Below, one piece after another: positions 1 to 64,000 of a stretch of DNA of 64,000 bases. How positions within the stretch are numbered: the first letter of the stretch is position 1; each line of letters starts with the position of its first letter. The DNA is taken from positions 1 through 64,000 of the forward strand of contig JAQBSZ010000020.1 of the NCBI GenBank assembly GCA_027623555.1, written 5' to 3'. Both the position numbers and the translations under genes were made by a program. This stretch comes from Pseudomonadota bacterium. GTDB taxonomy: Bacteria; Pseudomonadota; Gammaproteobacteria; Pseudomonadales; Pseudohongiellaceae. The notes beneath the pieces are model-generated. The model was not told the origin of the DNA and ran no database searches. It saw only the letters and a program-made list of their open reading frames with translations.

Positions 1-1
1 C

Positions 2-103
2 ATCTTCGGTCTGCAGGGTTTTGCTGGTGTAGCCATTACGGCTGTTGGAGCAGTCGGAGTGCTCGTGCTAGAGAAAAGGAGGCAGGCTCATACTGCTCCC
101 TAA
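2..103 (+). CDS. C-terminal end of a membrane protein (partial)
   Basis: Only the last 33 residues lie in the window, read in frame from the left edge to TAA. They form one hydrophobic Gly/Ala/Val-rich segment followed by a short basic, soluble tail (EKRRQ). This fits the last transmembrane helix of a transporter such as an MFS permease, but the fragment is too short to name a family. The gene converges on the Fic fragment that follows. Confidence 0.45.
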   Translation: MFGLQGFAGVAITAVGAVGVLVLEKRRQAHTAP

Positions 104-113
104 GTAGGAAATA

Positions 114-384
114 TCAAGCATCGGGAAACAACCCAGGCATCCAGCGCCCAGCAAGTGTTGCTGGAAATGCTATTCTGAGCGACGCTCGGGTACTGTCCGA
201 CCTAATCACGCCATAATCCTGAAGCAACGATACAATACGCCGCGCCTGGCGATCTCCAGTTCCAACGATGTCTGGAATTTCGGCGCGAGGTAGCTCTCCT
301 CGATACAGGATTGCCTCCAGTATTTTGCCAGCTTTCGGAGGCAAGCTGTCAGTGCGAATTTCCTCCTCCGCCCAGTGAGTACCT
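114..384 (-). pseudogene. Fic-family protein, C-terminal remnant
   Basis: The frame ends in a winged-helix tail typical of Fic (AMP-transferase) proteins: a PPKAGKILEAIL helix, then DRQARRIVSLL and the closing RWMPGLFPDA. There is no Fic catalytic motif (HPFxDGNGRxGR), so only the C-terminal regulatory domain survives. The 5' side is cut off exactly where a family A hairpin begins at 385, and any start codon would have to come from that repeat. I read it as a Fic gene truncated by, or next to, a mobile hairpin. Two full-size Fic genes follow within 10 kb. Confidence 0.6.
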
Positions 385-453
385 AGGGGACACTCACAAC
401 TTAACAACTTAAAGGACTTCTTGCGTCAGGTTGTTAAATTGTGAGTGTCGCCT
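385..453. repeat. Family A hairpin repeat (copy A1)
   Basis: Two arms of about 24 bp (AGGGGACACTCACAACTTAA and its near-perfect complement ending GTGAGTGTCGCCT) enclose a short loop. Other copies lie at 2111 (half), 10350, 12087, 18090 and 19921. It separates the Fic remnant from the serine hydrolase gene. Confidence 0.85.
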
Positions 454-477
454 CTAATCCTTACGTGTTTTCCAAAA

Positions 478-2019
478 TTATTCTAATGCTTTTGATACTA
501 CCGGCACCGCATCCAGCAACATCGGCAGCATCTGGCCCAACGCCTCGCCACCTGCGCGAGCGCCGGAATATTTGCCGATGCGCACGTAGACCAGGTCATG
601 ACTTGGAATGATGTTGGTGCTCTGACCGCCGGCACCGCGCATGTGTAATGCCTTGAGGGGCACACCATCCTCTGCTTCTATTTCGGACAGCCAGAAAAAA
701 GCGCCTCCGTAGATCGGGCGGCCGTCACTTTGCCATGCCGGAGCAACTTCGCTCGCGTAATCGACATAGCCTTCTGGTAGCAGGCGCTCTCCGTTCGCTA
801 CACCATCTTGCAGGTACAGGTTGCCAAGCCTTGCCCAGTCTCGAGCAGACATGAAGGCGAGCCCCTGGCCCAGAAAATTGCCCCAGGCGTCGGTCTCAAT
901 CAAAGCGCTGCGTATGCCGAGCTTGTCGAACAGCGCGCGTTGCGGGAATTCGTGGTAGTTATCACCGCGACCTTCTACCGCCAGTCGGATCAAGTAGCTT
1001 GCCAGCACCGGGTCGGTATTGCGATAGCGGCCAATGGAATTCGGTGGGTACTCCTGTGGTCGCGTGGCGGCATACTGGTGCAGATTTTCACCGCCGGTAT
1101 AGAGGTAGACATGATCGGGGTAGGTGCTGTCATCGAAGTCGGGATCTGCCGGGGCATTGATCATGATGCCACTGGACATGCGCATGATGTCACCGATGCG
1201 AATTTGCTGGCGCGGATCGTCTTGTTTGACCTGCCATTCTGGAATCGGCGCTTGCTGCCACAGCTCGTAAGCACCCTGTTGTATGAGAACGCCCAGCAAC
1301 GTGCCGGTAAGGCTTTTGGTCATTGACCAGCTCTCCAGTGGTGTGTGCATGTCGACCTCATCGCCATAGCGCTCACCAATAATGCGGCCCTGATAGGTAA
1401 TCACCAGCCCAAGTGTGCGCGCCTCCGGTGGACCGAACCCTACGTCCAGCGCGCGTTCCACCAGTTCGCTGTTGACGCCCGCAGGCCAGGGATCATCGGG
1501 CAGGACATCTCCCATGGGCCACGGTGTAGAAGCGGCCGGTGGCAAGTCAGGTTTGATAATTGACGGGGTGAACTGCAGGGTCTCCTGCGCCATAGGTCGG
1601 GTCACACAACCCTGGCTGCCATAGCGCCTTGCGGTGCGGATCACTCCGTCGGGCAAGGTCAGCGCTACCAGCTGGCGTTCGCGGTCGACGCGTACGTCGA
1701 CGACATGCTGCCGCTGCTCAAAAGGTGAAATAAAGCCGCCCACATTGGCCGCCGCGTCATCGGGGTCGAGACCGGTTATGAAGACAGCGGAACAGAGGAT
1801 CTTGGCATAGCCCGCTGTGTAATGGTGCAGTGCCTCTCCCGGTGGTGGCAGGTAGTCGTTGTCCAGACGGAAATAGTCGGCACGGGCGTTGATGCTTTCG
1901 GTTGAGCCATCACTTAAGGGCGGCTCGGAATCCGGGTCCGCTGCATCGGCATAGACAGGGAGGATAAGACCTAAGGTACAAAGTGTTGCTATCAGTGCGT
2001 TGGAAGAACGCTTTTTCAT
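478..2019 (-). CDS. Periplasmic serine hydrolase (class C beta-lactamase fold)
   Basis: A 513-residue protein with an N-terminal signal peptide (MKKRSSNALIATLCTLGLIL, cleavage near YADA). The beta-lactamase/transpeptidase-like domain fills the C-terminal two thirds. The catalytic SxxK tetrad is SMTK near residue 230, the YxN-type motif is YRN near 335, and a RGAGGQ stretch near 460 takes the place of the KTG/HxG motif. The N-terminal ~170 residues are not part of the hydrolase domain and I do not recognise them. The family includes esterases, D-aminopeptidases and beta-lactamases, so the substrate cannot be assigned. AGGAG sits about 8 bases before the ATG. It is one of four such genes in the window and is bracketed by family A hairpins. 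Confidence 0.85.
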   Translation of the reverse strand: MKKRSSNALIATLCTLGLILPVYADAADPDSEPPLSDGSTESINARADYFRLDNDYLPPPGEALHHYTAGYAKILCSAVFITGLDPDDAAANVGGFISPFEQRQHVVDVRVDRERQLVALTLPDGVIRTARRYGSQGCVTRPMAQETLQFTPSIIKPDLPPAASTPWPMGDVLPDDPWPAGVNSELVERALDVGFGPPEARTLGLVITYQGRIIGERYGDEVDMHTPLESWSMTKSLTGTLLGVLIQQGAYELWQQAPIPEWQVKQDDPRQQIRIGDIMRMSSGIMINAPADPDFDDSTYPDHVYLYTGGENLHQYAATRPQEYPPNSIGRYRNTDPVLASYLIRLAVEGRGDNYHEFPQRALFDKLGIRSALIETDAWGNFLGQGLAFMSARDWARLGNLYLQDGVANGERLLPEGYVDYASEVAPAWQSDGRPIYGGAFFWLSEIEAEDGVPLKALHMRGAGGQSTNIIPSHDLVYVRIGKYSGARAGGEALGQMLPMLLDAVPVVSKALE

Positions 2020-2110
2020 TATTATTCTCCTGTTGTCTGACCCTTCTATTTATTAATTAGAGAAAGGGGCTCAGAGTAAAAAGACAGTTGTTCTCGCAAT
2101 AGTAATTTAA

Positions 2111-2136
2111 AGGACACTCACAACCTAACAACTTAA
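2111..2136. repeat. Family A hairpin, single arm (A2)
   Basis: One arm only (AGGACACTCACAACCTAACA), nearly identical to the left arm of A1. The complementary arm is missing. Just before it, at 2067-2098, is a degraded family D arm (GGGGCTCAGAGTAAAAAGAC). Confidence 0.6.
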
Positions 2137-2239
2137 AGCTCCTCCGGTAACCCCCCTCACTAATAACGTCTCTTGGAAATACCTGGTGCCAATCCTGCTG
2201 CGTTCCTCTTGACTGGGATCGGCGTGCGGTCTAGTATTC

Positions 2240-2298
2240 TGTCTTATATTTAATACATTATAAGCTATATGTCTTATATATAAGTTATATTGTCGAAT
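2240..2298. promoter_or_regulatory. Probable hipBA operator/promoter
   Basis: The very AT-rich stretch before hipB has two direct copies of TGTCTTATAT 30 bases apart (2240 and 2270), each paired with a downstream TATAAG; the second forms the perfect palindrome CTTATATATAAG (2273-2284). This is the usual layout of HipB autoregulatory sites. The repeats end only about 15 bases before the ATG, and no Shine-Dalgarno sequence is evident. Confidence 0.55.
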
Positions 2299-2299
2299 T

Positions 2300-2638
2300 A
2301 TGGCCAGAATCAGCAAGCGTACGTATTCCCGGTACACTCAGGAGGCTATCAGCCTGCTGGGCAGGCTGGTGCGTGCTGGGCGCGTCTCTAGAAAACTAAC
2401 GACTCAGGAGCTAGCGGAGCGCGCCGGTATTTCCAGAGACATGCTGTACCGCATCGAAAAAGGAGATCCGCGCTGCGAAATCGGGGCGACTTTCGAAGTG
2501 GCGGCGATAGTCGGGGTGTCCCTGTTCGAGCCTGAGCTATCAAGACTCAGCGAGCGCAACCAGGCAATGGACGAGAAACTGACTTTGCTGCCCAAGTCTG
2601 TGCGAAGAAGAAAGCTGGAGGTGAAAGATGACTTCTAG
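2300..2638 (+). CDS. hipB: HipB-like antitoxin, XRE-family HTH
   Basis: A 112-residue DNA-binding protein. The HTH spans about residues 32-85, with LTTQELAERAGISRDMLYRI as the recognition region and EKGDPRCEIGATFEVAAIVG after it. The C-terminus is basic (KSVRRRKLEVKDDF). HipB proteins bind their own promoter and neutralise the HipA kinase; here the gene overlaps hipA by 11 bases, so the two are translationally coupled. Palindromic repeats directly upstream are the likely operator. The start is the first ATG after them. Confidence 0.85.
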   Translation: MARISKRTYSRYTQEAISLLGRLVRAGRVSRKLTTQELAERAGISRDMLYRIEKGDPRCEIGATFEVAAIVGVSLFEPELSRLSERNQAMDEKLTLLPKSVRRRKLEVKDDF

Positions 2639-3890
2639 CGGTGGCAACAAAGTAGAGGAGGCCTATGTTTGGGTGTGGTTGCCAGGCTCTTATAACCCTG
2701 TTGTGGCCGGCCGGCTTGCGCCTGGTGAGGGAGGCTTGCAATTCAACTACGCCAAAAGTTATTTAGAACGAAAAGATGCCATGGCTTTATATGCACCCGA
2801 ATTGCCTCTGGAAGTTGGTGCTTTGCCGTTGCTGAAGGGGCTGACAATGCCCGGCTGCATCCGGGATGCCTCCCCGGATGCCTGGGGGCGCCGGGTTATC
2901 ATCAACCGGATGTTGGGTCGACGGGGAAGTGCCGTGGATACCAATGAACTGGATGAAATAACTTACCTGCTGAAATCTGGCTCAAATCGAATCGGTGCCC
3001 TGGATTTTCAGTCTTCTCCTGTGAACTATGCACCGCGTTATGTCGCTGAAGCAACACTGGAAGAATTGCTCGCCTCCGCCGCGCGTGTGGAAAACGGCGT
3101 ACCGCTGTCTGCGGAATTAGACCAGGCATTGAATCATGGCACGGCAATTGGGGGGGCACGGCCCAAGGCACAAATCAATGATGAGAACGCACAATACATT
3201 GCCAAATTTTCAAGTACGAATGATCTTCATAACATCATAAAGGCTGAGTTCATCGCCATGCGTCTGGCTGCATTGCTGGGGTTACAGGCAGCGAAAGTAA
3301 AACTGACTCGAGCCGCAGGAGAGGACGTGTTACTCGTAGAGCGCTTCGATCGTCTGCAGACATCGCAAGGTTGGCAACGCAAGGCGATGGTATCGGCGCT
3401 TACGCTGTTTGAGCTGGATGAAATGATGGCCCGTTACGCGAGCTATGAAACGCTGGCGGAAATTATACGTCATCGATTCAATGATCATAGCGAGGCATTG
3501 CGAGAACTTTTTTCACGCATGGTCTTTAATATTTTGTGTGGTAATACAGACGATCATGCCCGCAATCATGCCGCGTTCTGGGACGGGCAGACACTGCGCC
3601 TTACGCCCGCTTACGATATATGCCCGCAGCCTCGCGGTGGAAATCAGGCCAGTCAGGCAATGTTAATCACCGGCAATGATCGGCGCAGCCTTCTGGCTAC
3701 CTGCTTGCAAGCGGCGCGACATTTTTTTCTATCAGATGTTCAGGCTCGAGCCATTATCGAGCGTCAGGTTAATGATATCCGTGCTCACTGGCCAACAGTG
3801 TGTGAAGAAGCAGAGTTGTCGCAGGTGGATCGGGGATTGTTATGGGAAAGAGCAATACTCAACCCCTCTGTGTTCGAGGGGTTTAAATGA
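2628..3890 (+). CDS. hipA: HipA-like serine/threonine kinase toxin
   Basis: A 420-residue protein, close to the length of E. coli HipA. The N-terminal subdomain ends near SGSNRIGALDFQ. The kinase has a GGARPKAQ nucleotide-binding loop near residue 180, IAKFSS as the lysine strand, and LLVERFDR. The catalytic loop is NTDDHARNH near residue 304, and the metal-binding segment is AYDICP near 330. HipA phosphorylates glutamyl-tRNA synthetase in E. coli; the target here is not shown by sequence. All kinase motifs are intact, so it is probably active. Unlike HipBST systems, the N-terminal domain is fused to the kinase. Confidence 0.88.
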   Translation: MTSSGGNKVEEAYVWVWLPGSYNPVVAGRLAPGEGGLQFNYAKSYLERKDAMALYAPELPLEVGALPLLKGLTMPGCIRDASPDAWGRRVIINRMLGRRGSAVDTNELDEITYLLKSGSNRIGALDFQSSPVNYAPRYVAEATLEELLASAARVENGVPLSAELDQALNHGTAIGGARPKAQINDENAQYIAKFSSTNDLHNIIKAEFIAMRLAALLGLQAAKVKLTRAAGEDVLLVERFDRLQTSQGWQRKAMVSALTLFELDEMMARYASYETLAEIIRHRFNDHSEALRELFSRMVFNILCGNTDDHARNHAAFWDGQTLRLTPAYDICPQPRGGNQASQAMLITGNDRRSLLATCLQAARHFFLSDVQARAIIERQVNDIRAHWPTVCEEAELSQVDRGLLWERAILNPSVFEGFK

Positions 3891-3920
3891 ATCATAGGGC
3901 TAAGAGTGAACCTCCCCCAG

Positions 3921-3995
3921 GTTAACGGACACTCAAAAAGGTCTACTATGACCGAGAAGGAGTGTTCGATGAGCAATTGGAGACCTGACCCCCGC
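3921..3995. repeat. Hairpin-repeat debris (A-like hairpin plus family B right arm)
   Basis: GGACACTC at 3927 pairs with GAGTGTTC near 3959 around an inner GGTC/GACC stem, giving a degraded family A-like hairpin. It is followed at 3973-3993 by a lone right arm of family B (CAATTGGAGACCTGACCCCC). The region between hipA and fic has no gene. Confidence 0.55.
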
Positions 3996-4133
3996 AACCC
4001 TGGATCAGAGACGCCGGTGGATGTGGGGGCTTATCGGATTGATCGGGTTATATAGAAGTGTTGATCACCGAATTACGTTTCCGCGTTTCTGCAGATGCCT
4101 CACATTGGGTCTTAATCCGGCAGAGATCCGCTA

Positions 4134-5237
4134 TCAACGATAGGGACTAAATTTGTTGTTATCCCGGGTTAGCAAGGTGATGAGCTTGGGATGGATAAAC
4201 AACAGCTCCCGGCTGGCCTTTTGTTCTTTTAATACGCCAATCTCGGTAAGCCTTTTCAGGTATTCCGAGGCAGTCTGGCGCTTGGCGATTCCTGCGCTCA
4301 CCAGGTTGTCGATGCGGCAATAGGGCTGCTCGAAGATCATGTCGACCAATTCCCGGGTGTAGATTTTGGGCAGCGTGGTGCGTACATGCTGGGCGGTGTG
4401 CTCGGCCAGTTGATGGATGGCTGCGATCTTTCCATTGGTCCATGTGGCCGTGTCGGTGACGGCGTTCAGCATGAACAGTAGCCAACTCTCCCAGGCTTCG
4501 TCCCTGGTGACCGCAATCAGTCCATCATAATAGGCATTGCGATGCGCGTTGATGTAACGGCTCAGATAGAGAATGGGCAGGTCGATCAGTCCTTGTTGCA
4601 CCAGATACAGAATGTTAAGCAATCTGCCAGTGCGGCCGTTACCGTCCGTGAACGGATGGATGGCGCCGAACTGGTAATGGGCCACCGCCATGCGCACGAG
4701 CGGATCCAGTTCTTCCTGTTCATGCTGCATGCGTTCCCGGTTGGTGAGTAGATCGCGCAGCCGCTTTTCGCCGTCCGGTGGTGTGCAAATGGTCTTGCCG
4801 GTTTTCTGATTGCCCAGTTTGGTGCCCGGCACCTTGCGCACCCGCATGGGCAAATCCTTGATGACGCTGCACAGGGATTCCGCGAGGTTGGTATTCAATG
4901 GGCGCTTCTTTGTCTGTTCCCAGCCCTTGTATAGCGCGCTGCGGTACCGGAGTACCTCTCGGGTGGCCGGGTCAGCGCCGGCATCGCTGTGTGCAAACTG
5001 AAACAGTCGATCTGTGGTGGTGACGATATTTTCGATTTCGGAACTGTCCCGGGCTTCCAACAACGGCAGGTTGTTCATCAACACGGCCTGGTTGGGGATG
5101 CGCAAGGCGGATTGTTTGAGTTCTGCCAGTGCCGCTCTGGCATTGATGCATTGCTTGAGCACGGGCCGGGTTTCCAGCTCCGCCTTTGGAGGCAGCAGCG
5201 GCAGGGCGTTGTAGGGTTTTTCAGGGTGCCAGGCCAT
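4134..5237 (-). CDS. Fic family protein with winged-helix tail
   Basis: A 367-residue Fic (adenylyltransferase) protein of the SoFic-like architecture. The catalytic motif HPFTDGNGRTGR is near residue 193. An N-terminal inhibitory helix carries SSEIEN (matching S/TxxxE-G/N) near residue 63, so the protein should be self-inhibited. The C-terminal region (about 290-350) is a winged-helix domain (RIDNLVSAGIAKRQTASEYL). The protein likely AMPylates a cellular target, possibly itself. The gene is bracketed by family B hairpin arms and preceded by a cluster of TCGACAT repeats, which suggests autoregulation through the winged helix. All Fic motifs are complete. Confidence 0.88.
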   Translation of the reverse strand: MAWHPEKPYNALPLLPPKAELETRPVLKQCINARAALAELKQSALRIPNQAVLMNNLPLLEARDSSEIENIVTTTDRLFQFAHSDAGADPATREVLRYRSALYKGWEQTKKRPLNTNLAESLCSVIKDLPMRVRKVPGTKLGNQKTGKTICTPPDGEKRLRDLLTNRERMQHEQEELDPLVRMAVAHYQFGAIHPFTDGNGRTGRLLNILYLVQQGLIDLPILYLSRYINAHRNAYYDGLIAVTRDEAWESWLLFMLNAVTDTATWTNGKIAAIHQLAEHTAQHVRTTLPKIYTRELVDMIFEQPYCRIDNLVSAGIAKRQTASEYLKRLTEIGVLKEQKASRELLFIHPKLITLLTRDNNKFSPYR

Positions 5238-5242
5238 GGGAT

Positions 5243-5348
5243 TTCGACGTGTCTAAGAAGATTCAATATTTCGACATAGGCGGAAGATAGGTCGACGGCA
5301 TCGACATGTTAAGGAGTTATGTCGATAAAGCTTTGAAAAATCGACATG
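5243..5348. promoter_or_regulatory. Iterated TCGACAT operator cluster upstream of fic
   Basis: Six matches to TCGACAT or its complement sit in about 105 bases just before the fic start: near 5243 (TTCGACGTG), 5270, 5291, 5300, 5319 (inverted, TATGTCGAT) and 5340. This density is far above chance and fits multiple operators for the gene's own winged-helix domain. Confidence 0.55.
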
Positions 5349-5355
5349 CGTAACA

Positions 5356-5418
5356 GGGGGTCAGGTCTCCATCTGAAACTCACAACGTAAACTGTGTGCA
5401 ATTGGAGACCTGACCCCC
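5356..5418. repeat. Family B hairpin (B2)
   Basis: Arms GGGGGTCAGGTCTCCA and TGGAGACCTGACCCCC enclose an inner segment with CTCACAACGTAAACTG. It is the closest to a complete consensus of this family, together with B3. From 5420 to 5748 (about 330 bases) I see no credible gene. Confidence 0.85.
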
Positions 5419-5748
5419 GCATCCGAGGAATCAAGGGGTAAGAGTAGATTGATTTTTCAATAGGTTTGAAGTGCGATCCAAATATTCTGCCTCCTTGATT
5501 CTCATTCCAGGTCATGGGTACCGGAGATGTTCACTGCAGATGCTTGTAGTGGCTCGAGACCATGTCCCCAATCCTTTTCTTTGCATAACCTTTCTAGCGT
5601 TCGCCGCGTCTAAACCAATAAGCGGTTCCAAATTAGATCAATCAATTTGTTCTCGTAGAACAGTGTTACTAATGAGAGAAAACTGTATTGTTTACTAAGT
5701 CGTTAGATAGTCAGGAAGGTGTAAACAGGCAATGGTGATGGCCACAAC

Positions 5749-8175
5749 ATGATCTCAGGTAGCATAAGGCGCTTCCTGCGTATTTTCTCAGCTGAGAAAC
5801 ACTATTCATTCCTGAATATCGTCGGTCTGTCTTTGGGTATGGCCTGCTCGATTTTGCTCGCCCTCTATCTGGAGCATGAACTCACTTTTGATCGACATAA
5901 CACGGCACATCAGAATATTTATCGGGTCAATCATCAAATTGATGCAACCAACAATGTAACCCTGCAAGCTCAGACCTCTCACTTCCTGGGGCCGCTGCTG
6001 ATCCGGGATTATCCACAAATCGAAAGCTATGTGAGCTTTCGTCCGGAAAGCCCCAATGCAACGCTGTTGAAGTACCAGAACCAATCCTATTATGTCGATG
6101 ATCTGTTTATCGCAGACAACAGTGTGTTTGACATCTTCACCCATGAAATTGTTTACGGTGAGCCGAGTCAGGCTCTGCTTAGACCCAACACCATTGCCAT
6201 AAACCGCTCGCTCGCCGAGCGCCTGTTTAGCGGTGAAAACCCGGTGGGGCGCACAGTCACCACCGGGGTGGTGGACTACCAGGTAACCCTGGTGTTCGGC
6301 GATCTGCCGGACAACTCCCATTTCAAATACAGTGCATTGATTGCCAATGCCGGAAATTTCGCGCCCAGCGCCGACGCGCTGGCCAATCGGCGCGGAAATT
6401 TGTGGAACTTAAATGGTTACACGTATGTGCGCATGAATCCGGCTACGCAAGTGGATGGCAGTGAAGTTTTTGTCGACTTCTACACTCGCATGATGGCTGA
6501 TGTCACCCGCCCTGGTTATACCGCACAGTTCTTTCTCGAACCCCTGGCAGATATACATCTGAGCTCGGTGGCTCTTCAGGATTTCCCGCGTGGCAATACC
6601 TACTATCTTTATGCGCTGTCGGTTGTTGCTGTGCTGGTGCTCATCAGCGCTTGCTTTAATTACATCAATCTTGCAACGGCAAGGGCGTTCGGTCGTAGCA
6701 AAGAGATCGCGATCCGCAAGATCCTCGGCGCCGACAGAAAGATATTGATCACGCAATTCATTGCGGAGTCCATGCTCTATGCGTTCATTGCCTTGTTCGT
6801 TGCTGTGATGTTGGTCAAATTGGTGCTGGCCGGGTCGGCAGATATCAATTTGTTCGGCAGGGATTTCGATCCAGGGTTTTGGCGTGATCCCTGGGCCTTG
6901 GTTGCACTGCTGGTTTTAGGTTTAGCGGTGGGCGCGATGGCAGGCATTTAGCCTGCGTTCTATCTCAGTCGAATGGGCGATTCCGCTAAGGCAAAAGTAA
7001 CCGGCGCCGGCGTTGGTAACAAGGTACGTGGTGGGCTGGTGTTAGCGCAATTCACAATCTCCATTACGGTCATCACTGCCACCCTGCTCATGTTCAACCA
7101 ACTGAGCTATATGGATGGCCTGGCCGTAGGCCTTGAAAAGGAGAACAAAGTGTTGGTCAGAGTGCAGGGCGCCGACGCCATCGAGCGCATCCCGGCGTTG
7201 CAGCAGGAATTACGCGCCAGCCCCTATATCGATGAGGTGTCCCTTGGCGTTGGCAATCCTGTAACCGGAAGCTATGTCGCCGCGTTAGAGGCGCAACTGG
7301 AAGACGGTTCAGTGTATAACCTTGAATACAGCTACACTCAGGGAGATGAGACTTATATCGATACCCTCGGGTTACAACTAAGCGCCGGTCGCGGATTTGA
7401 AACCGGTCAGGAATCCGAGTTGAGACAGGTTGTCATTAATCAGGCGGCCACGGAAGAGATTGGTTGGGATGATCCCATCGGCAAAGTTTTCACCGTCGGT
7501 GGATCACCGGAATACGTGGTCATTGGCGAAGTGCAGGATTTTCGTTTCCAGGACATACATAGCCGTATTAAACCTTTCATCCTCTATTATGACCTCCTCG
7601 ATTTTGAAGACTGGTCGGAAGACCGCAGAGTTGCGGCCGTGCGTGAATTGATTGTGGATATCAATGACGACACGGTACCGCAAGCCCTCGCGCTATTGGA
7701 AGAGAGCTGGTCAGCGTTCGATCCGGTTTATCCTTTGCAATATGAATTTCTGGATGACGTCATGGAACGATTGCGCGTATCCGATAATCGGCAGATGAAC
7801 CTGATTGCCCTGTTTGCTGTGATCTGTATTTTTATTTCCTGTCTCGGGCTGTTCGGGCTCACCGCGTTTACAACTCAGCGCAAGACCAAGGAAATCGGTA
7901 TTCGGAAAATTCTCGGCGCCTCTACCGGGCAGATAATCAATCTGTTATTTGCCAATATTTTGAAACTGCTGTTGCTGTCTTCAATCATCGCATCCGTGGT
8001 TGCCTATATGGCGATCAGTGGATGGCTGGAGGGATTTTACTATCGGCAGGCAATCGATCCGATCGCGTTTATCAGCGCGTCATTGATGGCGATTGCGGTT
8101 GCGTTTATCACGTTGACACTGCAGTCCTACCGGACGGCTTCACGGAATCCGGTGGTGGCATTGAGATATGAGTAA
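5749..8175 (+). pseudogene. ABC transporter permease (MacB/FtsX type) split by one amber codon
   Basis: One frame runs through the whole span and encodes an 808-residue permease, except for a TAG at 6949-6951. Upstream is ...GAMAGI and directly downstream PAFYLSR; relatives read AGxYPAFYLSR there, so the TAG most simply replaces a tyrosine codon. The layout is that of MacB/FtsX-type permeases: an N-terminal transmembrane helix (about 20-40), a periplasmic domain, three helices near 285-400 with the EIAIRKILGA coupling motif, then a second copy ending with three helices and EIGIRKILGAS. No ATP-binding subunit is adjacent. It could be a pseudogene, a strain-specific mutation, or rescued by a suppressor tRNA. 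Confidence 0.8.
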
Positions 8176-8222
8176 AGGGGTCAGCGTAAAAATGCAGTAG
8201 TGTATTTTTTACTCTGACCCTA
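8174..8222. repeat. Family D hairpin (D1)
   Basis: GGGGTCAGCGTAAAAATGCA pairs with TGTATTTTTTACTCTGACCC. It begins at the permease stop codon and may act as a terminator. Related arms lie near 2067, 25667, 28281 and 37983. Confidence 0.75.
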
Positions 8223-8313
8223 TTTTTTGAGTGTGTGAAGTTTTCTGTGTAAAGCTACGGTTAAATGTAACCGGCCAGGCGTTCTTCGAACTCAAACATA
8301 AATCTACCTGTCT

Positions 8314-9375
8314 TTACAATGGTTCGGTCCCCTCGCTCAAAATTTCCAAATACTTCGTATAAACATAGCGTTTATCTCTCTGGCGCCCTGAAACCTCACC
8401 AAGAATACCCTCAGCTTGCATATGCTGGATAGACTTCCGGATGGTTGGCGCTGACAGTTGCAGTGCCTTTTCGGCAAGGGGAACGGAAATAATCGGGTGC
8501 GTCAGTAAGTAGTGGAACACTCGCAATGCCGAAGCGGCAGGTCTGCCCAACGCATCAAGTTTTTTCCTGTCAGCTTCTAGCAATGCGATGATGCGACTCG
8601 CAGTGCTATAGGCCAGATCAGAGGTTTCTTTCACGCCGGTCAGAAAGAATTCCAGCCAGGATTCCCAATCGCCTTTTTCCCGCGCTGCTTGCAACAAGTG
8701 GTAATACTGTTGTCGATGTCGTTTGAAAAACAGGCTTAGATACAGTGTCGGTTCTCTCAATGCCTGTTGCGCGCAGAGCATGAAGGTAATCAGTAATCTG
8801 CCCAACCTGCCGTTGCCATCCAGGAAAGGGTGTATCGTTTCAAATTGCACATGCACCAGCGCCGCCTTGACTAATAGTGGTAGTCCGGAGTTTTCTTCGT
8901 GGATGAATTTTTCCAGATCGCTCATGCATTCAACCACTTTGTTTGGCGGTGGAGGCACATACATCGCGTTGCCCGGCCGGGTACCGCCAATCCAGTTTTG
9001 CGTGCGTCGAAATTGCCCCGGTTCTTTGGTACTGCCGCGGCCCCTGGCCATGAGGATGGTATGTATTTCTTTTAGCAGGCGGTTGGAAATTGGCAGTTTG
9101 TGCAGTCGCTGGAGACCATGACTCATGGCAGCGACATAATTGGAGACTTCCTGCACGTCATCCAAAGGCACGCCCGGTGTGATGTCACTTTCATACAACA
9201 GCAAGTCAGACAAGGAGGACTGAGTGCCTTCTATTTGCGAAGACAACAGGGCTTCCTTGCGCACAGTCATATAAAGGAACAAGTCAGTGTCCGGCAGGAT
9301 AGATGCCACACTATCCAGACGGCCAATAGCCCGGTTGGCCTGCTCCATGAGAATAAGCAGGGGGTTAAGATCCAA
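8314..9375 (-). CDS. Fic family protein with 5' homopolymer frameshift
   Basis: From the only standard in-frame start (TTG at 9375) this gives 353 residues: the inhibitory helix SSQIEG near 43, the Fic motif HPFLDGNGRLGR near 180, and a C-terminal winged helix. The same frame stays open upstream and encodes a typical Fic N-terminus (GQYVVTATVGEKVSAYIPPP, then LPPVPPLDL), but without a start codon. An ATG at 9487, with AAAGAAAGG before it, is joined to that frame through a run of nine A (9469-9477). Eight or eleven A would make one continuous gene of about 390 codons. The true start is therefore probably 9487, with the frame broken or slipping at the A tract. Confidence 0.8.
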   Translation of the reverse strand: MDLNPLLILMEQANRAIGRLDSVASILPDTDLFLYMTVRKEALLSSQIEGTQSSLSDLLLYESDITPGVPLDDVQEVSNYVAAMSHGLQRLHKLPISNRLLKEIHTILMARGRGSTKEPGQFRRTQNWIGGTRPGNAMYVPPPPNKVVECMSDLEKFIHEENSGLPLLVKAALVHVQFETIHPFLDGNGRLGRLLITFMLCAQQALREPTLYLSLFFKRHRQQYYHLLQAAREKGDWESWLEFFLTGVKETSDLAYSTASRIIALLEADRKKLDALGRPAASALRVFHYLLTHPIISVPLAEKALQLSAPTIRKSIQHMQAEGILGEVSGRQRDKRYVYTKYLEILSEGTEPL

Positions 9376-9499
9376 TGGTGGAACAGGGGGCAGGGGAGGT
9401 GGGATATAGGCTGATACCTTCTCGCCAACGGTAGCCGTTACTACGTATTGTCCCAGCCTGGGATGGGCTTTTTTTTTGGTTTGGCATATTGAAAATAGC

Positions 9500-9572
9500 C
9501 TTTCTTTAGGATTTCAGCTAAGAAAGGATATCAGGTTATCCTTTCTTAGTAAAATTGCTAGGGAAAGGATGT
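9500..9572. promoter_or_regulatory. Iterated CCTTTCTTAG operator upstream of the second fic
   Basis: A perfect 13-bp inverted repeat, CTAAGAAAGGATA (from 9518) and TATCCTTTCTTAG (to about 9549), spaced by 6 bases, is flanked by further half-sites GCCTTTCTTTAGG (from 9498) and CTAGGGAAAGGATG (from 9558). It sits directly before the ATG at 9487 and is the counterpart, with a different sequence, of the TCGACAT cluster before the first fic gene. Confidence 0.55.
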
Positions 9573-9654
9573 GAGAACGCAGAAAACGTGGTTTGTCCTC
9601 GTTTTTCCCTGTCTGAAACCTGCTTGATCAGGCCATTGGCGGCATTTAGAGCTA

Positions 9655-9711
9655 CTTAGCGACATATAAACAGGCTTAGCGACAAAAAAATCACCAAAAT
9701 GTCGCTAAGAG
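9655..9711. promoter_or_regulatory. TTAGCGACA operator-like repeats without an obvious gene
   Basis: Two direct copies of CTTAGCGACA (near 9655 and 9675) and an inverted copy TGTCGCTAAG (near 9701) lie in 55 bases. No gene starts next to them: the ORF6N gene ends at 9776 and the fic gene starts at 9487, both on the minus strand. They look like the operator of a lost HTH or Fic gene. Confidence 0.4.
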
Positions 9712-9720
9712 TAGCGAATT

Positions 9721-9770
9721 AGGGGACAGGCCACGTTTTAGCGAAATCAAAAAACGTGGTCTGTGCCCTA
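9721..9770. repeat. Family C hairpin (C1)
   Basis: AGGGGACAGGCCACGTTTT pairs with AAAACGTGGTCTGTGCCCT around a short loop. A lone right arm of the same family (AAAACGTGGTTTGTCC) occurs at 9583-9598, so the two may be ends of a decayed unit. It lies just after the ORF6N stop and could act as a terminator. Confidence 0.8.
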
Positions 9771-9775
9771 TCTAC

Positions 9776-10309
9776 CTATCTGAAGCCGATCGGTCGTTTT
9801 CTGGTTTCTACTGGAATCATCAGAGCCTTGATGGCGTCGAACACCGCTTTGAATTGTGCGTCGTATTTCTTTTCCGGTGCGTCGAGTTTTTGTGCCAGCT
9901 GCTTGTTGCCGGCTAATATCTGACGCAGACCGACGAAGGCGCGCATGATCTCGATATTCACCAGAACTGCCTTTTTACTGCGCACCACACTGGAAAGCAT
10001 CGCCACGCCCTGTTCAGTAAAGGCATGGGGTGGTGTACGGCGCCCTCCCCAACTTGAGGTCACAATTTGTGACCTCAAGATTGCAAGCTCCTGTTTTGTA
10101 AGTTGAAACATAAAATCGTCGGGAAAGCGTTCGGGATTTCTTTTGACCGCCTGGACCAGCACTTTTGTTGCAACGCCGTAGAGAGATGCGAGGTCAGAAT
10201 CCAGCATTACTTTATGCCCGCGAAGGAAATGAATCTGGGACAACACGGACTCGGAAAGTCGGGCAATTGTCTTGTTGCTTTCCCTGGCAGAAGGATTGGC
10301 GGAGCGCAT
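9776..10309 (-). CDS. ORF6N/KilA-N-type DNA-binding protein
   Basis: About 177 residues from the preferred ATG. The ORF6N domain covers roughly residues 20-110: SQIHFLRGHKVMLDSDLASL, VLVQAVKRNPERFP, QLTKQELAILRSQ, and the signature RTPPHAFTEQGVAMLSSVV. A short alpha-helical tail follows. These domains occur in phage-derived and chromosomal accessory genes and bind DNA; the cellular role is unknown. A GTG at 10357 would add 16 residues, but it falls inside the family A hairpin next door and those residues are repeat-derived, so I chose the internal ATG. Confidence 0.8.
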   Translation of the reverse strand: MRSANPSARESNKTIARLSESVLSQIHFLRGHKVMLDSDLASLYGVATKVLVQAVKRNPERFPDDFMFQLTKQELAILRSQIVTSSWGGRRTPPHAFTEQGVAMLSSVVRSKKAVLVNIEIMRAFVGLRQILAGNKQLAQKLDAPEKKYDAQFKAVFDAIKALMIPVETRKRPIGFR

Positions 10310-10349
10310 TTCACCGACCCCACAAAAAATGGGCCAGCCGAAGAGAGTT

Positions 10350-10430
10350 GGGGACACGAATAACTTAATAACTTAGCGGATTTTTTTTGCGAGAATCGCT
10401 TCTAAAGTTACTAAGTTATTAGTGTCCCCC
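10350..10430. repeat. Family A hairpin (A4)
   Basis: Arms GGGGACACGAATAACTTAAT and CTAAGTTATTAGTGTCCCC are joined by a conserved asymmetric middle (GCGGATTTTT...GCGAGAATCGCTTCTAAA). A5 at 12087 has the same orientation, so the two flank the phosphatase gene as direct repeats. Confidence 0.9.
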
Positions 10431-10489
10431 AGTCACGTGAGATAGACTTTATGCTCCTAATTCACAGCGCCAGGCTCTAGTGGAGATGT

Positions 10490-12088
10490 TTGAAAATGCT
10501 CTCTCAACAATGGCAGGACTACCTTAACTCTCCCTATTCACGACGGCGCTTGCTGCAGCAGGGCGCACGGCTTTCCGCTGCTCTGGCTCTCGGAGCTGTA
10601 CCAGGCTTACTCCATGGGGCTGCTCGTCGATTGACAAGTTTGCCCGCTGACCCCTTTACTCTCGGTGTCGCTTCCGGCGATCCGACTGCAGATTCGGTGG
10701 TGCTGTGGACTCGACTGGCCAACGAGGTACTGCGGGAGATGGGAGCGGAACAGGATGCCATCGAAATCGCTTACGAGATTTCCGATTCAGAATCCTTCCG
10801 CAATGTGCTGCGCCGCGGTGTGATTGCGGCGCCCGCTGAATTAGGCCATTCGGCCCATGCCGAAGTGCGGGGTCTGCAGTCCGACATGGTCTACTATTAC
10901 CGTTGGCAAATAGGCGATGTCACCAGTACTACCGGTAGAACCAAAACGGCGGCGGCTGCCAATGTGGAGATCCCACAGTTCCGCTTTGCCTTCGCCTCCT
11001 GCCAGCAATATGAAGCTGGTTTTTTCACCGCATACCAACATATGGCCGAAGAAGACTTCGACCTGATCGTGCATCTGGGTGATTACATCTACGAAAGAAG
11101 CTATGGCCAAAGCGAAAATCATGTTCGTGCTCACGAGGGCCCTGAGATTAGAAACCTTGCCGACTATCGCGCTCGCTATAACACCTACAAGTCCGATCCG
11201 GATTTGCAAGCTGCCCATGCCTCGGCTCCCTGGATTGTCACCTGGGATGATCACGAAGTGGACAATAACTACGCCGCAGATATAGGCGAAGATGATCAAA
11301 CTCCTGAACAGTTATTGATGCGCAGGGCTGCTGCCTATCAAGCCTTCTATGAATTTATGCCAATCCGTCTGCCGGTGGGGAGGCTGGGTCCGGATATGCC
11401 TATCTACCGTCGCCTGCGCTTCGGCAATCTGGCGGAATTCAATGTGCTCGATACGCGTCAGTATCGCAGCGATCAGGCCTGCGGCGATCGTCGTAAGCCA
11501 AGCTGTGAGGAACACCGGGACAGCAGCAGAACATTGTTAGGCAGTGCTCAGAAAGAATGGCTCTTCAACGGCCTGGCGACAGCCGACGCCACCTGGAATG
11601 TACTGGCGCAGCAGATCATGGTGGCAAGCCTGCGCTCCATAGGTGAACTGGGAGAAGAACTCTGGCCGATGGATATTTGGGACGGCTATCCGTTCGAACG
11701 ACAGGAGTTACTGGATAGGCTGGATCAAGTAGGAACGCCTAATCCTGTAGTGATCACCGGCGATATTCACTCCAACTGGGCGGCCAATCTGCAACTGGAC
11801 TTCGATAATGAAAACTCGAAAATCGTAGGCTCTGAATTCGTCGGCACCTCCATCACTTCAGGCGGCGATGGCAGGGACATGACAGATTACGGAGCGGCTT
11901 TATTAGATAACAACCCTCACGTGAAATTCTATAACAGCCAACGTGGCTACGTGAGTGTAATACTCACACCTGAGCTATGGCGTTCTGACTATAAGGTTCT
12001 ACCACGAGTTACCGAAGCCGGCGCTGAGATCAGTATACGAAAAACATATGTAACTGAAGCTGGCAAGCCGGGGGTTCAAGAAGCGTAG
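10490..12088 (+). CDS. PhoD-like alkaline phosphatase, Tat-exported
   Basis: A 532-residue protein with a twin-arginine leader (SRRRLLQQGARLSAALALGA). The PhoD domain follows: an N-terminal FTLGVASGDP strand, the metal-binding segments VHLGDYIYERSY and WDDHEVDNNY, and VITGDIHSNW near the C-terminus with SEFVGTSITSGG. PhoD enzymes are periplasmic phosphodiesterases/phosphomonoesterases using Fe and Ca, often induced by phosphate starvation; no PHO box is evident upstream. All metal-ligand motifs are present, so it is probably active. The gene stands alone between two family A hairpins. Confidence 0.9.
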   Translation: MKMLSQQWQDYLNSPYSRRRLLQQGARLSAALALGAVPGLLHGAARRLTSLPADPFTLGVASGDPTADSVVLWTRLANEVLREMGAEQDAIEIAYEISDSESFRNVLRRGVIAAPAELGHSAHAEVRGLQSDMVYYYRWQIGDVTSTTGRTKTAAAANVEIPQFRFAFASCQQYEAGFFTAYQHMAEEDFDLIVHLGDYIYERSYGQSENHVRAHEGPEIRNLADYRARYNTYKSDPDLQAAHASAPWIVTWDDHEVDNNYAADIGEDDQTPEQLLMRRAAAYQAFYEFMPIRLPVGRLGPDMPIYRRLRFGNLAEFNVLDTRQYRSDQACGDRRKPSCEEHRDSSRTLLGSAQKEWLFNGLATADATWNVLAQQIMVASLRSIGELGEELWPMDIWDGYPFERQELLDRLDQVGTPNPVVITGDIHSNWAANLQLDFDNENSKIVGSEFVGTSITSGGDGRDMTDYGAALLDNNPHVKFYNSQRGYVSVILTPELWRSDYKVLPRVTEAGAEISIRKTYVTEAGKPGVQEA

Positions 12089-12170
12089 GGGGCACTAATC
12101 ACTTAATAACTTAACGGATTTTTCTTGCGAGAATCGCTTCTAAATTTACTAGGTTATTAGTGTCCCCTAG
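12087..12170. repeat. Family A hairpin (A5)
   Basis: The same arms and middle as A4, overlapping the phoD stop codon by two bases and ending just before the stop of the convergent 1011-residue gene. It may serve as a two-way terminator. Confidence 0.88.
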
Positions 12171-12174
12171 TCAG

Positions 12175-15100
12175 TTATTTTCTAATTAGCACTCTGCATT
12201 TGCCTACAGCTGATACAAAGATTGTTTGCCAAAAATTAGCTCTAAATCTATTCCTCCCGCTAGCACCTTCGATATCCAGGTCCTCATTAACATCCGGGTG
12301 TTGCAACACCATACGAGCAATGCCTTCCGCAATTCCTTCACCTGCATGGATTAATAGATAGGATTGATCGAGTTTTGTATTTATTTCTTGCCGGCGTGAA
12401 ACCAAGTTTTGCTGGATTGCCCCTCGAACAATTAGCGCTAAGATTGGAGGAAATGTCAGATAAAATAGACCGGTCAAAATTATTGAGATAAACGCTGCCG
12501 CTCCGATTACCGCTGGCAAGGAGAGACTAATTAGGAGGCCGGCTACGACCACTACGAGTGCGCTGAGACCAAGCAATACAAGCACGGTCAAGAAAATTCC
12601 TGTGTTGTTGGGTGATAACGATTTCGCCACCAAGCTTACTTCAGGGAATTCAACATTAAGCCATGAGGTTGAGATGGGCTTGGCCGAGAGCGCAGCTGGA
12701 GAGGAAATATTGCTATTACTTCGATCATTTGTGAGCTCTTTGGGGTTGGCATCTTCAGCATTGGTAAAAACATCAAAAACGCGTTTCTCGGAGGTCAACA
12801 CACAAGGGCTAAAGTTCATCTGTTGTTTAAGACGTACCGTTATCGAATTAATGGTTACCAGCTCTTCAAAAAGAGTCATCAGAGTAATTAGCCCAAGGGT
12901 ATATGTTATACCTGTGCTGCATTCGATTTTGCCCTGACCAAAAACTTCGGGAACAAATCGAATCGTTCCATCATGTTTGTCAAATATGGTAACCATGATG
13001 TTAGTGACTTCACCAATTGGAGTAATTGTGTAATTCAATTTAAAATTTGTGATTCTGATTTCGAGGGATAAGAAAGAATCGATGAAATCCAATTCACCCA
13101 ATATTTCAGCTGCACCAGTTAGTATTGCCCAAATATCTTCACTCTGGACTCCGGTATCGAAGAAATCATATAACTGAATCACTTGTTGGATCCTGGCGTT
13201 GGTTACCAGTATCGTATTAAAATTTTCGCCCGCCGCTCTTTCTATGCGTAAATCTTGAATTGCCAGTTCTATGCCACCAAGCAACTGAGCCAGAATAAGA
13301 TTCAATCCACTGGCAACCGTTGATTCTGCAGCCAGTCTCGGATTGGCATTGATGATGGGGAATATTTCGTATCCGGGTATGTAATTTGATAGAGAGGAAT
13401 CGGCATCATGAAAAAGCTCTATCCATTTCTCGTTGGGTGAGTTGCTGCCAGACACACGATGTGGATTGTGAATCTTGGCGAGTTCATCAATTGTGAGATT
13501 GTCCGGCGGTGCCTGGGTGTGCCAGATGACCCGACACCCTCCATCCCCCAAGCCAATGTAGGCATAGTTGGTTAAGCTGGGATTGTTGGGGTCTATCGTT
13601 ATCAGTCCGCCAAGGGTATTGTCCAGATGGTACGGGGTTTGAGTGGGTTGGATTCCTATAAATGAGTCTTCTGCCTCTACTTCAGGAAACAAGAAGCCTG
13701 TGGCGAATGGCCTGAACTGCAGATTGTCGGAATGTTCCCTAAGCTGAGAGTGCCCAATATCGAGAATTTGAGAAGACTTTAAACCTGCAGTTAGATTCGC
13801 GCTGTCCAAAAACAGTTGAAGATTGAAATGTGTGACCGAATTGTCACGGATGGAATGATGAATGAAGTCCAGAGTTTCAGATCCTCTGCCATCATTCTGA
13901 ATTGCACACAACTTCGTTGGGAGAAGCGAATGGATCATATTGACATAAATTCGCTTGTCCACAATTCGTATCGCAATCTGATTCGCTTCTGTCCTAACAT
14001 GCCTGGGGTGTTGTAATCCGTCTACATACATCAGGCCTATGTTGCTAAAGCTGCCGTTTCCCATTCTGCGAATTAGAATCTTTTCACAGTTTAGAACATC
14101 GAAACGAGGCATCGCCACAGATTGATTAGGATGTGTTGTTAGCTTGATGCTCCCTTCGGTAATCCGATCGCAAGTGATGTACAAGGGATCCAAATTTTGA
14201 ATATCGGGACTAAAACCACCGGGAACATCGTCGTAGAATTCCAGCAATGCGCCGTCTCTAATAGATCTTATCTGCAAATGAAGATTTGGATTCACAGAGG
14301 CTTCCGCAAGGCTGCTGAAGCGAAGAGACGGTGATTCATTTTGACTAAAATCTAATCTGGGATCGGAAAGTACCATGGTGTAATTTTGCGGGTTGTAGAT
14401 AAAACTCAACTTGTCGCCATCGAGTCTGGCATTAAGATCGATACCCCTTAGTTCAAATTGATTAATGGGCAGGTTAATCATCTGTGACTGCCAACTTGAA
14501 GCTTCCTCTGGATAGAGAAGAAGAGGCTGTAAATCCACAAAGAACATTTCCAAAGTGAGGTCTTGATCAGAATCAGTAAAGACTTGTGATAGCAAGATTA
14601 ATCGGTTGAGGGGGTTGCTAAAACCTAGCCAAAGGCTATAGCCGCGATTGCCACCGATTGGAAAGGGCAGAGACATTTGACCATCAAAAGATAATAACTG
14701 AGTGTCCTTACGCCAATGCAGTGTGGTTAAAAACAGACCTGTCGATGAGCTCCCATCAGTTGCATCAACAATCGTCCTCTTATACATCAGGAAGACGTAC
14801 TGATCCTTCGAAGAGTCTCGTGAGATCGCTACTCCCACCCGCTGTGAATAATTGCGTGATGCTAATTGTTTCAGAGATTCTGGAATACCTTCTGGTAGAA
14901 GTAACTCTTCGTGAGGAATGGTGAGTGTTCGCCAGTGTGGATCGAATCCTGGGTCTACGCTGGGATCCGGAATTGGGATTGAGCTCGGATCTGTACCCAC
15001 GCCTGTGCCCGCGCCTGTACCCGAGCTTGTAGAAGACTCAGCGAGTGTTCTCCACCAACTAATCTTGATGTTGTCGAGGTGTGAGGTAACTACCAGTGGA

Positions 15101-15210
15101 AATTCATCGGCAGAATCAGATGCCAGTGTGGCGAGCTCGATTCCAAGTACTTCCTGTTTTCTTAGCGCACGTTCTAAATCATCGTATGGAAGGTGTTTAT
15201 GAACCATCAA
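12175..15210 (-). CDS. Large orphan protein of unknown function, two C-terminal membrane segments
   Basis: I do not recognise this 1011-residue protein. It has no signal peptide. Residues 60-90 are a low-complexity linker (SSTSSGTGAGTGVGTDPSS, then IPIPDPSVDP). The middle is long and beta-rich with no catalytic motif I can name; residues about 640-830 have amphipathic stretches (LILAQLLGGIELAIQDLRI, LEIRITNFKLNYTI). Two hydrophobic hairpin-forming segments lie near 870-935 (TVLVLLGLSALVVVVAGLLI and GAAAFISIILTGLFYLTF). The gene is visibly richer in A+T than its neighbours and stands alone, which suggests horizontal acquisition. A pore-forming, toxin-like or surface role is possible but unsupported. 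Confidence 0.75.
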   Translation of the reverse strand: MMVHKHLPYDDLERALRKQEVLGIELATLASDSADEFPLVVTSHLDNIKISWWRTLAESSTSSGTGAGTGVGTDPSSIPIPDPSVDPGFDPHWRTLTIPHEELLLPEGIPESLKQLASRNYSQRVGVAISRDSSKDQYVFLMYKRTIVDATDGSSSTGLFLTTLHWRKDTQLLSFDGQMSLPFPIGGNRGYSLWLGFSNPLNRLILLSQVFTDSDQDLTLEMFFVDLQPLLLYPEEASSWQSQMINLPINQFELRGIDLNARLDGDKLSFIYNPQNYTMVLSDPRLDFSQNESPSLRFSSLAEASVNPNLHLQIRSIRDGALLEFYDDVPGGFSPDIQNLDPLYITCDRITEGSIKLTTHPNQSVAMPRFDVLNCEKILIRRMGNGSFSNIGLMYVDGLQHPRHVRTEANQIAIRIVDKRIYVNMIHSLLPTKLCAIQNDGRGSETLDFIHHSIRDNSVTHFNLQLFLDSANLTAGLKSSQILDIGHSQLREHSDNLQFRPFATGFLFPEVEAEDSFIGIQPTQTPYHLDNTLGGLITIDPNNPSLTNYAYIGLGDGGCRVIWHTQAPPDNLTIDELAKIHNPHRVSGSNSPNEKWIELFHDADSSLSNYIPGYEIFPIINANPRLAAESTVASGLNLILAQLLGGIELAIQDLRIERAAGENFNTILVTNARIQQVIQLYDFFDTGVQSEDIWAILTGAAEILGELDFIDSFLSLEIRITNFKLNYTITPIGEVTNIMVTIFDKHDGTIRFVPEVFGQGKIECSTGITYTLGLITLMTLFEELVTINSITVRLKQQMNFSPCVLTSEKRVFDVFTNAEDANPKELTNDRSNSNISSPAALSAKPISTSWLNVEFPEVSLVAKSLSPNNTGIFLTVLVLLGLSALVVVVAGLLISLSLPAVIGAAAFISIILTGLFYLTFPPILALIVRGAIQQNLVSRRQEINTKLDQSYLLIHAGEGIAEGIARMVLQHPDVNEDLDIEGASGRNRFRANFWQTIFVSAVGKCRVLIRK

Positions 15211-15308
15211 TCACCTCTGGAGAATCAACCAAGGTTTGTACGGGGCCCAATACTGGAGAGACTCAGTGAGTTATGGAAATTCGGGTCAGACCACGATGTA
15301 AGATAACA

Positions 15309-15369
15309 GGGGGTCAGGTCTCCATCTGAAACTCACAACGTAATCTGTGTGCAAGTGGATACCTGACCC
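15309..15369. repeat. Family B hairpin (B3)
   Basis: GGGGGTCAGGTCTCCATCTG with inner CTCACAACGTAATCTG and a right arm GTGGATACCTGACCC. With B4 at 16567 it brackets the next gene. Confidence 0.85.
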
Positions 15370-15413
15370 GGTAGGTTTCTGCTTCGATCCTGACCCATTG
15401 ATTTTTGTTTGCA

Positions 15414-16433
15414 CTATTTTTGTTCTGCTTCTAGTCGGCGTGCGCCGGCAAGAGTACCTGGCATGGAGTAGTTGCCTTCGTGGCAGGCATACTCATAGAG
15501 TTGACCCTCTGTGGCATGGAAACTGAGCTCTGCTGTCCAGGGTTGACTGTACAGGTCAGAGTCTTCCACGGTAAAGCGGTAAACAATTTCAGACTCAGAG
15601 TAACGGATAAAACGCTCAGTGACTTTGCCTTTTTTTGTGATCGCGGTAGAGCTTTGCTGCATTTGCTGAGGATTAACGTTGATAGTTTCTACTACCAGAG
15701 CGCCCTCTTCATACCAGCCTACAGAGTCCCCCATGTATTGTTGCAAGACCGAGGGTCGGCGATTGGCGCGGGCTGCTTCGGGCGAGTCAAAGATTGGAAT
15801 GATTCGCGCATCATGCATTTGTTCTACATTTATCATCACGTAATCATCGGTTTGCACGAATTCATAATTGTTATTATAAAGCCCGCTCTGCATTGCCGGA
15901 CCGGCTTTGCCTTCCGATAGAATACAACGCTCCGATAAAGGCAGGGCCTCGGGGCCGTCAGCATTGCCGATGCCGGTGACGTAGCGACTGCCGAAATTGG
16001 TACGCTGAAAATCGGTGGTTGGATTTTCCAGGCGCGGGACTTGCCCGTTCTCCGGATTGACTATGTAGGAAGTACGATACTCGCCCTTGACCAGAGCCAG
16101 GTTGGAGCCGGGATCGACCCAGAAGTGATTGTATGCCCTGGCGCCGAAGTCTTCTCCGCCCGCCTCAGGCGTGTTATTGACGCCATCATCCTCATCGAAG
16201 CCACCCTCAATACCACCAATGGGTATGCGGGCTGCAATGGCTTGGGCTTCCTGGGCAGTCACCACCAGTGTTTCAATCCCTGACCTGCGTGTGAGATTGG
16301 TTAGCGATGCATTGCTCCAGACGCCTTCCAGATCGGGCCGTGCGGTGCCTTGAGCCTGCGCGCCAGAGCATGCGAGGGATGTGCATAGCAGCAAGCTTGC
16401 AATTCGGGCGGGGTGTTTTAGCAGAGTTGTCAT
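15414..16433 (-). CDS. Periplasmic protein of the YACHEGNY family, function unknown
   Basis: A 339-residue protein with a signal peptide ending ACSGAQAQ. It starts with DLEGVWSNASLTNL, has a central LSERCI motif, a LYNNNYEFVQ segment and MHDARII, and ends with LYEYACHEGNYSMPGTL then GARR. A paralogue with the same motif order lies at 47410-48426. Relatives are common in gammaproteobacteria and acidobacteria, but I know of no function. Two conserved cysteines (in SERCI and YACHEG) could form a disulfide or bind a ligand; that is inference. Confidence 0.75.
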   Translation of the reverse strand: MTTLLKHPARIASLLLCTSLACSGAQAQGTARPDLEGVWSNASLTNLTRRSGIETLVVTAQEAQAIAARIPIGGIEGGFDEDDGVNNTPEAGGEDFGARAYNHFWVDPGSNLALVKGEYRTSYIVNPENGQVPRLENPTTDFQRTNFGSRYVTGIGNADGPEALPLSERCILSEGKAGPAMQSGLYNNNYEFVQTDDYVMINVEQMHDARIIPIFDSPEAARANRRPSVLQQYMGDSVGWYEEGALVVETINVNPQQMQQSSTAITKKGKVTERFIRYSESEIVYRFTVEDSDLYSQPWTAELSFHATEGQLYEYACHEGNYSMPGTLAGARRLEAEQK

Positions 16434-16566
16434 TGGCTATATCCTTGGTTTTGTCCGTCGGTGAGTTTCGGGACAGTGGCTACAATTGAGTTAAAGTTAC
16501 CGGAAATCAAAGGGGTCTGCCTATAAATAAATATCTGCCTGATCTAACTCTGTTTTTGCGTAATAG

Positions 16567-16627
16567 GAGGCCAGGTCTGCATCTGAAACTCACACCGTAA
16601 ACTGTATGCAATCGGAGACCTGACCCC
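16567..16627. repeat. Family B hairpin (B4)
   Basis: GGAGGCCAGGTCTGCATCTG and ATCGGAGACCTGACCCC; the most diverged full copy of the family in the window. Confidence 0.78.
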
Positions 16628-16677
16628 TGCATCGAAGGGCCTTCTCTTTGGTTTGCCAAGCGCTAATCAAGGCTTGA

Positions 16678-16719
16678 TAGTTCCCAAAAAGCGAACTATA
16701 GTTCCCAAAAAGAGAACTA
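16678..16719. promoter_or_regulatory. Two tandem palindromic operators before the NTase gene
   Basis: Two adjacent 21-bp units, each an imperfect palindrome with half-sites TAGTTC and GAACTA around CCAAAAAG. They differ at a single position and end 15 bases before the ATG. The equivalent gene at 44961 has two units of a related design (GTCCCAAAAAAGGAC), which supports binding by the winged-helix domain. Confidence 0.65.
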
Positions 16720-16734
16720 TCGAGACAAGCCATC

Positions 16735-17325
16735 ATGAGCCAACTTGCCAACGCGATATTCACAGAAACCCGCCAAAGGGTTTTGGGAATGCTCTATGGC
16801 CAACCGGGCAGAAGTTTTTTCTTGAAAGAAATTCTGCGCCATACAGGCATGGGTGTAGGCACGGTCAAGCGCGAGTTGGACCGTTTGCTGGCGGCTGGCA
16901 TTGTGACTTTGCGCAAGTCCGGCAATCAACACCACTATCAGGCAGATTCTGAATGCCCCATCTATAATGAACTTTGCGCCATCATTGAGAAAACGGTGGG
17001 CATGGTTGATCCCCTTGCAAAAGCCCTGGCGCCATTAGCGGATGAAATCGATTGTGCATTCGTTTTTGGTTCGCTAGCAAGTGGCAGGGAGTCGACAGGC
17101 AGCGACATCGATTTGATGGTAATTGGAAATGTGTCTTTTTCGTCAGTAGCCAGGGTGCTTCATCCTGTGGAGCAAGTACTCGGCCGTGAAATAAATCCCA
17201 AGGTTTATCTAACAAGCAAGTGGGAGCAGAAGCAGCAGGCGGGTGATAACTTCATCAAATCTATTATGGAAAGCCCACAGCTAAACGTGATTGGAAAGAT
17301 TGAAGAGGTAAGCAAGGAGAGCTAG
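16735..17325 (+). CDS. Winged-helix/MNT-type nucleotidyltransferase protein
   Basis: A 196-residue two-domain protein. Residues 1-75 are an ArsR-like winged helix (FLKEILRHTGMGVGTVKREL, then GIVTLRKSGNQHHYQ). Residues 90-190 are a minimal nucleotidyltransferase with the GSLASGRESTGSDIDLMVIG motif (GSx10-11DxD). MNT domains of this kind pair with HEPN toxins and can inactivate them by nucleotidylation; the winged helix probably represses its own promoter through the tandem operators upstream. The HEPN-like partner expected downstream is only a short remnant here. The paralogue at 44961 keeps its partner. Confidence 0.82.
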   Translation: MSQLANAIFTETRQRVLGMLYGQPGRSFFLKEILRHTGMGVGTVKRELDRLLAAGIVTLRKSGNQHHYQADSECPIYNELCAIIEKTVGMVDPLAKALAPLADEIDCAFVFGSLASGRESTGSDIDLMVIGNVSFSSVARVLHPVEQVLGREINPKVYLTSKWEQKQQAGDNFIKSIMESPQLNVIGKIEEVSKES

Positions 17326-17338
17326 CAAGGAAAGCTAA

Positions 17339-17446
17339 GTGAGATTAGATAATATAGTGGGAATTAGCCTGGAGGCCATTGAGCCAGACCCGAACTTAAT
17401 TCGGCGCCTGCTTGCGATTTCGACTACATTAACCGTTCCGCGATAA
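17339..17446 (+). pseudogene. HEPN-like partner remnant
   Basis: A GTG frame starting 13 bases after the NTase stop encodes about 35 residues (LDNIVGISLEAIEPDPNLIR, then RLLA) before TAA. The start resembles the N-terminus of the intact partner at 45547 (LENLVKIGQLKEEV). The HEPN body is absent. I read it as a truncated toxin gene; the match is short, so this is tentative. Confidence 0.4.
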
Positions 17447-17506
17447 TGAATTTAATTATTTAAATTTATCCCATTGTTCCACCTAGTGTAATAGTTGTGC
17501 TAAGCT

Positions 17507-17797
17507 ATGATTACAGGCTTTTCAGGTAAGGTAGCCAGAGACATTTGGGAGAGAAACGAATCAAAGACCCTACCGAGGGAGTGCTGGCTGCGAGCGAAAG
17601 CATTATTGACAATTATGCACAGTACTCTTGTATTGGATGATCTGAAGTTTCGAGGGCAGCCACCAAATATTCGCTTACATAAGCTTAAAGGAAAAAGAAG
17701 GGAATACTGGAGTGTCACCATTGCATTGCCCTGGTGCATTACATTCAAATTCAAGGATGGAGAGTTTTCTGAAGTGAAGATCGAGAATTACCACTGA
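17507..17797 (+). CDS. higB: HigB/RelE-type toxin
   Basis: A 96-residue protein of the HigB (plasmid killer) family. It opens with ITGFSGKVARDIWE, has the central LRAKALLTIMHSTLVLDDL and PPNIRLHKLKGKRREYWSV segments, and ends with ITFKFKDGEFSEVKIENYH. HigB toxins are ribosome-dependent mRNA interferases. The length is normal and the gene lies 8 bases before the antitoxin gene, in the toxin-first order typical of higBA. Confidence 0.88.
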   Translation: MITGFSGKVARDIWERNESKTLPRECWLRAKALLTIMHSTLVLDDLKFRGQPPNIRLHKLKGKRREYWSVTIALPWCITFKFKDGEFSEVKIENYH

Positions 17798-17805
17798 GGC
17801 TAATC

Positions 17806-18066
17806 ATGATTTCTAATCCGGCCCCAATGCATCCCGGCAAAGTTTTGGCTGAAGTCTACATGACAGAAATAGGCCTCAATCAATCGGAGCTGGCGAGGCG
17901 CTGTGGTTGTGCTTCCCGCAAGATTAATGAAATAGTTAATGGCAAGCGGGGCATTTCGCCTGCTTTCGCCATTGTGCTCGAAACAGAGCTAGGTACCAGC
18001 GCTGAAATGTGGGTACGTATGCAGGCTGAATATGATCTATGGGAAGCCAGGCTCAACGCAGCTTGA
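17806..18066 (+). CDS. higA: HigA-type antitoxin, XRE HTH
   Basis: An 86-residue protein. PMHPGKVLAEVYMTEIGLNQ is the classic HigA start, followed by the HTH (SELARRCGCASRKINEIVNG) and the closing AEMWVRMQAEYDLWEA. HigA binds HigB and the operon promoter. It is co-transcribed with higB and complete in length. Confidence 0.9.
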   Translation: MISNPAPMHPGKVLAEVYMTEIGLNQSELARRCGCASRKINEIVNGKRGISPAFAIVLETELGTSAEMWVRMQAEYDLWEARLNAA

Positions 18067-18089
18067 TCAAAGGCGTCAGAGGCGAGTAC

Positions 18090-18162
18090 GGGACACTAAT
18101 AACTTAGCGGATTTTTCTTGCGAGAATCGCTTCTAAAGTTACTAAGTTATTAGTATCACCTA
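18090..18162. repeat. Family A hairpin (A6)
   Basis: GGGACACTAATAACTTAGCG with the conserved middle and ACTAAGTTATTAGTATCACC. It lacks one internal ATAACTTA unit relative to A4 and A7. With A7 it flanks the next two genes in direct orientation. Confidence 0.85.
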
Positions 18163-18167
18163 GTTTG

Positions 18168-19253
18168 TTAATCAGGCAATGGCATGCCGCGTTCCCGCAA
18201 TACCTCCGCAAAAATACGGGAGCCATTAACGCCGGAAGGGAAGCCGGAATAGAGTGTCACCTGGGCAATCAACTCCGCGATTTCCTGTGTCGTCAGGCCA
18301 TTGTCCAGCCCTCGTCCCAGGTGTATGCGTAGTTGATCGGACTGGTAGTTGGCCAGGGTCACAGCGATGGTGGCCAGGCTGCGGTCACGCGTCGACAGTT
18401 GTTCGCGGGTCCAGGTTTCACCATAGACCAGGCCAGTGATCAATTCACCCAGATAGGGCGCCGCGCGGAAAGGCCCATCGCCCATCGGCAAGCCTCTGGC
18501 TTCGAACACTTCGGCAGTGACTTGCGCGGCATTCACCCCGGTGGGAAAGCCGGAGTAAAAGGTCACGTGGGTGATTATTTCTGCAATCTCATCCTGGGTG
18601 ACGCCATTATCCAGCGCCCGGCCCACGTGATAGCGTATTTCGCTGGAGGCGTACAGGGCTGTACCCACGGCCACCGTAATCATACTGCGATCGCGGGGCG
18701 ACAGCTCCGAGCGCTTCCAGGTTTCGGCATAGACTACCTGGTTAAGTAAATCCCGCAGGTACGGGGTTTGCGGGAACGCCCCCGGAAACTCCAGTTCAGG
18801 ATTCACCGGTGGCTGCCGTGAAGAGGCGCCAGGCGGGCTGGCGGGCAGGCCCCGCTCTGCGAAGACCTCGGCGGCCACCCGGGCAGCATTGACGCCGGTT
18901 GGGAAACCCGAGTACCACAGGACATGGGCAATAATCTCCGAAATCTCGGCCTGGGTGATGCCGTTATCCAGTGCCCGACCCATGTGCAGGCGCAGCTCGT
19001 TGGTCGCATAGAGTGCCTGATTCACCGCGACGGTAATCATGCTGCGGTCCCGGGCCGACAGGCCGGGGCGTTCCCAGATGTCGCCGTAGACATAGGTATT
19101 GCGCACCTGTCCCAGATAGGGGGCGGCGTCATAGGCGCCTGGCGGTGGAGCGGGTTGCTGGGCGAAGGCTATTGGCCAAAGCAAAATCATCGCAAGCGCG
19201 CCCAGCCACCGAACGCAAAATAGTTGGTTAAATTTGAATGTCAGACCGGGCAT
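18168..19253 (-). CDS. Exported protein with three tandem carboxymuconolactone-decarboxylase domains
   Basis: A signal peptide (LALAM... to AFAQQ) precedes three copies of about 95-110 residues, each with a Y-x-E/D-x-W segment, LSxRDRSMITVAV, then a GRALDNG(I/V/L)TQ helix and YSGFPTGVNA. The CMD domain normally occurs singly in a homohexamer of about 120-residue cytoplasmic subunits; a secreted triple fusion could mimic half of such an oligomer. There are no AhpD-type CxxC cysteines, so peroxidase activity is unlikely. I start at the ATG at 19253 because an upstream ATG at 19304 lies in a family C hairpin and would put non-signal residues in front. Confidence 0.82.
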   Translation of the reverse strand: MPGLTFKFNQLFCVRWLGALAMILLWPIAFAQQPAPPPGAYDAAPYLGQVRNTYVYGDIWERPGLSARDRSMITVAVNQALYATNELRLHMGRALDNGITQAEISEIIAHVLWYSGFPTGVNAARVAAEVFAERGLPASPPGASSRQPPVNPELEFPGAFPQTPYLRDLLNQVVYAETWKRSELSPRDRSMITVAVGTALYASSEIRYHVGRALDNGVTQDEIAEIITHVTFYSGFPTGVNAAQVTAEVFEARGLPMGDGPFRAAPYLGELITGLVYGETWTREQLSTRDRSLATIAVTLANYQSDQLRIHLGRGLDNGLTTQEIAELIAQVTLYSGFPSGVNGSRIFAEVLRERGMPLPD

Positions 19254-19291
19254 AGCCTGTCCTCCTTCTTGTTGTATTGAATCGGGAAATT

Positions 19292-19338
19292 GGGCACAGA
19301 CCATATTTTTGCGGAATCGTAAAATGCGGTCTGTGCCT
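19292..19338. repeat. Family C hairpin (C2)
   Basis: GGGCACAGACCATATTTTT pairs with AAAATGCGGTCTGTGCC. It separates the CMD and GlcG-like genes. Confidence 0.75.
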
Positions 19339-19347
19339 TGTATCTGT

Positions 19348-19833
19348 TTATTGTGAGGTGCTGCCGATCGCCTCGGCTCCAGCTATGGAGACTTCTTCAT
19401 CCTGATTTGCTCGAACCCCACTGGTAGAAACGGCGCCGATCAGCTGGCCGTTTCGATAGACCGGGACTCCGCCGGCAAAGGTGACGGCACCTTCGACTTC
19501 TTCGATATCGCCTGCTGCCACTCTGATTCCGTATTCACCGGAAGTGAGACCGGTAGCAGTCACCGCCACTGCTTTTGCGGTGGCAAAGCTAAACGTGCGT
19601 GCCCCGGCTCCATCCAGGCGCCTTAACATCACCGGGTTGTTGCTCTGATCGGTGATGAGAATAGTCACATTCCATCCCTGCTCGCGAGCGTAGGCTTCGG
19701 CGGCCGCCATGGCCGTGGTGGCCAGGGCATAAGTCATCCGGCTGGGGTCATTCTCAGCTGCTTGAGTGAATGTGGCTGTTGATGCCAAAAGAAAAAGAAG
19801 TGACATCGCGTATCGGTGAAATCTGTTTGCCAT
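19348..19833 (-). CDS. GlcG/HbpS-like (DUF336) exported protein
   Basis: About 161 residues from the preferred ATG, with a signal peptide (MSLLFLLASTATFTQA). The domain has MTYALATTAMAAAEAYAREQ, VTILITDQSNNPVMLRRLDG, FATAKAVAVTATGL, then VTFAGGVPVYRNGQLIGAVS and TSGVRANQDEEVSIAGAEAI, all typical of the GlcG/HbpS family. Members bind haem or accompany quinoprotein and glycolate oxidation genes; the ligand here is unknown. The ATG at 19905 would add 24 residues of repeat-derived sequence and was not used. Confidence 0.82.
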   Translation of the reverse strand: MANRFHRYAMSLLFLLASTATFTQAAENDPSRMTYALATTAMAAAEAYAREQGWNVTILITDQSNNPVMLRRLDGAGARTFSFATAKAVAVTATGLTSGEYGIRVAAGDIEEVEGAVTFAGGVPVYRNGQLIGAVSTSGVRANQDEEVSIAGAEAIGSTSQ

Positions 19834-19920
19834 TGCTTGTTGCCTCGTTAAAAATCGGGGATAGACCACGTTTTGGGGAATGATTGCTTGTTGAATATAT
19901 AGCAATCAAAGGGGCAGGAG

Positions 19921-20005
19921 TAGGGGACACTAATAACTTAATAACTTAGCGGATTTTTCTTGCGAGAATTGCTTCTAAAGTTACTAAGTTATTAGTGTCC
20001 CCTAG
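19921..20005. repeat. Family A hairpin (A7)
   Basis: The cleanest copy: AGGGGACACTAATAACTTAA and CTAAGTTATTAGTGTCCCCT with the GCGGATTTTTCTTGCGAG middle. A lone family C arm (GATAGACCACGTTTTGGGG) sits just before it at 19860. Confidence 0.92.
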
Positions 20006-20027
20006 TCAGCACCTAGTCAGCACTGCG

Positions 20028-20092
20028 GGGACAGCATGGTCGACCGGGTGGGAAGAAATCGCTATGCTAAGCGATAACGTGGTCTGTCCCCT
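20028..20092. repeat. Family C hairpin (C4)
   Basis: GGGGACAGCATGGTCGACC and AACGTGGTCTGTCCCC; the left arm is diverged. It directly precedes the next gene's start. Confidence 0.6.
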
Positions 20093-20108
20093 ATTCCGGA
20101 GAATTGCG

Positions 20109-20699
20109 ATGAAGCGTGTATTAAGATTTGGTTTGTTGGGAGTAGGAGCTCTCGTGGTCGTATCGCTCCTGACCTTGCGAGTGACCGGCCTGGAGCCCCG
20201 ATACATCGATCCCCGTAGCGAAGCCTTTGTCGAGGCCGACCGCACTGCCGGGCCGGGGGCATGGCTTACAGGGGAGGTGGTGCGAGAACCAGTGACGGAT
20301 TGGGACTGGGTCAGCGCTGTCAACGACCCGATCCGCGGCAACTCGATAATGCTCGAGACTCGTACCTGGTACGGGATCCCCCACTCGGTCACGGTCAACC
20401 TGGTTCCCAACGGCGACAAACTCTACGTCAGTGGCAGCGAACAAGGTGCCAGACTCCAAAAGCAGTTTCCCTATTCAAAAAGATGGTGGGCCAACATCGA
20501 ACGCGATCCGCGCGTACGCATGAAGATCGACGGAAAGATCTACGAAATGACGGTGGCATTGGTCGCCGATCGCGCCGAAATTGCCCAACTCATTGGGAGG
20601 GACCCTGTTACGAGAGTAGTTGGTGCTGACGGGACGGAACAGATCACGGGGGTTAGGCACTATTGGCGGGTTTTTCAGCGGAATATTCCGGAATATTAA
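20109..20699 (+). CDS. Membrane-anchored protein, possible split-barrel flavin fold
   Basis: 197 residues from ATG 20109, preceded by GGAG at a good distance. One N-terminal membrane anchor (LLGVGALVVVSLLTL) is followed by a soluble domain with TRTWYGIPHSVTVNLVPNGD, KLYVSGSEQGARLQ, RWWANIERDPRVRMKIDGKI and a C-terminal RHYWRVFQRNIPEY. The pattern of short strands around ExRTWYG and DPRVRM recalls the pyridoxamine-oxidase/F420-type split barrel, but I could not confirm a flavin-binding motif. An in-frame ATG at 19995 lies in hairpins A7/C4 and was rejected. Confidence 0.65.
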   Translation: MKRVLRFGLLGVGALVVVSLLTLRVTGLEPRYIDPRSEAFVEADRTAGPGAWLTGEVVREPVTDWDWVSAVNDPIRGNSIMLETRTWYGIPHSVTVNLVPNGDKLYVSGSEQGARLQKQFPYSKRWWANIERDPRVRMKIDGKIYEMTVALVADRAEIAQLIGRDPVTRVVGADGTEQITGVRHYWRVFQRNIPEY

Positions 20700-20900
20700 A
20701 CCTGGACAGATTACGATTTAGGGATAGGTTTGGTGATTTAGAGTAAATAGGGACAGATTGGTCTTCCCCCGGCTTTCTTTAAGTGGAATTACATCTGAAT
20801 ATTTCTCTCTCCATTTTTCCTGCATTTTCCCGTATTCTTGCCTGGATAACAGTTCGCTGCCTATACTGCCTAAAATCAAGAAATTCACAGGGAACGTGAA

Positions 20901-21239
20901 ATGGCGATATCAACATTCGATACTCTGAAGTTTGTGCGGCGGCTGGAAGCAGCAGGTGTTCCGGCAGAACAAGCCGAAGTTCAGGCTGAAGTATTAACCG
21001 AGGCATTTAACGTGAACCTGGACGCGCTGGTGACCAAAGACTTTCTTGCGGCTCGCTTTGCCGAGCAGAATGCATCGATAGATACTCGCTTTGCCGAGCA
21101 GAATGCATCGATAGAGTCGCGCTTTGCCGAGCAGAATGCCAAGATAGATGCCAATCATCGGATCTTTGTCTGGACCCAGGCAATCATCATGGCGGCTGTA
21201 ATTCTGCCTTATTTGGAGAGGATGCTGCTGCTCGGATAG
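20901..21239 (+). CDS. DUF1640/CCDC90-like coiled-coil membrane protein
   Basis: A 112-residue protein opening with MAISTFDTLKFVRRLEAAGV and PAEQAEVQAEVLTEAF, as in the DUF1640 family. A coiled coil containing three exact-phase 11-residue repeats (RFAEQNASID) follows, then one C-terminal membrane helix (IIMAAVILPYLERML). The family is linked to membrane-anchored coiled-coil scaffolds; the function is unknown in bacteria. A shortened paralogue lies at 36382. Confidence 0.78.
   Translation: MAISTFDTLKFVRRLEAAGVPAEQAEVQAEVLTEAFNVNLDALVTKDFLAARFAEQNASIDTRFAEQNASIESRFAEQNAKIDANHRIFVWTQAIIMAAVILPYLERMLLLG
21054..21152 (+). repeat. Three 33-bp direct repeats inside the coiled-coil gene
   Basis: Units begin at 21054, 21087 and 21120, each starting CGCTTTGCCGAGCAGAATGC. 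The first two are nearly identical and the third is diverged at its end. Each encodes one 11-residue coiled-coil turn, so copy number could change the coil length. Confidence 0.85.
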
Positions 21240-21298
21240 ATAAGGACCGAGTAAAGATACAATAGTATTGGCCTACCGCGCATCGGTAAGAATCAAAG

Positions 21299-22828
21299 TT
21301 GAAAACAGCCTCGCTAATTCTTCTGGCATTTCTCTGCACACACTGTGCAAGTGCACCGGAATTCACTTTCTCAGAAGCGACCATCGCTGATATCCAATCA
21401 GCAATCCTCTCTAACGAAATAAGTTGCCGAGAAGTAGTCGCCGGTTACATCGCTCGCATTGAAACCTACGATCAATCCCGCAACATCAATGCCATTACTG
21501 AAATAAATCCAAACGCACTGAATGTAGCCGCAGAGATCGATCTTGCACTCAGCCGCTCAGAACCCATGCCAGAGTTATTCTGTGCGCCGCTATTGATCAA
21601 AGACAACTTCGATACCCACGACATGGTCACTACCGGCGGGTCTGTTGCGCTTAAAGACAGTCTTCCTCCCGATGATTCCTTTATGGTTCGCAAGTTACGC
21701 GATGCAGGTGCCATCGTCTTGGCTAAAACCAACATGGCTGAATGGGCGTTCAGCCCCAGGGAAACCGTGTCGTCCTCCTATGGGCGTACCGCTAATGCCT
21801 ATGAGTCGAATTATGTGCCGGCAGGTTCTTCGGGGGGCACCGCTTCCGGCGTTGCGGCCAGTTTCGGCGTGGCTGGCATGGGCAGTGATACGGGCAATTC
21901 GATTCGCGGGCCGTCTTCACACCTTGCCTTGTTTGGACTTCGCTCCACTATCGGCTTAACCAGTCGTGATGGCGTTATCCCGTTGGCTTTCGATCGCGAT
22001 ATTGCCGGGCCCATGGCGCGCACCGTGGAAGACGGCGTGCGCCTGTTCAATGTGATCGCGGGTTATGACCCGGCTGATCCACTCTCGGTTGCAGGTAAGA
22101 GAGAAGCGAATTACCTGGATTATTTGAAGGCAGATGGATTGCAGGGCAAGCGAGTAGGGGTGTTTCGTGCCTTGATCGATCACGCCGATGCTGACCCTGA
22201 AATCAAGGCGATCTTTTTCCGTGCGGTGCAAGAGTTGCAGGCAGCCGGTGCGACGATTGTCGATCCGTTTGCAATCGTCGATTTCGAAGCGATCAGTGAT
22301 TCTATCGGCGGCTGTCCACGATTCAGATACGATATGTGGCAGTACCTGAACGCCTTGGAAAACCCGCCCTTTGTAGATGTGAATGAAGTGTTGACCGCTG
22401 GAACTTATGCGCCGGAAACTGAAGCTTCGTTCAATTATTTTTCCCAGGGCCCGCTGGATACGCCACCGGATGAATGGGATGAGCCCTGCCCTACCTGGCC
22501 CAATCATCCCGAACGCAATCAGTTGCTCGCCAACACCCTTGCCGCGATGGATGGGTTTGCCGTGGATGCCATCGTGTTTCCAACCTGGTCGAATCCTCCC
22601 GCGCGCATTGATAGAGGCAGAGAGGACTACAAAGGCGACAACAGTCAGCAACTGGTGCCGGATGCGGGACTGCCTGCAGTCACGGTACCGATGGGGTTTC
22701 TGGAGATCGGGCTACCGGTTGGATTGCAGATCGTTGGCAGGCCCTATGCGGAGGGTTTGCTCATTGAGATGGCTTATGCGTATGAGCAACGCACGCAACA
22801 CCGTCTACCGCCGCCCGGGTTTAAATAG
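21299..22828 (+). CDS. Exported amidase (amidase signature family)
   Basis: A 509-residue protein with a signal sequence (ASLILLAFLCTHCAS). The amidase signature core has the catalytic lysine in LLIKDNFDT near residue 100, then AGSSGGTASGVAASFG and the serine nucleophile region GSDTGNSIRGPSSH. The Ser-cisSer-Lys triad is complete. Substrates of this family range from amides to peptides; none can be assigned. The start is TTG, since a stop lies just upstream in frame and no ATG is available before the signal sequence. Confidence 0.85.
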   Translation: MKTASLILLAFLCTHCASAPEFTFSEATIADIQSAILSNEISCREVVAGYIARIETYDQSRNINAITEINPNALNVAAEIDLALSRSEPMPELFCAPLLIKDNFDTHDMVTTGGSVALKDSLPPDDSFMVRKLRDAGAIVLAKTNMAEWAFSPRETVSSSYGRTANAYESNYVPAGSSGGTASGVAASFGVAGMGSDTGNSIRGPSSHLALFGLRSTIGLTSRDGVIPLAFDRDIAGPMARTVEDGVRLFNVIAGYDPADPLSVAGKREANYLDYLKADGLQGKRVGVFRALIDHADADPEIKAIFFRAVQELQAAGATIVDPFAIVDFEAISDSIGGCPRFRYDMWQYLNALENPPFVDVNEVLTAGTYAPETEASFNYFSQGPLDTPPDEWDEPCPTWPNHPERNQLLANTLAAMDGFAVDAIVFPTWSNPPARIDRGREDYKGDNSQQLVPDAGLPAVTVPMGFLEIGLPVGLQIVGRPYAEGLLIEMAYAYEQRTQHRLPPPGFK

Positions 22829-22869
22829 GCAGACCACGTCCTCCTGAGATAAAAACGTGGTCTGTCCCC
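22829..22869. repeat. Family C hairpin (C5)
   Basis: GCAGACCACGTCCTCCTGAG and AAAAACGTGGTCTGTCCCC; it starts at the amidase stop codon. Confidence 0.75.
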
Positions 22870-22919
22870 AGTTTCTCCGTTATAAATACCCATCGATAGC
22901 AAGAATAACGGAGAACAAA

Positions 22920-24704
22920 ATGCCAATCCCCGCTGCTCAGCAAGTTCAGCAATCTTCCGGGCGCCTGTTCGCAGTCACGTTAGTCATGGCTGTATTCGCG
23001 GCTGTGTTCGCGCCCATGGCTGCTGCTCAACAGTCGTTATTGGATAACTACAGCCCTGTCACCCTGGAAGAATTGGCAAACCCGCCGGAAGGGGATTGGT
23101 TAATGTGGCGACGCACGGCCAATCACTGGGGCTATAGCCCACTGGATCAGATCAACAAAGACAATGTTGATAATCTTCGCCTGGCCTGGGCCTGGACCAT
23201 GGAGCCGGGCAAGCAGGAAACTACACCCCTGGTGCACGATGGTGTGATGTTTCTGCCGCAAGCTTGCGATTTTATCGAGGCAGTAGATGCTACCGATGGC
23301 ACGCCGCTGTGGGAGTATCGCCGGGCGACTGTTGATCATGTCGCGCCGTTGTCCTGCGCCAATCGCAACGCCACTCTTTACAAAGATCAATTAATTATCG
23401 CCACGCGCGATGCTTATATCGTGTCTTTGCATGCAACCAGCGGCGAGGTGACCTGGGAGCGACAGGTCGGTGATTGGACAGTTGGACAACACTATTCGGG
23501 TGGGCCGCAGGTGTTCGATGGCAAAGTCATTACTGGCATGTCCGGTTGTTACTACATTAATACCAGTTGCTGGATCACCGCCCACGATGCCGACACTGGC
23601 GAGGAGTTGTGGCGCACTAACACCGTACCCAGGATCGGTGAACCCCACGGCGAAAGCTGGGGCGACCTGCCCAACGAATTACGCCGCGGCGGCTCGGCCT
23701 GGATGCCAGCGAGCTTTGATGCCGAACTCAACCTGATTTATGTTGGCGTGGCCGTACCCATACCCTGGGGTTCGATCCAGCGGGGCACTCGCGGCGGTGA
23801 CGTGCTCTACACCAACTCAACCCTGGCCCTGAATGCCGATAGCGGCGCCATCGCATGGTATTTCCAACATATTCCCGGGGGTAACTGGGATCTGGATCAT
23901 CCCTTCGAGCGGTTGATCGTTGAAACTGAGGTCACGCCCGATGCCGATGGCGTGTCCTGGATGAATCCAGACATTGCCTCCAGCGGCCGGCGCAAAGTTA
24001 TTACCGGTATTCCTGGCAAACCCGGCATTGTGTGGACCCTCGATGCCGCCACGGGTGAATTCCTGTGGGCCACCGAAACCAATTACCAGAACGTGATTGT
24101 CGGTGTCGATATAGAAAATCACAAAGGCATCACCAATCCTGAGCTGGATATCACCGAAATTGGACAGCAGCGACTCGTGTGCCCGACAACCCAGGGTGGC
24201 ATTAACTGGAACTCGGTCGCTTATAGCCCGCAGACCAATACGCTCTACACGCCCACCAACAATACCTGCATGAATTTTCGTCTGAGACCGGTAGAGCCCA
24301 CAGTGGGGCTGCACCACGCCTCAGCAATTTCCCGCCCGGAACTTGGACCGGAAGATACCGGGCAAGTAGGGCAGTTCACGGCCATCGATGTCGCCACCGG
24401 TGCAGCACGTTGGACCTATCGACAACGCGCCGGTATTGGTGGCTCGGTTTTGACAACCGGCGGTGGATTGGTTTTCGTTTCTGATGATGCCAGACGATTC
24501 CGTGCATTCGATGCAGACAGCGGCGAGATCTTGTGGGAGCAAATCCTCAATTCCACTGCCGGTGGTTTCCCCATGAGCTATAGCGTGGATGGCGTGCAGT
24601 ATGTGGCGATAGCGGCAGGGGAAGGTGTTAATTATCGACGCCATACACCGGAGATTCGGCAACGGGCCGGTGGTAATGTTTTGTATGTGTTCAGGTTGCC
24701 GTGA
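22920..24704 (+). CDS. PQQ-dependent (quinoprotein) alcohol-type dehydrogenase
   Basis: 594 residues from ATG 22920, with a signal peptide ending PMAAAQQ. It is an eight-bladed quinoprotein propeller with repeated docking motifs (AVDATDGTPLWEYRR, AHDADTGEELWR, LDAATGEFLW, AFDADSGEILWEQ). The catalytic segment is GGNWDLDHPFERL; the second aspartate two residues after the first is the arrangement that marks lanthanide-using XoxF/PedH enzymes, where calcium enzymes have Ala or Ser. It lacks a fused cytochrome c, so electrons must go to a separate acceptor. The upstream ATG at 22857 lies in a hairpin and was not used. Confidence 0.85.
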   Translation: MPIPAAQQVQQSSGRLFAVTLVMAVFAAVFAPMAAAQQSLLDNYSPVTLEELANPPEGDWLMWRRTANHWGYSPLDQINKDNVDNLRLAWAWTMEPGKQETTPLVHDGVMFLPQACDFIEAVDATDGTPLWEYRRATVDHVAPLSCANRNATLYKDQLIIATRDAYIVSLHATSGEVTWERQVGDWTVGQHYSGGPQVFDGKVITGMSGCYYINTSCWITAHDADTGEELWRTNTVPRIGEPHGESWGDLPNELRRGGSAWMPASFDAELNLIYVGVAVPIPWGSIQRGTRGGDVLYTNSTLALNADSGAIAWYFQHIPGGNWDLDHPFERLIVETEVTPDADGVSWMNPDIASSGRRKVITGIPGKPGIVWTLDAATGEFLWATETNYQNVIVGVDIENHKGITNPELDITEIGQQRLVCPTTQGGINWNSVAYSPQTNTLYTPTNNTCMNFRLRPVEPTVGLHHASAISRPELGPEDTGQVGQFTAIDVATGAARWTYRQRAGIGGSVLTTGGGLVFVSDDARRFRAFDADSGEILWEQILNSTAGGFPMSYSVDGVQYVAIAAGEGVNYRRHTPEIRQRAGGNVLYVFRLP

Positions 24705-24712
24705 AATTGGGA

Positions 24713-24756
24713 TAAAGGGGACGGAGTGGACTTCCCCCAGTTCTCCGTCCCCTATA
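24713..24756. repeat. Family E hairpin (E1)
   Basis: AAAGGGGACGGAGTGGACTT and GTTCTCCGTCCCCT. It ends immediately before the 5' end of the sulfotransferase frame. Confidence 0.72.
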
Positions 24757-24764
24757 TCCCATGA

Positions 24765-25499
24765 GGTGGCAATATCGAACTAAATATAGTTGGTGCGGGT
24801 TACGGACGAACCGGTACGAAATCAACCCAACTTGCACTCAATCATCCTGGACTTCCCTGCTACCACATGATGGAAGTTATGGCTTCCGGGAATTCCAAAC
24901 ATGCTGCCTTCTGGTTAGAAGTCGCTGAACAACCACCAGGCACCCAGCACGATTGGCAGCGGGTTTTTGAGAATTACAACGCGACGATAGACTTCCCTTC
25001 CAGTTGCGTCTGGCGGGAACAAATGGTGGCCTACCCTGATGCCAAGGTACTCTTGACGGTGCACCCACGCGGTGCAGCTGCCTGGTATAAATCCGCGATA
25101 GAAACGATCTACTCGGTCCAGGTACTTTGGGAGTTCCAAGTGCTTAAGGCGCTCCTGCCCCGCCAACCAGCAATCATGACAATGATAGAAAATCTAGTCT
25201 GGCAGCGCACGTTAAATGGCACAATGACAGATAAGGAAGCTGCCATCGCCCGTTACGAGCAGCATATTGAGGAAGTCAAGACGGCGGTTCCTGCATCACA
25301 ACTTTTGGTGTTCAGCGCCGATCAGGGTTGGGATCCCCTCTGTGATTTTCTGGGTGTGGCGGTGCCTGACATCGACTTTCCACGAGTGAATGAAACAGCT
25401 GATATGAAGAGGCTTATCAGATTGGCAAGATGGGTCGTCAGGATCATTTTGTTTTTGGGGGGCGGTGCCGTAGGAGGTTTGATATGGTGGCTGGCGTAA
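24765..25499 (+). pseudogene. Sulfotransferase-like gene without a usable start codon
   Basis: The frame opens at 24765 and reads LNIVGAGYGRTGTKSTQLAL, the 5'-phosphosulfate-binding P-loop of the family, then CYHMMEVM and HAAFW. No ATG, GTG or TTG lies in frame between the preceding stop (24762) and ATG 24867, which is downstream of the P-loop. Translation from 24867 (210 residues) would lose PAPS binding. The C-terminus ends in a hydrophobic helix (IILFLGGGAVGGLIWWLA) usual for this subfamily. The native start seems to have been lost next to hairpin E1. A rare ATA or ATC start is the alternative. Confidence 0.7.
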
Positions 25500-25500
25500 A

Positions 25501-25580
25501 ATAGGGACAGGCCACGTTGTCCCGCGGTTAATTCTGTCCCTGGCTACCACGTTTGGAAAACGCGATCTGTCCACGGTTAT
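25501..25580. repeat. Family C hairpin debris (C6)
   Basis: AGGGACAGGCCACGTTGTCC, an inner ATTCTGTCCCTGG, and CCACGTTTGGAAAACGCGAT with CTGTCCACGG. It appears to be a composite of more than one C-type arm. Confidence 0.55.
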
Positions 25581-25600
25581 CGCGCCTTTTGCTATCCCCT

Positions 25601-25669
25601 TTTGATGAAGTTGAAGAATTGGCAGGCAGACGGGTACGCCCAATGAAACGAGGTCGACCGCCAGCATAA
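25601..25669 (+). pseudogene. RAYT transposase, 3'-terminal remnant 1
   Basis: The frame reads FDEVEELAGRRVRPMKRGRP then PA and TAA. This is the hallmark C-terminus of REP-associated tyrosine transposases, which end ...EIEALTGRRV...RGRP. No catalytic HuH or tyrosine domain is upstream. A D-type hairpin arm (AGTACTGTATTTTTACGCTC, then ACCCC) follows the stop directly. Confidence 0.65.
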
Positions 25670-25720
25670 AGTACTGTATTTTTACGCTCACCCCATTTAT
25701 TTCTGCCAGAGAACAACCGG

Positions 25721-27916
25721 ATGGCTGTTTATTCTAGTTTTCTGCTCCGAATCTTTCAGAAAAATTCGTGTTTATTCAGCCTACTCGCGGCGCTGGGATT
25801 TGCCGTCGCTCCCAACTACTCCCTTGCTCAGGACGCGCTGCCTGCAACCGACCAGGGCTCTACTGTCACCTACCCTGCCAGTTACTTCGCCAAATTTGAG
25901 CCCTTCGCTGTAAGCGACTTGCTGGACCGCATTCCCGGTATCAATGTTGCACGTGATGGGGGTCAGGGCGGCGGTGGCGGCCCGGGTAGTTCACAGAGCT
26001 CCGATCGTCGCGGGTTGGGCGCGGGGGGAGACCAGGTACTGATCAATGGTCGGCGTATCGCAGGTAAGGAAAATGAAGGCAACGATCAGCTCAGCCGTAT
26101 CCCCGCCTCTCAAGTTGAATATATCCAAATAATACGGGGCACCTCCGGTGATCTCGACGTACGTGGTGGTGGCCAGGTCATCAATATCGTGATGCTGGAG
26201 GCAGAATCCAGCTCGACCAGTACCTACGAGCTCAACGCAGATCGTTCGTGGGACGGCACTTATACACCCGGGGCCAAGTTATCTTTGACCGGCCAGCGAG
26301 GTGCTCTTGATTATTCTGTAAGCGGTGAGCGTGAGCCGCAATACCAATTAAACAGAAGCCGCGAACACAGTGTATTTTCTGACGGTTCGCCAAATGAACG
26401 GCTGAAAAAAGAAACCACACAGGATTCCACGCCGTTAACCCTGGTCGGTAATTTTGGTTATGAATTTTCACAACAGGATCGGGCACATCTAAATCTGCAG
26501 TGGGCTGAAGACAACCAGGACACCGAGCTGGAGCGTCTTATCGTGGATGATAAGTTTGAGAATCCCGTGCTAAGCCAGCAGTTCGAAGCTTTGCCGTTTG
26601 ACAGTGAAACCTGGGAAATCGGTGGCGATTACGAGCATATTTTCTCGGACGGCAGTCGCTTCAAGACACTCTTTATAGTCAACGAAAAAGATGATCTGTT
26701 CGTTCGCGAGCGCTATGACGGCGACAGCTCCGATCGTACCAAGACTCTTTTCCTATCGTCATCGGAACGCACCAGGGAACGTATAGTAAGAACCTCCTAC
26801 ACTTTTGACGTCTTCGCAACACAGTCACTGGAAGTCGGTGTCGAGCGCGCCCAGACACTATTGGATACTTCCCTGCAACTCGGCCTATTAACCGGGGGAG
26901 AGAGTTCAGATCGATTTGGCGGTCTGTCACCAGTGACCGATGCAAACGGTACTGTAGAGGAAATGCGATATGAGTATTTCGCCGTGCACAATTGGCAACT
27001 CAATAATCGCATGTCACTGGAAAGTACGCTGCTTTTCGAAGACAGCACTATCAAGCAGAGTGGAGATACTTCCCAGTCTCGCGACTTCGATTTCGTGCGT
27101 CCAAAGATAGACTACCGCTTTGATATCACCCCAAGCCTGCAGTTTCGAACGACTATCGAAAAAGACGTGTCACAGCTGAGTTTTGGGGATTTCACAACCA
27201 GTGCTGAGACCAATCGTGGTAGCGATGACGATCTGAACCAACTGGAAGGCAACCCGAACCTGGTCCAGGAAAAATCCTGGCGCTACGATGCCAACCTGGA
27301 ATACCGTCTGCCCAATGATAGCGGCGTAATCAGTGCCAATCTGTTCTATCACGAACTGGAAGATGTACTAGAGAAAATCGATGTTTCAACCGAGGAAGTT
27401 GTCCAGTCCGCTAACGGCAACATCGGCGACGGTGAACGCTATGGGCTCAAGATCGATAGCAGCTTGAGACTGGGATTCCTGGATCAACCCAACATGTTAG
27501 TGACAACAGGTCTCGAGCTTGAAGATTCCGAAGTCACCGATCCCTTCACTGGCATGAAGAGGCGGCTGTCGCGCCGGGGCAGGGGAGAGTTCAATATCGG
27601 GCTCCGTCACGATATCCCGTCACGCAATATGAACTGGGGTTTTAACATTAACACGCGTTTCGACGGAGGCAATGTTACTTACGACATCAACAAGACTGAG
27701 GAGTACGAAGGCAGCTCTTCTTATTTCAGCTGGGTCGAGATGCAGGGTTGGGGGGGATTGACTTATCGATTCGAAGCCAGCGACCAATTCGTTCGCTGTA
27801 GGCCCAGAGACCGATTCGAGAATCGTACGGTTGGCGATGGCGGGCTACGGGAACTGGAAAAGGCCTGTTGGGATACCGGGGTAGTGTTGGCATTGAAAGT
27901 GCGTGGTACCTTTTGA
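25721..27916 (+). CDS. TonB-dependent outer-membrane receptor
   Basis: A 731-residue protein with a signal peptide (LAALGFAVAPNYSLAQ). A plug domain (about 50-165) contains VSDLLDRIPGINVARDGGQG, LINGRRIAGKENEGNDQL and the IPASQVEYIQIIRG segment typical of TonB receptors. The rest is a beta-barrel with alternating strands, and the last residue is phenylalanine (KVRGTF), as expected for BAM-dependent insertion. A glycine-rich stretch (GGQGGGGGPGSSQSS) interrupts the plug. The ligand is unknown. The gene lies between two directly oriented RAYT gene tails. TonB itself is encoded at 35656. Confidence 0.85.
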   Translation: MAVYSSFLLRIFQKNSCLFSLLAALGFAVAPNYSLAQDALPATDQGSTVTYPASYFAKFEPFAVSDLLDRIPGINVARDGGQGGGGGPGSSQSSDRRGLGAGGDQVLINGRRIAGKENEGNDQLSRIPASQVEYIQIIRGTSGDLDVRGGGQVINIVMLEAESSSTSTYELNADRSWDGTYTPGAKLSLTGQRGALDYSVSGEREPQYQLNRSREHSVFSDGSPNERLKKETTQDSTPLTLVGNFGYEFSQQDRAHLNLQWAEDNQDTELERLIVDDKFENPVLSQQFEALPFDSETWEIGGDYEHIFSDGSRFKTLFIVNEKDDLFVRERYDGDSSDRTKTLFLSSSERTRERIVRTSYTFDVFATQSLEVGVERAQTLLDTSLQLGLLTGGESSDRFGGLSPVTDANGTVEEMRYEYFAVHNWQLNNRMSLESTLLFEDSTIKQSGDTSQSRDFDFVRPKIDYRFDITPSLQFRTTIEKDVSQLSFGDFTTSAETNRGSDDDLNQLEGNPNLVQEKSWRYDANLEYRLPNDSGVISANLFYHELEDVLEKIDVSTEEVVQSANGNIGDGERYGLKIDSSLRLGFLDQPNMLVTTGLELEDSEVTDPFTGMKRRLSRRGRGEFNIGLRHDIPSRNMNWGFNINTRFDGGNVTYDINKTEEYEGSSSYFSWVEMQGWGGLTYRFEASDQFVRCRPRDRFENRTVGDGGLRELEKACWDTGVVLALKVRGTF

Positions 27917-27968
27917 GCTGACAGGTAAGCGGGTACGTCCGATGAAACGTGTTCAACCGCCAGGATAA
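27915..27968 (+). pseudogene. RAYT transposase, 3'-terminal remnant 2
   Basis: ELTGKRVRPMKRVQPPG then TAA, overlapping the end of the receptor gene by two bases. It is very similar to remnant 1, including the PF(x)nELxGxRVRPMKR order. Only the tail is present. Confidence 0.6.
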
Positions 27969-27991
27969 GCTACCGGAAACTAAAAAGAGGC

Positions 27992-28282
27992 GGAGGCTGA
28001 GATATCCCCACAAATTTTTGCCCATACTTGGACTAGCTTTTTTGCATCTATCACTGGAATATCCCCGTCACCGCGGGCGAAGAGCCGACTTCTAGGGGCC
28101 GGCGGCCGAGGGCTGGGATATTATTTGCTCACGGACCTTCGGCCCTGATTGTTCGCAAACAACACCCCCCCTGGCTCGAGTAGTTGAAATTCAACGCTTC
28201 CTACATCTTCCAAGCCTGCAGAAATCGCTCAAAACAAGCTAACCCAATGCGTTAATTCGACATTTGCTGGGGATATCTCAGG
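27992..28282. repeat. Family G element, copy 1
   Basis: Bounded by CTGAGATATCCCCA (from 27996) and TGGGGATATCTCAG (to about 28282). It holds a core (28108-28163) that is a near-perfect inverted match to copy 2 at 61998-62205, shared stretch GCTCACGGACCTTCGGCCCT. The core itself folds as a long hairpin in copy 2 (AGGGCTGGGAT and ATCCCAGCCCT). No gene was found in it. Confidence 0.7.
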
Positions 28283-28304
28283 GTCAAAGTAAATATAAAG
28301 TAGT

Positions 28305-28577
28305 TTAGGGTGATGAGCGCTCACGTTTCAGTGACCGCACACGCCTGTCTGTCAACTCTTCAATCTCTGCTTTGAAACGTTCGGTTCCCGGCACCAGCCC
28401 CTTGTTCAACGCGTAGCGAACATCGGGTAGTCATTTCTCGACAACGTGAGACTGGAACAGTGCTGGGCAGTTTTCCAGGCGCTCCAACTTTGTGTGCCTC
28501 AATGGTAGATACAGAGGATGAGGCGCACGTTTCTTCGATTCAACTACCGGTCCATTGGCCCGATAGCTTGATCAGCC
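28305..28577 (-). pseudogene. RAYT transposase, C-terminal third, degraded (remnant 3)
   Basis: In one minus-strand frame I read SSYRANG, then KRAPHPLYLPLR, ALFQSHVVEK, a TGA, LPDVRYALNKGLVPGTERF and KAEIEELTDRRV before TAA at 28305. SSYRANG, HPLY, ALFxxH, NKGL.xG.ERF and E-x-L-T-x-R-R-V are signature segments of REP-associated tyrosine transposases. The Y1 catalytic domain is missing and the frame carries a stop, so it is dead. Downstream of the stop is a D-type arm (TTTATATTTACTTTGACCCT). Confidence 0.75.
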
Positions 28578-28823
28578 ATAGTCCGCCGGGCATGAAATGG
28601 TGAAATGTGGTGAAATGGGGACAGACCACGTTTTCCAAAGGTAAGCCGGGACAGAGCTATTTTTGCTGGTTGTCGGCGCAGGATTTGGGCCACGTCCAGG
28701 CAGATTGCACAACGCCCGCATCAGGGCTTGGCCTGCAAGGCCCGGAAACGCGCGGGTTGTAGCGGCCGGTAGGCTACTGCATAATCGGGGAAAATATATA
28801 GTTCCTACTCAGGAGAGTTCCAG
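28578..28823. other. Gene-free stretch with a family C arm
   Basis: Contains a short ATGAAATGGTGAAATGTGGT direct repeat, a single C arm (GGGGACAGACCACGTTTTCC, from 28617) with GGGACAGAG after it, and the leader of the next gene. I see no gene. Confidence 0.5.
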
Positions 28824-30761
28824 GTGATAACAACAAAAAGACTGATTTCGTCATTCATACTGTGCGTCAGCATTCTAGCCTTTTCTTCAACAGCATGGAG
28901 CCAGCAGGGCACCAGTGTCTACGAGGGGGATTGGCCATCCTGGGCTGCGGATAGCTCGGGTAATCGCTATTCACCGCTGGATCAGATTAACGCTGAAAAT
29001 GTGGGAGATCTCGAGATAGCCTGGACGTTCTCCACAGCAGGTTTCGGGCCTTCGACCGATTTCGTTAACCCCTCGACACCACTGGAAGTGGGCGGTGTCT
29101 TGTATGCGAATGTCGGCAGCACCCGCAATGTCGTGGCGCTGGATGCCACGTCCGGGCAGGTACTGTGGATGTTTCGCTATCAGGAAGGCGCTCGCTTCGA
29201 CGAAGCGCCGCGCAAGGGCGCCGGCCGTGGCGTCGCGTTCTACAGCAATGGTGAGAAGTCACGGGTTCTCGACGTCTCCCCGGGTTACCAACTGGTTTCT
29301 CTGGATGCTGCAACCGGCATTCCGGATCCGAACTTTGGCAATAACGGCATCGTGGATTTATACGTAGGCGTGCGTAATGGCGATGATCCGAGATATCCCT
29401 ACCCCGATATCGGTATTTCAGCGCCGCCATTTATTATGAATGATGTCATCGTAGTAGGGGCGGCACACCGCACGGGGGGTCGGCCGCGGTCCAAGTTCAA
29501 TACCAAAGGGGACATACGCGGTTTCGATGTGCATACCGGCGAGCTGCTGTGGACCTTTCATACCATTCCCGCGCGGGGAGAAGTGGGATTTGAGTCCTGG
29601 CTCACTGGCAACGACATTACCGGCAATTCCGGCGTCTGGGCGGCCATCTCTGGTGATCCGGAGTTGGGTCACGTCTATTTGTCGGTAGAAGATCCCACCG
29701 GCGACTACTATGGTGGCGACCGGCACGGCGATAATCTGTTTTCCAGTGGCATTGTCGCGGTGGATATCAAAACCGGTGAACGCCAATGGCACAATCAATT
29801 CATCCACCATGACATCTGGGACTGGGACGTTCCCTCCCCGGCGATTATTGCCGATCTGCCTAACGGCCGTAAGATAGTCATGTCAGTGACCAAACAAGCC
29901 TGGGTCTATACGTTCGACCGGCTGACCGGCGAGCCCATCTGGCCGATTGTAGAACGTCCGGTGCCGCAAGGAGACGTACCCGGGGAGTGGTATTCTCCTA
30001 CCCAACCCTTTCCGACCCGTCCGGCGCCCTTCGATCGACAGGGCTTTACCGAAGCGGATCTGATCGACTGGACCCCGGAGATTCGCGCGCTGGCGCTGGA
30101 GGCCATCGCAGGCTTTCGTCTGAGCCCCTCTATCTATACGCCTCCCTCCCTGGCGGAAGATCCCGACGGCACCACTGGCCTGCTTTCTTTGCCTTCTTCC
30201 ACCGGCGGCTCCAACTGGGAGAGCTCGGCCATGGATCCCGAGACGGGGATTCTCTACGTGCCTTCAAGAACGCAGCTGCAGGTGTTGGCACTGGGGAAAA
30301 ATCCGGAATCCGATATCGATCTCAGCCAGGGTTTCGGTGTGCGCGTCCCGCGAATCGAGGGGCTCGAGATCGTCAAGCCACCTTATGGCCGTGTTACTGC
30401 GATCGATATGAACTCTGGCGACCATCTGTGGTGGATTCCTAACGCCGATACCCCGGAACGCATTACCAATCATCCACTGCTGGAAGGGGTCGATCTGCCA
30501 CGCACAGGAATACCGACGCGGGCAGGTATCCTGCTGACCAAGACGCTGCTGTTCGTCGCCGAGGGCACCGGTGCCGCCGGCGCCAGCCCGATCTTCCGCG
30601 CCGTCAACAAGCAAACCGGTGACATCATTGCCGAAATTGACTTGCCGGAGAATCAAACCGGGCATCCGTTCACTTACGAGCACGATGGCAAGCAATACGT
30701 GGCCATGTTCGTCGGTGGTGGGGGTAGTGCCGCCGAGCTGGTGGCCTACGCGCTGCCGTAA
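28824..30761 (+). CDS. PQQ-dependent dehydrogenase, glucose-dehydrogenase-like
   Basis: 645 residues from GTG, with AGGAG upstream and a signal peptide ending STAWSQQ. The quinoprotein propeller begins DWPSWAADSSGNRYSPLDQI and has docking repeats (ALDATSGQVLWMFRY, GFDVHTGELLWTFHT, AVDIKTGERQW). The active-site segment is HHDIWDWDVPSPAI, close to the WDMDVP motif of membrane glucose dehydrogenase. There is no membrane domain, so it is a soluble periplasmic enzyme. The substrate is likely a sugar or alcohol. It lacks a cytochrome c domain, like the other PQQ enzyme at 22920. Confidence 0.85.
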   Translation: MITTKRLISSFILCVSILAFSSTAWSQQGTSVYEGDWPSWAADSSGNRYSPLDQINAENVGDLEIAWTFSTAGFGPSTDFVNPSTPLEVGGVLYANVGSTRNVVALDATSGQVLWMFRYQEGARFDEAPRKGAGRGVAFYSNGEKSRVLDVSPGYQLVSLDAATGIPDPNFGNNGIVDLYVGVRNGDDPRYPYPDIGISAPPFIMNDVIVVGAAHRTGGRPRSKFNTKGDIRGFDVHTGELLWTFHTIPARGEVGFESWLTGNDITGNSGVWAAISGDPELGHVYLSVEDPTGDYYGGDRHGDNLFSSGIVAVDIKTGERQWHNQFIHHDIWDWDVPSPAIIADLPNGRKIVMSVTKQAWVYTFDRLTGEPIWPIVERPVPQGDVPGEWYSPTQPFPTRPAPFDRQGFTEADLIDWTPEIRALALEAIAGFRLSPSIYTPPSLAEDPDGTTGLLSLPSSTGGSNWESSAMDPETGILYVPSRTQLQVLALGKNPESDIDLSQGFGVRVPRIEGLEIVKPPYGRVTAIDMNSGDHLWWIPNADTPERITNHPLLEGVDLPRTGIPTRAGILLTKTLLFVAEGTGAAGASPIFRAVNKQTGDIIAEIDLPENQTGHPFTYEHDGKQYVAMFVGGGGSAAELVAYALP

Positions 30762-30772
30762 ATAAATAAATA

Positions 30773-30842
30773 AAGGGGACGGAGGGAGTAAATTTTAACC
30801 AGTCACGAAGCTGGTTAAAATTTACTCCCTCCGTCCCCTTTA
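30773..30842. repeat. Family E hairpin (E2)
   Basis: AAAGGGGACGGAGGGAGTAA and TTACTCCCTCCGTCCCCTTT form perfect arms that continue inward through ATTTTAACCAG and CTGGTTAAAAT. It is the most regular hairpin in the window and a likely terminator for the PQQ gene. Confidence 0.92.
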
Positions 30843-30872
30843 ACTTCTGTACATCGACACGAAGGACAAGCA

Positions 30873-31376
30873 ATGAATAAGCGAGAGATGGCTGGGATCG
30901 TGATCGCAGCGGTGCTACTGGTCGGAGTGCTGAGCTGGATGTTCACGGCACCGTACCTGGGAAACGAAGGGCTTGCTCGTACGCCCGGCGTAATTATTGG
31001 AGGAACACCTACTCCGGCTCCAGCTGACTTCACGCCGCTCTATGAGAACGTTCGGGGTCCTTTGCTCATGAAGCAAAGCGGATTCCCGCCTTTTGTTACC
31101 TATCTGTCCTGGGTGGGCACTCCTGAGGGCGTAATCACCGCCACCCACCCGGACGGCGCATTATGGGCGCAGCGCGTGAGGGACCGCGGTGGTGATGGCT
31201 GGCTGCGGATTGGCGAAGCGACTTTTACGATGGAGGCCTTCGAAATTTTCGGAGACGAGCGCATCGCCATGATGCAGCAGTGGGCCGCCATGGTGGGCAT
31301 AACGCTAGATGATTCACTCTACGCAGGGTCAGCACCGCTCCGCGACTTTGAAGTCTTTTTCTGGAAGCCTAGATAA
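30873..31376 (+). CDS. Membrane-anchored protein of unknown function
   Basis: 167 residues. An N-terminal anchor (MAGIVIAAVLLVGVLSWMF) is followed by a proline-rich linker (GGTPTPAPADFTPL) and a soluble domain with LMKQSGFPPFVTYLSWVG, TATHPDGALWAQRVRDRGGD and AFEIFGDERIAMMQQWAAMV. I do not recognise the family. AAGGACAAG before the ATG is a good ribosome site. It sits alone between hairpins E2 and B5. Confidence 0.65.
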   Translation: MNKREMAGIVIAAVLLVGVLSWMFTAPYLGNEGLARTPGVIIGGTPTPAPADFTPLYENVRGPLLMKQSGFPPFVTYLSWVGTPEGVITATHPDGALWAQRVRDRGGDGWLRIGEATFTMEAFEIFGDERIAMMQQWAAMVGITLDDSLYAGSAPLRDFEVFFWKPR

Positions 31377-31386
31377 TTAGTAATTA

Positions 31387-31446
31387 GGGTCAGGTCTCCA
31401 TCTGCAACTTATTGTGCCTTCTGTGTGCAATGGGAGACCTGACCCC
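31387..31446. repeat. Family B hairpin (B5)
   Basis: GGGTCAGGTCTCCATCTGC and TGGGAGACCTGACCCCC. With B6 it brackets the next small gene. Confidence 0.85.
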
Positions 31447-31461
31447 CAAAGAGGTATCAAA

Positions 31462-31953
31462 ATGTTAGTAGCACCACGCTGTGCTTTAAGAAGTAGTTTC
31501 AAAATTCTCGGTGTAGTGCCAGCTTTTATCTTTGTATCCAGCTGTTCTAACGAAGTTGTTGAATGGATTGATGTGCCTCTGTCGGAGAACACTCACTATG
31601 ACGTTCAACCGCAGTATAGGGAAGATGTTGTTGAGATCCCCTTGTCTGCAAATTCTGATCTGGAATATATGCTGGACATGGGAAAAGGCCATTCAGTTGC
31701 CTACCAATGGGAGGCTATTGACTTGCCTGACGCCGATTCGTTGCTGGCGGAATTCCACGGCCATACTATTCGAACTAGCGATGCCCCCGGCGATGTCATG
31801 TTTTACAAGCAAGAACGCAGCGATGCTTCGAGTGGCTATCTGGTGGCACCCTTTGATGGCGTGCATGGTTGGTACTTTTCCAATGAGACCGACAAAGATA
31901 CCAAGGTGCTGTTGAGTCTCTCAGGCTTTTATGAAATACCTGAGGGTCCGTAA
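31462..31953 (+). CDS. Putative lipoprotein of unknown function
   Basis: 163 residues from the ATG after AGAGG. The signal peptide ends in a lipobox-like VSSC. The body has ENTHYDVQPQYREDVVEIPL, EYMLDMGKGHSVAYQWEA and SSGYLVAPFDGVHGWYFSNE. The last two segments match a conserved but uncharacterised group of anchored periplasmic proteins in which a similar domain follows a membrane anchor. The start upstream at 31414 lies in hairpin B5 and was rejected. Confidence 0.65.
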   Translation: MLVAPRCALRSSFKILGVVPAFIFVSSCSNEVVEWIDVPLSENTHYDVQPQYREDVVEIPLSANSDLEYMLDMGKGHSVAYQWEAIDLPDADSLLAEFHGHTIRTSDAPGDVMFYKQERSDASSGYLVAPFDGVHGWYFSNETDKDTKVLLSLSGFYEIPEGP

Positions 31954-32003
31954 GGGTCAGGTCTCCAATTGCACATTCGCCGCACAAATAGAGACCTGAC
32001 CCC
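31954..32003. repeat. Family B hairpin (B6)
   Basis: GGGTCAGGTCTCCAATTGCA and AGAGACCTGACCCC; a short version with a reduced loop. It starts right after the lipoprotein stop. A possible fourth, very degraded RAYT tail (CCAGTATAAAGTATCACTAT) lies at 32077-32097. Confidence 0.8.
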
Positions 32004-32144
32004 AAAGGAAGTACACCACAGCTGCATCAAGGTCCCGCTAGCGCCCTGCCAAATCCACCAGAAATCGAGTGTTACGCCAGTATAAAGTATCACTATTTTG
32101 TGCTATCTCTAGCTTCCATGATCCATGTGCTGTAAAAAGGCGCC

Positions 32145-33002
32145 ATGAAAACTCCTAAACGAATCCAGCCTCTTATTGAAGAGGGCATAATTGACGAAGT
32201 CATCAGCAGGCTAATGAGCGGCAAGGAGGCCGATGTCTATGTGGTGCGTTGTAATGCCGAAATTCGCTGCGCCAAGGTCTACAAGGAATCGGCCAAACGT
32301 GGCTTTAAACAGGCCGTGCTCTACCGGGAAGGCCGCAAGACACGCAATAGTCGTCGTAGTCGCGCCATGGACAAGGGGTCGAAGTTTGGTCGAGAGCAGC
32401 AGGAGCAAACCTGGCATAACGCCGAGGTGGACGCGCTCATTAGACTTACCAATGCCGGGGTGCGAGTTCCCCAGCCTTATATGTGTATCGACGGCGTCTT
32501 GGTGATGGAATTGGTCACTGATAGCGAAGGTGCTGTGGCACCACGCTTAAGCGAACTAGAACTATCGGCCAAACAGGCTGCGGAAGACCACGCCACGGTA
32601 ATGGGATTCGTGGTGCGGATGCTTTGCGCCGGTCTGGTACACGGCGACTTGTCAGAATTTAATATTCTGCAGGATGAGAACGGCCCGGTGATTATCGATC
32701 TACCGCAAGCGGTGGACGCTTCTGCGAATAACAACGCCGAGTTCATGTTGCTGCGTGACGTAAACAAGATGAGCAGCTTTTACGGGCAGTTCGCACCGGA
32801 ATTGCTAAAAAGCCGATACGCCCAAGAAATCTGGAAGCTGTTTGAGGACGGTGAGTTGCAACCGGATATCAAGCTAACTGGCATCTATGCGCAGAACACA
32901 GCCAAAGCCGACGTGGACGGGGTTATGCAGGAAATAGAATCTGCCATAGCCGAAGAGCAAAACCGGCTGGAGCGCAGGGCCGCGGCAGAATCGCTATCTT
33001 GA
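32145..33002 (+). CDS. RIO-type serine/threonine protein kinase
   Basis: 285 residues of the PA4780-like bacterial RIO group. The start is KRIQPLIEEGIIDEVISRLM with the SGKEADVYVV flexible loop; the catalytic loop is LVHGDLSEFNIL near residue 165 and the metal-binding segment IIDLPQAVDA near 185. An insert rich in basic residues (REGRKTRNSRRSRAMDKGSK) precedes the C-lobe. RIO kinases in bacteria are poorly characterised. The start has AAGG upstream. All catalytic motifs are intact. It is a likely core gene among accessory ones. Confidence 0.9.
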   Translation: MKTPKRIQPLIEEGIIDEVISRLMSGKEADVYVVRCNAEIRCAKVYKESAKRGFKQAVLYREGRKTRNSRRSRAMDKGSKFGREQQEQTWHNAEVDALIRLTNAGVRVPQPYMCIDGVLVMELVTDSEGAVAPRLSELELSAKQAAEDHATVMGFVVRMLCAGLVHGDLSEFNILQDENGPVIIDLPQAVDASANNNAEFMLLRDVNKMSSFYGQFAPELLKSRYAQEIWKLFEDGELQPDIKLTGIYAQNTAKADVDGVMQEIESAIAEEQNRLERRAAAESLS

Positions 33003-33035
33003 GTTCAAGCAAGCTGCGTAACTGTAAAACCAAAA

Positions 33036-33097
33036 GGGCCAGGTCTCCATCTGCAGCTTACTATGCCTTGAAAGTACAATCGGAGACCAGACCCCCA
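33036..33097. repeat. Family B hairpin (B7)
   Basis: GGGCCAGGTCTCCATCTGC and CGGAGACCAGACCCCC. With B8 at 35308 it brackets the calcium-loop repeat gene. Confidence 0.82.
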
Positions 33098-33124
33098 GTT
33101 TTCTGAGTTTTCAAAATTTCCTAT

Positions 33125-35077
33125 TTACCCAGCTACTATGGCCGCAATGATATTCAGCGCGATCTCAATAAGCGCGTCGGCCTGACTCGAAGAGAGTTTC
33201 TTATCTCGCTGTGCTTCTACTTGATTGATGAAGGCTTGCAGATTATTCACTGCGGTATTGCTATTTCCCCTGTCTAAAGCTGCCTGTGCGGCTTGCAATT
33301 TGGCAAGCAGGGCATTTTCCAATCCATTATCAAGATCTTCTGACTGCACCAAGGCGATCAGTTCTGCAATTGTGGAAATTGGCTCTGGCTCTGCATTGGG
33401 GTCGAGTATAAACAGTACCAAATCGGAGAGATCGCCGTCACCATTGAGATCTTCATTAGCGCTGCTTTCATAGACTTGCACCAGCAACAGCGGTCCAAGC
33501 TGGAGAGGGGATCCTGAAACATCGAGGCTAGTGGCAAGCAGCGACTCCCCATCTATTATATGCAGCACCCAATCATCGGTGTCGCCATCTTCGTTGTAAT
33601 CTTTGCCAGTGCGGAACTCATAAAAGACCATGAGAAGATTATTACCGTAGACATCGTAGAAGAATCCATCTTCACCCAGGTTGTCTACTTCGCCGGTATT
33701 GTGGTTGTAGACATGCATAATGTAATCAGAACTATCACCATCACCGTTTATATCGATGTTGCCATTGCGCCATTCTGACCAGTGAAAGACAGCATAATCT
33801 CCATGTGCCCTGATCTGACCCGTCTGAAAAACCCCGATTTCCATGTTTGTGACGGTGCCTGTCGCGAAATCATAAATATGAGCAACCCGATCGGATGTAT
33901 CGCCGTCGAAATTTAGGTCCTCACGCTGACCGCTTTCGTTAGCCAGAAAAGCGACGAACCCATTCGATGTGTGTATGCCACCCCGTTCACCAGCTATGCC
34001 CAGATTGGTTACCGTATCGGTGCTTCGATCGTAAACGAACATCACTTCGTCACCAGTGTCGCCATCACCGTTCAGATCGGAATTTCCTTCCGATGATTCC
34101 CGCGCGACCCAGGCCATGTAGTCACCGTTCACGGAGACTTCTACGAGGTGTAAAGTGTACGACTTGCCCAGGTTGATAAAGCTGCGCGTGTCCATGTCGT
34201 AGATCTGCAACACGATATCTGCCAGATCACCATCGCTATTCCAGTCGACCCCATCCATTTGCTCACTCACAGCGAGTAAAAATCCTTTCACTCTCGAATC
34301 GGGAAAGGCTGCCCGCATGGTGTTCGTGAGAGATCCATCTGTCGAATCATAAACATGAAGTATGTAATCAAGAATGTCGCTGTCACCATTTAGATCGGTA
34401 TGACCTTGATCCACTTCTCGACTCAACACAGCAAATCCTTCTCCATAGGGCGCATAACCATTGGCGGAAATTCCAAGGTTCAGGACAGTGTCAGTCGGGA
34501 TGTCGTAGACATGGGCGATATTGTCGGCAGTATCGCCATCGCCATTAAGATCTTCGGGATAGCCGGAATTCTCCCGCATGACAAAATAGATCTGGTTGTT
34601 AGGGCTTACGCCGATAGGTGAGCCGGCTAGTTCAGTGTTGGTTATATCGCCGGTGAACAAGTCGTAGTAGAACAGTACTGCGTCATTGGTGTCGCCATCG
34701 TTATTCAGGTCCGTAAAGCCCTGTCGCGATTCCCACACCTGAAAAACCAGCCACTGACCGCTGAAACGGGTATTGCCATCCACAACAGCGTAGCCGAGAT
34801 TGATAATCTCGTTTTCGACAGCATCATAGATATGCAGCACAGTTTCGTAGCCGTCGGTATCACCGTCGCCATTGAGATCGGTTCCATTTTGTTGTGATTC
34901 GTTGACCACGAAAAAGGCGTAACCGAGCGGGTGGGTTTCAACAGTGCTGACTGCCAGTTGGGTATTCACCGTGGTAGTAGCAACTGCCTGGTAGGAAACG
35001 AAGAGCAGGAACAATGAAAGCAGTAATTCTTGCAGCAGTGTATTGGTCGGTTTCGAATTAAAGGCGATTTCGCGCAT
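33125..35077 (-). CDS. Secreted ten-repeat calcium-loop protein with FIMAH domain
   Basis: A 650-residue protein with a signal peptide (LLSLFLLFVSYQAVA). Ten repeats of roughly 50-60 residues each carry a D-x-N-x-DGD-x-x-D loop followed by a hydrophobic strand and YD (for example DLNGDGDTADNIAHVYD and DINGDGDSSDYIMHVYN). The loops resemble dockerin-like or EF-hand calcium sites and the strands a beta-propeller. The C-terminal 80 residues (ELIALVQSEDLDNGLENALL, then QAALDRGNSNTAVNNLQAF) match the helical FIMAH domain found at the ends of secreted and adhesive proteins. A surface or matrix role is likely. It is preceded and followed by family B hairpins. Confidence 0.8.
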   Translation of the reverse strand: MREIAFNSKPTNTLLQELLLSLFLLFVSYQAVATTTVNTQLAVSTVETHPLGYAFFVVNESQQNGTDLNGDGDTDGYETVLHIYDAVENEIINLGYAVVDGNTRFSGQWLVFQVWESRQGFTDLNNDGDTNDAVLFYYDLFTGDITNTELAGSPIGVSPNNQIYFVMRENSGYPEDLNGDGDTADNIAHVYDIPTDTVLNLGISANGYAPYGEGFAVLSREVDQGHTDLNGDSDILDYILHVYDSTDGSLTNTMRAAFPDSRVKGFLLAVSEQMDGVDWNSDGDLADIVLQIYDMDTRSFINLGKSYTLHLVEVSVNGDYMAWVARESSEGNSDLNGDGDTGDEVMFVYDRSTDTVTNLGIAGERGGIHTSNGFVAFLANESGQREDLNFDGDTSDRVAHIYDFATGTVTNMEIGVFQTGQIRAHGDYAVFHWSEWRNGNIDINGDGDSSDYIMHVYNHNTGEVDNLGEDGFFYDVYGNNLLMVFYEFRTGKDYNEDGDTDDWVLHIIDGESLLATSLDVSGSPLQLGPLLLVQVYESSANEDLNGDGDLSDLVLFILDPNAEPEPISTIAELIALVQSEDLDNGLENALLAKLQAAQAALDRGNSNTAVNNLQAFINQVEAQRDKKLSSSQADALIEIALNIIAAIVAG

Positions 35078-35307
35078 GGCTTTCTCCTGAGGCGGTCAGG
35101 GTTGATTTCAGGAATTGAGATTTGAGGACGGCATCCCGATGACCAGTCTAAGTGCCCCAGGTGGCGCCGACAATACGCCAAAAGGCGTATACAGAATAGT
35201 TGGATTAGCCATGATTAAAAGGTTACAAGCAGGGTCGCGACGGGTGAAAAACGGAGACAGACCACGATTTAGGCTAATCCTGAACTCAGTAAGTGAAGCA
35301 ACTGTAA

Positions 35308-35368
35308 GGGTCAGGTCTCCATCTGCAGCCTATTATGCCTTGTGTGTGCAATTGGAGACCTGACCCCC
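35308..35368. repeat. Family B hairpin (B8)
   Basis: GGGTCAGGTCTCCATCTGC and ATTGGAGACCTGACCCCC. A partial C arm (GAGACAGACCACGATTTAGG) lies just before at 35253. The 578-base gap 35078-35655 otherwise has only a doubtful small frame. Confidence 0.85.
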
Positions 35369-35427
35369 AACTACTTAATCCATTGATTAATGTCAAATTT
35401 GGCCGCCTGTTGTTGTGCTTTCATGGT

Positions 35428-35538
35428 ATGAGCCAAAAAAGGAGAGTACGAGCAGAGCAGAATGTGTGGTGTCGCCAGAGGCGGCGGTCCTGCCAGTGTA
35501 ACGATCCAAAGCAAATGATGGAAAAAATGATGGAGTAG
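35428..35538 (+). CDS. Doubtful small cysteine- and arginine-rich ORF
   Basis: A 36-residue frame, MSQKRRVRAEQNVWCRQRRR then SCQCNDPKQMMEKMME. The ATG is not preceded by a ribosome site. The composition is unusual, but nothing else supports translation. Confidence 0.15.
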   Translation: MSQKRRVRAEQNVWCRQRRRSCQCNDPKQMMEKMME

Positions 35539-35655
35539 ATAGGCCAGCCATGCTCTTTCAGGCTGATGCTACCGCTACCATAGAACAGCTGATGTTGATT
35601 CCTGGTACCGCCAGGGATGGGAACCGAGGAGGTACACCACTCAGCGGGGGCATAG

Positions 35656-36297
35656 ATGGTAAGAAGAATCTTTTGGATAGTGGTAAGGATAGTCGGATTG
35701 GTACTCGCTCCGATCATGGGTGCTGCTATGACTCTCGGACTGTTTTATTTCATGCAGTCGCTAATCTCTAGTGGTGCTCAACTGGATCAGCGTGTCATTG
35801 TCGTCAAGCTTGTCGACCCGACCATGCCTGTTATCGAATCGCTGTTAATCCAGAAGATCGACAAACCAGAACCTATCGAAGCGATTACAGAGCAACAGCC
35901 TGAGTTACAGGACAAGCGCATCAGCCTGGATTCAGGGCCTTCGCTGAACATTGAGCGGGCATCAGTCGAAATAGACACAAAGATGGATCTTTCCCTCGCT
36001 TCAATTGCGGCTACAGACGGTGATTACTTGCCTCTGGTAGCAATTGCTGCTCAATATCCAGTACGTGCCAGAGTGCGTGACATTGAAGGTTGGTGCATAG
36101 TGAGTTTCACCGTAGATGCACAGGGTGGTGTGGTCGAGAATAGCATCGTGGTGGTGGACGCTGAGCCGCCCGAGATTTTCAACCGCGCTTCAATACAGGC
36201 CGCCGCGCGCTTTAAATTCCAGCCGCGTGTTAGGAACGGTGTTGGGGTTGAAGTGCCTGGTGTGCAATACCTGTTTCGTTTTGAATTTGAGGACTGA
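35656..36297 (+). CDS. TonB-family energy transducer
   Basis: 213 residues. An N-terminal membrane anchor (LVLAPIMGAAMTLGLFYFMQ) is followed by a short linker (KPEPIEAITEQQPEL) and a C-terminal TonB domain: YPVRARVRDIEGWCIVSFTV, DAQGGVVENSIVVVDAEPPE, FNRASIQAAARFKFQPRV and a final strand. TonB couples the inner-membrane proton gradient to outer-membrane receptors; a receptor gene lies at 25721. No exbB/exbD is adjacent, and the anchor lacks the SHLS-type histidine I would look for. The linker is short and not strongly proline-rich, so it may be a specialised paralogue. Confidence 0.82.
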   Translation: MVRRIFWIVVRIVGLVLAPIMGAAMTLGLFYFMQSLISSGAQLDQRVIVVKLVDPTMPVIESLLIQKIDKPEPIEAITEQQPELQDKRISLDSGPSLNIERASVEIDTKMDLSLASIAATDGDYLPLVAIAAQYPVRARVRDIEGWCIVSFTVDAQGGVVENSIVVVDAEPPEIFNRASIQAAARFKFQPRVRNGVGVEVPGVQYLFRFEFED

Positions 36298-36381
36298 GTA
36301 AAAACAGGACAGAGTAAGTTCAGTAACCCGTTATATCGGCCTATATTTCTTGTTCGAGAAGCCATTGACAGTGAGTGTTTA

Positions 36382-36621
36382 GTGGCTATCAACGCGTTTG
36401 AAACTCACTATTTTGCGCATCAGTTGGAGCTAGCCGGGCTTCAAAGAAAACAACAATTTTCGAGTTACCCGATTTTAGGTGAATTGCCAGCGTCATCGGA
36501 TGCCCTCCATCGAGAGCAATTGGCCAGGCTTGATCGCAGGTTTTTCATTTGCTGCATACTGCAGGCTGTAATAGTGTTGGTAGTGACGCGCCCCTACATG
36601 CACGCACTGTTCGCACTTTAG
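36382..36621 (+). CDS. Short DUF1640-like paralogue, probably decayed
   Basis: From GTG, 79 residues. MAINAFETHYFAHQLELAGL parallels the start of the protein at 20901, and a membrane helix ends it (CCILQAVIVLVVTRPYMHAL). The coiled-coil middle with RFAEQN repeats is missing. It may be an internally deleted copy. Confidence 0.5.
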   Translation: MAINAFETHYFAHQLELAGLQRKQQFSSYPILGELPASSDALHREQLARLDRRFFICCILQAVIVLVVTRPYMHALFAL

Positions 36622-36658
36622 GCATTTTTGAAAACGGGGACCGTAATAAAGGATTAAG

Positions 36659-36733
36659 TCAGGACAGACCACGTTCATCTACGGTTAGAGCCAATCTTCT
36701 TGCCGCACTATTAGAAAAAAGTGGCCTGTCCCT
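36659..36733. repeat. Family C hairpin (C8)
   Basis: AGGACAGACCACGTTCATC and AAAAGTGGCCTGTCCCT; a diverged pair between convergent genes. Confidence 0.6.
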
Positions 36734-36748
36734 GTTTAATCTAGAATT

Positions 36749-37978
36749 TTATTGGCCTTCCCCGCCACATCCAATAAAAACACCATTAAGTATTCTGATG
36801 TTACTGCTATCTATCTCGGCGACAACCCAATGTGTTTCTTCGTCCTCGGAAGTTCCATCAGGTCCAGCTAAATCTGATTTTGGGGCACCATCAACCGTGC
36901 AGGTAAGACTGGCTGTTGCACTGCCGGAGGTTTGACCAGCTCTAACTGTGACTACCAGATCGTCAACCAGCGTGTCATTGTATGAACTGTCATATTCTTC
37001 GACATCAATATTGAAAGATTGGTCGCTAGTTGGGGCTGTCGCAACCCTGACGGTAAGCGTTACACTCGTTGATGCACCGTTTGCCAAGTTGATTCTAGTG
37101 CCTCCGGTAGTTAAAAACATAGACAGTGCTGTATCAACACACCTGACCACTACTTTACCTCTCGTGGTGGTAGTGGGACTGTCGCTTCTTTTGCCGGTCT
37201 CGCGATGGTAAGAATACACCTGGTGCCAATTCTCATCGTCAGACCTACCCTCAGTTCCCACGAGATCCCATTCTGATACATCTAACTCACATTCTGATTC
37301 CACGGGTGTACTTCCTGTGGTCGCACCCGCTGCAATGGGAACTGACACACTCGTTATAAGCCGATCATCGTCATTGGGCCAAACATCCCATTCCCATATT
37401 TCAACTTGCCAGCTTACTGTTGACGAGAGTGCATTTGCTATATCAACGTACGCCGTCAAAGTCCTTGTGCCAGCACCGAGGGCATTGTCGGAATAATCGC
37501 CGTCGTCATCTGTAAGTCGAATATCACTAATTACGCCACGAGTGCAGGTTAGGCTGACCAGACCACTAGTGGCCGCATCACCCGAGGTAAGCATTGCACT
37601 ACCTTCAGCATAGATTGTATGGGTATCTTCATCATCAGACCTTCCTGTGCCTTGTAAATCCCAACTGGAACCATCGCGGCTACAAGTTAATGTAAATGTT
37701 GTCGTTTTGGTTTGTTCGGTGGGTTCGAATGCAATTTCAACATTGCTTCTCAACAAGTCGTCTGTGCCGAATCCTGTATCGGATTCATAAATTGAAAATT
37801 GAAATGCCCTGCGCTCTCCGATATTTCCCGATCTGGTATAAGTCAATGTAAACGTTACTGATGCCCCATCCACCATCACACTGGGTGGGTTGGTAATCTC
37901 AAGAACTGCATCTGCATCATCACAAGCGGTGAGCAGTAATAACAAAGATGAAAGGGAAAGCACTGCCACTAGTCGCAT
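36749..37978 (-). CDS. Three-repeat beta-sandwich lipoprotein, function unknown
   Basis: About 409 residues from the ATG at 37978, with a lipoprotein signal (LSLSSLLLLLTACDD). The body has three homologous units of about 125 residues, each with a strand-rich opening (SVTFTLTYTRSGN, TLTAYVDIANALSS, SVTLTVRVATAPTS), a middle with NDD/RLI or similar, an AGxTxGS turn and a closing GRSDDE(D/N)..H.V motif (third copy TSEDEETH). It resembles surface-displayed Ig-like repeats. The ATG 48 bases further upstream lies in a family D hairpin and was not used. Confidence 0.7.
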   Translation of the reverse strand: MRLVAVLSLSSLLLLLTACDDADAVLEITNPPSVMVDGASVTFTLTYTRSGNIGERRAFQFSIYESDTGFGTDDLLRSNVEIAFEPTEQTKTTTFTLTCSRDGSSWDLQGTGRSDDEDTHTIYAEGSAMLTSGDAATSGLVSLTCTRGVISDIRLTDDDGDYSDNALGAGTRTLTAYVDIANALSSTVSWQVEIWEWDVWPNDDDRLITSVSVPIAAGATTGSTPVESECELDVSEWDLVGTEGRSDDENWHQVYSYHRETGKRSDSPTTTTRGKVVVRCVDTALSMFLTTGGTRINLANGASTSVTLTVRVATAPTSDQSFNIDVEEYDSSYNDTLVDDLVVTVRAGQTSGSATASLTCTVDGAPKSDLAGPDGTSEDEETHWVVAEIDSSNIRILNGVFIGCGGEGQ

Positions 37979-37982
37979 CGTG

Positions 37983-38042
37983 AGTCTCCAGGTAGATGGC
38001 ATCAGAGTAAATATACAATACTGCATTTTTGCGCTAATCCCA
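37983..38042. repeat. Family D hairpin (D3)
   Basis: ATCAGAGTAAATATACAAT and ACTGCATTTTTGCGCTAATC. It lies directly upstream of the lipoprotein start. Confidence 0.55.
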
Positions 38043-38367
38043 ATTCTAAAATTTCTTTTTTTATACCAATAACCGGAGTCGGTCAGTTTTAGAATGGCCT
38101 AAATAATAGTGTATTGGGGAGTTACTGATGGTTTCTGATGCAAACAGGATGATTTTTCCCGCTAGAGGAAGTGTGGCCCACTAATTGAGATAGCTCTTAT
38201 TCTTCTTATATTCCGACCAAGGCGTAGGCTTCAGCCATTATCTTCAAGCAATCGATCTGATTCGCATTAAGCTCAAACTCATGCGTGTTTTTAAATCCAC
38301 CCATGATTCATTTCTTCAATGAGCAACGGCCCCTACTAGCTAAGCATTCAATTTCTACACAGCATTT
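38043..38367. other. Gene-free stretch
   Basis: About 325 bases of AT-rich sequence with no reading frame I can support, no hairpin family match and no RNA gene signature. Confidence 0.5.
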
Positions 38368-38850
38368 CTATGGGCGTCTGAACACCAGCGTGTCGGTCAA
38401 GGTTTGTCCCTGCTGATTCACGCTCCGCGTTGTGATTGTCATGGTCCTGCCGTTAGTTGCAAGCTCCTTTGTCCCGGATTGTGCAAGCTGGCCGTCCGCC
38501 TTGATCCGATACTCCACCGTCCGATCGTCAACCTTGTTGTAGGCGATGGTCAATAACTGGCTCTGATTCAGGCTCGCCATGGGATATTCCTGATTATCGT
38601 ACATGTAGGTCGCAGAGAAATGCTGCCGACTGCCGTCCGCCGCCATTCCATCCAGGATAAATACAAAAGTCTCGCCACCGCGTAATTGGTAGGCGCGGGT
38701 TTGGGTGCGCGGGACCGGCGCGCTTTCAAAAGTCGACGCGGATACATCGAGTATCCAGTTTCCAGCAAAGGGGTTGGTGTTCTGGGCCTTCGCGACCCCT
38801 GAAAATGCGAGTACCGAGGACGCTGCAAGTAGTGCAAATAGTCGTTTCCA
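38368..38850 (-). CDS. Exported lipocalin-like protein of unknown function
   Basis: 160 residues from MWKRLF. A signal peptide ends GVAKAQ, followed by NPFAGNWILDVSASTF, SAPVPRTQTRAYQLRGGETF, YMYDNQEYPM and TMTITTRSVNQQGQTLTDTL. The FAGNW...SxS opening and the DRTVEYRIK strand pattern are typical of small periplasmic beta-barrel proteins next to dehydrogenase genes. No function can be named. A slightly longer start (ATG at 38874) is possible. Confidence 0.65.
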   Translation of the reverse strand, partial: WKRLFALLAASSVLAFSGVAKAQNTNPFAGNWILDVSASTFESAPVPRTQTRAYQLRGGETFVFILDGMAADGSRQHFSATYMYDNQEYPMASLNQSQLLTIAYNKVDDRTVEYRIKADGQLAQSGTKELATNGRTMTITTRSVNQQGQTLTDTLVFRRP

Positions 38851-38874
38851 CATGATCATGTACTCCGTATTCAC

Positions 38875-39219
38875 CCAAAGAGGTCATCTTTCGCACTGAC
38901 TCAATCGATGATGACTCAGAGGAGGAGTGTATATCACCCCCAGGATTAAGCCTACAAAATTACTGCCCGCCTCGACGTTAGACAGATGAAGATTTGAGTG
39001 AGCGCCCGCAAGGGGGGCATGCCAATATCAATGCAGGCAGCCACAGCGAATGACGCTACGCGTCGATACAATCAGGGAGTTTTCAATCTCGCTGTCCCTA
39101 TTTCAGTCCCGACATACTCACCGTTCAGGAACAGCAGCTGAAAAATGTTGAGGGAGCTCTGTGCATAACCCGAACGTCTCTACTGCGGCTGCGATGAGAA
39201 AATCAGTGATCACGCCTGT
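38875..39219. other. Gene-free stretch
   Basis: About 345 bases between two minus-strand genes. Nothing that I can identify as a gene, repeat family member or RNA. Confidence 0.45.
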
Positions 39220-40089
39220 CTATTTGAAAACGATGGTCTTCGAGCCATTAATGATAATGCGATGCTCACAATGCCAACGAAGTGCCCGCGCAAATGCTAC
39301 GCATTCCGCATCGCGACCGATCTGACGTAGCTCGTCGATATCGCAGTTGTGATCAATCTTTTCGACTGCCTGCTCAATTATTGGCCCTTCGTCAAGATCG
39401 GCGGTTACATAGTGCGCCGTCGCGCCAATAATTTTCACGCCGCGATTGTAGGCCTGACGATAAGGATCAGCGCCCTTGAATCCGGGTAAAAAAGAATGAT
39501 GAATATTGATGATTCGGCCGGGTAACTGTGTACATAAATCAGTAGACAATATCTGCATATACCTGGCCAGCGCCAGCACGTCCGCGTCGTGCTTCTCCAT
39601 TAACTGAAGCAGTTGGCGCTCCTGTGCAGATTTCACATCCGCGGATACTGGAAGATAGTGAAATGGCAGTTTATACCACTGCGCCATGCCACGCAGATCT
39701 TCATGGTTGGAAACCACGGCGACAATTTCAGCAGGCAATAACCCGGAATCCCAGCGGTGCAATATGTCGTTCAGACAGTGCCCATGTTTTGACACGGCAA
39801 GCAGAATCCGGGCAGACCTTCCCATGTCATGAAACTGCCGTGTCATGGAGAATTTCCTGGCAACTTCTGCGAACTTGTCATTCAGGTCGGCAACAGTGAT
39901 TCCGGATTCGGCAATCACTTCAAATTCAACGCGCATAAAAAACTGGTCAATTACCGGGTCACGGTGTTGCGCCGCTTCAGTAATAGTTGCCTCTTCCTGG
40001 TAAAGAAAATCGCTGACACTGCGGACGATGCCCCGAGTCTCGGGACAGGCTACGGTTAGGACAAATTTGGCCACATCACTGGCTGGCAT
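39220..40089 (-). CDS. purU: Formyltetrahydrofolate deformylase
   Basis: About 289 residues from MPASDVAKF. The N-terminal ACT-like domain (FVLTVACPETRGIVRSVSDF) is followed by a formyltransferase-fold domain with ILLAVSKHGHCLNDILHRW, VVSNHEDLRGMAQWYKLPFH, then RIINIHHSFLPGFKGADPY and GATAHYVTADLDEGPIIEQ. PurU hydrolyses 10-formyl-THF to THF and formate, balancing one-carbon pools and supplying formate for PurT. The catalytic Asn-His-Asp set is present (INIHHS, and D in TADLDEGP). It is a housekeeping gene with normal length. Confidence 0.93.
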   Translation of the reverse strand: MPASDVAKFVLTVACPETRGIVRSVSDFLYQEEATITEAAQHRDPVIDQFFMRVEFEVIAESGITVADLNDKFAEVARKFSMTRQFHDMGRSARILLAVSKHGHCLNDILHRWDSGLLPAEIVAVVSNHEDLRGMAQWYKLPFHYLPVSADVKSAQERQLLQLMEKHDADVLALARYMQILSTDLCTQLPGRIINIHHSFLPGFKGADPYRQAYNRGVKIIGATAHYVTADLDEGPIIEQAVEKIDHNCDIDELRQIGRDAECVAFARALRWHCEHRIIINGSKTIVFK

Positions 40090-40147
40090 GAACAATTCCT
40101 TTTTCTGATACAAACCATTCGTTGACTGACAGCTGCTTACGAATAAA

Positions 40148-40199
40148 TAGGGACAGATTTATTTTTCTTTTGAATTTAGAAAAAAATTCTATCCCTAAC
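40148..40199. repeat. Family F hairpin (F1)
   Basis: AGGGACAGATTTATTTTTC and AAAAAAATTCTATCCCTA. It lies at the end of the ModA-like gene and upstream of purU's start. Confidence 0.7.
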
Positions 40200-40201
40200 T
40201 C

Positions 40202-40963
40202 TTAGCGATTGACCGGTTCCATGCCGGATTTAGATATAGCGGCCGCTGCCTCAGACGAAGAGAGAAATTCGATAAGCTGTTTTGCAGATTCGTATTGTGC
40301 CGAACCCGTTATGATCGCCGCGGAGTAGGTCGTCTCAAACTGCAACTCTTCCGGGATAGTGCCTGCCAGATCTGCGCCTTCGATAGGCAATATTTCGCTG
40401 ACTTGTTGAAACCCTATCTCAGCCTCTCCTCGTCCAACGGCAATAGCGCCGGTTGTCAGGGTTTTTCCTGCCATGGCAGCGGTGATACCGAGTCGTGGAA
40501 ATAGTTCTTCAGTTAAGTAACGACCGCTGGTGCTGCTTGATACAGCAACCGACTCAGCCTGGAGTAAAACAGCTGTTAATGCTTCCGGTGTTGAAATATC
40601 GGGTTTCGCGGCGCCAGCTTGAACCGCCATGCCGATGATTGAGCGAGCGAGGTCTACATCGGTACCAGCAAGTATGCGGCCTTGTTCCCGAATTTCCTCT
40701 AAGCCCTGTCGCGCCAGTATTACTACATCTGCCTCTACACCGGAACGTATCTGATTAGGAATAGTGCGTGGGTTTGAACCAACCGAGCCACCCCGCGTGG
40801 TCTCTGCAGTTATTCCTGTGGTGCGTTCAAACTCTGGCAGCAGTTCCTGGTACGCCGCCGAAAACCCACCGGAGATGATGACTTTCAGTTGGGCGCAGGC
40901 GACACCTGGAACCAGGGTAGCGGCCAGCGCAAAACTGATTAGTAAAATTCGAAATTTGTACAT
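40202..40963 (-). CDS. ModA-like periplasmic solute-binding protein
   Basis: 253 residues with a signal peptide (ALAATLVPGVACAQ). LKVIISGGFSAAYQELLPEF matches the start of molybdate/extracellular binding proteins, followed by RSGVEADVVILARQGLEEI and SVAVSSSTSGRYLTEELFPR. No permease or ATPase genes (modB, modC) are near, so it may work alone or with a distant transporter. The anion specificity cannot be read from sequence. Confidence 0.78.
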   Translation of the reverse strand: MYKFRILLISFALAATLVPGVACAQLKVIISGGFSAAYQELLPEFERTTGITAETTRGGSVGSNPRTIPNQIRSGVEADVVILARQGLEEIREQGRILAGTDVDLARSIIGMAVQAGAAKPDISTPEALTAVLLQAESVAVSSSTSGRYLTEELFPRLGITAAMAGKTLTTGAIAVGRGEAEIGFQQVSEILPIEGADLAGTIPEELQFETTYSAAIITGSAQYESAKQLIEFLSSSEAAAAISKSGMEPVNR

Positions 40964-40984
40964 AAATAAAAGAGAACCAAATAA

Positions 40985-41065
40985 TTAGGATCAGATCCAT
41001 CTTTCCTCTATGACAAATTTCTTCTTTTGCAACAAGCAAGAAAAATGAATCTGCCCCTGTTAATC
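40985..41065. repeat. Family F hairpin, degraded (F2)
   Basis: AGGATCAGATCCATCTTTCC and AAAAATGAATCTGCCCCTG. With F1 it brackets the ModA-like gene. Confidence 0.5.
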
Positions 41066-41075
41066 ACTTTTATTG

Positions 41076-42347
41076 TCAATCGATAATGGCCTGCTGCACC
41101 GCGTTTTCGAAATCCTGCTGGGTACGCCCATGGGGTTGCTGCAGAAATAACACGCCTGTCAGTTCTTCTTCAGGATCTGTCCAGGTCCGCGTGCCGAAAG
41201 CACCCATCCAACCAAAGGCTCCCGCGCTGCGACGTGCGCCAGCGGCAATCGGATCCTGAGTAACATACACCGTGTAACCGAAACCCAGGCCATCCTGGAT
41301 TCGACCAATGCCATTATAAAGGCCGGCGGCCTGGTCAGTGCCCATCATGCGAATGGACCGTGGACTCAGCAGGCGATTGCCAAACAGTTCGCCACCATTA
41401 ACCAGCATCTGCTCGAACTTCAGGTAATCCTCAGCAGTGCTGTTGAGTCCTGCGGAGGCGGAGAAGTAATTGGTGGTGTTGTCAAAAAATGGCGACATGT
41501 CGCGATCTCTGATAACCACACGTCGATCTCGGTATTCCTGAGGCACGTTGAACCAGGTGTTGTTCATGTCCAGGGGGTTGAAGATGCGTTCCTTGATGAA
41601 CTCATCGAAAGCTTGTCCGGAGACAATTTCGATGATGCGAGCCACCACATCCAGGCCAACTAATCCGCTATAGGCCCAGCGATCGCCAGGCTGAAAATCC
41701 AGGGCTCCTGATGCGTAACGCGCCATTTCACTCTCCAAGGTTCTATCCGCTGGCAGGGGAAAAGACGTCGGTGTTTGCAATGACGAGCCCAGGCCGCCGG
41801 TGCCGAGGCCTGAAGTATGAGTCAGTAAGTCGTGAATCGTGATTTCCCGATGTGCCGGCACCAACCGATGTTCAGGAAGATTGTCTCTATCTACTTGTCT
41901 GGGGCTAATATTTTCATCGACGGGTTGTTTGAGTACAGCCACTTGCATGTCCGCAAATTCCGGAATGTACATGGAGACTGGATCTTCAGGGCGGATAAGT
42001 CCTTCCTCGATCATCATCATGGCAGCAACACCTAACACCGGTTTGCTGGAACTCATCATGATGAAAATGGAGTCTGCTTGCATGGGGCGATTATTCTGTT
42101 CATCCATTAATCCGTGCGTCTCGAAATGCACCAACTTGCCACGACGCGCGACCGCCGTCACTGCGCCTTGAATATCGCCGGCATCGATGTGCCTTTGAAT
42201 CGTGGTGTTAATTCGCTCCAGGCGCTCTGAGGACATGCCGACTTCTTCGGGTGTTGCCCAGGGAATCTCGGCAGCCCAGGTAGTATTTGAAAGCAGCAAG
42301 CCGGCGCTTAATAGAAGTACCAGCAGGGGATTTGTGATTTGTTTCAT
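41076..42347 (-). CDS. Exported serine hydrolase (beta-lactamase/EstB type)
   Basis: 423 residues with a signal peptide ending NTTWAAE. The start WATPEEVGMSSERLERINTT is typical. The catalytic SxxK is SSSK (MMSSSKPVLGVAAMMM) near residue 100; the second motif is YSGLVGLDV near 225, where Y-S-G takes the place of Y-x-N; the third region is SAGAFGWMGAFGTRTW near 380. This combination is more like esterase EstB than a true beta-lactamase. It opens a run of three minus-strand genes up to 44147. Confidence 0.85.
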   Translation of the reverse strand: MKQITNPLLVLLLSAGLLLSNTTWAAEIPWATPEEVGMSSERLERINTTIQRHIDAGDIQGAVTAVARRGKLVHFETHGLMDEQNNRPMQADSIFIMMSSSKPVLGVAAMMMIEEGLIRPEDPVSMYIPEFADMQVAVLKQPVDENISPRQVDRDNLPEHRLVPAHREITIHDLLTHTSGLGTGGLGSSLQTPTSFPLPADRTLESEMARYASGALDFQPGDRWAYSGLVGLDVVARIIEIVSGQAFDEFIKERIFNPLDMNNTWFNVPQEYRDRRVVIRDRDMSPFFDNTTNYFSASAGLNSTAEDYLKFEQMLVNGGELFGNRLLSPRSIRMMGTDQAAGLYNGIGRIQDGLGFGYTVYVTQDPIAAGARRSAGAFGWMGAFGTRTWTDPEEELTGVLFLQQPHGRTQQDFENAVQQAIID

Positions 42348-42372
42348 AGTGCTTATTCCTTTTTCCAGTTGA

Positions 42373-43353
42373 TTATTGTCTGCCCACTTCGTGTTGTCGC
42401 AGAAATGCTCGAATCGCTGAATAGATGCCGCTCATCTGCTCGTAACTGAATCCACCGTGGCTGCCTCCTTCGATTGTGATCAACTGATTCGCCACGCCAA
42501 CTTCATTCAGGGCATTGTGCAACTTCACCCCCTGGGAGTAAGGCACTATGCTGTCACTATCGCCGTGGATACTTAAGATAGGAGGCAAGTCTCTCCTGAC
42601 ATAAGAAATTGGAGAAACTCGTTCAGCAATCGCCCTCCTGTCTGGGGAGCTACCTAACCAGGCTTCGGTAAAATTGCCCGAGGTGCCCGGGTCACTATCG
42701 AGCAGATCTAGAACGTCGGTAATGCCATACCAGTTAATGATTGCAGCGACCTTCAAAGCATCCATATTCGGCGGCCCGATATTCCAGGTACGCATACGAT
42801 CACCAGGGCACTGCGCTTCCAGCCCAGCCGATTCTGGCAGCATGCCTGTGGTAAGTGCCAGGTGACCTCCTGCCGAGTTACCTGTAACAACAATGGCATC
42901 GCGATCGAAGCCATACTGCTCGGCGTTGCGATAAATCCAGCGCAGTGCGCAACGCGTATCTTCAACCGCTGCGGGAGCATGAGCGACATCGGCAAGTCGA
43001 TAGGCAACGTTTACTACCGTCCAGCCCATTTCCAGATAAGGCAGAAAAGTTAATGCCGAGCTTTCCTTGTTCCCATTAGTCCAACCGCCACCATGAATGT
43101 ACATCAGGGTGGGATTTGGCCCCTGACTGCCGCGTGGCCGGTAGACATCCAGATTTAAATCTACACCACCGGCGCGATGATACGTAATGTTTGGTGCGAG
43201 TGAATACTCTCCCGCTACACCAACGAAGTCGCGCCCGGCAGGCTGGGAAAATGCGGCGCCGGAAAATTGCAGCAGCGCAGTCAGAACGAGTACCCGCCTG
43301 GCAAAGAAAACATAACTTACGTTTCTAGCAATCGATTTTCCAATGCTCTCCAT
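42373..43353 (-). CDS. Exported alpha/beta-hydrolase (carboxylesterase/HSL-like)
   Basis: 326 residues with a signal segment (LTALLQFSGAAFS). NLDVYRPRGSQGPNPTLMYI leads to the oxyanion motif HGGGW near residue 93. The nucleophile elbow is GNSAGGHLAL near residue 160, the acid is in ILSIHGDSDSIVPYSQG and the histidine in GGSHGGFSYEQ, so the Ser-Asp-His triad is complete. The family cleaves small esters or peptidyl substrates. It lies 25 bases from the serine hydrolase gene and may be co-transcribed. Confidence 0.85.
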   Translation of the reverse strand: MESIGKSIARNVSYVFFARRVLVLTALLQFSGAAFSQPAGRDFVGVAGEYSLAPNITYHRAGGVDLNLDVYRPRGSQGPNPTLMYIHGGGWTNGNKESSALTFLPYLEMGWTVVNVAYRLADVAHAPAAVEDTRCALRWIYRNAEQYGFDRDAIVVTGNSAGGHLALTTGMLPESAGLEAQCPGDRMRTWNIGPPNMDALKVAAIINWYGITDVLDLLDSDPGTSGNFTEAWLGSSPDRRAIAERVSPISYVRRDLPPILSIHGDSDSIVPYSQGVKLHNALNEVGVANQLITIEGGSHGGFSYEQMSGIYSAIRAFLRQHEVGRQ

Positions 43354-43391
43354 AACAATTCCCGATTAGTTAATTGATGTAGAGTCTCTAC

Positions 43392-44147
43392 TCAGGGTCG
43401 GACACGTCTGTATTTCTGCAAATTCCTCGGCACTGGCTCACCACTGTACATGTTTCCGGTTGCATCGACGGTTACGAATTCTGCGCCAGTTCCCATAATC
43501 ACGAATGGATCACCGGGTGCGTACAACACGAACTCATGCACCCAACCAAGATTCGCATCGCCAATCCGTATCCCCATCTTCCAGCCGGGATTCTGCTCAA
43601 CGTCTGATTCGGAATCGGCTACATAAATCCGGTCGTGTTCATCGAAGAAGATGCCACTGGGTCGACCGAACTGTGTCCAGGAATTAATGTAATTGCCATC
43701 CTGGTCAAACAGCTGCAGTCGATTGTTGGAGCGATCGCCCACAAAGATTCGCTCACGCTGGTCTCCGTCGGGGATACTGTTATCGCTGACCCCATCGGTG
43801 ACATAGACATTTCCTTCGCTATCAACATCGATGCCGTGTGGCCAGATAAACATGCCGCCGCCAAAACTCTCGACGACTTCGCCGTTGCTGTTGAACTTAA
43901 GGATGGAATCCAGGTTCGAATCCACGCATTCGTTGCCGAAGCGCTCCGGGGCAGTGGCGTCACAGCGCACATCCGCCCAGATGTGTTCGCCATCGGGCGC
44001 CACATCCAGGTCAGCCACGGCACCCCAGGTGCGCCCGTCGGGCAGCTTCGCCCAGCCTACGTTGCGATAAGGGTTCGGGGTCTGGGCATAGAGACTACTG
44101 GTAAAGGCCACTAATACCAGGAATTTGGAAAGCCGGGAAATGTGCAT
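43392..44147 (-). CDS. NHL-type beta-propeller protein with an internal deletion
   Basis: 251 residues with a signal peptide ending SLYAQ. NPYRNVGWAKLPDGRTWGAV and WADVRCDATAPERFGNECVD open it, followed by FIWPHGIDVDSEGNVYVTDG. Then it jumps to RIFVGDRSNNRLQLFDQDGN and SGIFFDEHDRIYVADSESDV. Relatives of this propeller family have about 80-100 additional residues (VFKFSPEGK and WGKKG blades) between VTDG and FVGDR. The deletion is in frame and clean, so the protein may still fold. It could be an amidating-lyase-like or signalling propeller; function unknown. Confidence 0.75.
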   Translation of the reverse strand: MHISRLSKFLVLVAFTSSLYAQTPNPYRNVGWAKLPDGRTWGAVADLDVAPDGEHIWADVRCDATAPERFGNECVDSNLDSILKFNSNGEVVESFGGGMFIWPHGIDVDSEGNVYVTDGVSDNSIPDGDQRERIFVGDRSNNRLQLFDQDGNYINSWTQFGRPSGIFFDEHDRIYVADSESDVEQNPGWKMGIRIGDANLGWVHEFVLYAPGDPFVIMGTGAEFVTVDATGNMYSGEPVPRNLQKYRRVRP

Positions 44148-44175
44148 ACTCTTGCTCGATTATTTCCAGAGTAAA

Positions 44176-44285
44176 TCAGGGACTGATTTATATTTATTGT
44201 TAGTTTGGCACTGTTCAAGTATCCAGACTATAACCTATACCTAATTCCCGCGAACTAATCCACCCAAAATAAATCTGACCCTGTG
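44176..44285. repeat. Family F hairpin, long and degraded (F3)
   Basis: CAGGGACTGATTTATATTTA on the left and AAATAAATCTGACCCTG on the right, with an unrelated middle. Confidence 0.6.
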
Positions 44286-44316
44286 GCTAGTTACACCGCC
44301 GACCCGGAAGACAGAT

Positions 44317-44745
44317 ATGTCGCTAGATACTGCTATAGAACATTTCCTGGAGACTCAGATTGAGGCGATGGTAAAAGCGGGTATCGACCCGGCAAAAATC
44401 TATGCCACTGCAATGACTGATGGGTTGATGCCAACAGAGGATAATTTACAACAGATTTCAAAGAACGATCTTCAGGAGTGGCAGGATCACCATAAAAGAT
44501 TCGAGCATTGTATCAGCAACGTGAAAAAACTAATCAAAGTGGCGAAGAAGAGTCCTGCTTTCAAGCCTGGGGATGAGCCGTATATTGCGGGAGTGTATTT
44601 TGCAGTGCTAATTTCAGGTATGGCAATCGGGACCGAATTAGGCGACTACCCGGAGGAACAACAGGATACTTACATGAAGGCTATTTGGGTATTCGATAGA
44701 ATTTATGCAGGGACTGACTTATTTGTGGCGGCGGCGATGCATTAA
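44317..44745 (+). CDS. Hypothetical protein with repeat-derived C-terminus
   Basis: 142 residues. An acidic, helical N-terminal half (LDTAIEHFLETQIEAMVKAG, LQEWQDHHKRFEHCISNVKK) precedes a hydrophobic segment (YIAGVYFAVLISGMAIGTEL). I do not recognise the family. The last residues (AGTDLFVAAAMH) are encoded by the left arm of a family F hairpin (GGGACTGACTTATTTGTGGC), so the original C-terminus has been replaced or extended by the repeat. Confidence 0.55.
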   Translation: MSLDTAIEHFLETQIEAMVKAGIDPAKIYATAMTDGLMPTEDNLQQISKNDLQEWQDHHKRFEHCISNVKKLIKVAKKSPAFKPGDEPYIAGVYFAVLISGMAIGTELGDYPEEQQDTYMKAIWVFDRIYAGTDLFVAAAMH

Positions 44746-44775
44746 GCAATGGGCTGATTCAATCAAAATACATCT
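44709..44775. repeat. Family F hairpin (F4)
   Basis: GGGACTGACTTATTTGTGG and AATACATCTGTTCC; the left arm overlaps the preceding gene's 3' end. Confidence 0.6.
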
Positions 44776-44913
44776 GTTCCTGATTCGTTATTGCAGATTG
44801 AATAGGCAGATTGAATATATAGGGCAGTTTTTTGACCGCAAAGTAAAAATTAACGGCAAGCCACTTAAACGGATACCTAAACACTACATTTTCCTGAATT
44901 CAATCCCTTATTG

Positions 44914-44957
44914 AAAAGTCCCAAAAAAGGACCTATAGTACCCAATTTGGGACTTTT
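44914..44957. promoter_or_regulatory. Tandem palindromic operators before the second NTase gene
   Basis: AAAAGTCCCAAAAAAGGACC and AGTACCCAATTTGGGACTTT; two adjacent palindromic units ending 4-5 bases before the ATG. The design mirrors the GTTCCCAAAAAGCGAAC pair at 16678, and it precedes a paralogous gene. Confidence 0.62.
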
Positions 44958-44960
44958 CGA

Positions 44961-45560
44961 ATGACCGCTACCGCTACCAAATCCTTGGGCGACGCCCTGT
45001 TTACCAAGACACAACAGCAGGTTTTGGCCCTATTGTTTGGTAAACCGGATGTTTCTTACTATCTTAATGAGATAGTGCGTCTTGCCGGCGTCGGCAAGGG
45101 AACAATCAAACGGGAACTGCAAAGCATGCTCGAGGCGGGACTTATTACCGTGAACCGAATCGGCAACCAGAATCACTATCAGGCCAATAGAGGCTGCCCG
45201 ATATTTGAAGAACTGCGCAACATCGTGCGAAAAACTTTCGGAGTCGCCAGTGAACTGCAAATTGCCTTGAATCCGATCGAATCTTCCATTCAATTCGCTT
45301 TTATCTTTGGTTCGTTGGCGAAGAGTAATGAGACCTCCCGAAGCGATATCGATCTGATGATAATCGGCGATGATCTTTCGTATACTGATGTAATGGAAAT
45401 GTTGATCCCTATGGAAGATAAATTGGGTCGCTCGCTAAATCCGACCGTTTATACCCCAGTAGAATTTCAATCCAGGCTCGCTGACAAGAATGTTTTTCTG
45501 ACCCGCGTAATGGAGCAGGAGAAAATAGTTATTCTAGGGTCTGAAGATGCCATCAGATAG
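44961..45560 (+). CDS. Winged-helix/MNT-type nucleotidyltransferase (antitoxin-type)
   Basis: 199 residues, paralogue of the protein at 16735. The winged helix is FGKPDVSYYLNEIVRLAGVG then KGTIKRELQSMLEAGLITVN and RIGNQNHYQANRG. The NTase core is FAFIFGSLAKSNETSRSDID then LMIIGD, with the GSx10-11DxD signature intact. MNT proteins paired with HEPN proteins act as antitoxins by nucleotidylating the toxin. The gene overlaps the HEPN-like gene by 14 bases, indicating tight coupling, and is preceded by tandem operators. Confidence 0.85.
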   Translation: MTATATKSLGDALFTKTQQQVLALLFGKPDVSYYLNEIVRLAGVGKGTIKRELQSMLEAGLITVNRIGNQNHYQANRGCPIFEELRNIVRKTFGVASELQIALNPIESSIQFAFIFGSLAKSNETSRSDIDLMIIGDDLSYTDVMEMLIPMEDKLGRSLNPTVYTPVEFQSRLADKNVFLTRVMEQEKIVILGSEDAIR

Positions 45561-45960
45561 CCTGGAGAATCTGGTAAAAATTGGGCAGCTTAAGGAAGAA
45601 GTTTATAACGAAGCCGAGTTCAACGGCCTGTTAGATTCTGCACGTGATAAGTTGAATGATGTTGCCACCGGGAAGCTATCTTTTTCAAGCCGTTTCGATT
45701 TGACCTACAATGCTGCTCATTCCCTCGCCCTAGCCGCTCTTCGTTATAGCGGTTTCCGATCGGACAAACGCTACCTGGTGTTTCAGTGTCTTGTCCATAC
45801 TATCGCCATGAATAGAGCCAAGGTGCGGGTTTTCGGACTTTGCCACGAGCGGCGTAATCTTGCTGAATATGAAGGGCGTCTTGAAGTGGATGAACAACTT
45901 CAAACAGAGTTATTGAAATTGAGCCAGGAGTTACTGGCCGAGGTAATCAGCCTGGATTGA
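45547..45960 (+). CDS. HEPN-like toxin partner of the MNT protein
   Basis: 137 residues, all-alpha. DSARDKLNDVATGKLSFSSR, then FDLTYNAAHSLALAALRYSG, CLVHTIAMNRAKVRVFGLCH and ERRNLAEYEGRLEVDEQLQ. The arrangement of an N-terminal FDLxYNAAH helix and a C-terminal H-x-x-RN-x-x-EYEG motif fits the SAV_6107-like HEPN group rather than the classic Rx4-6H motif. HEPN proteins in such pairs act as RNases; whether this divergent motif is catalytic is uncertain. Co-translated with the NTase gene. Confidence 0.72.
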   Translation: MPSDSLENLVKIGQLKEEVYNEAEFNGLLDSARDKLNDVATGKLSFSSRFDLTYNAAHSLALAALRYSGFRSDKRYLVFQCLVHTIAMNRAKVRVFGLCHERRNLAEYEGRLEVDEQLQTELLKLSQELLAEVISLD

Positions 45961-45961
45961 A

Positions 45962-46030
45962 CAGGGACAGATTTATTTGTGGCTTCGGTCTTGCATTAAC
46001 TAACGGACAGTGTAAAAAAGGGGCAGATGT
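45962..46030. repeat. Family F hairpin arms (F5)
   Basis: AGGGACAGATTTATTTGTGG, then ...TTGCATTAAC, and a second F-like GGGGCAGATGTATTCG at 46019. The TTATTTGTGG start matches F4, and the pair F4/F5 flanks the MNT-HEPN pair. Confidence 0.6.
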
Positions 46031-46101
46031 ATTCGTTTCTTCGAGAAAAATATGGCTGTCGCTATTTTTCTCCAAAGAAAAATAGTAAGAGGAGTTCTGC
46101 A

Positions 46102-47355
46102 ATGAATAAATTGCCCCTGTCCGCTTCGATCTTGCTGCCTTTAGTTGTTGGTCTTGTGCTATCCAACAGCGCTGGCGCCGCCGACAACAACATCGTCATC
46201 GTGGGCGGAGAAGGCGCGGACTGTATCGAAGATGTGGGCTGCGTAAATCGACTGCATCCGGATATCCCGATGGCAGCGCGAGCCAGGCCCGGGCAGACGA
46301 TTCTGTTCAGAACGCGCGATGCGCGGGACTCACTGGGTGCGGCAGCGGCCCAGACCAGTGAGCCGGAAACCATAAGTGGTGAATTCAGCCGCGTCCATCC
46401 GATTACCGGGCCGGTGTTTATCGAAGGGGCGGTAGCGGGTGACGTATTGAAGATCACCCTCAACAATATCGATCCGGGTTCCTATGCCTGGTCTACCGGC
46501 GGCAGTTCAGGTTTCATTCCCGATCTCGTCGATGGACAGAGCCTGGTGATCTGGCGGCTTAATCGAGACTATGCCGAGAGCGATGATCTGCCGGGTATCC
46601 GCATTCCCAATGGCAGCTTTCCCGGTGTGGTTACCACCATGCCCGGACCCAACCAGCTGCGGAATATGTTGGAGCGGGAACAGGAGCTGGCGGACGCCGG
46701 TGGGCGGGTGTCACTGCCGATGGCCAACGGTGCCGACCCGGTGGCGCTGTGTGGACCGAATGGCCGTGCCAGCAATGAATGCCTGCGTACGCTGCCACCG
46801 CGGGAACACGGTGGCAACATGGACATCCGCTACCTGAAAGCCGGTGTATCGATTTACCTTCCCTGCTTTATCGATGGCTGCGGCCTGGCCATCGGTGACC
46901 TGCATTATGCCCAGGGCGATGGGGAAGTGTCTGGCACCGCAATCGAGATGTCGGCCGATGTGTGGGCTACCACCGAGATTCTCAAGGACGGCCCCGACCT
47001 GTCACGCGGCCCTCACTACGAAGGCCCGGCCCAGTTGCTGGACATTCCTTCCCGACGTTTCTATGCGGTAACGGGTATTCCGGTGAAAGACTCCGGAGAC
47101 GTGCCGCCGGATATGCGCTATCTGAATTCGGATGTGGTTGCCGGCCTGGAAAACCTGTCCAACGATATCAATCTGGCCGCCCGCAATGCCATCGCCGGAA
47201 TCGTTGACTATATCTCCAGCGCCTATGGTTATAGCCGACAGCAGGCCTACGTGATCGCCAGTGTCGCGGTGGATATCCGCATCAGCCAACTGGTGGATGC
47301 GCCCAATGTGGGAGTCACCGCCTTGTTGCCGCTGGATATATTTATCGACAAGTGA
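46102..47355 (+). CDS. Exported acetamidase/formamidase family protein
   Basis: 417 residues from MNKLPLS with a signal peptide ending NSAGAAD. The FmdA/AmdA fold shows ITGPVFIEGAVAGDVLKITL, SSGFIPDLVDG, RIPNGSFPGVVTTMPGPN, HGGNMDIRYLKAGVSIYLPC and IGDLHYAQGDGEVSGTAIEM, all landmarks of the family. Formamidases hydrolyse formamide/acetamide in the cytoplasm; the signal peptide here makes a periplasmic version with a possibly different substrate. GAGG lies upstream of the chosen ATG. Confidence 0.85.
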   Translation: MNKLPLSASILLPLVVGLVLSNSAGAADNNIVIVGGEGADCIEDVGCVNRLHPDIPMAARARPGQTILFRTRDARDSLGAAAAQTSEPETISGEFSRVHPITGPVFIEGAVAGDVLKITLNNIDPGSYAWSTGGSSGFIPDLVDGQSLVIWRLNRDYAESDDLPGIRIPNGSFPGVVTTMPGPNQLRNMLEREQELADAGGRVSLPMANGADPVALCGPNGRASNECLRTLPPREHGGNMDIRYLKAGVSIYLPCFIDGCGLAIGDLHYAQGDGEVSGTAIEMSADVWATTEILKDGPDLSRGPHYEGPAQLLDIPSRRFYAVTGIPVKDSGDVPPDMRYLNSDVVAGLENLSNDINLAARNAIAGIVDYISSAYGYSRQQAYVIASVAVDIRISQLVDAPNVGVTALLPLDIFIDK

Positions 47356-47409
47356 GCAGTTCGGACGAATTTATTTTTCTGGTTGAAAAGATAAATCAGT
47401 TCCTTTTTT

Positions 47410-48426
47410 CTATTGTCCACGAAAGAGATTGGCTACCCGGTCCGACACCTCATTGGCTTCTTTTCTGCGTGCCGCCCGTAGCATATTACCCATGCCATAG
47501 TTGCCTTCATGACAGGCATACTCGTACAACTGAGTCGTCACCCTGGTCAAGGGCACGATAGCGGTTAACTTATCGGTAAACGTAGAGGGGTCATCGATGG
47601 TGAACTCATAGTTGAGTGTTCGCGGCCCCACACGCGATAATCGCTCGGTGAGCACTTTGTCTCTGGAGCTGCCAAATCCATCGAAGCTTTGCGTCAAGCC
47701 ATTGAAATTTTTTGTGACTACTACCAGCGTATCGCCATCCCAATGCCCGCGTGAGTCACCAGACCAGAGCCCCAGGCTCGCGTCCAGGGCCGGGCGCCCA
47801 TCGAGTTTAACGATGCGAGCATCGTGTACCATCTCGGCCAGGATCACCACATGATCGCTGTTTTGAATGATCTGCACGTTGTTGTTATACACACTCGGTG
47901 TTAACGGCGGGCCAGCATTGAAGCCTACGATACAACGCTCAGACAGGCCCCGGTCTTCCGGACCATCCCGGCCAATGCCGCCGATTACAAATCTTACCGG
48001 CCGATTTCCGGTCGCCTCTACCTCTCCACCAGGTTGATTTGCAATTCCTTCCACAAGTTCAGGAGTGCGACCATTGATTGGGTAGACAATATGCGATGTG
48101 CGTACGTTGCCATCGGCACTTACGTTTTCCAGCCAGATGTTGTCATTATAGAAAGCTTCAACGCCAGAGGCTGACTTTGTCGGCCTCGCCCCTGTTCCCA
48201 ACTCGAAGCGTTGCACCTGTGTTGCAGCAATCTCCTCAGCGGTGAGAAATTGCCGCTCTCCGAAGTCCTCGGGACGTTGCATCGGGACATTGGAAGAGAA
48301 ATTCCAGACGCCCTGTAGATCGGGTTGTCCCCATTCGGTGCGGGGAATTGCATAGTCATCGGCGGCCAGGCAACTCAGGGAAGCCAGCAGCGAAAAAAAG
48401 AAAACGAGGACAGGTCTATTTTTCAT
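47410..48426 (-). CDS. Periplasmic protein of the YACHEGNY family (second copy)
   Basis: 338 residues with a signal peptide (FFFSLLASLSCLAAD). The order of motifs is the same as in the protein at 15414: DLQGVWNFSSN, RTSHIVYPINGRTPELVEG, GLSERCIVGFNAGPPLTPSV, YNNNVQIIQNSDHVVILAEM, VHDARIVKLDG and LYEYACHEGNYGMGNML. The two share few residues outside these blocks. Function unknown. It lies beside an exported amidohydrolase gene on the same strand. Confidence 0.75.
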   Translation of the reverse strand: MKNRPVLVFFFSLLASLSCLAADDYAIPRTEWGQPDLQGVWNFSSNVPMQRPEDFGERQFLTAEEIAATQVQRFELGTGARPTKSASGVEAFYNDNIWLENVSADGNVRTSHIVYPINGRTPELVEGIANQPGGEVEATGNRPVRFVIGGIGRDGPEDRGLSERCIVGFNAGPPLTPSVYNNNVQIIQNSDHVVILAEMVHDARIVKLDGRPALDASLGLWSGDSRGHWDGDTLVVVTKNFNGLTQSFDGFGSSRDKVLTERLSRVGPRTLNYEFTIDDPSTFTDKLTAIVPLTRVTTQLYEYACHEGNYGMGNMLRAARRKEANEVSDRVANLFRGQ

Positions 48427-48523
48427 GGTTCTTTTGATTAACGTTTACATAAGGACAGATGTATTTTGTCTAGATTACGTAAACTTTCCCAAAGCATCTA
48501 TAGCTGAGTTCCCTATTACTGGA

Positions 48524-49981
48524 CTATCTACTTCGAATAGCGACACCCGCACGAACTGCGGGATCCAGCACCCCGTTATCCAGTACCACCTCACCATTGA
48601 CGAGCACATACTCGATGCCAGCAGAGGGGCGGATTGGATCCGTGTAGGTAGCCTGATCCAGAATCGACGCTGCATCAAACACGGTAATGTCCGCATCGGC
48701 GCCCACTCGAATGCGGCCCTTGTTGGCCATCGCAGGAACATATCTCTCAAGGCGTCTTGCCGGTTCGATTGTCATACGCCGCAGTGCATCCTGCAGCGTG
48801 ATGATCTGTTCTTCCCGAACATACTGGCCCAGCACTTTGCTGAAAGACCCGGCACTGCGTGGATGCCCTTGTCCATCGAGGATTCTTCCATCACTGGCAA
48901 TCATGGTCAGGGGATGTTGAAGTGCAGTTCGCGTCATCTCTGGTGTGCGACTGAAGCTGATCATGCGTCCACCAATCGCCCGGTATCTGGCAAAACTTTC
49001 GCGGGTCAGGCGTTCCCCGGTTGCTACCCACATTTGCTGACCGAAACGATCTTCTTCCCAAGTCTCCCAGTCATCGAATAGCGCCGAGGCGATGTCAGAA
49101 GCACTGGCCTCATAGGGATACATCTCCGTCGTCACGTCCTGGCCGCTGTCCCTGGCCGCTTGTATAGTGGCGAGGTATTCACCAATTGCAGCACCGCCAC
49201 TGGAATTGGCATGCACAATATGCAGAGGCGTGCCGACCTTGTTTGCACTGGCGATGATCTGCTGTAAGCCTGCTACGCCCCCACGGGTATGAATATGGGC
49301 ACTGGCGCCAGCTGCAGTGGCGATGGCGAGCATGGCTTCGAATTCACTCTGGGTTGCTGCCGGCGTATAGGCGAGCCCAAAACCCATCGCAACGGCGCCT
49401 TCTGCCAATCCCTGTTGCATCATCACAGTCATGCGGTCCAGCATTTCCGGCCCGGCGATGCCATTGGCGCCGGCCCCGGTCGGTAGAAAACTGCCCCCAT
49501 CATTAAAGAGCGCCATACGCACCGGGATATGACCGATGCTGATGCCATAGTTCAGCACCTGGCCGCCGGCCCTGGCGCTGTACCAATCGGCTACTGCGGC
49601 GGTACCGACTTCAAGCTCAAATGCTGAAGTAACTCCATCCTGCACCATCAGGCGATAGGCTTCTTCAGACTGGCCATGTTCATGTAGATCGACGAACCCA
49701 GGTGCAACCACCAGGCCAGCGGCATCGATTGTGCGCTTTCCTTCCAGTGGCTGCTCCGCAATCGCGACGATACGACCGGCCAGAATGCCGATGTGCCGAA
49801 CGGCATCCAGTCCCGATTCTGGATCTACAACCCGGCCATTATTAATGACCAGGTCAAGATCTTCAGAGGCGGCCATGCTGAATAGGGGAGTTAAGGCGAT
49901 TGTCAGAATTGCCAGAGGCGTGCTGATTGAGAGCACACTCAATAAAGAACTAAAATACTTACGCACGGGTGAATTCTCCAT
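48524..49981 (-). CDS. Exported amidohydrolase / D-aminoacylase family
   Basis: 485 residues. A hydrophobic signal segment (LAILTIALTPLFSMAA) is followed by DLVINNGRVVDPESGLDAVR, PGFVDLHEHG (the HxH metal site), SAHIHTRGGVAGLQQIIASA, LHIVHANSSGG and IASDGRILDGQGHPRSAGSF. These are the metal ligands of the composite-domain amidohydrolase superfamily, closest in layout to N-acyl-D-amino-acid deacylases. The C-terminal beta-composite domain with GADADITVFD is intact. The substrate is probably an N-acyl-amino acid or related amide. Confidence 0.85.
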   Translation of the reverse strand: MENSPVRKYFSSLLSVLSISTPLAILTIALTPLFSMAASEDLDLVINNGRVVDPESGLDAVRHIGILAGRIVAIAEQPLEGKRTIDAAGLVVAPGFVDLHEHGQSEEAYRLMVQDGVTSAFELEVGTAAVADWYSARAGGQVLNYGISIGHIPVRMALFNDGGSFLPTGAGANGIAGPEMLDRMTVMMQQGLAEGAVAMGFGLAYTPAATQSEFEAMLAIATAAGASAHIHTRGGVAGLQQIIASANKVGTPLHIVHANSSGGAAIGEYLATIQAARDSGQDVTTEMYPYEASASDIASALFDDWETWEEDRFGQQMWVATGERLTRESFARYRAIGGRMISFSRTPEMTRTALQHPLTMIASDGRILDGQGHPRSAGSFSKVLGQYVREEQIITLQDALRRMTIEPARRLERYVPAMANKGRIRVGADADITVFDAASILDQATYTDPIRPSAGIEYVLVNGEVVLDNGVLDPAVRAGVAIRSR

Positions 49982-49997
49982 AATAAGTCTGGCCTTA

Positions 49998-50789
49998 TTA
50001 ATTCTTACCTATTTCGCCATAGAATTCCTGGGCACAAGTCGGACAAATACCGTGAGTGAATTTGGCCTCCGAGTGCGCGGAGATGTACTGCTCGATCTGT
50101 TGGTAGTAACCGTCATCGTTGCGAATCTTTTTGCAGCCCGCGCAAATGGGCAGAAAACCGGAAAGCATCTTGACCTGCCCCAGGGCTTGAAAGGCCTTGT
50201 ATCTCGAGCGCTGATGTAAGGCCGAGGCCAGCACAGAAATGAGTTCAGCAAACACAAAGAGTAGTACCAGGACCGACCTGTCCAGCAATAGATCCGCCCG
50301 GTCCGTCGTGAACAGGATGGCAGATTCGCCAACGATGAGCAGGGCAACTGCTGGTAACAGGTAACCCGCGTAGACTGGAAGGGCGATATGTCCGGTATAG
50401 ATGAACACGGCTATGACGGCTGTTATGCGTGCTGGCGAATAGTCATTGATAGCATGGGAGATAAGAATTCCAATGGCATACAGAAGAGTATAAAGAAGCA
50501 CACTGAGATCCAGCACTGCTGGCCGCCGCATCCTGGCGCAAAAGCGTGCCACACCCAATGACAAGATGAAGAAGATAATCTTGACGACAATGCCCGGAAG
50601 AAGACCTGGCTCAGCAGACAATCGCAGCAAATCAAACAGTGTCAGTGCGGCGAGAAACGCGGTAATGACATAGACAGAAGAGCTCAGCTGCTTTATATCG
50701 CTGTCCATGAAATGCTCCCGGTAGGCCTTCTCCTCGGCGGAGGGCCGACTGTTATAGGTGAAGTGCCACAGCGGAATGTCAGAATTCAT
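49998..50789 (-). CDS. Multi-span membrane protein with Cys4 'ICAGCKKIR' tail
   Basis: 263 residues. About six hydrophobic segments fill residues 35-205 (VYVITAFLAALTLFDLLRL, GILISHAINDYSPARITAVI and others). The C-terminal ~55 residues are FLPICAGCKKIRNDDGYYQQ, IEQYISAHSEAKFTHGICPT, CAQEFYGE. This small CxxC...CxxC module is usually found at the end of PAS/GAF or response-regulator signalling proteins and probably binds a metal. Here it is attached to a membrane domain without a recognisable enzyme. A sensory role is inferred. The gene lies 16 bases upstream of the amidohydrolase gene on the same strand. Confidence 0.7.
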   Translation of the reverse strand: MNSDIPLWHFTYNSRPSAEEKAYREHFMDSDIKQLSSSVYVITAFLAALTLFDLLRLSAEPGLLPGIVVKIIFFILSLGVARFCARMRRPAVLDLSVLLYTLLYAIGILISHAINDYSPARITAVIAVFIYTGHIALPVYAGYLLPAVALLIVGESAILFTTDRADLLLDRSVLVLLFVFAELISVLASALHQRSRYKAFQALGQVKMLSGFLPICAGCKKIRNDDGYYQQIEQYISAHSEAKFTHGICPTCAQEFYGEIGKN

Positions 50790-50904
50790 AGCGAATAGAA
50801 GCGGATTTATTTTTACGGCTAGTTTGGCATTTTACTAGTCAGCAAGCTATCCCGAATGTTGCTTTTCAGTGCACTGGTCCATCCAGGTAATTCTGTGCTT
50901 GAAT

Positions 50905-50991
50905 AAAGGGGACGGAGGGATTAAATTTGTACAATCGATCAGGATTTATTCCCTCCGTCTTCTTATTGCTCTCCGTCCCCTTTAATTAAGA
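50905..50991. repeat. Family E hairpin with an extra internal arm (E3)
   Basis: AAAGGGGACGGAGGGATTAA, then TTTATTCCCTCCGTCTTC, and a further CTCCGTCCCCTTTAA. It resembles two right arms following one left arm. It also sits at the 5' end of the next gene. Confidence 0.8.
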
Positions 50992-51002
50992 AGATTGATG
51001 CG

Positions 51003-51833
51003 ATGCCGACCAACTTTCAGTTGACCACTGCGCAGATACGAAATTTTCAGGACAAAGGATTCGTCACCGTTGATTTTGCACTGGATGGCAAACTGCTGGA
51101 CACCATCGTTGCAAAGGTAGGCCCGCTCTATGAGAGGAGCCGGGGAGGGCAGTTACTGTCAGGTACCAGAATTCAGGACGCCTGGAAGCAGGTGGATGAG
51201 GTTCGCCAGGTGGCGGTTAACGACAGGGTTGCCGCTGCACTGGAACAGCTCTACGGGCGTAAGCCTTTGCCTTTTCAGACTCTGAATTTTCCCATGGGGA
51301 CAACTCAACCCGCTCACTCGGATACCATCCACTTTAACTCGGTACCCAAAGGATTTATGGCTGGCGTCTGGGTGGCACTGGAAGCTATCGATGCTGACAA
51401 CGGGCCGCTTATTTACTATCCCGGCAGTCACAAGCTGCGTGAGTACTCCATGCAGAGCTTTGGTTTGGGAACCACCCACGTCCATTACCCGGAGTACGAA
51501 CAGAGGATCCGAGAGCTTATCCAGACAAACAAGCTCGAGCCAGAATATGGAATCATGCAGAAAGGGACGGCCTTTATATGGCACGCCAATCTGCTACACG
51601 GCGGAGCGCCACAGAAAGACCCGACGCGCACGCGCCATTCGCTAGTGACACACTTCTACTTTGCCGGCTGCAAATACTACACGCCGCTGTACAGCAGCCT
51701 ATGGCGCAGGCGCTACCGACAACCCTTCTGGATTCCTGCAACGGCAGACTATGTGCTACCGCAGGAACCACCAGCCCCGATGCGCTGGTACAAACGCTGG
51801 TGGATGCGGTTTGGCTTATTCACAAAAAGCTAA
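51003..51833 (+). CDS. PhyH-type Fe(II)/2-oxoglutarate dioxygenase
   Basis: 276 residues. The first iron ligands are in QPAHSDTIHFNSVP (HxD) near residue 105, and the distal histidine in HGGAPQKDPTRTRHSLVTHF near 199, with R/S for 2-oxoglutarate binding. LEAIDADNGPLIYYPGSHKL is the typical phytanoyl-CoA-dioxygenase core. The substrate is unknown; members hydroxylate lipids, ectoine or natural products. The protein ends with a basic, aromatic tail (RWYKRWWMRFGLFTKS). Confidence 0.85.
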   Translation: MPTNFQLTTAQIRNFQDKGFVTVDFALDGKLLDTIVAKVGPLYERSRGGQLLSGTRIQDAWKQVDEVRQVAVNDRVAAALEQLYGRKPLPFQTLNFPMGTTQPAHSDTIHFNSVPKGFMAGVWVALEAIDADNGPLIYYPGSHKLREYSMQSFGLGTTHVHYPEYEQRIRELIQTNKLEPEYGIMQKGTAFIWHANLLHGGAPQKDPTRTRHSLVTHFYFAGCKYYTPLYSSLWRRRYRQPFWIPATADYVLPQEPPAPMRWYKRWWMRFGLFTKS

Positions 51834-51891
51834 TCAAGTGAGTCAGAGCCAATACAGAGTAGTTTCGCGTATTGGTGAGGCTACGATTCCA

Positions 51892-53052
51892 CTAATTGGC
51901 GTTGGCACGACTGTAATCCAGATGTTCAAGCTCGAGGGTAAAACTCACTGGAATGGAGGTTGGTAAGTAGCAGATGGCATCGTCGCAGGCCTGGTAATCC
52001 AATGTTCCGGACAGTGTCATCACCTCAAGCCCAGCCATGGTCTGTTCTGCTTCAGCCGATGCCGCCACTATTGCCTCCTGTATCAACTTGAACGGTTCCT
52101 GATACACCGGCACAGTTTCATCAAGCGGCGCGAAATAATAAAGCTCAGAACCTGGATACACAACTGGTTCAAACCTGACGTAATCCGAAGGGGCCATGTT
52201 GAATCCAACAACCCGGTAACCATTGGCTTCAGCGCCCGGGGCGTAGACATGCATCTCAGGATTCGGTACGACCTCAAGCAGCAGTGAAAAACGCGTACCG
52301 TTAGTTACGGTTGTGTTGGAAGGGTAGGCGGTAAATTTCAATTGCGCTGTGGTTCCTTCGAGAGCGGCAACAGGGGTAAGTCCAATTCCTGCCCTTACCA
52401 TTACATTCGAAGTGGTGGATCGCTCCCGGTAAAATTCCTCAAAGAAGCGAGCAGTCACCCGACCATTTGCATCGAGTACAAAAGTACCGGGGAAGGGGGT
52501 GCCGAGTATCATCTGCCGCAATTGCCTGGAATCGAAAACAGAAGCCGCCACATACTTGTGGATGTCGGCGACAACCTCCGGGTCATCTCCATTGGGACCC
52601 AGGCCCTCGGCAACTACGGTGTTGAGAATGCCAAATTCAGTGATTACGGCGGAGTCTTCGTCGGATAAAAGTGGGTAGGTGATGCCATGCTTGTCGGCAA
52701 AATCGGCTAACACTTCAGTGGAGTCGTAACTGATTGCTGCGATGCCCACGCCTGATTGTTTCAGATCATCCAGTTGGCCCTGCAACTCCACGAGCTGCGC
52801 TTTGCAGTAGGGTCACCAGTCGGCCGAGCGGTGGAACAATAACATGGTACCGTTCGGGCCTTTGATCGAATCAAGGTTCTGCAGCTGACCCTTCTGGTCG
52901 GGCAGGGAGAATGCCGGTATCGATTCACCGACTTGAGGTCCCAGGGCATGGACATCGACGGCCTCTCTTGACTGAGCTCCCGCGAACGCGGCCACGCCGC
53001 AGACTAAGATGCCAAGGACAGCGAGCGTCAATGTTTTCAGGGCGTTGTTCAT
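51892..53052 (-). CDS. Candidate selenoprotein: redoxin fused to a DsbD-like domain, in-frame UGA in UPYC
   Basis: The frame runs from ATG 53052 through a single TGA at 52813-52815 to the stop at 51892; total 386 residues with the UGA at codon 80. Around it I read LLFHRSADW-(UGA)-PYCKAQLVELQ. Cysteine homologues of this redoxin/AhpC-TSA group have SADWCPYCK, so the UGA lies at the peroxidatic/resolving CxxC first position and would give UxxC. The redoxin domain spans about 45-190 and continues intact (ISYDSTEVLADFADKHGITY, PLLSDEDSAVI). The C-terminal part (about 210-380) resembles the N-terminal thiol domain of DsbD (LDYQACDDAICYLPTSIPVS). A signal segment (LTLAVLGILVCGVAAFAGA) places it in the periplasm. 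A hairpin follows the UGA (separate entry). The alternative is a nonsense mutation of TGC/TGT. Confidence 0.75.
52778..52811 (-). promoter_or_regulatory. SECIS-like hairpin after the redoxin UGA
   Basis: On the mRNA strand, CUGCAA (6-11 bases after the UGA) pairs with UUGCAG (28-33), extended below by CC/GG. Above it, CGC and GUG close a 5-base loop AGCUC with G in the second position, starting 17 bases after the UGA. This matches the general bacterial SECIS shape, a stem-loop just 3' of UGA with a G at the start of the loop. It lies wholly in the coding sequence. Confidence 0.55.
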
Positions 53053-53112
53053 GAAGTGGGTGATAGCCTGACTGTGATCTATTCTGATCTTAGCAAAGAT
53101 TGGGAGCAAATA

Positions 53113-53175
53113 GAGGGGATGGAAGGATTATTTTTTGATCAGTTGTACAAACAAAATCTTTTTGCCCCTTCATTT
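53113..53175. repeat. Family E hairpin, degraded (E4)
   Basis: AGAGGGGATGGAAGGATTAT and CTTTTTGCCCCTTCATTTTC, with CCTCT. It separates the two UGA-containing genes. Confidence 0.55.
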
Positions 53176-53183
53176 TCCTCTAT

Positions 53184-53885
53184 TTATTTCAATCGATAAC
53201 AGGTAAGGCGCACATCCTCATAGAATCGCAGGTGCATGTGCTTTCTTTTTGTCTGTTTGTGAATCAATTGAATAGCCTGGTCTGAGATTAAGGCGCGGCG
53301 AGAACTTTCCGACAAGTGCTCAATCAACTCTTGCAGTGATTCGTAGTTCACGCTCACGATAAAGCGATCCCTGCTTACTTCTTGCAGGTTATCGCCAACT
53401 GCAGTGAGCGCACGATTTGTTGCTGCATCGTGGACCTTTCCTTTCGAGCCATCGATGAGTCCAACCGGTATCACCTTATCATCGGTTACCAATTCCAGGG
53501 TTGCATCATGCGCAATTGGTCGCAAGTCAATAATTAGTCCTTCCTGCTTAATAACTCGCTGCGCTTCTTTCAAGGCATGGACCATGCCTTCATGTGGGAC
53601 ACATCACAATGACCAGCCGAATAGTGCGATATCAAATGCGTTACTGCGAAAGGGGATCTGCGTCGCACTATTAGCCACATAATGAATAGCAGGCTGTCTG
53701 TGTTTGGCTGCAATAAGTGTAGCAGGATCAAGATCGAAACCCACAACCAATGCTGTACGCGACACTAGCTGTTCGCATAATCTGCCCTCACCGCAGCCAA
53801 TTTCAAGCAATTTTGCGCCGTCGAAATTGCTATGGGCAATCAATGCGTCGATTTCAACATTTTCTGGATCGATTGATCTGGGCAT
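53184..53885 (-). CDS. Candidate selenoprotein: SAM-dependent methyltransferase with in-frame UGA
   Basis: From ATG 53885 to the stop at 53184, 233 residues with a TGA at 53604-53606 (codon 94). KLLEIGCGEGRLCEQLVS is methyltransferase motif I, VVGFDLDPATL follows, and then FDIALFGWSL-(UGA)-CVPHEGMVHALKEAQRVI and LIIDLRP. In related class I methyltransferases I expect S-L-C-C at this point, so UGA replaces the first cysteine. The frame is otherwise intact and has normal length. Its SECIS-like hairpin is the best in the window. Selenocysteine methyltransferases have been reported in environmental metagenomes. Translation from ATG 53987 is possible but adds non-family residues. Confidence 0.72.
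53572..53590 (-). promoter_or_regulatory. SECIS-like hairpin after the methyltransferase UGA
   Basis: AAGGCAU and AUGCCUU form a perfect 7-bp stem around the loop GGUCC, whose first base is 21 nucleotides after the UGA. E. coli fdhF has a similar GGUC-containing loop at a similar distance. The hairpin is coding (EGMVHAL) and no repeat-family arm overlaps it. Confidence 0.68.
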
Positions 53886-54041
53886 CACAATGGCCAAACT
53901 TGCACAGGAATATTCACCGGGAGCAATCAAGGCTCCGCAGACCCTTTTGTGCCAGGGCCGCTTGTAAAATGCAGCAGTTCGCTGCAACCGGGAAATGCGG
54001 AGCTAGGAATTCACTAGCACAACAAATCCGTCGTCATCGAT

Positions 54042-55484
54042 TTACGGCAACCGGTCGCTGTAAGAGTCACCGGTGTACATACGGGTGACCATGCCATCTT
54101 CTTCGACGAAGCGCACAATCTCTCCAACCGGTCCACCCCCGGTCGGTGCGGTCATGCGAAACAGGTCATCGCCTAACGGCTCGAGTTCGGTAGGCTCTCC
54201 GATGCTGGTGGACCAGGGATTTATGGTAACCAGTTTCTCATTCATCACTAACACCTGTCTGTCGCCGTTGTTACTGCGGTAGCGACCGGCAAAGCGTTGC
54301 CAACGGGGATCCCACTCGATCTTGTCTTCCTTCTTTGGTGCGGCAGCCTTGGCGACGGCCTCACCAACCGTGCTCATTAGTTGGCGTGCGATCTGAGCAG
54401 GGTTGGAGTCGTTGGTGTTAGTCAGCACGATGATGCCAATTTTTGAATCGAGCTGGATTGTGGTGCTGGTAGTATAGCCCGGGTAGCCGCCGCCATGTCC
54501 GATAGTCAGCTTGCCGTCGCTGCGTTGCACACTGAAGCCGATGCCCTGTCCGCTGGTCCAGGTGGTTTCCAGCATGCGCACGCGGTGCATCTCACGCAGT
54601 GAGGCGGTACTGAGCAGACGATCATCGCCCCGGGCGCCTTTTCGAAACTGCGCCGAGACGAACCGGGCCATGTCCTCGACTGTCGAGGTGAGTCCGGTGG
54701 CGGCGGCCATGCCGCGGGCGTCCACGAAGGGCATGACGCTGCGTGATCCATCCGGCATTCTGATGCCATAGCCGGTGGCCAATCCGGGATCATCCTTATC
54801 GACACTGGAGGCACTCATACCCAGGGGAGCGAAGATGTTCTGTTGCAGATAGTCGGCCCAGGACAACCCGCTGACTTCTTCCACGATCATGCCTGCAATC
54901 GTGTAGGCGAGGTTGGAGTATTTCCAGCGCACCTCAGGTGAAAACGGTGCCTGTCGTTCCGAGATCAGTCCGCGCAGCTCACTGGCTGTCGGGAAATCAA
55001 AATCAGTCCAATGGGAGCCAGCTTCTCTTGGCAATCCGGAGCTGTGGGTCAACAGGTGCTCTATGGTGACCAACGGATCGTCAGGCGAGGCCTGTTCGAA
55101 TTCAAACCAGGGCAGATACTCGGTAACTGGATCATCCAGACGCAACTTGTTCTGTTCTCTGAGCTGCATGATGGCGGTTGCAGTGAATAACTTGCTGTGG
55201 GAAGCCATGCGAAAGCGGGTGTCCGGTTGCATGTGCCGGTCGGCCTCAATGTCGGCGTGACCGAAGCCCTTCGCCCAGACCAGTTCCTGATCAGAGACGA
55301 CACCTACTGCGACGCCGGGCAAACCGCGAATCTCGAGCTGTCCGTCCAGCCAGGCTGAGAATAGCCCGATCTGTGCCGTGACCTCCGCATCGTCTGCCAG
55401 TTGCTGGGCGTGAAGCGGGATAGTTGTGAGCGTGGATAGACAGGAAACGATTAATGCACAGCGCGTGATTTTTGTTATTGTCAT
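54042..55484 (-). CDS. Exported serine hydrolase (beta-lactamase fold) with C-terminal extension
   Basis: 480 residues from MTITKITRC, with a signal peptide ending TTIPLHAQQ. SxxK is SHSK (RMASHSKLFTATAIMQ) near residue 100, YxN is YSN (WKYSNLAYTIAGMIVEEV), and HxG is GHGGGYPGYTTSTTIQLD. All three motifs of the class C/DD-peptidase fold are complete. The last ~120 residues (KIEWDPRWQRFAGRYRSNNG) are the small beta-barrel often found after the hydrolase domain. The ATG at 55529 would add 15 residues before the signal peptide. Confidence 0.87.
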   Translation of the reverse strand: MTITKITRCALIVSCLSTLTTIPLHAQQLADDAEVTAQIGLFSAWLDGQLEIRGLPGVAVGVVSDQELVWAKGFGHADIEADRHMQPDTRFRMASHSKLFTATAIMQLREQNKLRLDDPVTEYLPWFEFEQASPDDPLVTIEHLLTHSSGLPREAGSHWTDFDFPTASELRGLISERQAPFSPEVRWKYSNLAYTIAGMIVEEVSGLSWADYLQQNIFAPLGMSASSVDKDDPGLATGYGIRMPDGSRSVMPFVDARGMAAATGLTSTVEDMARFVSAQFRKGARGDDRLLSTASLREMHRVRMLETTWTSGQGIGFSVQRSDGKLTIGHGGGYPGYTTSTTIQLDSKIGIIVLTNTNDSNPAQIARQLMSTVGEAVAKAAAPKKEDKIEWDPRWQRFAGRYRSNNGDRQVLVMNEKLVTINPWSTSIGEPTELEPLGDDLFRMTAPTGGGPVGEIVRFVEEDGMVTRMYTGDSYSDRLP

Positions 55485-55723
55485 GGCGTGTATTCCTATG
55501 TTTCTTGAGAGATAGTAAAAAAGGCACACTCTAAAAATACCGTGGTTTCGGGCTTTCCGAACACCTGCACCAAGCCCTCATGCGTAAGCACGCCCTATGT
55601 CAACTACAGATGCCAACAATGCCAACGCTTTGCAGGTAAATTGGGGAAATCAATCTTCCGCCGTGAATTTTTACGGGCTATAGGTAGCGCTGTCGAATAA
55701 TAGATCTGTTCCTATATCGCCAA

Positions 55724-56764
55724 CTAATCCGCACTGGTGGATTTGGAACAGTCGATTGAAAAGGTATTTGTGATTGACAACAGCCCTGCATAGTTTTTGT
55801 TGCACAGTATCGATTGAACTGTCGGACTCTGTTCCAGTGTATGGCCACTTGCCAGTGTTGCCTGCAACTTCAGATGCGCAAAGATGCGACGGCCGTTATA
55901 GGGTGTCGGTGCCAATAATCCGTCAGTGTTGATCTCGGCAGGCAATAACTTGAGTCGAACCCAGCCACTCACGTTTCCTCCAATCAGCATGATGCGCCGA
56001 TTATCATTGTCCAGCTTCACTACAATGTCGCAGTGGGTACGAGCTCCTTCGCCAAGTTGTTGGCGCCGGGCGTTTATTGACTGGTAATTTGGTCTGCTGC
56101 CGCGACAGAGAAGATCACCTGGCACGATTGGCAATTCACCAGGATCATGCGCAATATAGGCGACCAATGACTCGTCGTCATCCCGGGCCGTTATCGCCTG
56201 ATCAATGTAGCTGTGATGGGCAATAGCCCGACGAAATACGCGAGGGTCACCCAGTCCGCTCTCACACATTACCCAGGATATGAAGGCTGCAGACCAGGGA
56301 TTGCGCCAACGTGAACTGCTTCCCCGCGAGTTCCAGGACTGGTTTTGACGCTCCAGAATCCATGCACTGTCAGGGGTCGTAGACCAATAGCCGGCAATAG
56401 AGTCTGCGACTCTGGCAACCTCTACAGGATCGATTACAGAGCGTGGCCTACGTTGGGGCAGGTAGTTTGGATCAGATTCGCGCGTATTAGTAAGATCCTG
56501 AATGCTATAACCGAAGTACGCCCATTCCTGCACGGCCGTATTTACAATGTGGGAGCGGATTTCTGTTGTGGGCAACGGGGCACGGCAATTACGCGCAGAA
56601 AAGATCATGTCGCCAGGCGTTCCGACAACTCGCGTTGAAGGTGCATCCACGTCCAGTAGATTCTTAGGTAGTCGTTCACTGAAAGGCAATTGCGCCTTGC
56701 TTGTCGGAAAAACGAGCATTGACCAGGTTGCAACAAGCAACCAGAGCAGATTCCTGTTTCTCAT
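55724..56764 (-). CDS. Exported DUF2272 family protein
   Basis: 346 residues with a signal peptide (LWLLVATWSMLVFPTSKA). NPWSAAFISWVMCESGLGD, FRRAIAHHSYIDQAI and YIAHDPGELPIVPGDLLCRG are the characteristic blocks of DUF2272. The serine/cysteine/histidine residues in WSAAFISWVMC, AHHSYI and GARTHCDIVVKLD suggest an NlpC/P60-like peptidase fold (inference). It ends with a cysteine-containing tail (SIDCSKSTSAD). Confidence 0.8.
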   Translation of the reverse strand: MRNRNLLWLLVATWSMLVFPTSKAQLPFSERLPKNLLDVDAPSTRVVGTPGDMIFSARNCRAPLPTTEIRSHIVNTAVQEWAYFGYSIQDLTNTRESDPNYLPQRRPRSVIDPVEVARVADSIAGYWSTTPDSAWILERQNQSWNSRGSSSRWRNPWSAAFISWVMCESGLGDPRVFRRAIAHHSYIDQAITARDDDESLVAYIAHDPGELPIVPGDLLCRGSRPNYQSINARRQQLGEGARTHCDIVVKLDNDNRRIMLIGGNVSGWVRLKLLPAEINTDGLLAPTPYNGRRIFAHLKLQATLASGHTLEQSPTVQSILCNKNYAGLLSITNTFSIDCSKSTSAD

Positions 56765-56804
56765 CTTTCTAATAATCCTTCAAAGCAAATACAAGCAGCG
56801 ATCA

Positions 56805-56978
56805 AGGGAGCCTCTGAACAAGACTATGGTCACTCTGCGACAGGCCCCGCCGGTCGGGGGTTTACATAGAGTGCGCTCTCAGCGTTGCGCTGGCTTGAAA
56901 GGTCGACCGTCCTGCGCGCGCTTTGAGAGCGAAATTGGCTGTAAGCCAGAGCGGCCATAGTCTTGTTCAGAGGCTCCC
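56805..56978. mobile_element. MITE-like element with 24-bp terminal inverted repeats
   Basis: GGGAGCCTCTGAACAAGACT...(56805-56828) is repeated inverted and perfectly at 56955-56978. The 174-bp interior is GC-rich, partly palindromic (CGCTCTCAGCG, CTTTGAGAGCG) and encodes nothing. No clear target duplication is visible. The ends resemble those of insertion sequences whose transposase would have to act in trans. Confidence 0.75.
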
Positions 56979-57126
56979 AAGATAAAAGTGTTAACGAATT
57001 TAGTCTACGAGTTTCTGCAGGAATCAGGGTGTTGAAGTCAGAAATTCAAAGGGGACAGCAGCGGGTCTGAATACCTTGATTATCAAGATCGGCGCCGCCT
57101 ACTCATTCCATTGTCAACCCTTCGAT

Positions 57127-58425
57127 CTATTCTATTAGAGCGCCATACACGAGGGCGCTTAATTCTCCGCGTAGTGCACCTGTGCCTCTGACTCCCATAT
57201 GCTGGGTCATTGACACTACAACTATTTCTTCAACCGGATCAATCCAGAAATTCGTGGCTGCTGCACCGGCCCAGTAATAGGTGCCTTCTGATGTGGGATA
57301 ACCCGCCCCGGCCGGATCTTCAACCGTTGCGAAACCCAATCCAAAGCCGAGCGCCGGCGAGAACGTGCGATGTTGCTGTTCGGTTAAGTGGTTTCTGCTC
57401 ATGAACTCAACAGTCTTCGGACCGAGCAGGCGCTCACCGTTGAGTTCACCGCCGTTAAGCATGGCCTGGGCAAAGCGGAAATAGTTTTCGGTTGTAGATA
57501 CCAAACCGATGCTGCCGCCTTTGTATTCGTGGTCAAAGGTATAACTGTTGGCAGACCAGGGTTGAGCGAGCACACCGCCTGGCGGCTGGCCATGGGTTTC
57601 GTCGATGGGTACAAACTTGCCGTCTTTTTTCCAGTGAATCGGCGACAGGCGATGGGCGTTGTCGGAATTTACCACGTAGCCGGTGTCGTCCATGCCCAGT
57701 GGATCGAACATTTTCTGTTCCAGATAGTCATCGGCAGACATGCCGGAGATTACTTCCACCAATCTCAGTGCCACATCCGGGCCTACACTATAACGAAACT
57801 GGGAGCCCGGTTGATTCATCAGCGGGATGTTTGACAGGGCAGTCATCATTTCTTCCAGTGAAGTCTCTGTGCTGAATATACCGAGTCCAACGAAGGACTT
57901 GTCGTATTCGCTATTTCCCAGGCCATGGGAGAAGCCAGCGGTGTGCCGCAATATATCCTGCACTGTCGGTTCGCGCTCCATGGCAACAGTATCATCCAGC
58001 GGTCCGTCCGGGTTTCGCAATACGCGCAGATCGGCAAACTCGGGAATGAACTTGGACAAAGGATCGTTCATCTGGAACAAGCCATCCTGGTACAACATCA
58101 TCAGCGCGGTCGAGACGATTGGCTTGGTCATGGAATAAACACGAAACAGCGTGTCTCTCTGCATGGGAATTTCCTGTTCGGCATCCTGATAGCCTACTGC
58201 ACTGAAATGGGCAATTTTTCCATGGCGCGCTACCAGGGTGACCATGCCGGCTATTTCTCCATTCGCGACTCGGCTGGCAAAGTAACTTTCGATTTTGTTC
58301 AGTTGTTCAGATGAAAATCCGACTTCCTCGGGTTTTACGAAAGGAAAACCGTCAGCGGCAGTTGCAATGCTGACGGAAAATAGTGTTGCAGCGATAAAAT
58401 AGATTCTTAGAAATTGAGTGTTCAC
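57127..58425 (-). CDS. Exported serine hydrolase (beta-lactamase fold)
   Basis: 432 residues from GTG 58425, with GAGGAAA upstream and a signal peptide (FIAATLFSVSIATAAD). FPFVKPEEVGFSSEQLNKIE is typical. SxxK is SMTK near residue 100, the Y-x-x region is YSVGPDVALRLVEVISG, and the third motif region contains YWAGAAATNFWIDPVEE. It is closest in arrangement to the gene at 41076. Upstream ATG positions fall before a signal peptide and lack a good ribosome site. Confidence 0.85.
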   Translation of the reverse strand: MNTQFLRIYFIAATLFSVSIATAADGFPFVKPEEVGFSSEQLNKIESYFASRVANGEIAGMVTLVARHGKIAHFSAVGYQDAEQEIPMQRDTLFRVYSMTKPIVSTALMMLYQDGLFQMNDPLSKFIPEFADLRVLRNPDGPLDDTVAMEREPTVQDILRHTAGFSHGLGNSEYDKSFVGLGIFSTETSLEEMMTALSNIPLMNQPGSQFRYSVGPDVALRLVEVISGMSADDYLEQKMFDPLGMDDTGYVVNSDNAHRLSPIHWKKDGKFVPIDETHGQPPGGVLAQPWSANSYTFDHEYKGGSIGLVSTTENYFRFAQAMLNGGELNGERLLGPKTVEFMSRNHLTEQQHRTFSPALGFGLGFATVEDPAGAGYPTSEGTYYWAGAAATNFWIDPVEEIVVVSMTQHMGVRGTGALRGELSALVYGALIE

Positions 58426-58497
58426 AATTTTTCCTCTTTGTTTTTTCTTGTGATCCAGCTTATAGACCGGCATTCCAGACCGCAAGGTCTGAATAGA

Positions 58498-58573
58498 TAG
58501 GGACAGATCTATTTTCTATACCAGATCTGTTGCTCCTCACTCGTACCTTTTAGGAATATAAATCTGTCCCTCT
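58498..58573. repeat. Family F hairpin (F7)
   Basis: AGGGACAGATCTATTTTCTA and GAATATAAATCTGTCCCT. It is between divergent genes. Confidence 0.72.
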
Positions 58574-58651
58574 CTATTATCGACCTAACAATCAGCAGAG
58601 GAAACCTTGTTAAACTGCGGTATATTTGGCTTAACTCAGGGAGGACTCGAC

Positions 58652-60736
58652 GTGGCCAAGCAATCCGACGACAACAAGAACAAAACCCATCCCCAGAACA
58701 ATAAAGGCCTGAGCCGACGGGAGTTCGTCAAGAAGGGAGCTGTCGCCGGCCTGGGGACCGCGGCGCTGGTCGGGCAAGACGGCGCGCGCGCGCAAACCTC
58801 GGCGGCCGGTGCGGAAGACATTAGCTGGGACTACGAAGTGGATGTTGTGATCGCCGGGGGTGGCTGCGCCGGTCTGACTGCGGCCATTCGCGCGCGGGAT
58901 CTTGGTGCCAGCGTGCTGGTGGTGGATCAGAACTTCGATCTCGGTGGCCGTATGCTGCACAGCGCCGCGCGGATGTCGCTGGGGGGAGGCGACCCGGTGC
59001 AGCGGCGCGACATGGCCGGCGAGAGCGACCGCGAAGGTCTGGTTAGCGTAGCGCCACTGGAGAATCCGGAAGAACTCGACGACAGTATCGAGCTGCTGTT
59101 CACCGACCTGACCGACTGGTCGGTAGTGGATCCGAAGGGGCAGAGCCCCTATCGCTACAACGAGCGGGAGATGGTGCGGGCCTGGGCCGAGAACTGCCCG
59201 GCCACCCGGCAATTCCTGATGGATAACTACGTGCGCTTCTCGCGGGTAGTTAGTACCCACGGGGGCGGTGGCTTGTCGCGTGCGCGCCTGGCGACCTGTT
59301 TTCTCATGCTGGGTGAGACCACAGACATGCGGGCTGGAACCATCACCGCCGAAGATGCGGGCGTCGCCGATCGTGAACGCTCGAGTGCCTTTTCCCCCAT
59401 ACCGATGGGCAATGTCAGCCGCATGGTCGGGCCGAATGCCGTAGCCAATGGCGCCGCCCTGTCCCGGCCGCTGGAATTCTCAGCGCGAGAGAAGGGCGTG
59501 CAGTTCCTACTGAATCGTCGCTTCGATGAACTGATACGCGAACAGCCCTTCTCTGGCCGAGTAGTCGGTATCACTGCCCACTATTCGCCGCGGCAACATC
59601 CCGACACCGGCGAGCTTATGCCGAGCTACTGGCAGAATGGCAATATCGACGAACGCCGGCCGACGCTGAACATCAAGGCCCGCCAGGCCGTCATCCTGGC
59701 CAGCGGCGGCCTCGCCGGAAATCCCGAGGTACGCAGCATGTTCTACCCGGCCATGAGAGAGCCCGCCTTTCCCACCAGTGGGCGAGCCTTGCTGGGCCCC
59801 GGTGGTCAGGACGCATCGGCGCTTATTGCCGGCCTGAAGGTCGGCGCCAACCTGGCGGGGATGCAGCAGAATCTTTCCTACTTCACCACGTTCCATATCT
59901 CCACCCGCCTGGGAACGCGCGATGCCTATACCGGCATGATGCCGGGTCACCCGACCTTTGGTTACCGCGGCTCTGCCGGCTTCAATGTGGGTAATTCGGG
60001 CTTCGAAGAGTTCATCGCGGTGAACCAGGTGGGCAAGCGTTTCTTCAACGAAGTGCGGCTTCCCCTTCGGCCCGGACCGAGCGCCTACCCCGGTGACGGG
60101 GGTGCTCCGGGGCGGGGGCTCGATCACAAGCCGTTGGACTGGCGTAACTGCCGCAAGGAGTGGGTCCGGCAGATGTATGACTATGACCACGGCCTGGATG
60201 CCGCGCTGGCCATCAACGAGGGCTCGCAGGCTCCCGATTATTTCTCGGGGCCGCTGTGGGCAATCTTCGATGAGGATGCAGTCACGCGTAACGGTTGGGA
60301 ACTGCGTTACCCGTTCGTGTCCGACAACGGCTACTTCTTCAAGGCCGATACCATCGAAGAGCTGGCTGAGAAGATCTACACCGGCAACGAGTTCCAGCGC
60401 ATGCCGCTGAAATACCTGGCCGAGACGGTAGCCACCTGGAACGGTTATGCGGCCACCGGCACCGACCCCGAGTTCGAGCGCGGCGAAGACGCGCCCATCA
60501 TTCCCATCGCGAGCCCGCCCTTCTATGCACTCTCAATCATGGTGATCTGGCACGATTCCTACGGTGGCCTGCGAGTCAACGGCCGGCAGCAGGTGGTGGA
60601 TATGCAGGGACAGGTCATTCCGGGTCTCTACGCCGGGGGCGAAGCGGTGGGTGGATTCAACAAGCATGGCCTGGGCAAGGGGCATGTGCACGGTTACATC
60701 GCCGGCACCCATGCCGCTGCAGAGTCGGGCAGCTGA
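58652..60736 (+). CDS. Tat-exported FAD-dependent oxidoreductase (fumarate-reductase/KstD fold)
   Basis: 694 residues from GTG 58652 with GGGAGG upstream. The twin-arginine signal is LSRREFVKKGAVAGLGTAAL. The FAD-binding motif is VDVVIAGGGCAGLTAAIRAR with LGASVLVVDQNFDLGGRM. Later segments GNPEVRSMFYPAMREP, VNGRQQVVDMQGQVIPGLYA and AGGEAVGGFNKHGLGKGHVH are typical of succinate dehydrogenase/3-ketosteroid dehydrogenase flavoproteins. The substrate is unknown. The next two genes follow on the same strand, and the cytochrome c could be its electron acceptor. Confidence 0.85.
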   Translation: MAKQSDDNKNKTHPQNNKGLSRREFVKKGAVAGLGTAALVGQDGARAQTSAAGAEDISWDYEVDVVIAGGGCAGLTAAIRARDLGASVLVVDQNFDLGGRMLHSAARMSLGGGDPVQRRDMAGESDREGLVSVAPLENPEELDDSIELLFTDLTDWSVVDPKGQSPYRYNEREMVRAWAENCPATRQFLMDNYVRFSRVVSTHGGGGLSRARLATCFLMLGETTDMRAGTITAEDAGVADRERSSAFSPIPMGNVSRMVGPNAVANGAALSRPLEFSAREKGVQFLLNRRFDELIREQPFSGRVVGITAHYSPRQHPDTGELMPSYWQNGNIDERRPTLNIKARQAVILASGGLAGNPEVRSMFYPAMREPAFPTSGRALLGPGGQDASALIAGLKVGANLAGMQQNLSYFTTFHISTRLGTRDAYTGMMPGHPTFGYRGSAGFNVGNSGFEEFIAVNQVGKRFFNEVRLPLRPGPSAYPGDGGAPGRGLDHKPLDWRNCRKEWVRQMYDYDHGLDAALAINEGSQAPDYFSGPLWAIFDEDAVTRNGWELRYPFVSDNGYFFKADTIEELAEKIYTGNEFQRMPLKYLAETVATWNGYAATGTDPEFERGEDAPIIPIASPPFYALSIMVIWHDSYGGLRVNGRQQVVDMQGQVIPGLYAGGEAVGGFNKHGLGKGHVHGYIAGTHAAAESGS

Positions 60737-60791
60737 GCGTGAGAGTAAACTTGGGCACTAGTCTGAACCTTATGCGGGAGCTTCACTGAGC

Positions 60792-61412
60792 ATGAATGAG
60801 GGGAAAAAGTTATCGCACCTCATTCATGTCGTTGTATGGGATGTGCCGTCGACCATCGAAGAAGGTGAGAAGTTCAGCATCAAGGCTGGCATCAAATGCT
60901 CGGCCGAATGCCGACTCGACGATTGCACGATGCAGATCAATGACCATGAAGGTACGCAATTGGCATCGAGTACTATCAGTGATGCTGCCTGGCCTGGCTC
61001 AACTGCGCTCTATTTTGCGGAGCTGGAACTGACGGCACCTGACACAGCAGGGCCGTATAGATGGGAAGCCAGGGTTGCAGCGATTGAGAAGGAAAGTCTG
61101 CACAAGGAGTGCATTGCCGGTTTCAACTTACAGATCGTTGCCGCACCGGAATGCGTAATAAACGTGCAAGCTATCGACAGAGAGAATCAGACCCCGGTGA
61201 AAGGTGCGAAGGTCGTCGTGCATCCTTACCGCACCCTGACAGACGAGCGCGGTCTGGCCGAGGTGAGAGTTCCGAGGGGAGAGTACAGACTCTTTGTTTC
61301 CGGGAAAGATTATTTTCCCTTTCGCAGTGACGGCGAAGTGAATTCGGACATCACGATAAGGGTGGAACTGGCTGTGGATCGGGAGCTGTCGGATGCGGAG
61401 CTGTGGTCATGA
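60792..61412 (+). CDS. Two-domain beta-sandwich protein in the flavoprotein cluster
   Basis: 206 residues, no signal peptide seen. The N-terminal half (HVVVWDVPSTIEEGEKFSIK, CSAECRLDDCTMQINDHEG) is an Ig-like sandwich with four cysteines; the C-terminal half (VNVQAIDRENQTPVKGAKVV, then HPYRTLTDERGLAEVRVPRG) is like a carboxypeptidase-regulatory/CnaB domain. Its role next to a Tat flavoprotein is unclear. It overlaps the start of the next gene (ATGA). Confidence 0.6.
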   Translation: MNEGKKLSHLIHVVVWDVPSTIEEGEKFSIKAGIKCSAECRLDDCTMQINDHEGTQLASSTISDAAWPGSTALYFAELELTAPDTAGPYRWEARVAAIEKESLHKECIAGFNLQIVAAPECVINVQAIDRENQTPVKGAKVVVHPYRTLTDERGLAEVRVPRGEYRLFVSGKDYFPFRSDGEVNSDITIRVELAVDRELSDAELWS

Positions 61413-61990
61413 AACTAATGGGAAATAAGTGGAGATGGATTTGTCTGCCGTTTACCCAGGCAATACAGTTGATTTCCAAAATTTCCGGTACGGAAAATAA
61501 ATCGGTCTCTATGTATTCACCTCGAAAAATGAATCTCTCCCAATCTATTCTTTGTGTATTTGTTCTGCTTATTGTGACCGCTCCTCTTTCTGTAGCTCAG
61601 CAGGAGCGAGAAAGTAACGGCCAGGCATTGGTCTGGGATGGTGTCTATACCGAAGCCCAGGCAATGCGGGGCCGGGACGTCTATGAAGGTGCCTGCGGGT
61701 TTTGTCATGGATTCAGGTTGGATGGTGCGGCAGACGATCCGGACATGCGCTCAGCACCACCGCTGGCGCGGGCCAAGTTCCTCCGCGACTGGGAGGGAAG
61801 GTCGCTTGCCGTATTGTTTGAATTGACCCGTACGACAATGCCGGAAGGCAATCCAAACTCGCTTACCGACGCCGAGTATGCCGATGTCATCGCCTATATG
61901 CTCTCGGTGAGCAGGATACCGGCAGGCGACGATGAGCTTCTGCCAGAATTGCAAAGCCTCGCGCGCATCGTCATTCAGCAACAGGAATAA
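61409..61990 (+). CDS. Exported cytochrome c
   Basis: 193 residues if translation starts at ATG 61409, which overlaps the previous stop as ATGA. The mature part has GRDVYEGACGFCHGFRLDG (CxxCH haem site) and a distal methionine in TTMPEGNPNSLTDAEYADVI. The signal peptide is internal (QSILCVFVLLIVTAPLSVAQ), about 40 residues after 61409, so starts at 61511 or 61529 are equally likely and fit export better. It is the probable electron acceptor for the flavoprotein at 58652. Confidence 0.75.
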   Translation: MKLMGNKWRWICLPFTQAIQLISKISGTENKSVSMYSPRKMNLSQSILCVFVLLIVTAPLSVAQQERESNGQALVWDGVYTEAQAMRGRDVYEGACGFCHGFRLDGAADDPDMRSAPPLARAKFLRDWEGRSLAVLFELTRTTMPEGNPNSLTDAEYADVIAYMLSVSRIPAGDDELLPELQSLARIVIQQQE

Positions 61991-61997
61991 AAAGGGG

Positions 61998-62205
61998 ACG
62001 GAGGCTGAGGTATCCCCAGAAAATATCGAATTAACTCAGTGGATTAACTTGTTTTACGTTTGTGTTTGCGGATTGAAAGCAATCGAAGCCTATGAATTTC
62101 GACTTCAAGCCGAGGGCTGGGATGTTGTTTGCGAACAATCAGGGCCGAAGGTCCGTGAGCAAATAATATCCCAGCCCTGGGCCGCCGGCCTGTAGAAGTC
62201 GCCTC
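61998..62205. repeat. Family G element, copy 2, within family E arms
   Basis: It starts GGAGGCTGAGGTATCCCCAG and includes the core GTTGTTTGCGAACAATCAGG and TCCGTGAGCAAATAATATCC, which is identical over about 54 bases to the inverted copy at 28108-28163. The outer edges are GGGGACGGAGG (61994) and CCGCCCGTCCCC (62208), giving a nested E-type hairpin. A reading frame runs through it, but I regard it as repeat sequence. Confidence 0.72.
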
Positions 62206-62235
62206 TCCGCCCGTCCCCTTTTTCTACCCCTTTTT

Positions 62236-63231
62236 CTATTGAATTCCCTTGAGCAAGCGGTCGAACAGATCAGCACCAGTAATAATTCGTTGTTGATCGG
62301 TCCACAGCAATACAACATCATTCTCGATGACTCCAAGGGGTTCCTGCTTCGAACGTTTCATCATACGGATGACCGAGCCGAGATCGGTGTGATTGTCATA
62401 GATGATGACGGGCCGATGACAGTAATGGTAAGGATCGATATCATCCCCCTCAAACAGCGCGGCACGCAAAAACCCATCGGAATCCAGCAGCAATTGCGGC
62501 TGGCCTTCCATATCAGCCAGGATCACCCATTTTCTGCCTGAGGCATGCAGACTCTGAAGAAAAGGATCATCCAGTTTGCGCTCGAACGACGGCAACCTGG
62601 GTAGATCAATATCAGACGGAAATCTAAGGATGCTTGCAGGATCCACAGTCGCGCCTTCGCTGAGAGCGGCGATTTCATCAATCTCCAGAAAATTCAGGGC
62701 ACCAATTCCCTCAACATCGTCCACATCGCTGTCATGATGCTCGACGTGTTTTAACAGCATGTCCCGGATAACCTGTTCCCTGAAAAATACTGCCGATTCC
62801 ACCCCCAACCATTTGTCGAGAATCATAGCCGCCGGCTTGGCCACCGGATACAGAATAAACTGATACACGCGTAGAACCGGGCCGAGAAGGGAAGCCATCT
62901 TGAGGGCATTCCTGGAGAAGTAGGCCTGCGGGATAATCTCTCCCAGGAAAGTAATGACGAAGGTTGAGAATAAGAATGCGAAAACCCCGGCCAGCACTGA
63001 GTTGGAAAGCAAGGTCAACAGCACGTTAATACCGACATTGCCCCACAAGATGGTAGTTAGCAGGAAGTTAGAATCCTGCCGCATCTGCAACACGCGCTTA
63101 GCCTTTGGATTGGTTTCCGCCTCGACTTCAAGCTGAAGTCGTGACACGCCGAAAAAGGCGAGATTTAACCCGGAAAACATTGCCGACTGCGAAATGCAGA
63201 AGATAATGCCGTACCAGATCCAGTTTTCCAT
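62236..63231 (-). CDS. DUF21/CNNM-domain membrane protein
   Basis: 331 residues. An N-terminal DUF21 domain with three to four helices (ISQSAMFSGLNLAFFGVSRL, LLTTILWGNVGINVLLTLLS, FAFLFSTFVITFLGEIIPQA) has the FLGEIIPQAYFSRNA motif of the CNNM/CorC family. The C-terminal half would hold the CBS pair, but it is weak and short (DDVEGIGALNFLEIDEIAAL and later SDGFLRAAL). Family members are linked to Mg2+ or Co2+ transport. A bacterial homologue with a shortened regulatory part. Confidence 0.82.
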   Translation of the reverse strand: MENWIWYGIIFCISQSAMFSGLNLAFFGVSRLQLEVEAETNPKAKRVLQMRQDSNFLLTTILWGNVGINVLLTLLSNSVLAGVFAFLFSTFVITFLGEIIPQAYFSRNALKMASLLGPVLRVYQFILYPVAKPAAMILDKWLGVESAVFFREQVIRDMLLKHVEHHDSDVDDVEGIGALNFLEIDEIAALSEGATVDPASILRFPSDIDLPRLPSFERKLDDPFLQSLHASGRKWVILADMEGQPQLLLDSDGFLRAALFEGDDIDPYHYCHRPVIIYDNHTDLGSVIRMMKRSKQEPLGVIENDVVLLWTDQQRIITGADLFDRLLKGIQ

Positions 63232-63512
63232 GATCTATTCCCTACATGTTGGTCAAAAATATTGGTCAATTTCTGCCGCAAACCTTGCACGGCAATTTGG
63301 GGCGGCCAACTTACACTACTTTTAGACGGGAGTATATCGATCCACCGATCCGGAGCTCATGCAAAAATGAGCAATAGTAGAGGAGACCCAGCGTCAGGCG
63401 TGTTATGCGGCTAGTCGATCTTGAGTCGGGAATCCACGCAAAACCGCATGATCCGGCCTGCTTCGGCAGATGCAGTTGGGCCATTACCAACCAAGAATGG
63501 GGGTTAGGATAA

Positions 63513-63573
63513 TAAAGGGACGGAGGGATTAAAATTTGAGCAATTGTTCAAAATTTCCTCCGTCCCCTTTTTT
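63513..63573. repeat. Family E hairpin (E6)
   Basis: AAAGGGACGGAGGGATTAAA and TTTCCTCCGTCCCCTTTT. It overlaps the 3' end of the phosphotransferase gene. The 316-base gap before it (63232-63547) holds no gene that I can support. Confidence 0.88.
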
Positions 63574-64000
63574 GCAGCACCGGTATCAGTTCATCTAACC
63601 AGGGGCTCAGACTCCTGGTCAGCGTTGAATTCTGGCTCCAGCGTGAGGCACGTTGGCACACTCGTATAGCTAACTCATGCACCACACCCACCTTGTCGAA
63701 TTCAAGGCAATACGCGTAGTCCCACCAGCCATTCTTTTCCTGATAACGCAGTATCATCTCCAAGCGTATACAGGCATGCATCGTGCCGTAGACTGACAGG
63801 TATTCCTGTGCGCGAGATTGTGAATAACCATGGGCAAAGGAGGGCAGGATCTTTGCGATGAGGGCGTCTTCCAGTTCTTCCAGATGCGGTGTGTATTCAT
63901 CGCTCAGCAGCCAGGCAACATCATCGAGGGGATGGCGTTTCCCGCAGTGTTCCCAGTCGATCCAGATTACCTTGCCGCTTTCGCGTACTACCGCGTTACC
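63548..64000 (-). CDS. Phosphotransferase (APH/choline-kinase-like), C-terminal part
   Basis: The frame is open from the right window edge and gives about 150 residues. KVIWIDWEHCGKRHPLDDVA is the metal-binding IDWE(x)CG..R..D segment that follows the catalytic loop of aminoglycoside phosphotransferase-type kinases. An alpha-helical C-lobe follows (SQSRAQEYLSVYGTMHACIR). The last few residues (KRGRRKF) are encoded by the arm of hairpin E6. The N-terminal lobe is outside the window, so the substrate cannot be judged. Confidence 0.7.
   Translation of the reverse strand, partial: GNAVVRESGKVIWIDWEHCGKRHPLDDVAWLLSDEYTPHLEELEDALIAKILPSFAHGYSQSRAQEYLSVYGTMHACIRLEMILRYQEKNGWWDYAYCLEFDKVGVVHELAIRVCQRASRWSQNSTLTRSLSPWLDELIPVLQKRGRRKF

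Follow-up and report, generated by a model that had tools for sequence, protein, structure and literature searches.

The window, a 64-kb stretch of DNA analysed as a whole, contains three C-terminal remnants (R1, R2, and R3) of dead RAYT-type (Y1) transposase genes, and the D family of hairpins is their flanking repeat. We propose, with a probability of roughly 0.82, that they are fossils of one TIRtron family, whose transposase would have recognized the arms and mobilized the free D hairpins in trans. R1 to R3 link one hairpin family of the region to a dead mobile element, of which unbroken copies survive in sister species.

Transposase Remnants and D-Type Arms

The remnants were mapped as follows.

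25604..25669, + strand: R1, C-terminal RAYT/TIRYT remnant by DNA similarity, reading DEVEELAGRRVRPMKRGRPPA and a stop
27915..27968, + strand: R2, C-terminal remnant directly 3' of a TonB-dependent receptor gene, reading ELTGKRVRPMKRVQPPG and a stop
28305..28598, - strand: R3, the last 40% of a RAYT/TIRYT gene, interrupted by internal stops and ending in ALNKGLVPGTERFKAEIEELTDRRVRSLKRERSSP and a stop

A profile made from 153 RAYT-family proteins without stops, some of them HUH-less, was run on all six frames. It matched R3 with an E value of 1.3e-17 at profile positions 131-226 of 232; the matched stretch contains two TGA codons, and R3 had an E value of 4.4e-16 in a second search. The same profile gave R1 an E value of only 1.6 and did not report R2 in any of the six frames, both remnants being too short to score. 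In DNA comparison the last 54 bases of R1 are identical to R2 at 42/54 positions and to R3 at 36/54, against at most 28 matches at all other listed places of the 64 kb.

The D arm was scored against TAAACTACTGGATATTTACTCTGACCCC, the stretch from the stop codon onward in three relatives (L024, L033, and L035), and the best of 20 shuffled windows reached 19/28.

25667..25694, + strand: D-type 3' arm overlapping the R1 stop codon, 23/28
28280..28307, - strand: D-type 3' arm overlapping the R3 stop codon, 24/28, its outermost bases occupied by a MITE end
27966..27977, + strand: 12 nt at the R2 stop that may be left from a D-type arm, weak and equalled in 9 of 500 shuffles
8174..8224, + strand: free D-type hairpin, two D-like arms face to face, 24/28 at 8177-8204
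37998..38041, no strand: degenerate D-type hairpin, 21/28 and 20/28 (shuffled maximum 19)
2067..2094, - strand: lone degenerate D-type arm, 21/28

R3 and the D arms at the R1 and R3 stops are well beyond chance. The earlier note had reported three RAYT C-termini, with D arms directly after the stops of the first and third. Both observations were borne out: R3 is recognized by the protein profile, R1 is assigned from DNA similarity to R2 and R3 plus its D arm, R2 is a putative remnant solely by DNA similarity to R1, and the two arms exceed the shuffled maximum of 19. Over the whole genome, 19 D-type sites were found at three mismatches or fewer, versus none for the reversed pattern; the arms at the R1 and R3 stops, the hairpin at 8174..8224, and the lone arm at 2067..2094 are among them.

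Several hairpin families are present in the window, and at the stop codons of R1 to R3 only the D arm was found. Other arms of the region are listed below.

25503..25543, no strand: GGGACAG arms just 5' of R1, including an A-like one (AGGGACAGGCCACG)
28617..28633, + strand: A-type arm (GGGGACAGACCACGTTT) adjoining the truncated N-side of R3
30771..30842, no strand: palindrome formed by two GGGGACGGAGGG arms, a type that also belongs to an unbroken RAYT of the same genome (contig C64)

A-type sites number 27 in the genome of the window and 0 in the control. At least four hairpin families of the window (the D, A, GGTCTCC, and GGACGGAGG types) can be tied to arms found beside RAYT genes. Several of the free hairpins are long, near-perfect palindromes. 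When the literature was searched literally for GGGGACAGA, all of the matches listed looked unrelated by title.

Unbroken Relatives and Their Proteins

Intact copies had been predicted to exist elsewhere, and they do: L024 (G035) and L033 (G008), from two sister species of the same genus, are unbroken D-type RAYTs with the D arm on both flanks. L035 (G013) is also a D-type gene with a D arm, but carries one TGA. The suggested search of the window's own genome for intact RAYTs gave two unbroken short Y1 genes, each with its own arm type, and no unbroken D-type gene. A longer RAYT of this genome (L003, 283 aa) has a GGTCTCC arm pair, in which flanking complement was not evident on reading. The tail motif GRRVRPxKRGRP, offered as a diagnostic, proved unsuitable, since close variants also terminate HUH-less proteins.

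Nine transposase proteins from stop-free relatives were scanned. PF01797 scored above its cut-off in eight, as against NF047646 (REP-associated tyrosine transposase), which gave 45-79 bits in eight with a cut-off of 80; L009 matched neither. NF033573 gave 20-25 bits in three of the nine (cut-off 55). No C-terminal HTH-like domain was detected in the short proteins scanned or in L003, where only Y1_Tnp appeared at E values up to 0.001. Among the results listed for the motif-free pair search described below, most proteins are short, at about 214-250 aa. In the alignment of relatives, the catalytic tyrosine is present in 144/144 proteins with HUH and in 11 HUH-less ones; the 144 have both histidines by sorting. 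These features are documented in the stop-free relatives, the window remnants being C-terminal only. L004/L010, one gene of the window's genome that belongs to the longer class and has lost the first histidine, was excluded from the HUH-less clade, and L164 stood outside the HUH/tyrosine alignment tree owing to a length limit.

Arm Pairs across RAYT Genes

In a motif-free search, 113 of 180 flank-complete genes had an inverted pair across the gene that was better than 40 shuffles. The 180 include repeat fetches (e.g., L001/L006, L002/L007/L062, and L003/L008); distinct sets of 178 arms and 88 5' arms were used for complementarity and of 86 stop-free proteins for arm/protein distance. This search supplied the motif GGG[ATC]C[AG]G, which then anchored the analyses of arm pairs, complementarity, partial copies, end-to-end identity, and arm/protein distance, as well as the replicate. 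Core-anchored arm pairs were found in 99/180 genes, versus a mean of 9.1 (maximum 14) with swapped flanks, and some of the 81 genes that had none belong to the HUH-less clade. The 3' arm of most elements starts at the stop codon or shortly beyond it, the outer edge of its CCC lying a median of 21 nt past the stop (99 elements).

The two ends of an element agree best over about 24 nt, in which short segments enclose a GGGGWCRGA core. End-to-end identity was 0.63-1.00 from -6 to +17 and fell outside (83 elements); the inner side showed no sharp drop, with 0.29-0.48 from +18 to +28 versus 0.25-0.32 expected. Variants among the 178 arms make the consensus slightly wider than GGGGWSAS: 23 arms carry A for the first of the four G, 18 carry C at position 3, and 18 carry G at position 5. 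GGGGWSAS inverted repeats on both flanks and repeat copies elsewhere in the genome, two marks of a TIRtron, are both found here, the latter as the D-type and A-type sites, and the arms fit the TIRtron type of inverted repeat with a GGGG core. Arm types track the RAYT clades, with a correlation between arm and protein distance of r 0.43 that was matched in 0 of 2000 permutations.

Complementary Segments around the Core

The segments flanking the core are complementary across families in register 4 (z 11.9 in the 178 distinct arms), with z 5.9 and 4.4 in registers 3 and 5 and at most 2.5 in the remaining ones. The 88 distinct 5' arms alone gave z 8.6. A replicate was drawn from a search that matched 65/369 genomes and yielded 30 loci, 28 of them flank-complete and 21 with a pair; after two already seen were dropped, 26 new genes remained, 19 of which had an arm pair, and their 37 arms gave z 5.6. 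The signal fades as arms are collapsed to dissimilar representatives, from z 6.6 with 66 and 4.6 with 51 to 2.0 with 31 (17/500 permutations as high) and 1.3 with 24 (74/500). Complementarity is poor in the D family, where 3 of the 6 arms of L024, L033, and L035 give 3-4 pairs, in register 3; in the same six arms the outer bases at one end of an element are unlike those at its other end. The stem is weak alone, with a median DNA fold energy of -0.8 kcal/mol and a mean of -1.43 versus -0.84 kcal/mol for swapped halves.

In 41/182 arms the outer part is partly repeated in tandem upstream, versus 0.6 in shuffles. These copies do not mark a single cleavage point; their endpoints show only a tendency (21/41 at core positions 4-8, range 2 to 25), which serves as a lead.

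Insertions in the Arm Core

An IS4-family element and its MITEs are often inserted in the arm core, and one interrupts the arm of R3.

27997..28281, + strand: 285-bp MITE of the IS4-family element with ends CTGAGATATCCCC, next to the core of the R3 arm and with unlike flanks on its two sides

In the window's genome, 30/38 flanks match the target core at 6 or 7 of 7 positions, counted at loci from 30 of 47 MITE-end matches together with the window and L001. The sister genomes gave only 8/20 (background 0.65%), with loci for 21 of 33 matches; six sister genomes had a match, and the 20 flanks come from five of them. In the window's genome, two copies flanked by exact duplications sit in the non-core targets ACGCAGACT and ACTTCGACA. 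Absolute targeting of the core was rejected on these sister flanks and non-core duplications, from which it follows that the element prefers the core sequence and does not require an arm. Another insertion sequence thus favours the same TIRtron core as a landing site.

Proposed Mechanism and Alternatives

In the model that we propose, a TIRtron would consist of a short Y1 (HUH) transposase gene with inverted copies of one arm at both ends, each arm having a GGGGWCRGA core with a short family-specific segment on either side. The transposase would recognize the arm as single-stranded DNA and the core by contacts, and the flanking pairs may serve to fold the arm or may form a guide-target pair of the kind known from IS200/IS605. 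Mobilization in trans, at a time when a D-type gene was still live, probably accounts for the free D hairpins of the window; linkage and clade-specific pairing suggest such mobilization by RAYTs, and arm-gene linkage could also reflect common descent without recognition. A modular code, in which a near-constant GGGGWCRGA core serves all transposases of the clade and a family-specific complementary pair of 4-6 nt sets specificity through its pairing, seems to us doubtful and, on balance, unlikely; if true, the repeat or target of a transposase would be predictable and perhaps changeable by a few bases, as with the guide sequences of IS608.

The earlier note took the hairpins to be REP-like and at least the D family to have been moved by these RAYTs. 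The link of the D family to RAYT genes stands and movement is plausible, but GTAG-headed REPs were not seen: GT[AG]G-headed hairpins occurred in 2/180 flank sets versus 3.0 in shuffles, stop-free genes included, and in none on both flanks. As such heads are not above chance around the genes, the hairpins are not the usual REPs, and with a conserved GGGG core in their place we consider it highly improbable that this is an ordinary REPtron, classical GTAG-headed REPs and their RAYT worn past recognition, even though the proteins share the PF01797 superfamily (NF047646 staying below cut-off) and inverted repeats lie at the gene flanks. Nor is it likely, at more than a slight chance, that the free hairpins are selected RNA hairpins such as intergenic terminators and no mobile relatives of the gene; long, near-perfect palindromes would suit that role, whereas the same arms flank transposase genes and vary with transposase clade, and the 19 D sites face a control of 0. 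That R1 and R2 resemble a RAYT tail by chance, R3 being the sole real fossil, agrees with the protein profile, which alone does not support them; 42/54 and 36/54 identity over a background of 28, and a D arm exactly at the R1 stop, make this extremely unlikely.

Within the TIRtron reading, the pairing might be of the IS200/IS605 guide-target type, the outer 4-5 nt being target DNA that pairs with the inner 4-5 nt, with cleavage inside the GGGGWC core or beside it. Pairing of 4-5 nt in one register that is weak as a fold is consistent with this, as are the unlike outer bases of the D family ends and the 41 arms with a tandem outer copy, 21 of which end at core positions 4-8. The outer base is also less conserved between ends than its inner partner in every pair from -2/+12 to -6/+16 (0.72 at -5 versus 0.89 at +15). 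Yet, for the elements as a whole, the two ends mostly agree in their outer bases (0.82-0.89 from -2 to -4), so these usually travel with the element, and replication slippage could produce copies whose endpoints spread from 2 to 25. We hold this as a tentative possibility, rather unlikely overall.

Comparison with Known Systems

TIRtrons were described as a RAYT-like gene (TIRYT) with flanking GGGGWSAS inverted repeats in place of GTAG REPs; the repeats occur elsewhere in the genome as solo and dimeric copies, and some have self-complementary tracts (Di Nocera et al. 2013, PMC3733652). In the sections of that paper drawn on here, cleavage and movement of TIRs by the transposase were left to future assays. 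The present elements resemble TIRtrons in their RAYT-like gene, GGGGWSAS-type flanking repeats, and repeat copies elsewhere. They differ in that the proteins are mostly short with Y1_Tnp only, whereas, in the part of PMC6006769 used here, 20 of 26 described TIRYTs belong to subclass 2.1 and have an HTH-type domain. The single complementarity register, the clade-specific arm types, and the IS4 core targeting have no counterpart in the consulted portion of the TIRtron description (PMC3733652).

With REPtrons, as far as they are portrayed in the parts of PMC2817692, PMC6006769, and PMC8266576 considered, the elements share a transposase tied to a repeat family, inverted repeats on both flanks, and gene-repeat coevolution; their arms differ in having no GT[AG]G head and in being conserved mid-arm and not at the 5' foot. 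Like IS200/IS605 they have a Y1 HUH transposase, and in that system short base-paired segments direct cleavage (PMC8266576, in part); unlike it, the arms are inverted copies at two ends and NF033573 stays below cut-off. The IS4-family element recalls ISRm22, a REP-targeting member of the same family, which inserts in a repeated extragenic palindrome (PMC1525189, in part), but here the target is the GGWCRGA core of TIRtron arms, and MITE derivatives are present as well. TIRtrons, so far a loosely defined class, thereby gain a common anatomy across Gammaproteobacteria and some neighbouring groups, namely the core, the one-register pair, and the clade-specific arms, which makes recognition by these transposases directly testable.

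RAYT Remnants and D Arms

The three RAYT C-termini that the earlier note had read in the window were confirmed, as were the D-type arms at the stop codons of the first and third. The region contains the following features.

25604-25669, + strand: R1, C-terminal remnant of a RAYT-type (Y1) transposase gene
25721-27916: TonB-dependent receptor gene (Pfam Plug and OMP_b-brl_3)
27915-27968, + strand: R2, C-terminal remnant of a RAYT-type (Y1) transposase gene
28598-28305, - strand: R3, C-terminal remnant of a RAYT-type (Y1) transposase gene

A profile built from 153 stop-free RAYT-family proteins scored R3 at E 1.3e-17 and R1 at E 1.6 and did not report R2. At the DNA level, R1 is identical to R2 at 42/54 positions and to R3 at 36/54, the next-best place in the 64 kb reaching 28. 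The D arm overlaps the stop codon of R1 (23/28) and of R3 (24/28), with a maximum of 19 in shuffled windows, and at R2 it extends to 12 nt at best. R3 is certain as a RAYT fossil, R1 is nearly certain because of the D arm at its stop, and R2 is probable. Together R1 and R2 (25604-27968) bracket the receptor gene as a direct repeat.

D-type genes without stops were found in two genomes of the same genus, at L024 (G035) and L033 (G008), and a third gene, L035 (G013), has one TGA. The three proteins terminate in ...GRRVRPARRKRKSA. The 3' D arm, TAAACTACTGGATATTTACTCTGACCCC, starts with the stop codon TAA of these genes and the 5' arm is its inverse. The earlier note expected active copies elsewhere; unbroken ones exist in the genus, with arms on both flanks at L024 and L033. 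A profile search of the window's own genome (97.5% complete) found no unbroken D-type gene, which makes the D family a seeming orphan in that genome. Genome-wide there are 19 D-type sites (at most 3 mismatches), 4 of them within the window, versus 0 with the reversed pattern.

The same genome has two stop-free short RAYT genes with arms of the GGGGACGGAGGGATTAAATTTTAACCA and ATCAAAGGGGTCAGAGTACTTTGAT types, neither of them D. Close to the end of its contig, a MITE terminus cuts into the 3' arm of the GGGGACGGAGGGATTAAATTTTAACCA-type gene; the palindrome at 30771-30842 of the window is of this arm type. A longer RAYT of 283 aa, also in this genome (L003:1465-2316, G000:C21), has GGGGTCAGGTCTCC arms, a type that also makes up the window families at 5347-5428, 15300-15381, 16557-16638, 31376-31457, and 35297-35378. 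Eight of the genome's 27 A-type (ACCACG) arms lie in the window, which is 1.4% of the assembly, so these repeats are clustered.

9584-9768, 19857, 20075, 22853, 28617, 35253: A-type arms in the window (contig C93)

Element Ends and Complementary Segments

Among 180 flank-complete genes, some of them fetched twice, a motif-free search gave an inverted pair across the gene better than 40 shuffles for 113. When the search was anchored on GGG[ATC]C[AG]G with a threshold of at least 22/35 identical bases, 99/180 genes had pairs; controls that joined flanks taken from different genes averaged 9.1 and peaked at 14. A comparison of one end with the other across 83 elements gave identities of 0.63-1.00 for positions -6 to +17 relative to the core (GGGGWCRGA); beyond these positions identity was at most 0.53 on the outer side and 0.29-0.48 on the inner side (+18 to +28), the latter mostly exceeding the expected 0.25-0.32, probably because arms are longer in some families. 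Upstream of 41/182 arms, versus 0.6 in shuffles, part of the outer arm is repeated in tandem, as in the 3' flank of locus L002. About half of these partial copies (21/41) end within or just after the core, at core positions 4-8, consistent with cleavage close to the core but also with slippage.

Inside the stretch shared by both ends, positions -2 to -5 tend to pair with +12 to +15. Register 4 had a mean of 3.58 pairs of 7 versus 2.56 permuted (z 11.9); the adjacent registers had z of 5.9 and 4.4, the others at most 2.5, and register 7 had -4.6. The 5' arms alone gave z 8.6. In a replicate set of 26 additional genes, 19 of which had pairs and supplied 37 arms, z was 5.6, with 0/1000 permutations as high. 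Thinning to dissimilar representatives lowered the value to z 6.6 (66), 4.6 (51), 2.0 (31), and 1.3 (24). The complementarity is poor in the D family: L024, L033, and L035 contribute six arms, three of which reach 3-4 pairs in register 3 while the other three have one pair, and the outer bases at one end of an element are not those at its other end. The stem is weak alone, with a median fold energy of -0.8 kcal/mol (mean -1.43 versus -0.84 with swapped halves).

Arm Type and Transposase Clade

Protein and arm distances of 86 distinct stop-free proteins were correlated (r 0.43; 0/2000 permutations, permuted maximum 0.14), and the tree order gives the arm blocks ACCACG, GGCCAGGCTC, ATCAA/TTGAT, and GGAGGGATT. 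This shows that gene and arm share linked descent; that the transposase recognizes the arm is an inference. The Y1 transposase most likely binds the arm as single-stranded DNA and would contact the GGGGWCRGA core; the flanking complement would form a short stem or act as a guide-target pair, and the free hairpins would be non-autonomous derivatives.

An IS4-Family Element in the Core

A second parasite, with CTGAGATATCCCC ends (47 matches in the window's own genome), is present as a 1,332-bp copy and as MITEs of 231-371 bp. The IS4-family transposase of the long copy is broken; both pieces match NF033591 below the cut-off and one matches DDE_Tnp_1.

L221:1499-2830: 1,332-bp IS4-family copy
27997-28281 (window): MITE copy that ends in R3's arm; its flanks are unequal (AGGCGGAGG, GGTCAAAGT)
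62005 onward (window): further MITE or element end, in a GGGGACGGAGG arm

In the own genome, 22/38 flanking 9-mers match GGWCRGA at 7/7 and 30/38 at 6/7 or better, versus 0.07% and 0.77% of random 9-mers; the preference is weaker in sister genomes (8/20 flanks at 6 or better). The GGWCRGA core in TIRtron arms is a frequent insertion site of the element and its MITEs, and the clearest copies show 9-bp duplications. Among 11 two-ended copies, the 9-bp duplication is exact in five, of which three lie in core-like targets (for example GGTCAGAGT) and two in non-core sequence (ACGCAGACT, ACTTCGACA); three are off by one or two bases, and three have unequal flanks. Recombination between two copies could explain the flanks at 27997-28281.

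RAYT Homologues without HUH Histidines

A group of RAYT homologues lacks both HUH histidines and retains the tyrosine; in one example LLPNxIQIIATP replaces LMTNHVHLLVTP. The second histidine is replaced by Gln in 10/11 aligned proteins, the exception being L009 of the own genome, and the other ten form one clade (support 0.97). Leaving L009 aside, there are 11 HUH-less proteins, and ten of them share a neighbour family, a PP2C phosphatase (identified in L164) or Hcp (L166); L177, also HUH-less, has neither. Type VI secretion (T6SS) genes were assigned by Pfam in two loci and in the other eight via homology of one neighbour.

L271:8995-9759 (gene of L165): HUH-less gene, with PP2C, VipB, FHA, TssJ, TssK, and DotU after or around it
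L272:8052-8795 (gene of L166): HUH-less gene, with Hcp, a ClpB-type AAA protein, and TssF after or around it
L022, L027, L158, L159, L162, L163, L164, L176: further HUH-less homologues of the T6SS group

Within T6SS loci, the group would appear to represent a transposase that was domesticated and is catalytically dead; one literature search returned no title on this topic. L009 (G000:C13:79301-79909) is strongly diverged and outside the T6SS clade, and had no Pfam or NCBIfam match at 0.001.

Comparison with Known Systems

The names TIRYT, for a RAYT-like gene between long terminal inverted repeats, and TIRtron, for the element, come from Di Nocera et al. 2013, who described a GGGGWSAS motif in some of the repeats and already recorded solo and dimeric copies, as well as self-complementary tracts in some repeats (PMC3733652). 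Quentin et al. 2018 placed 20 of those 26 TIRYTs in subclass 2.1, with HTH-type domains, for which they report no REP-like sequences (PMC6006769). REP-targeting IS elements are known, including the IS4-family ISRm22 (PMC1525189). The portions of TIRtron and REP literature searched mention neither the single-register complement nor the clade blocks nor an IS4-family preference for the core, which is no proof of their being unpublished. The earlier note had called the hairpins REP-like. Several of the window's hairpin families are indeed of arm types that flank RAYT genes as inverted repeats, but GT[AG]G hairpins at gene flanks are not enriched (2/180 sets versus 3.0 by chance), and the present elements fit TIRtrons.
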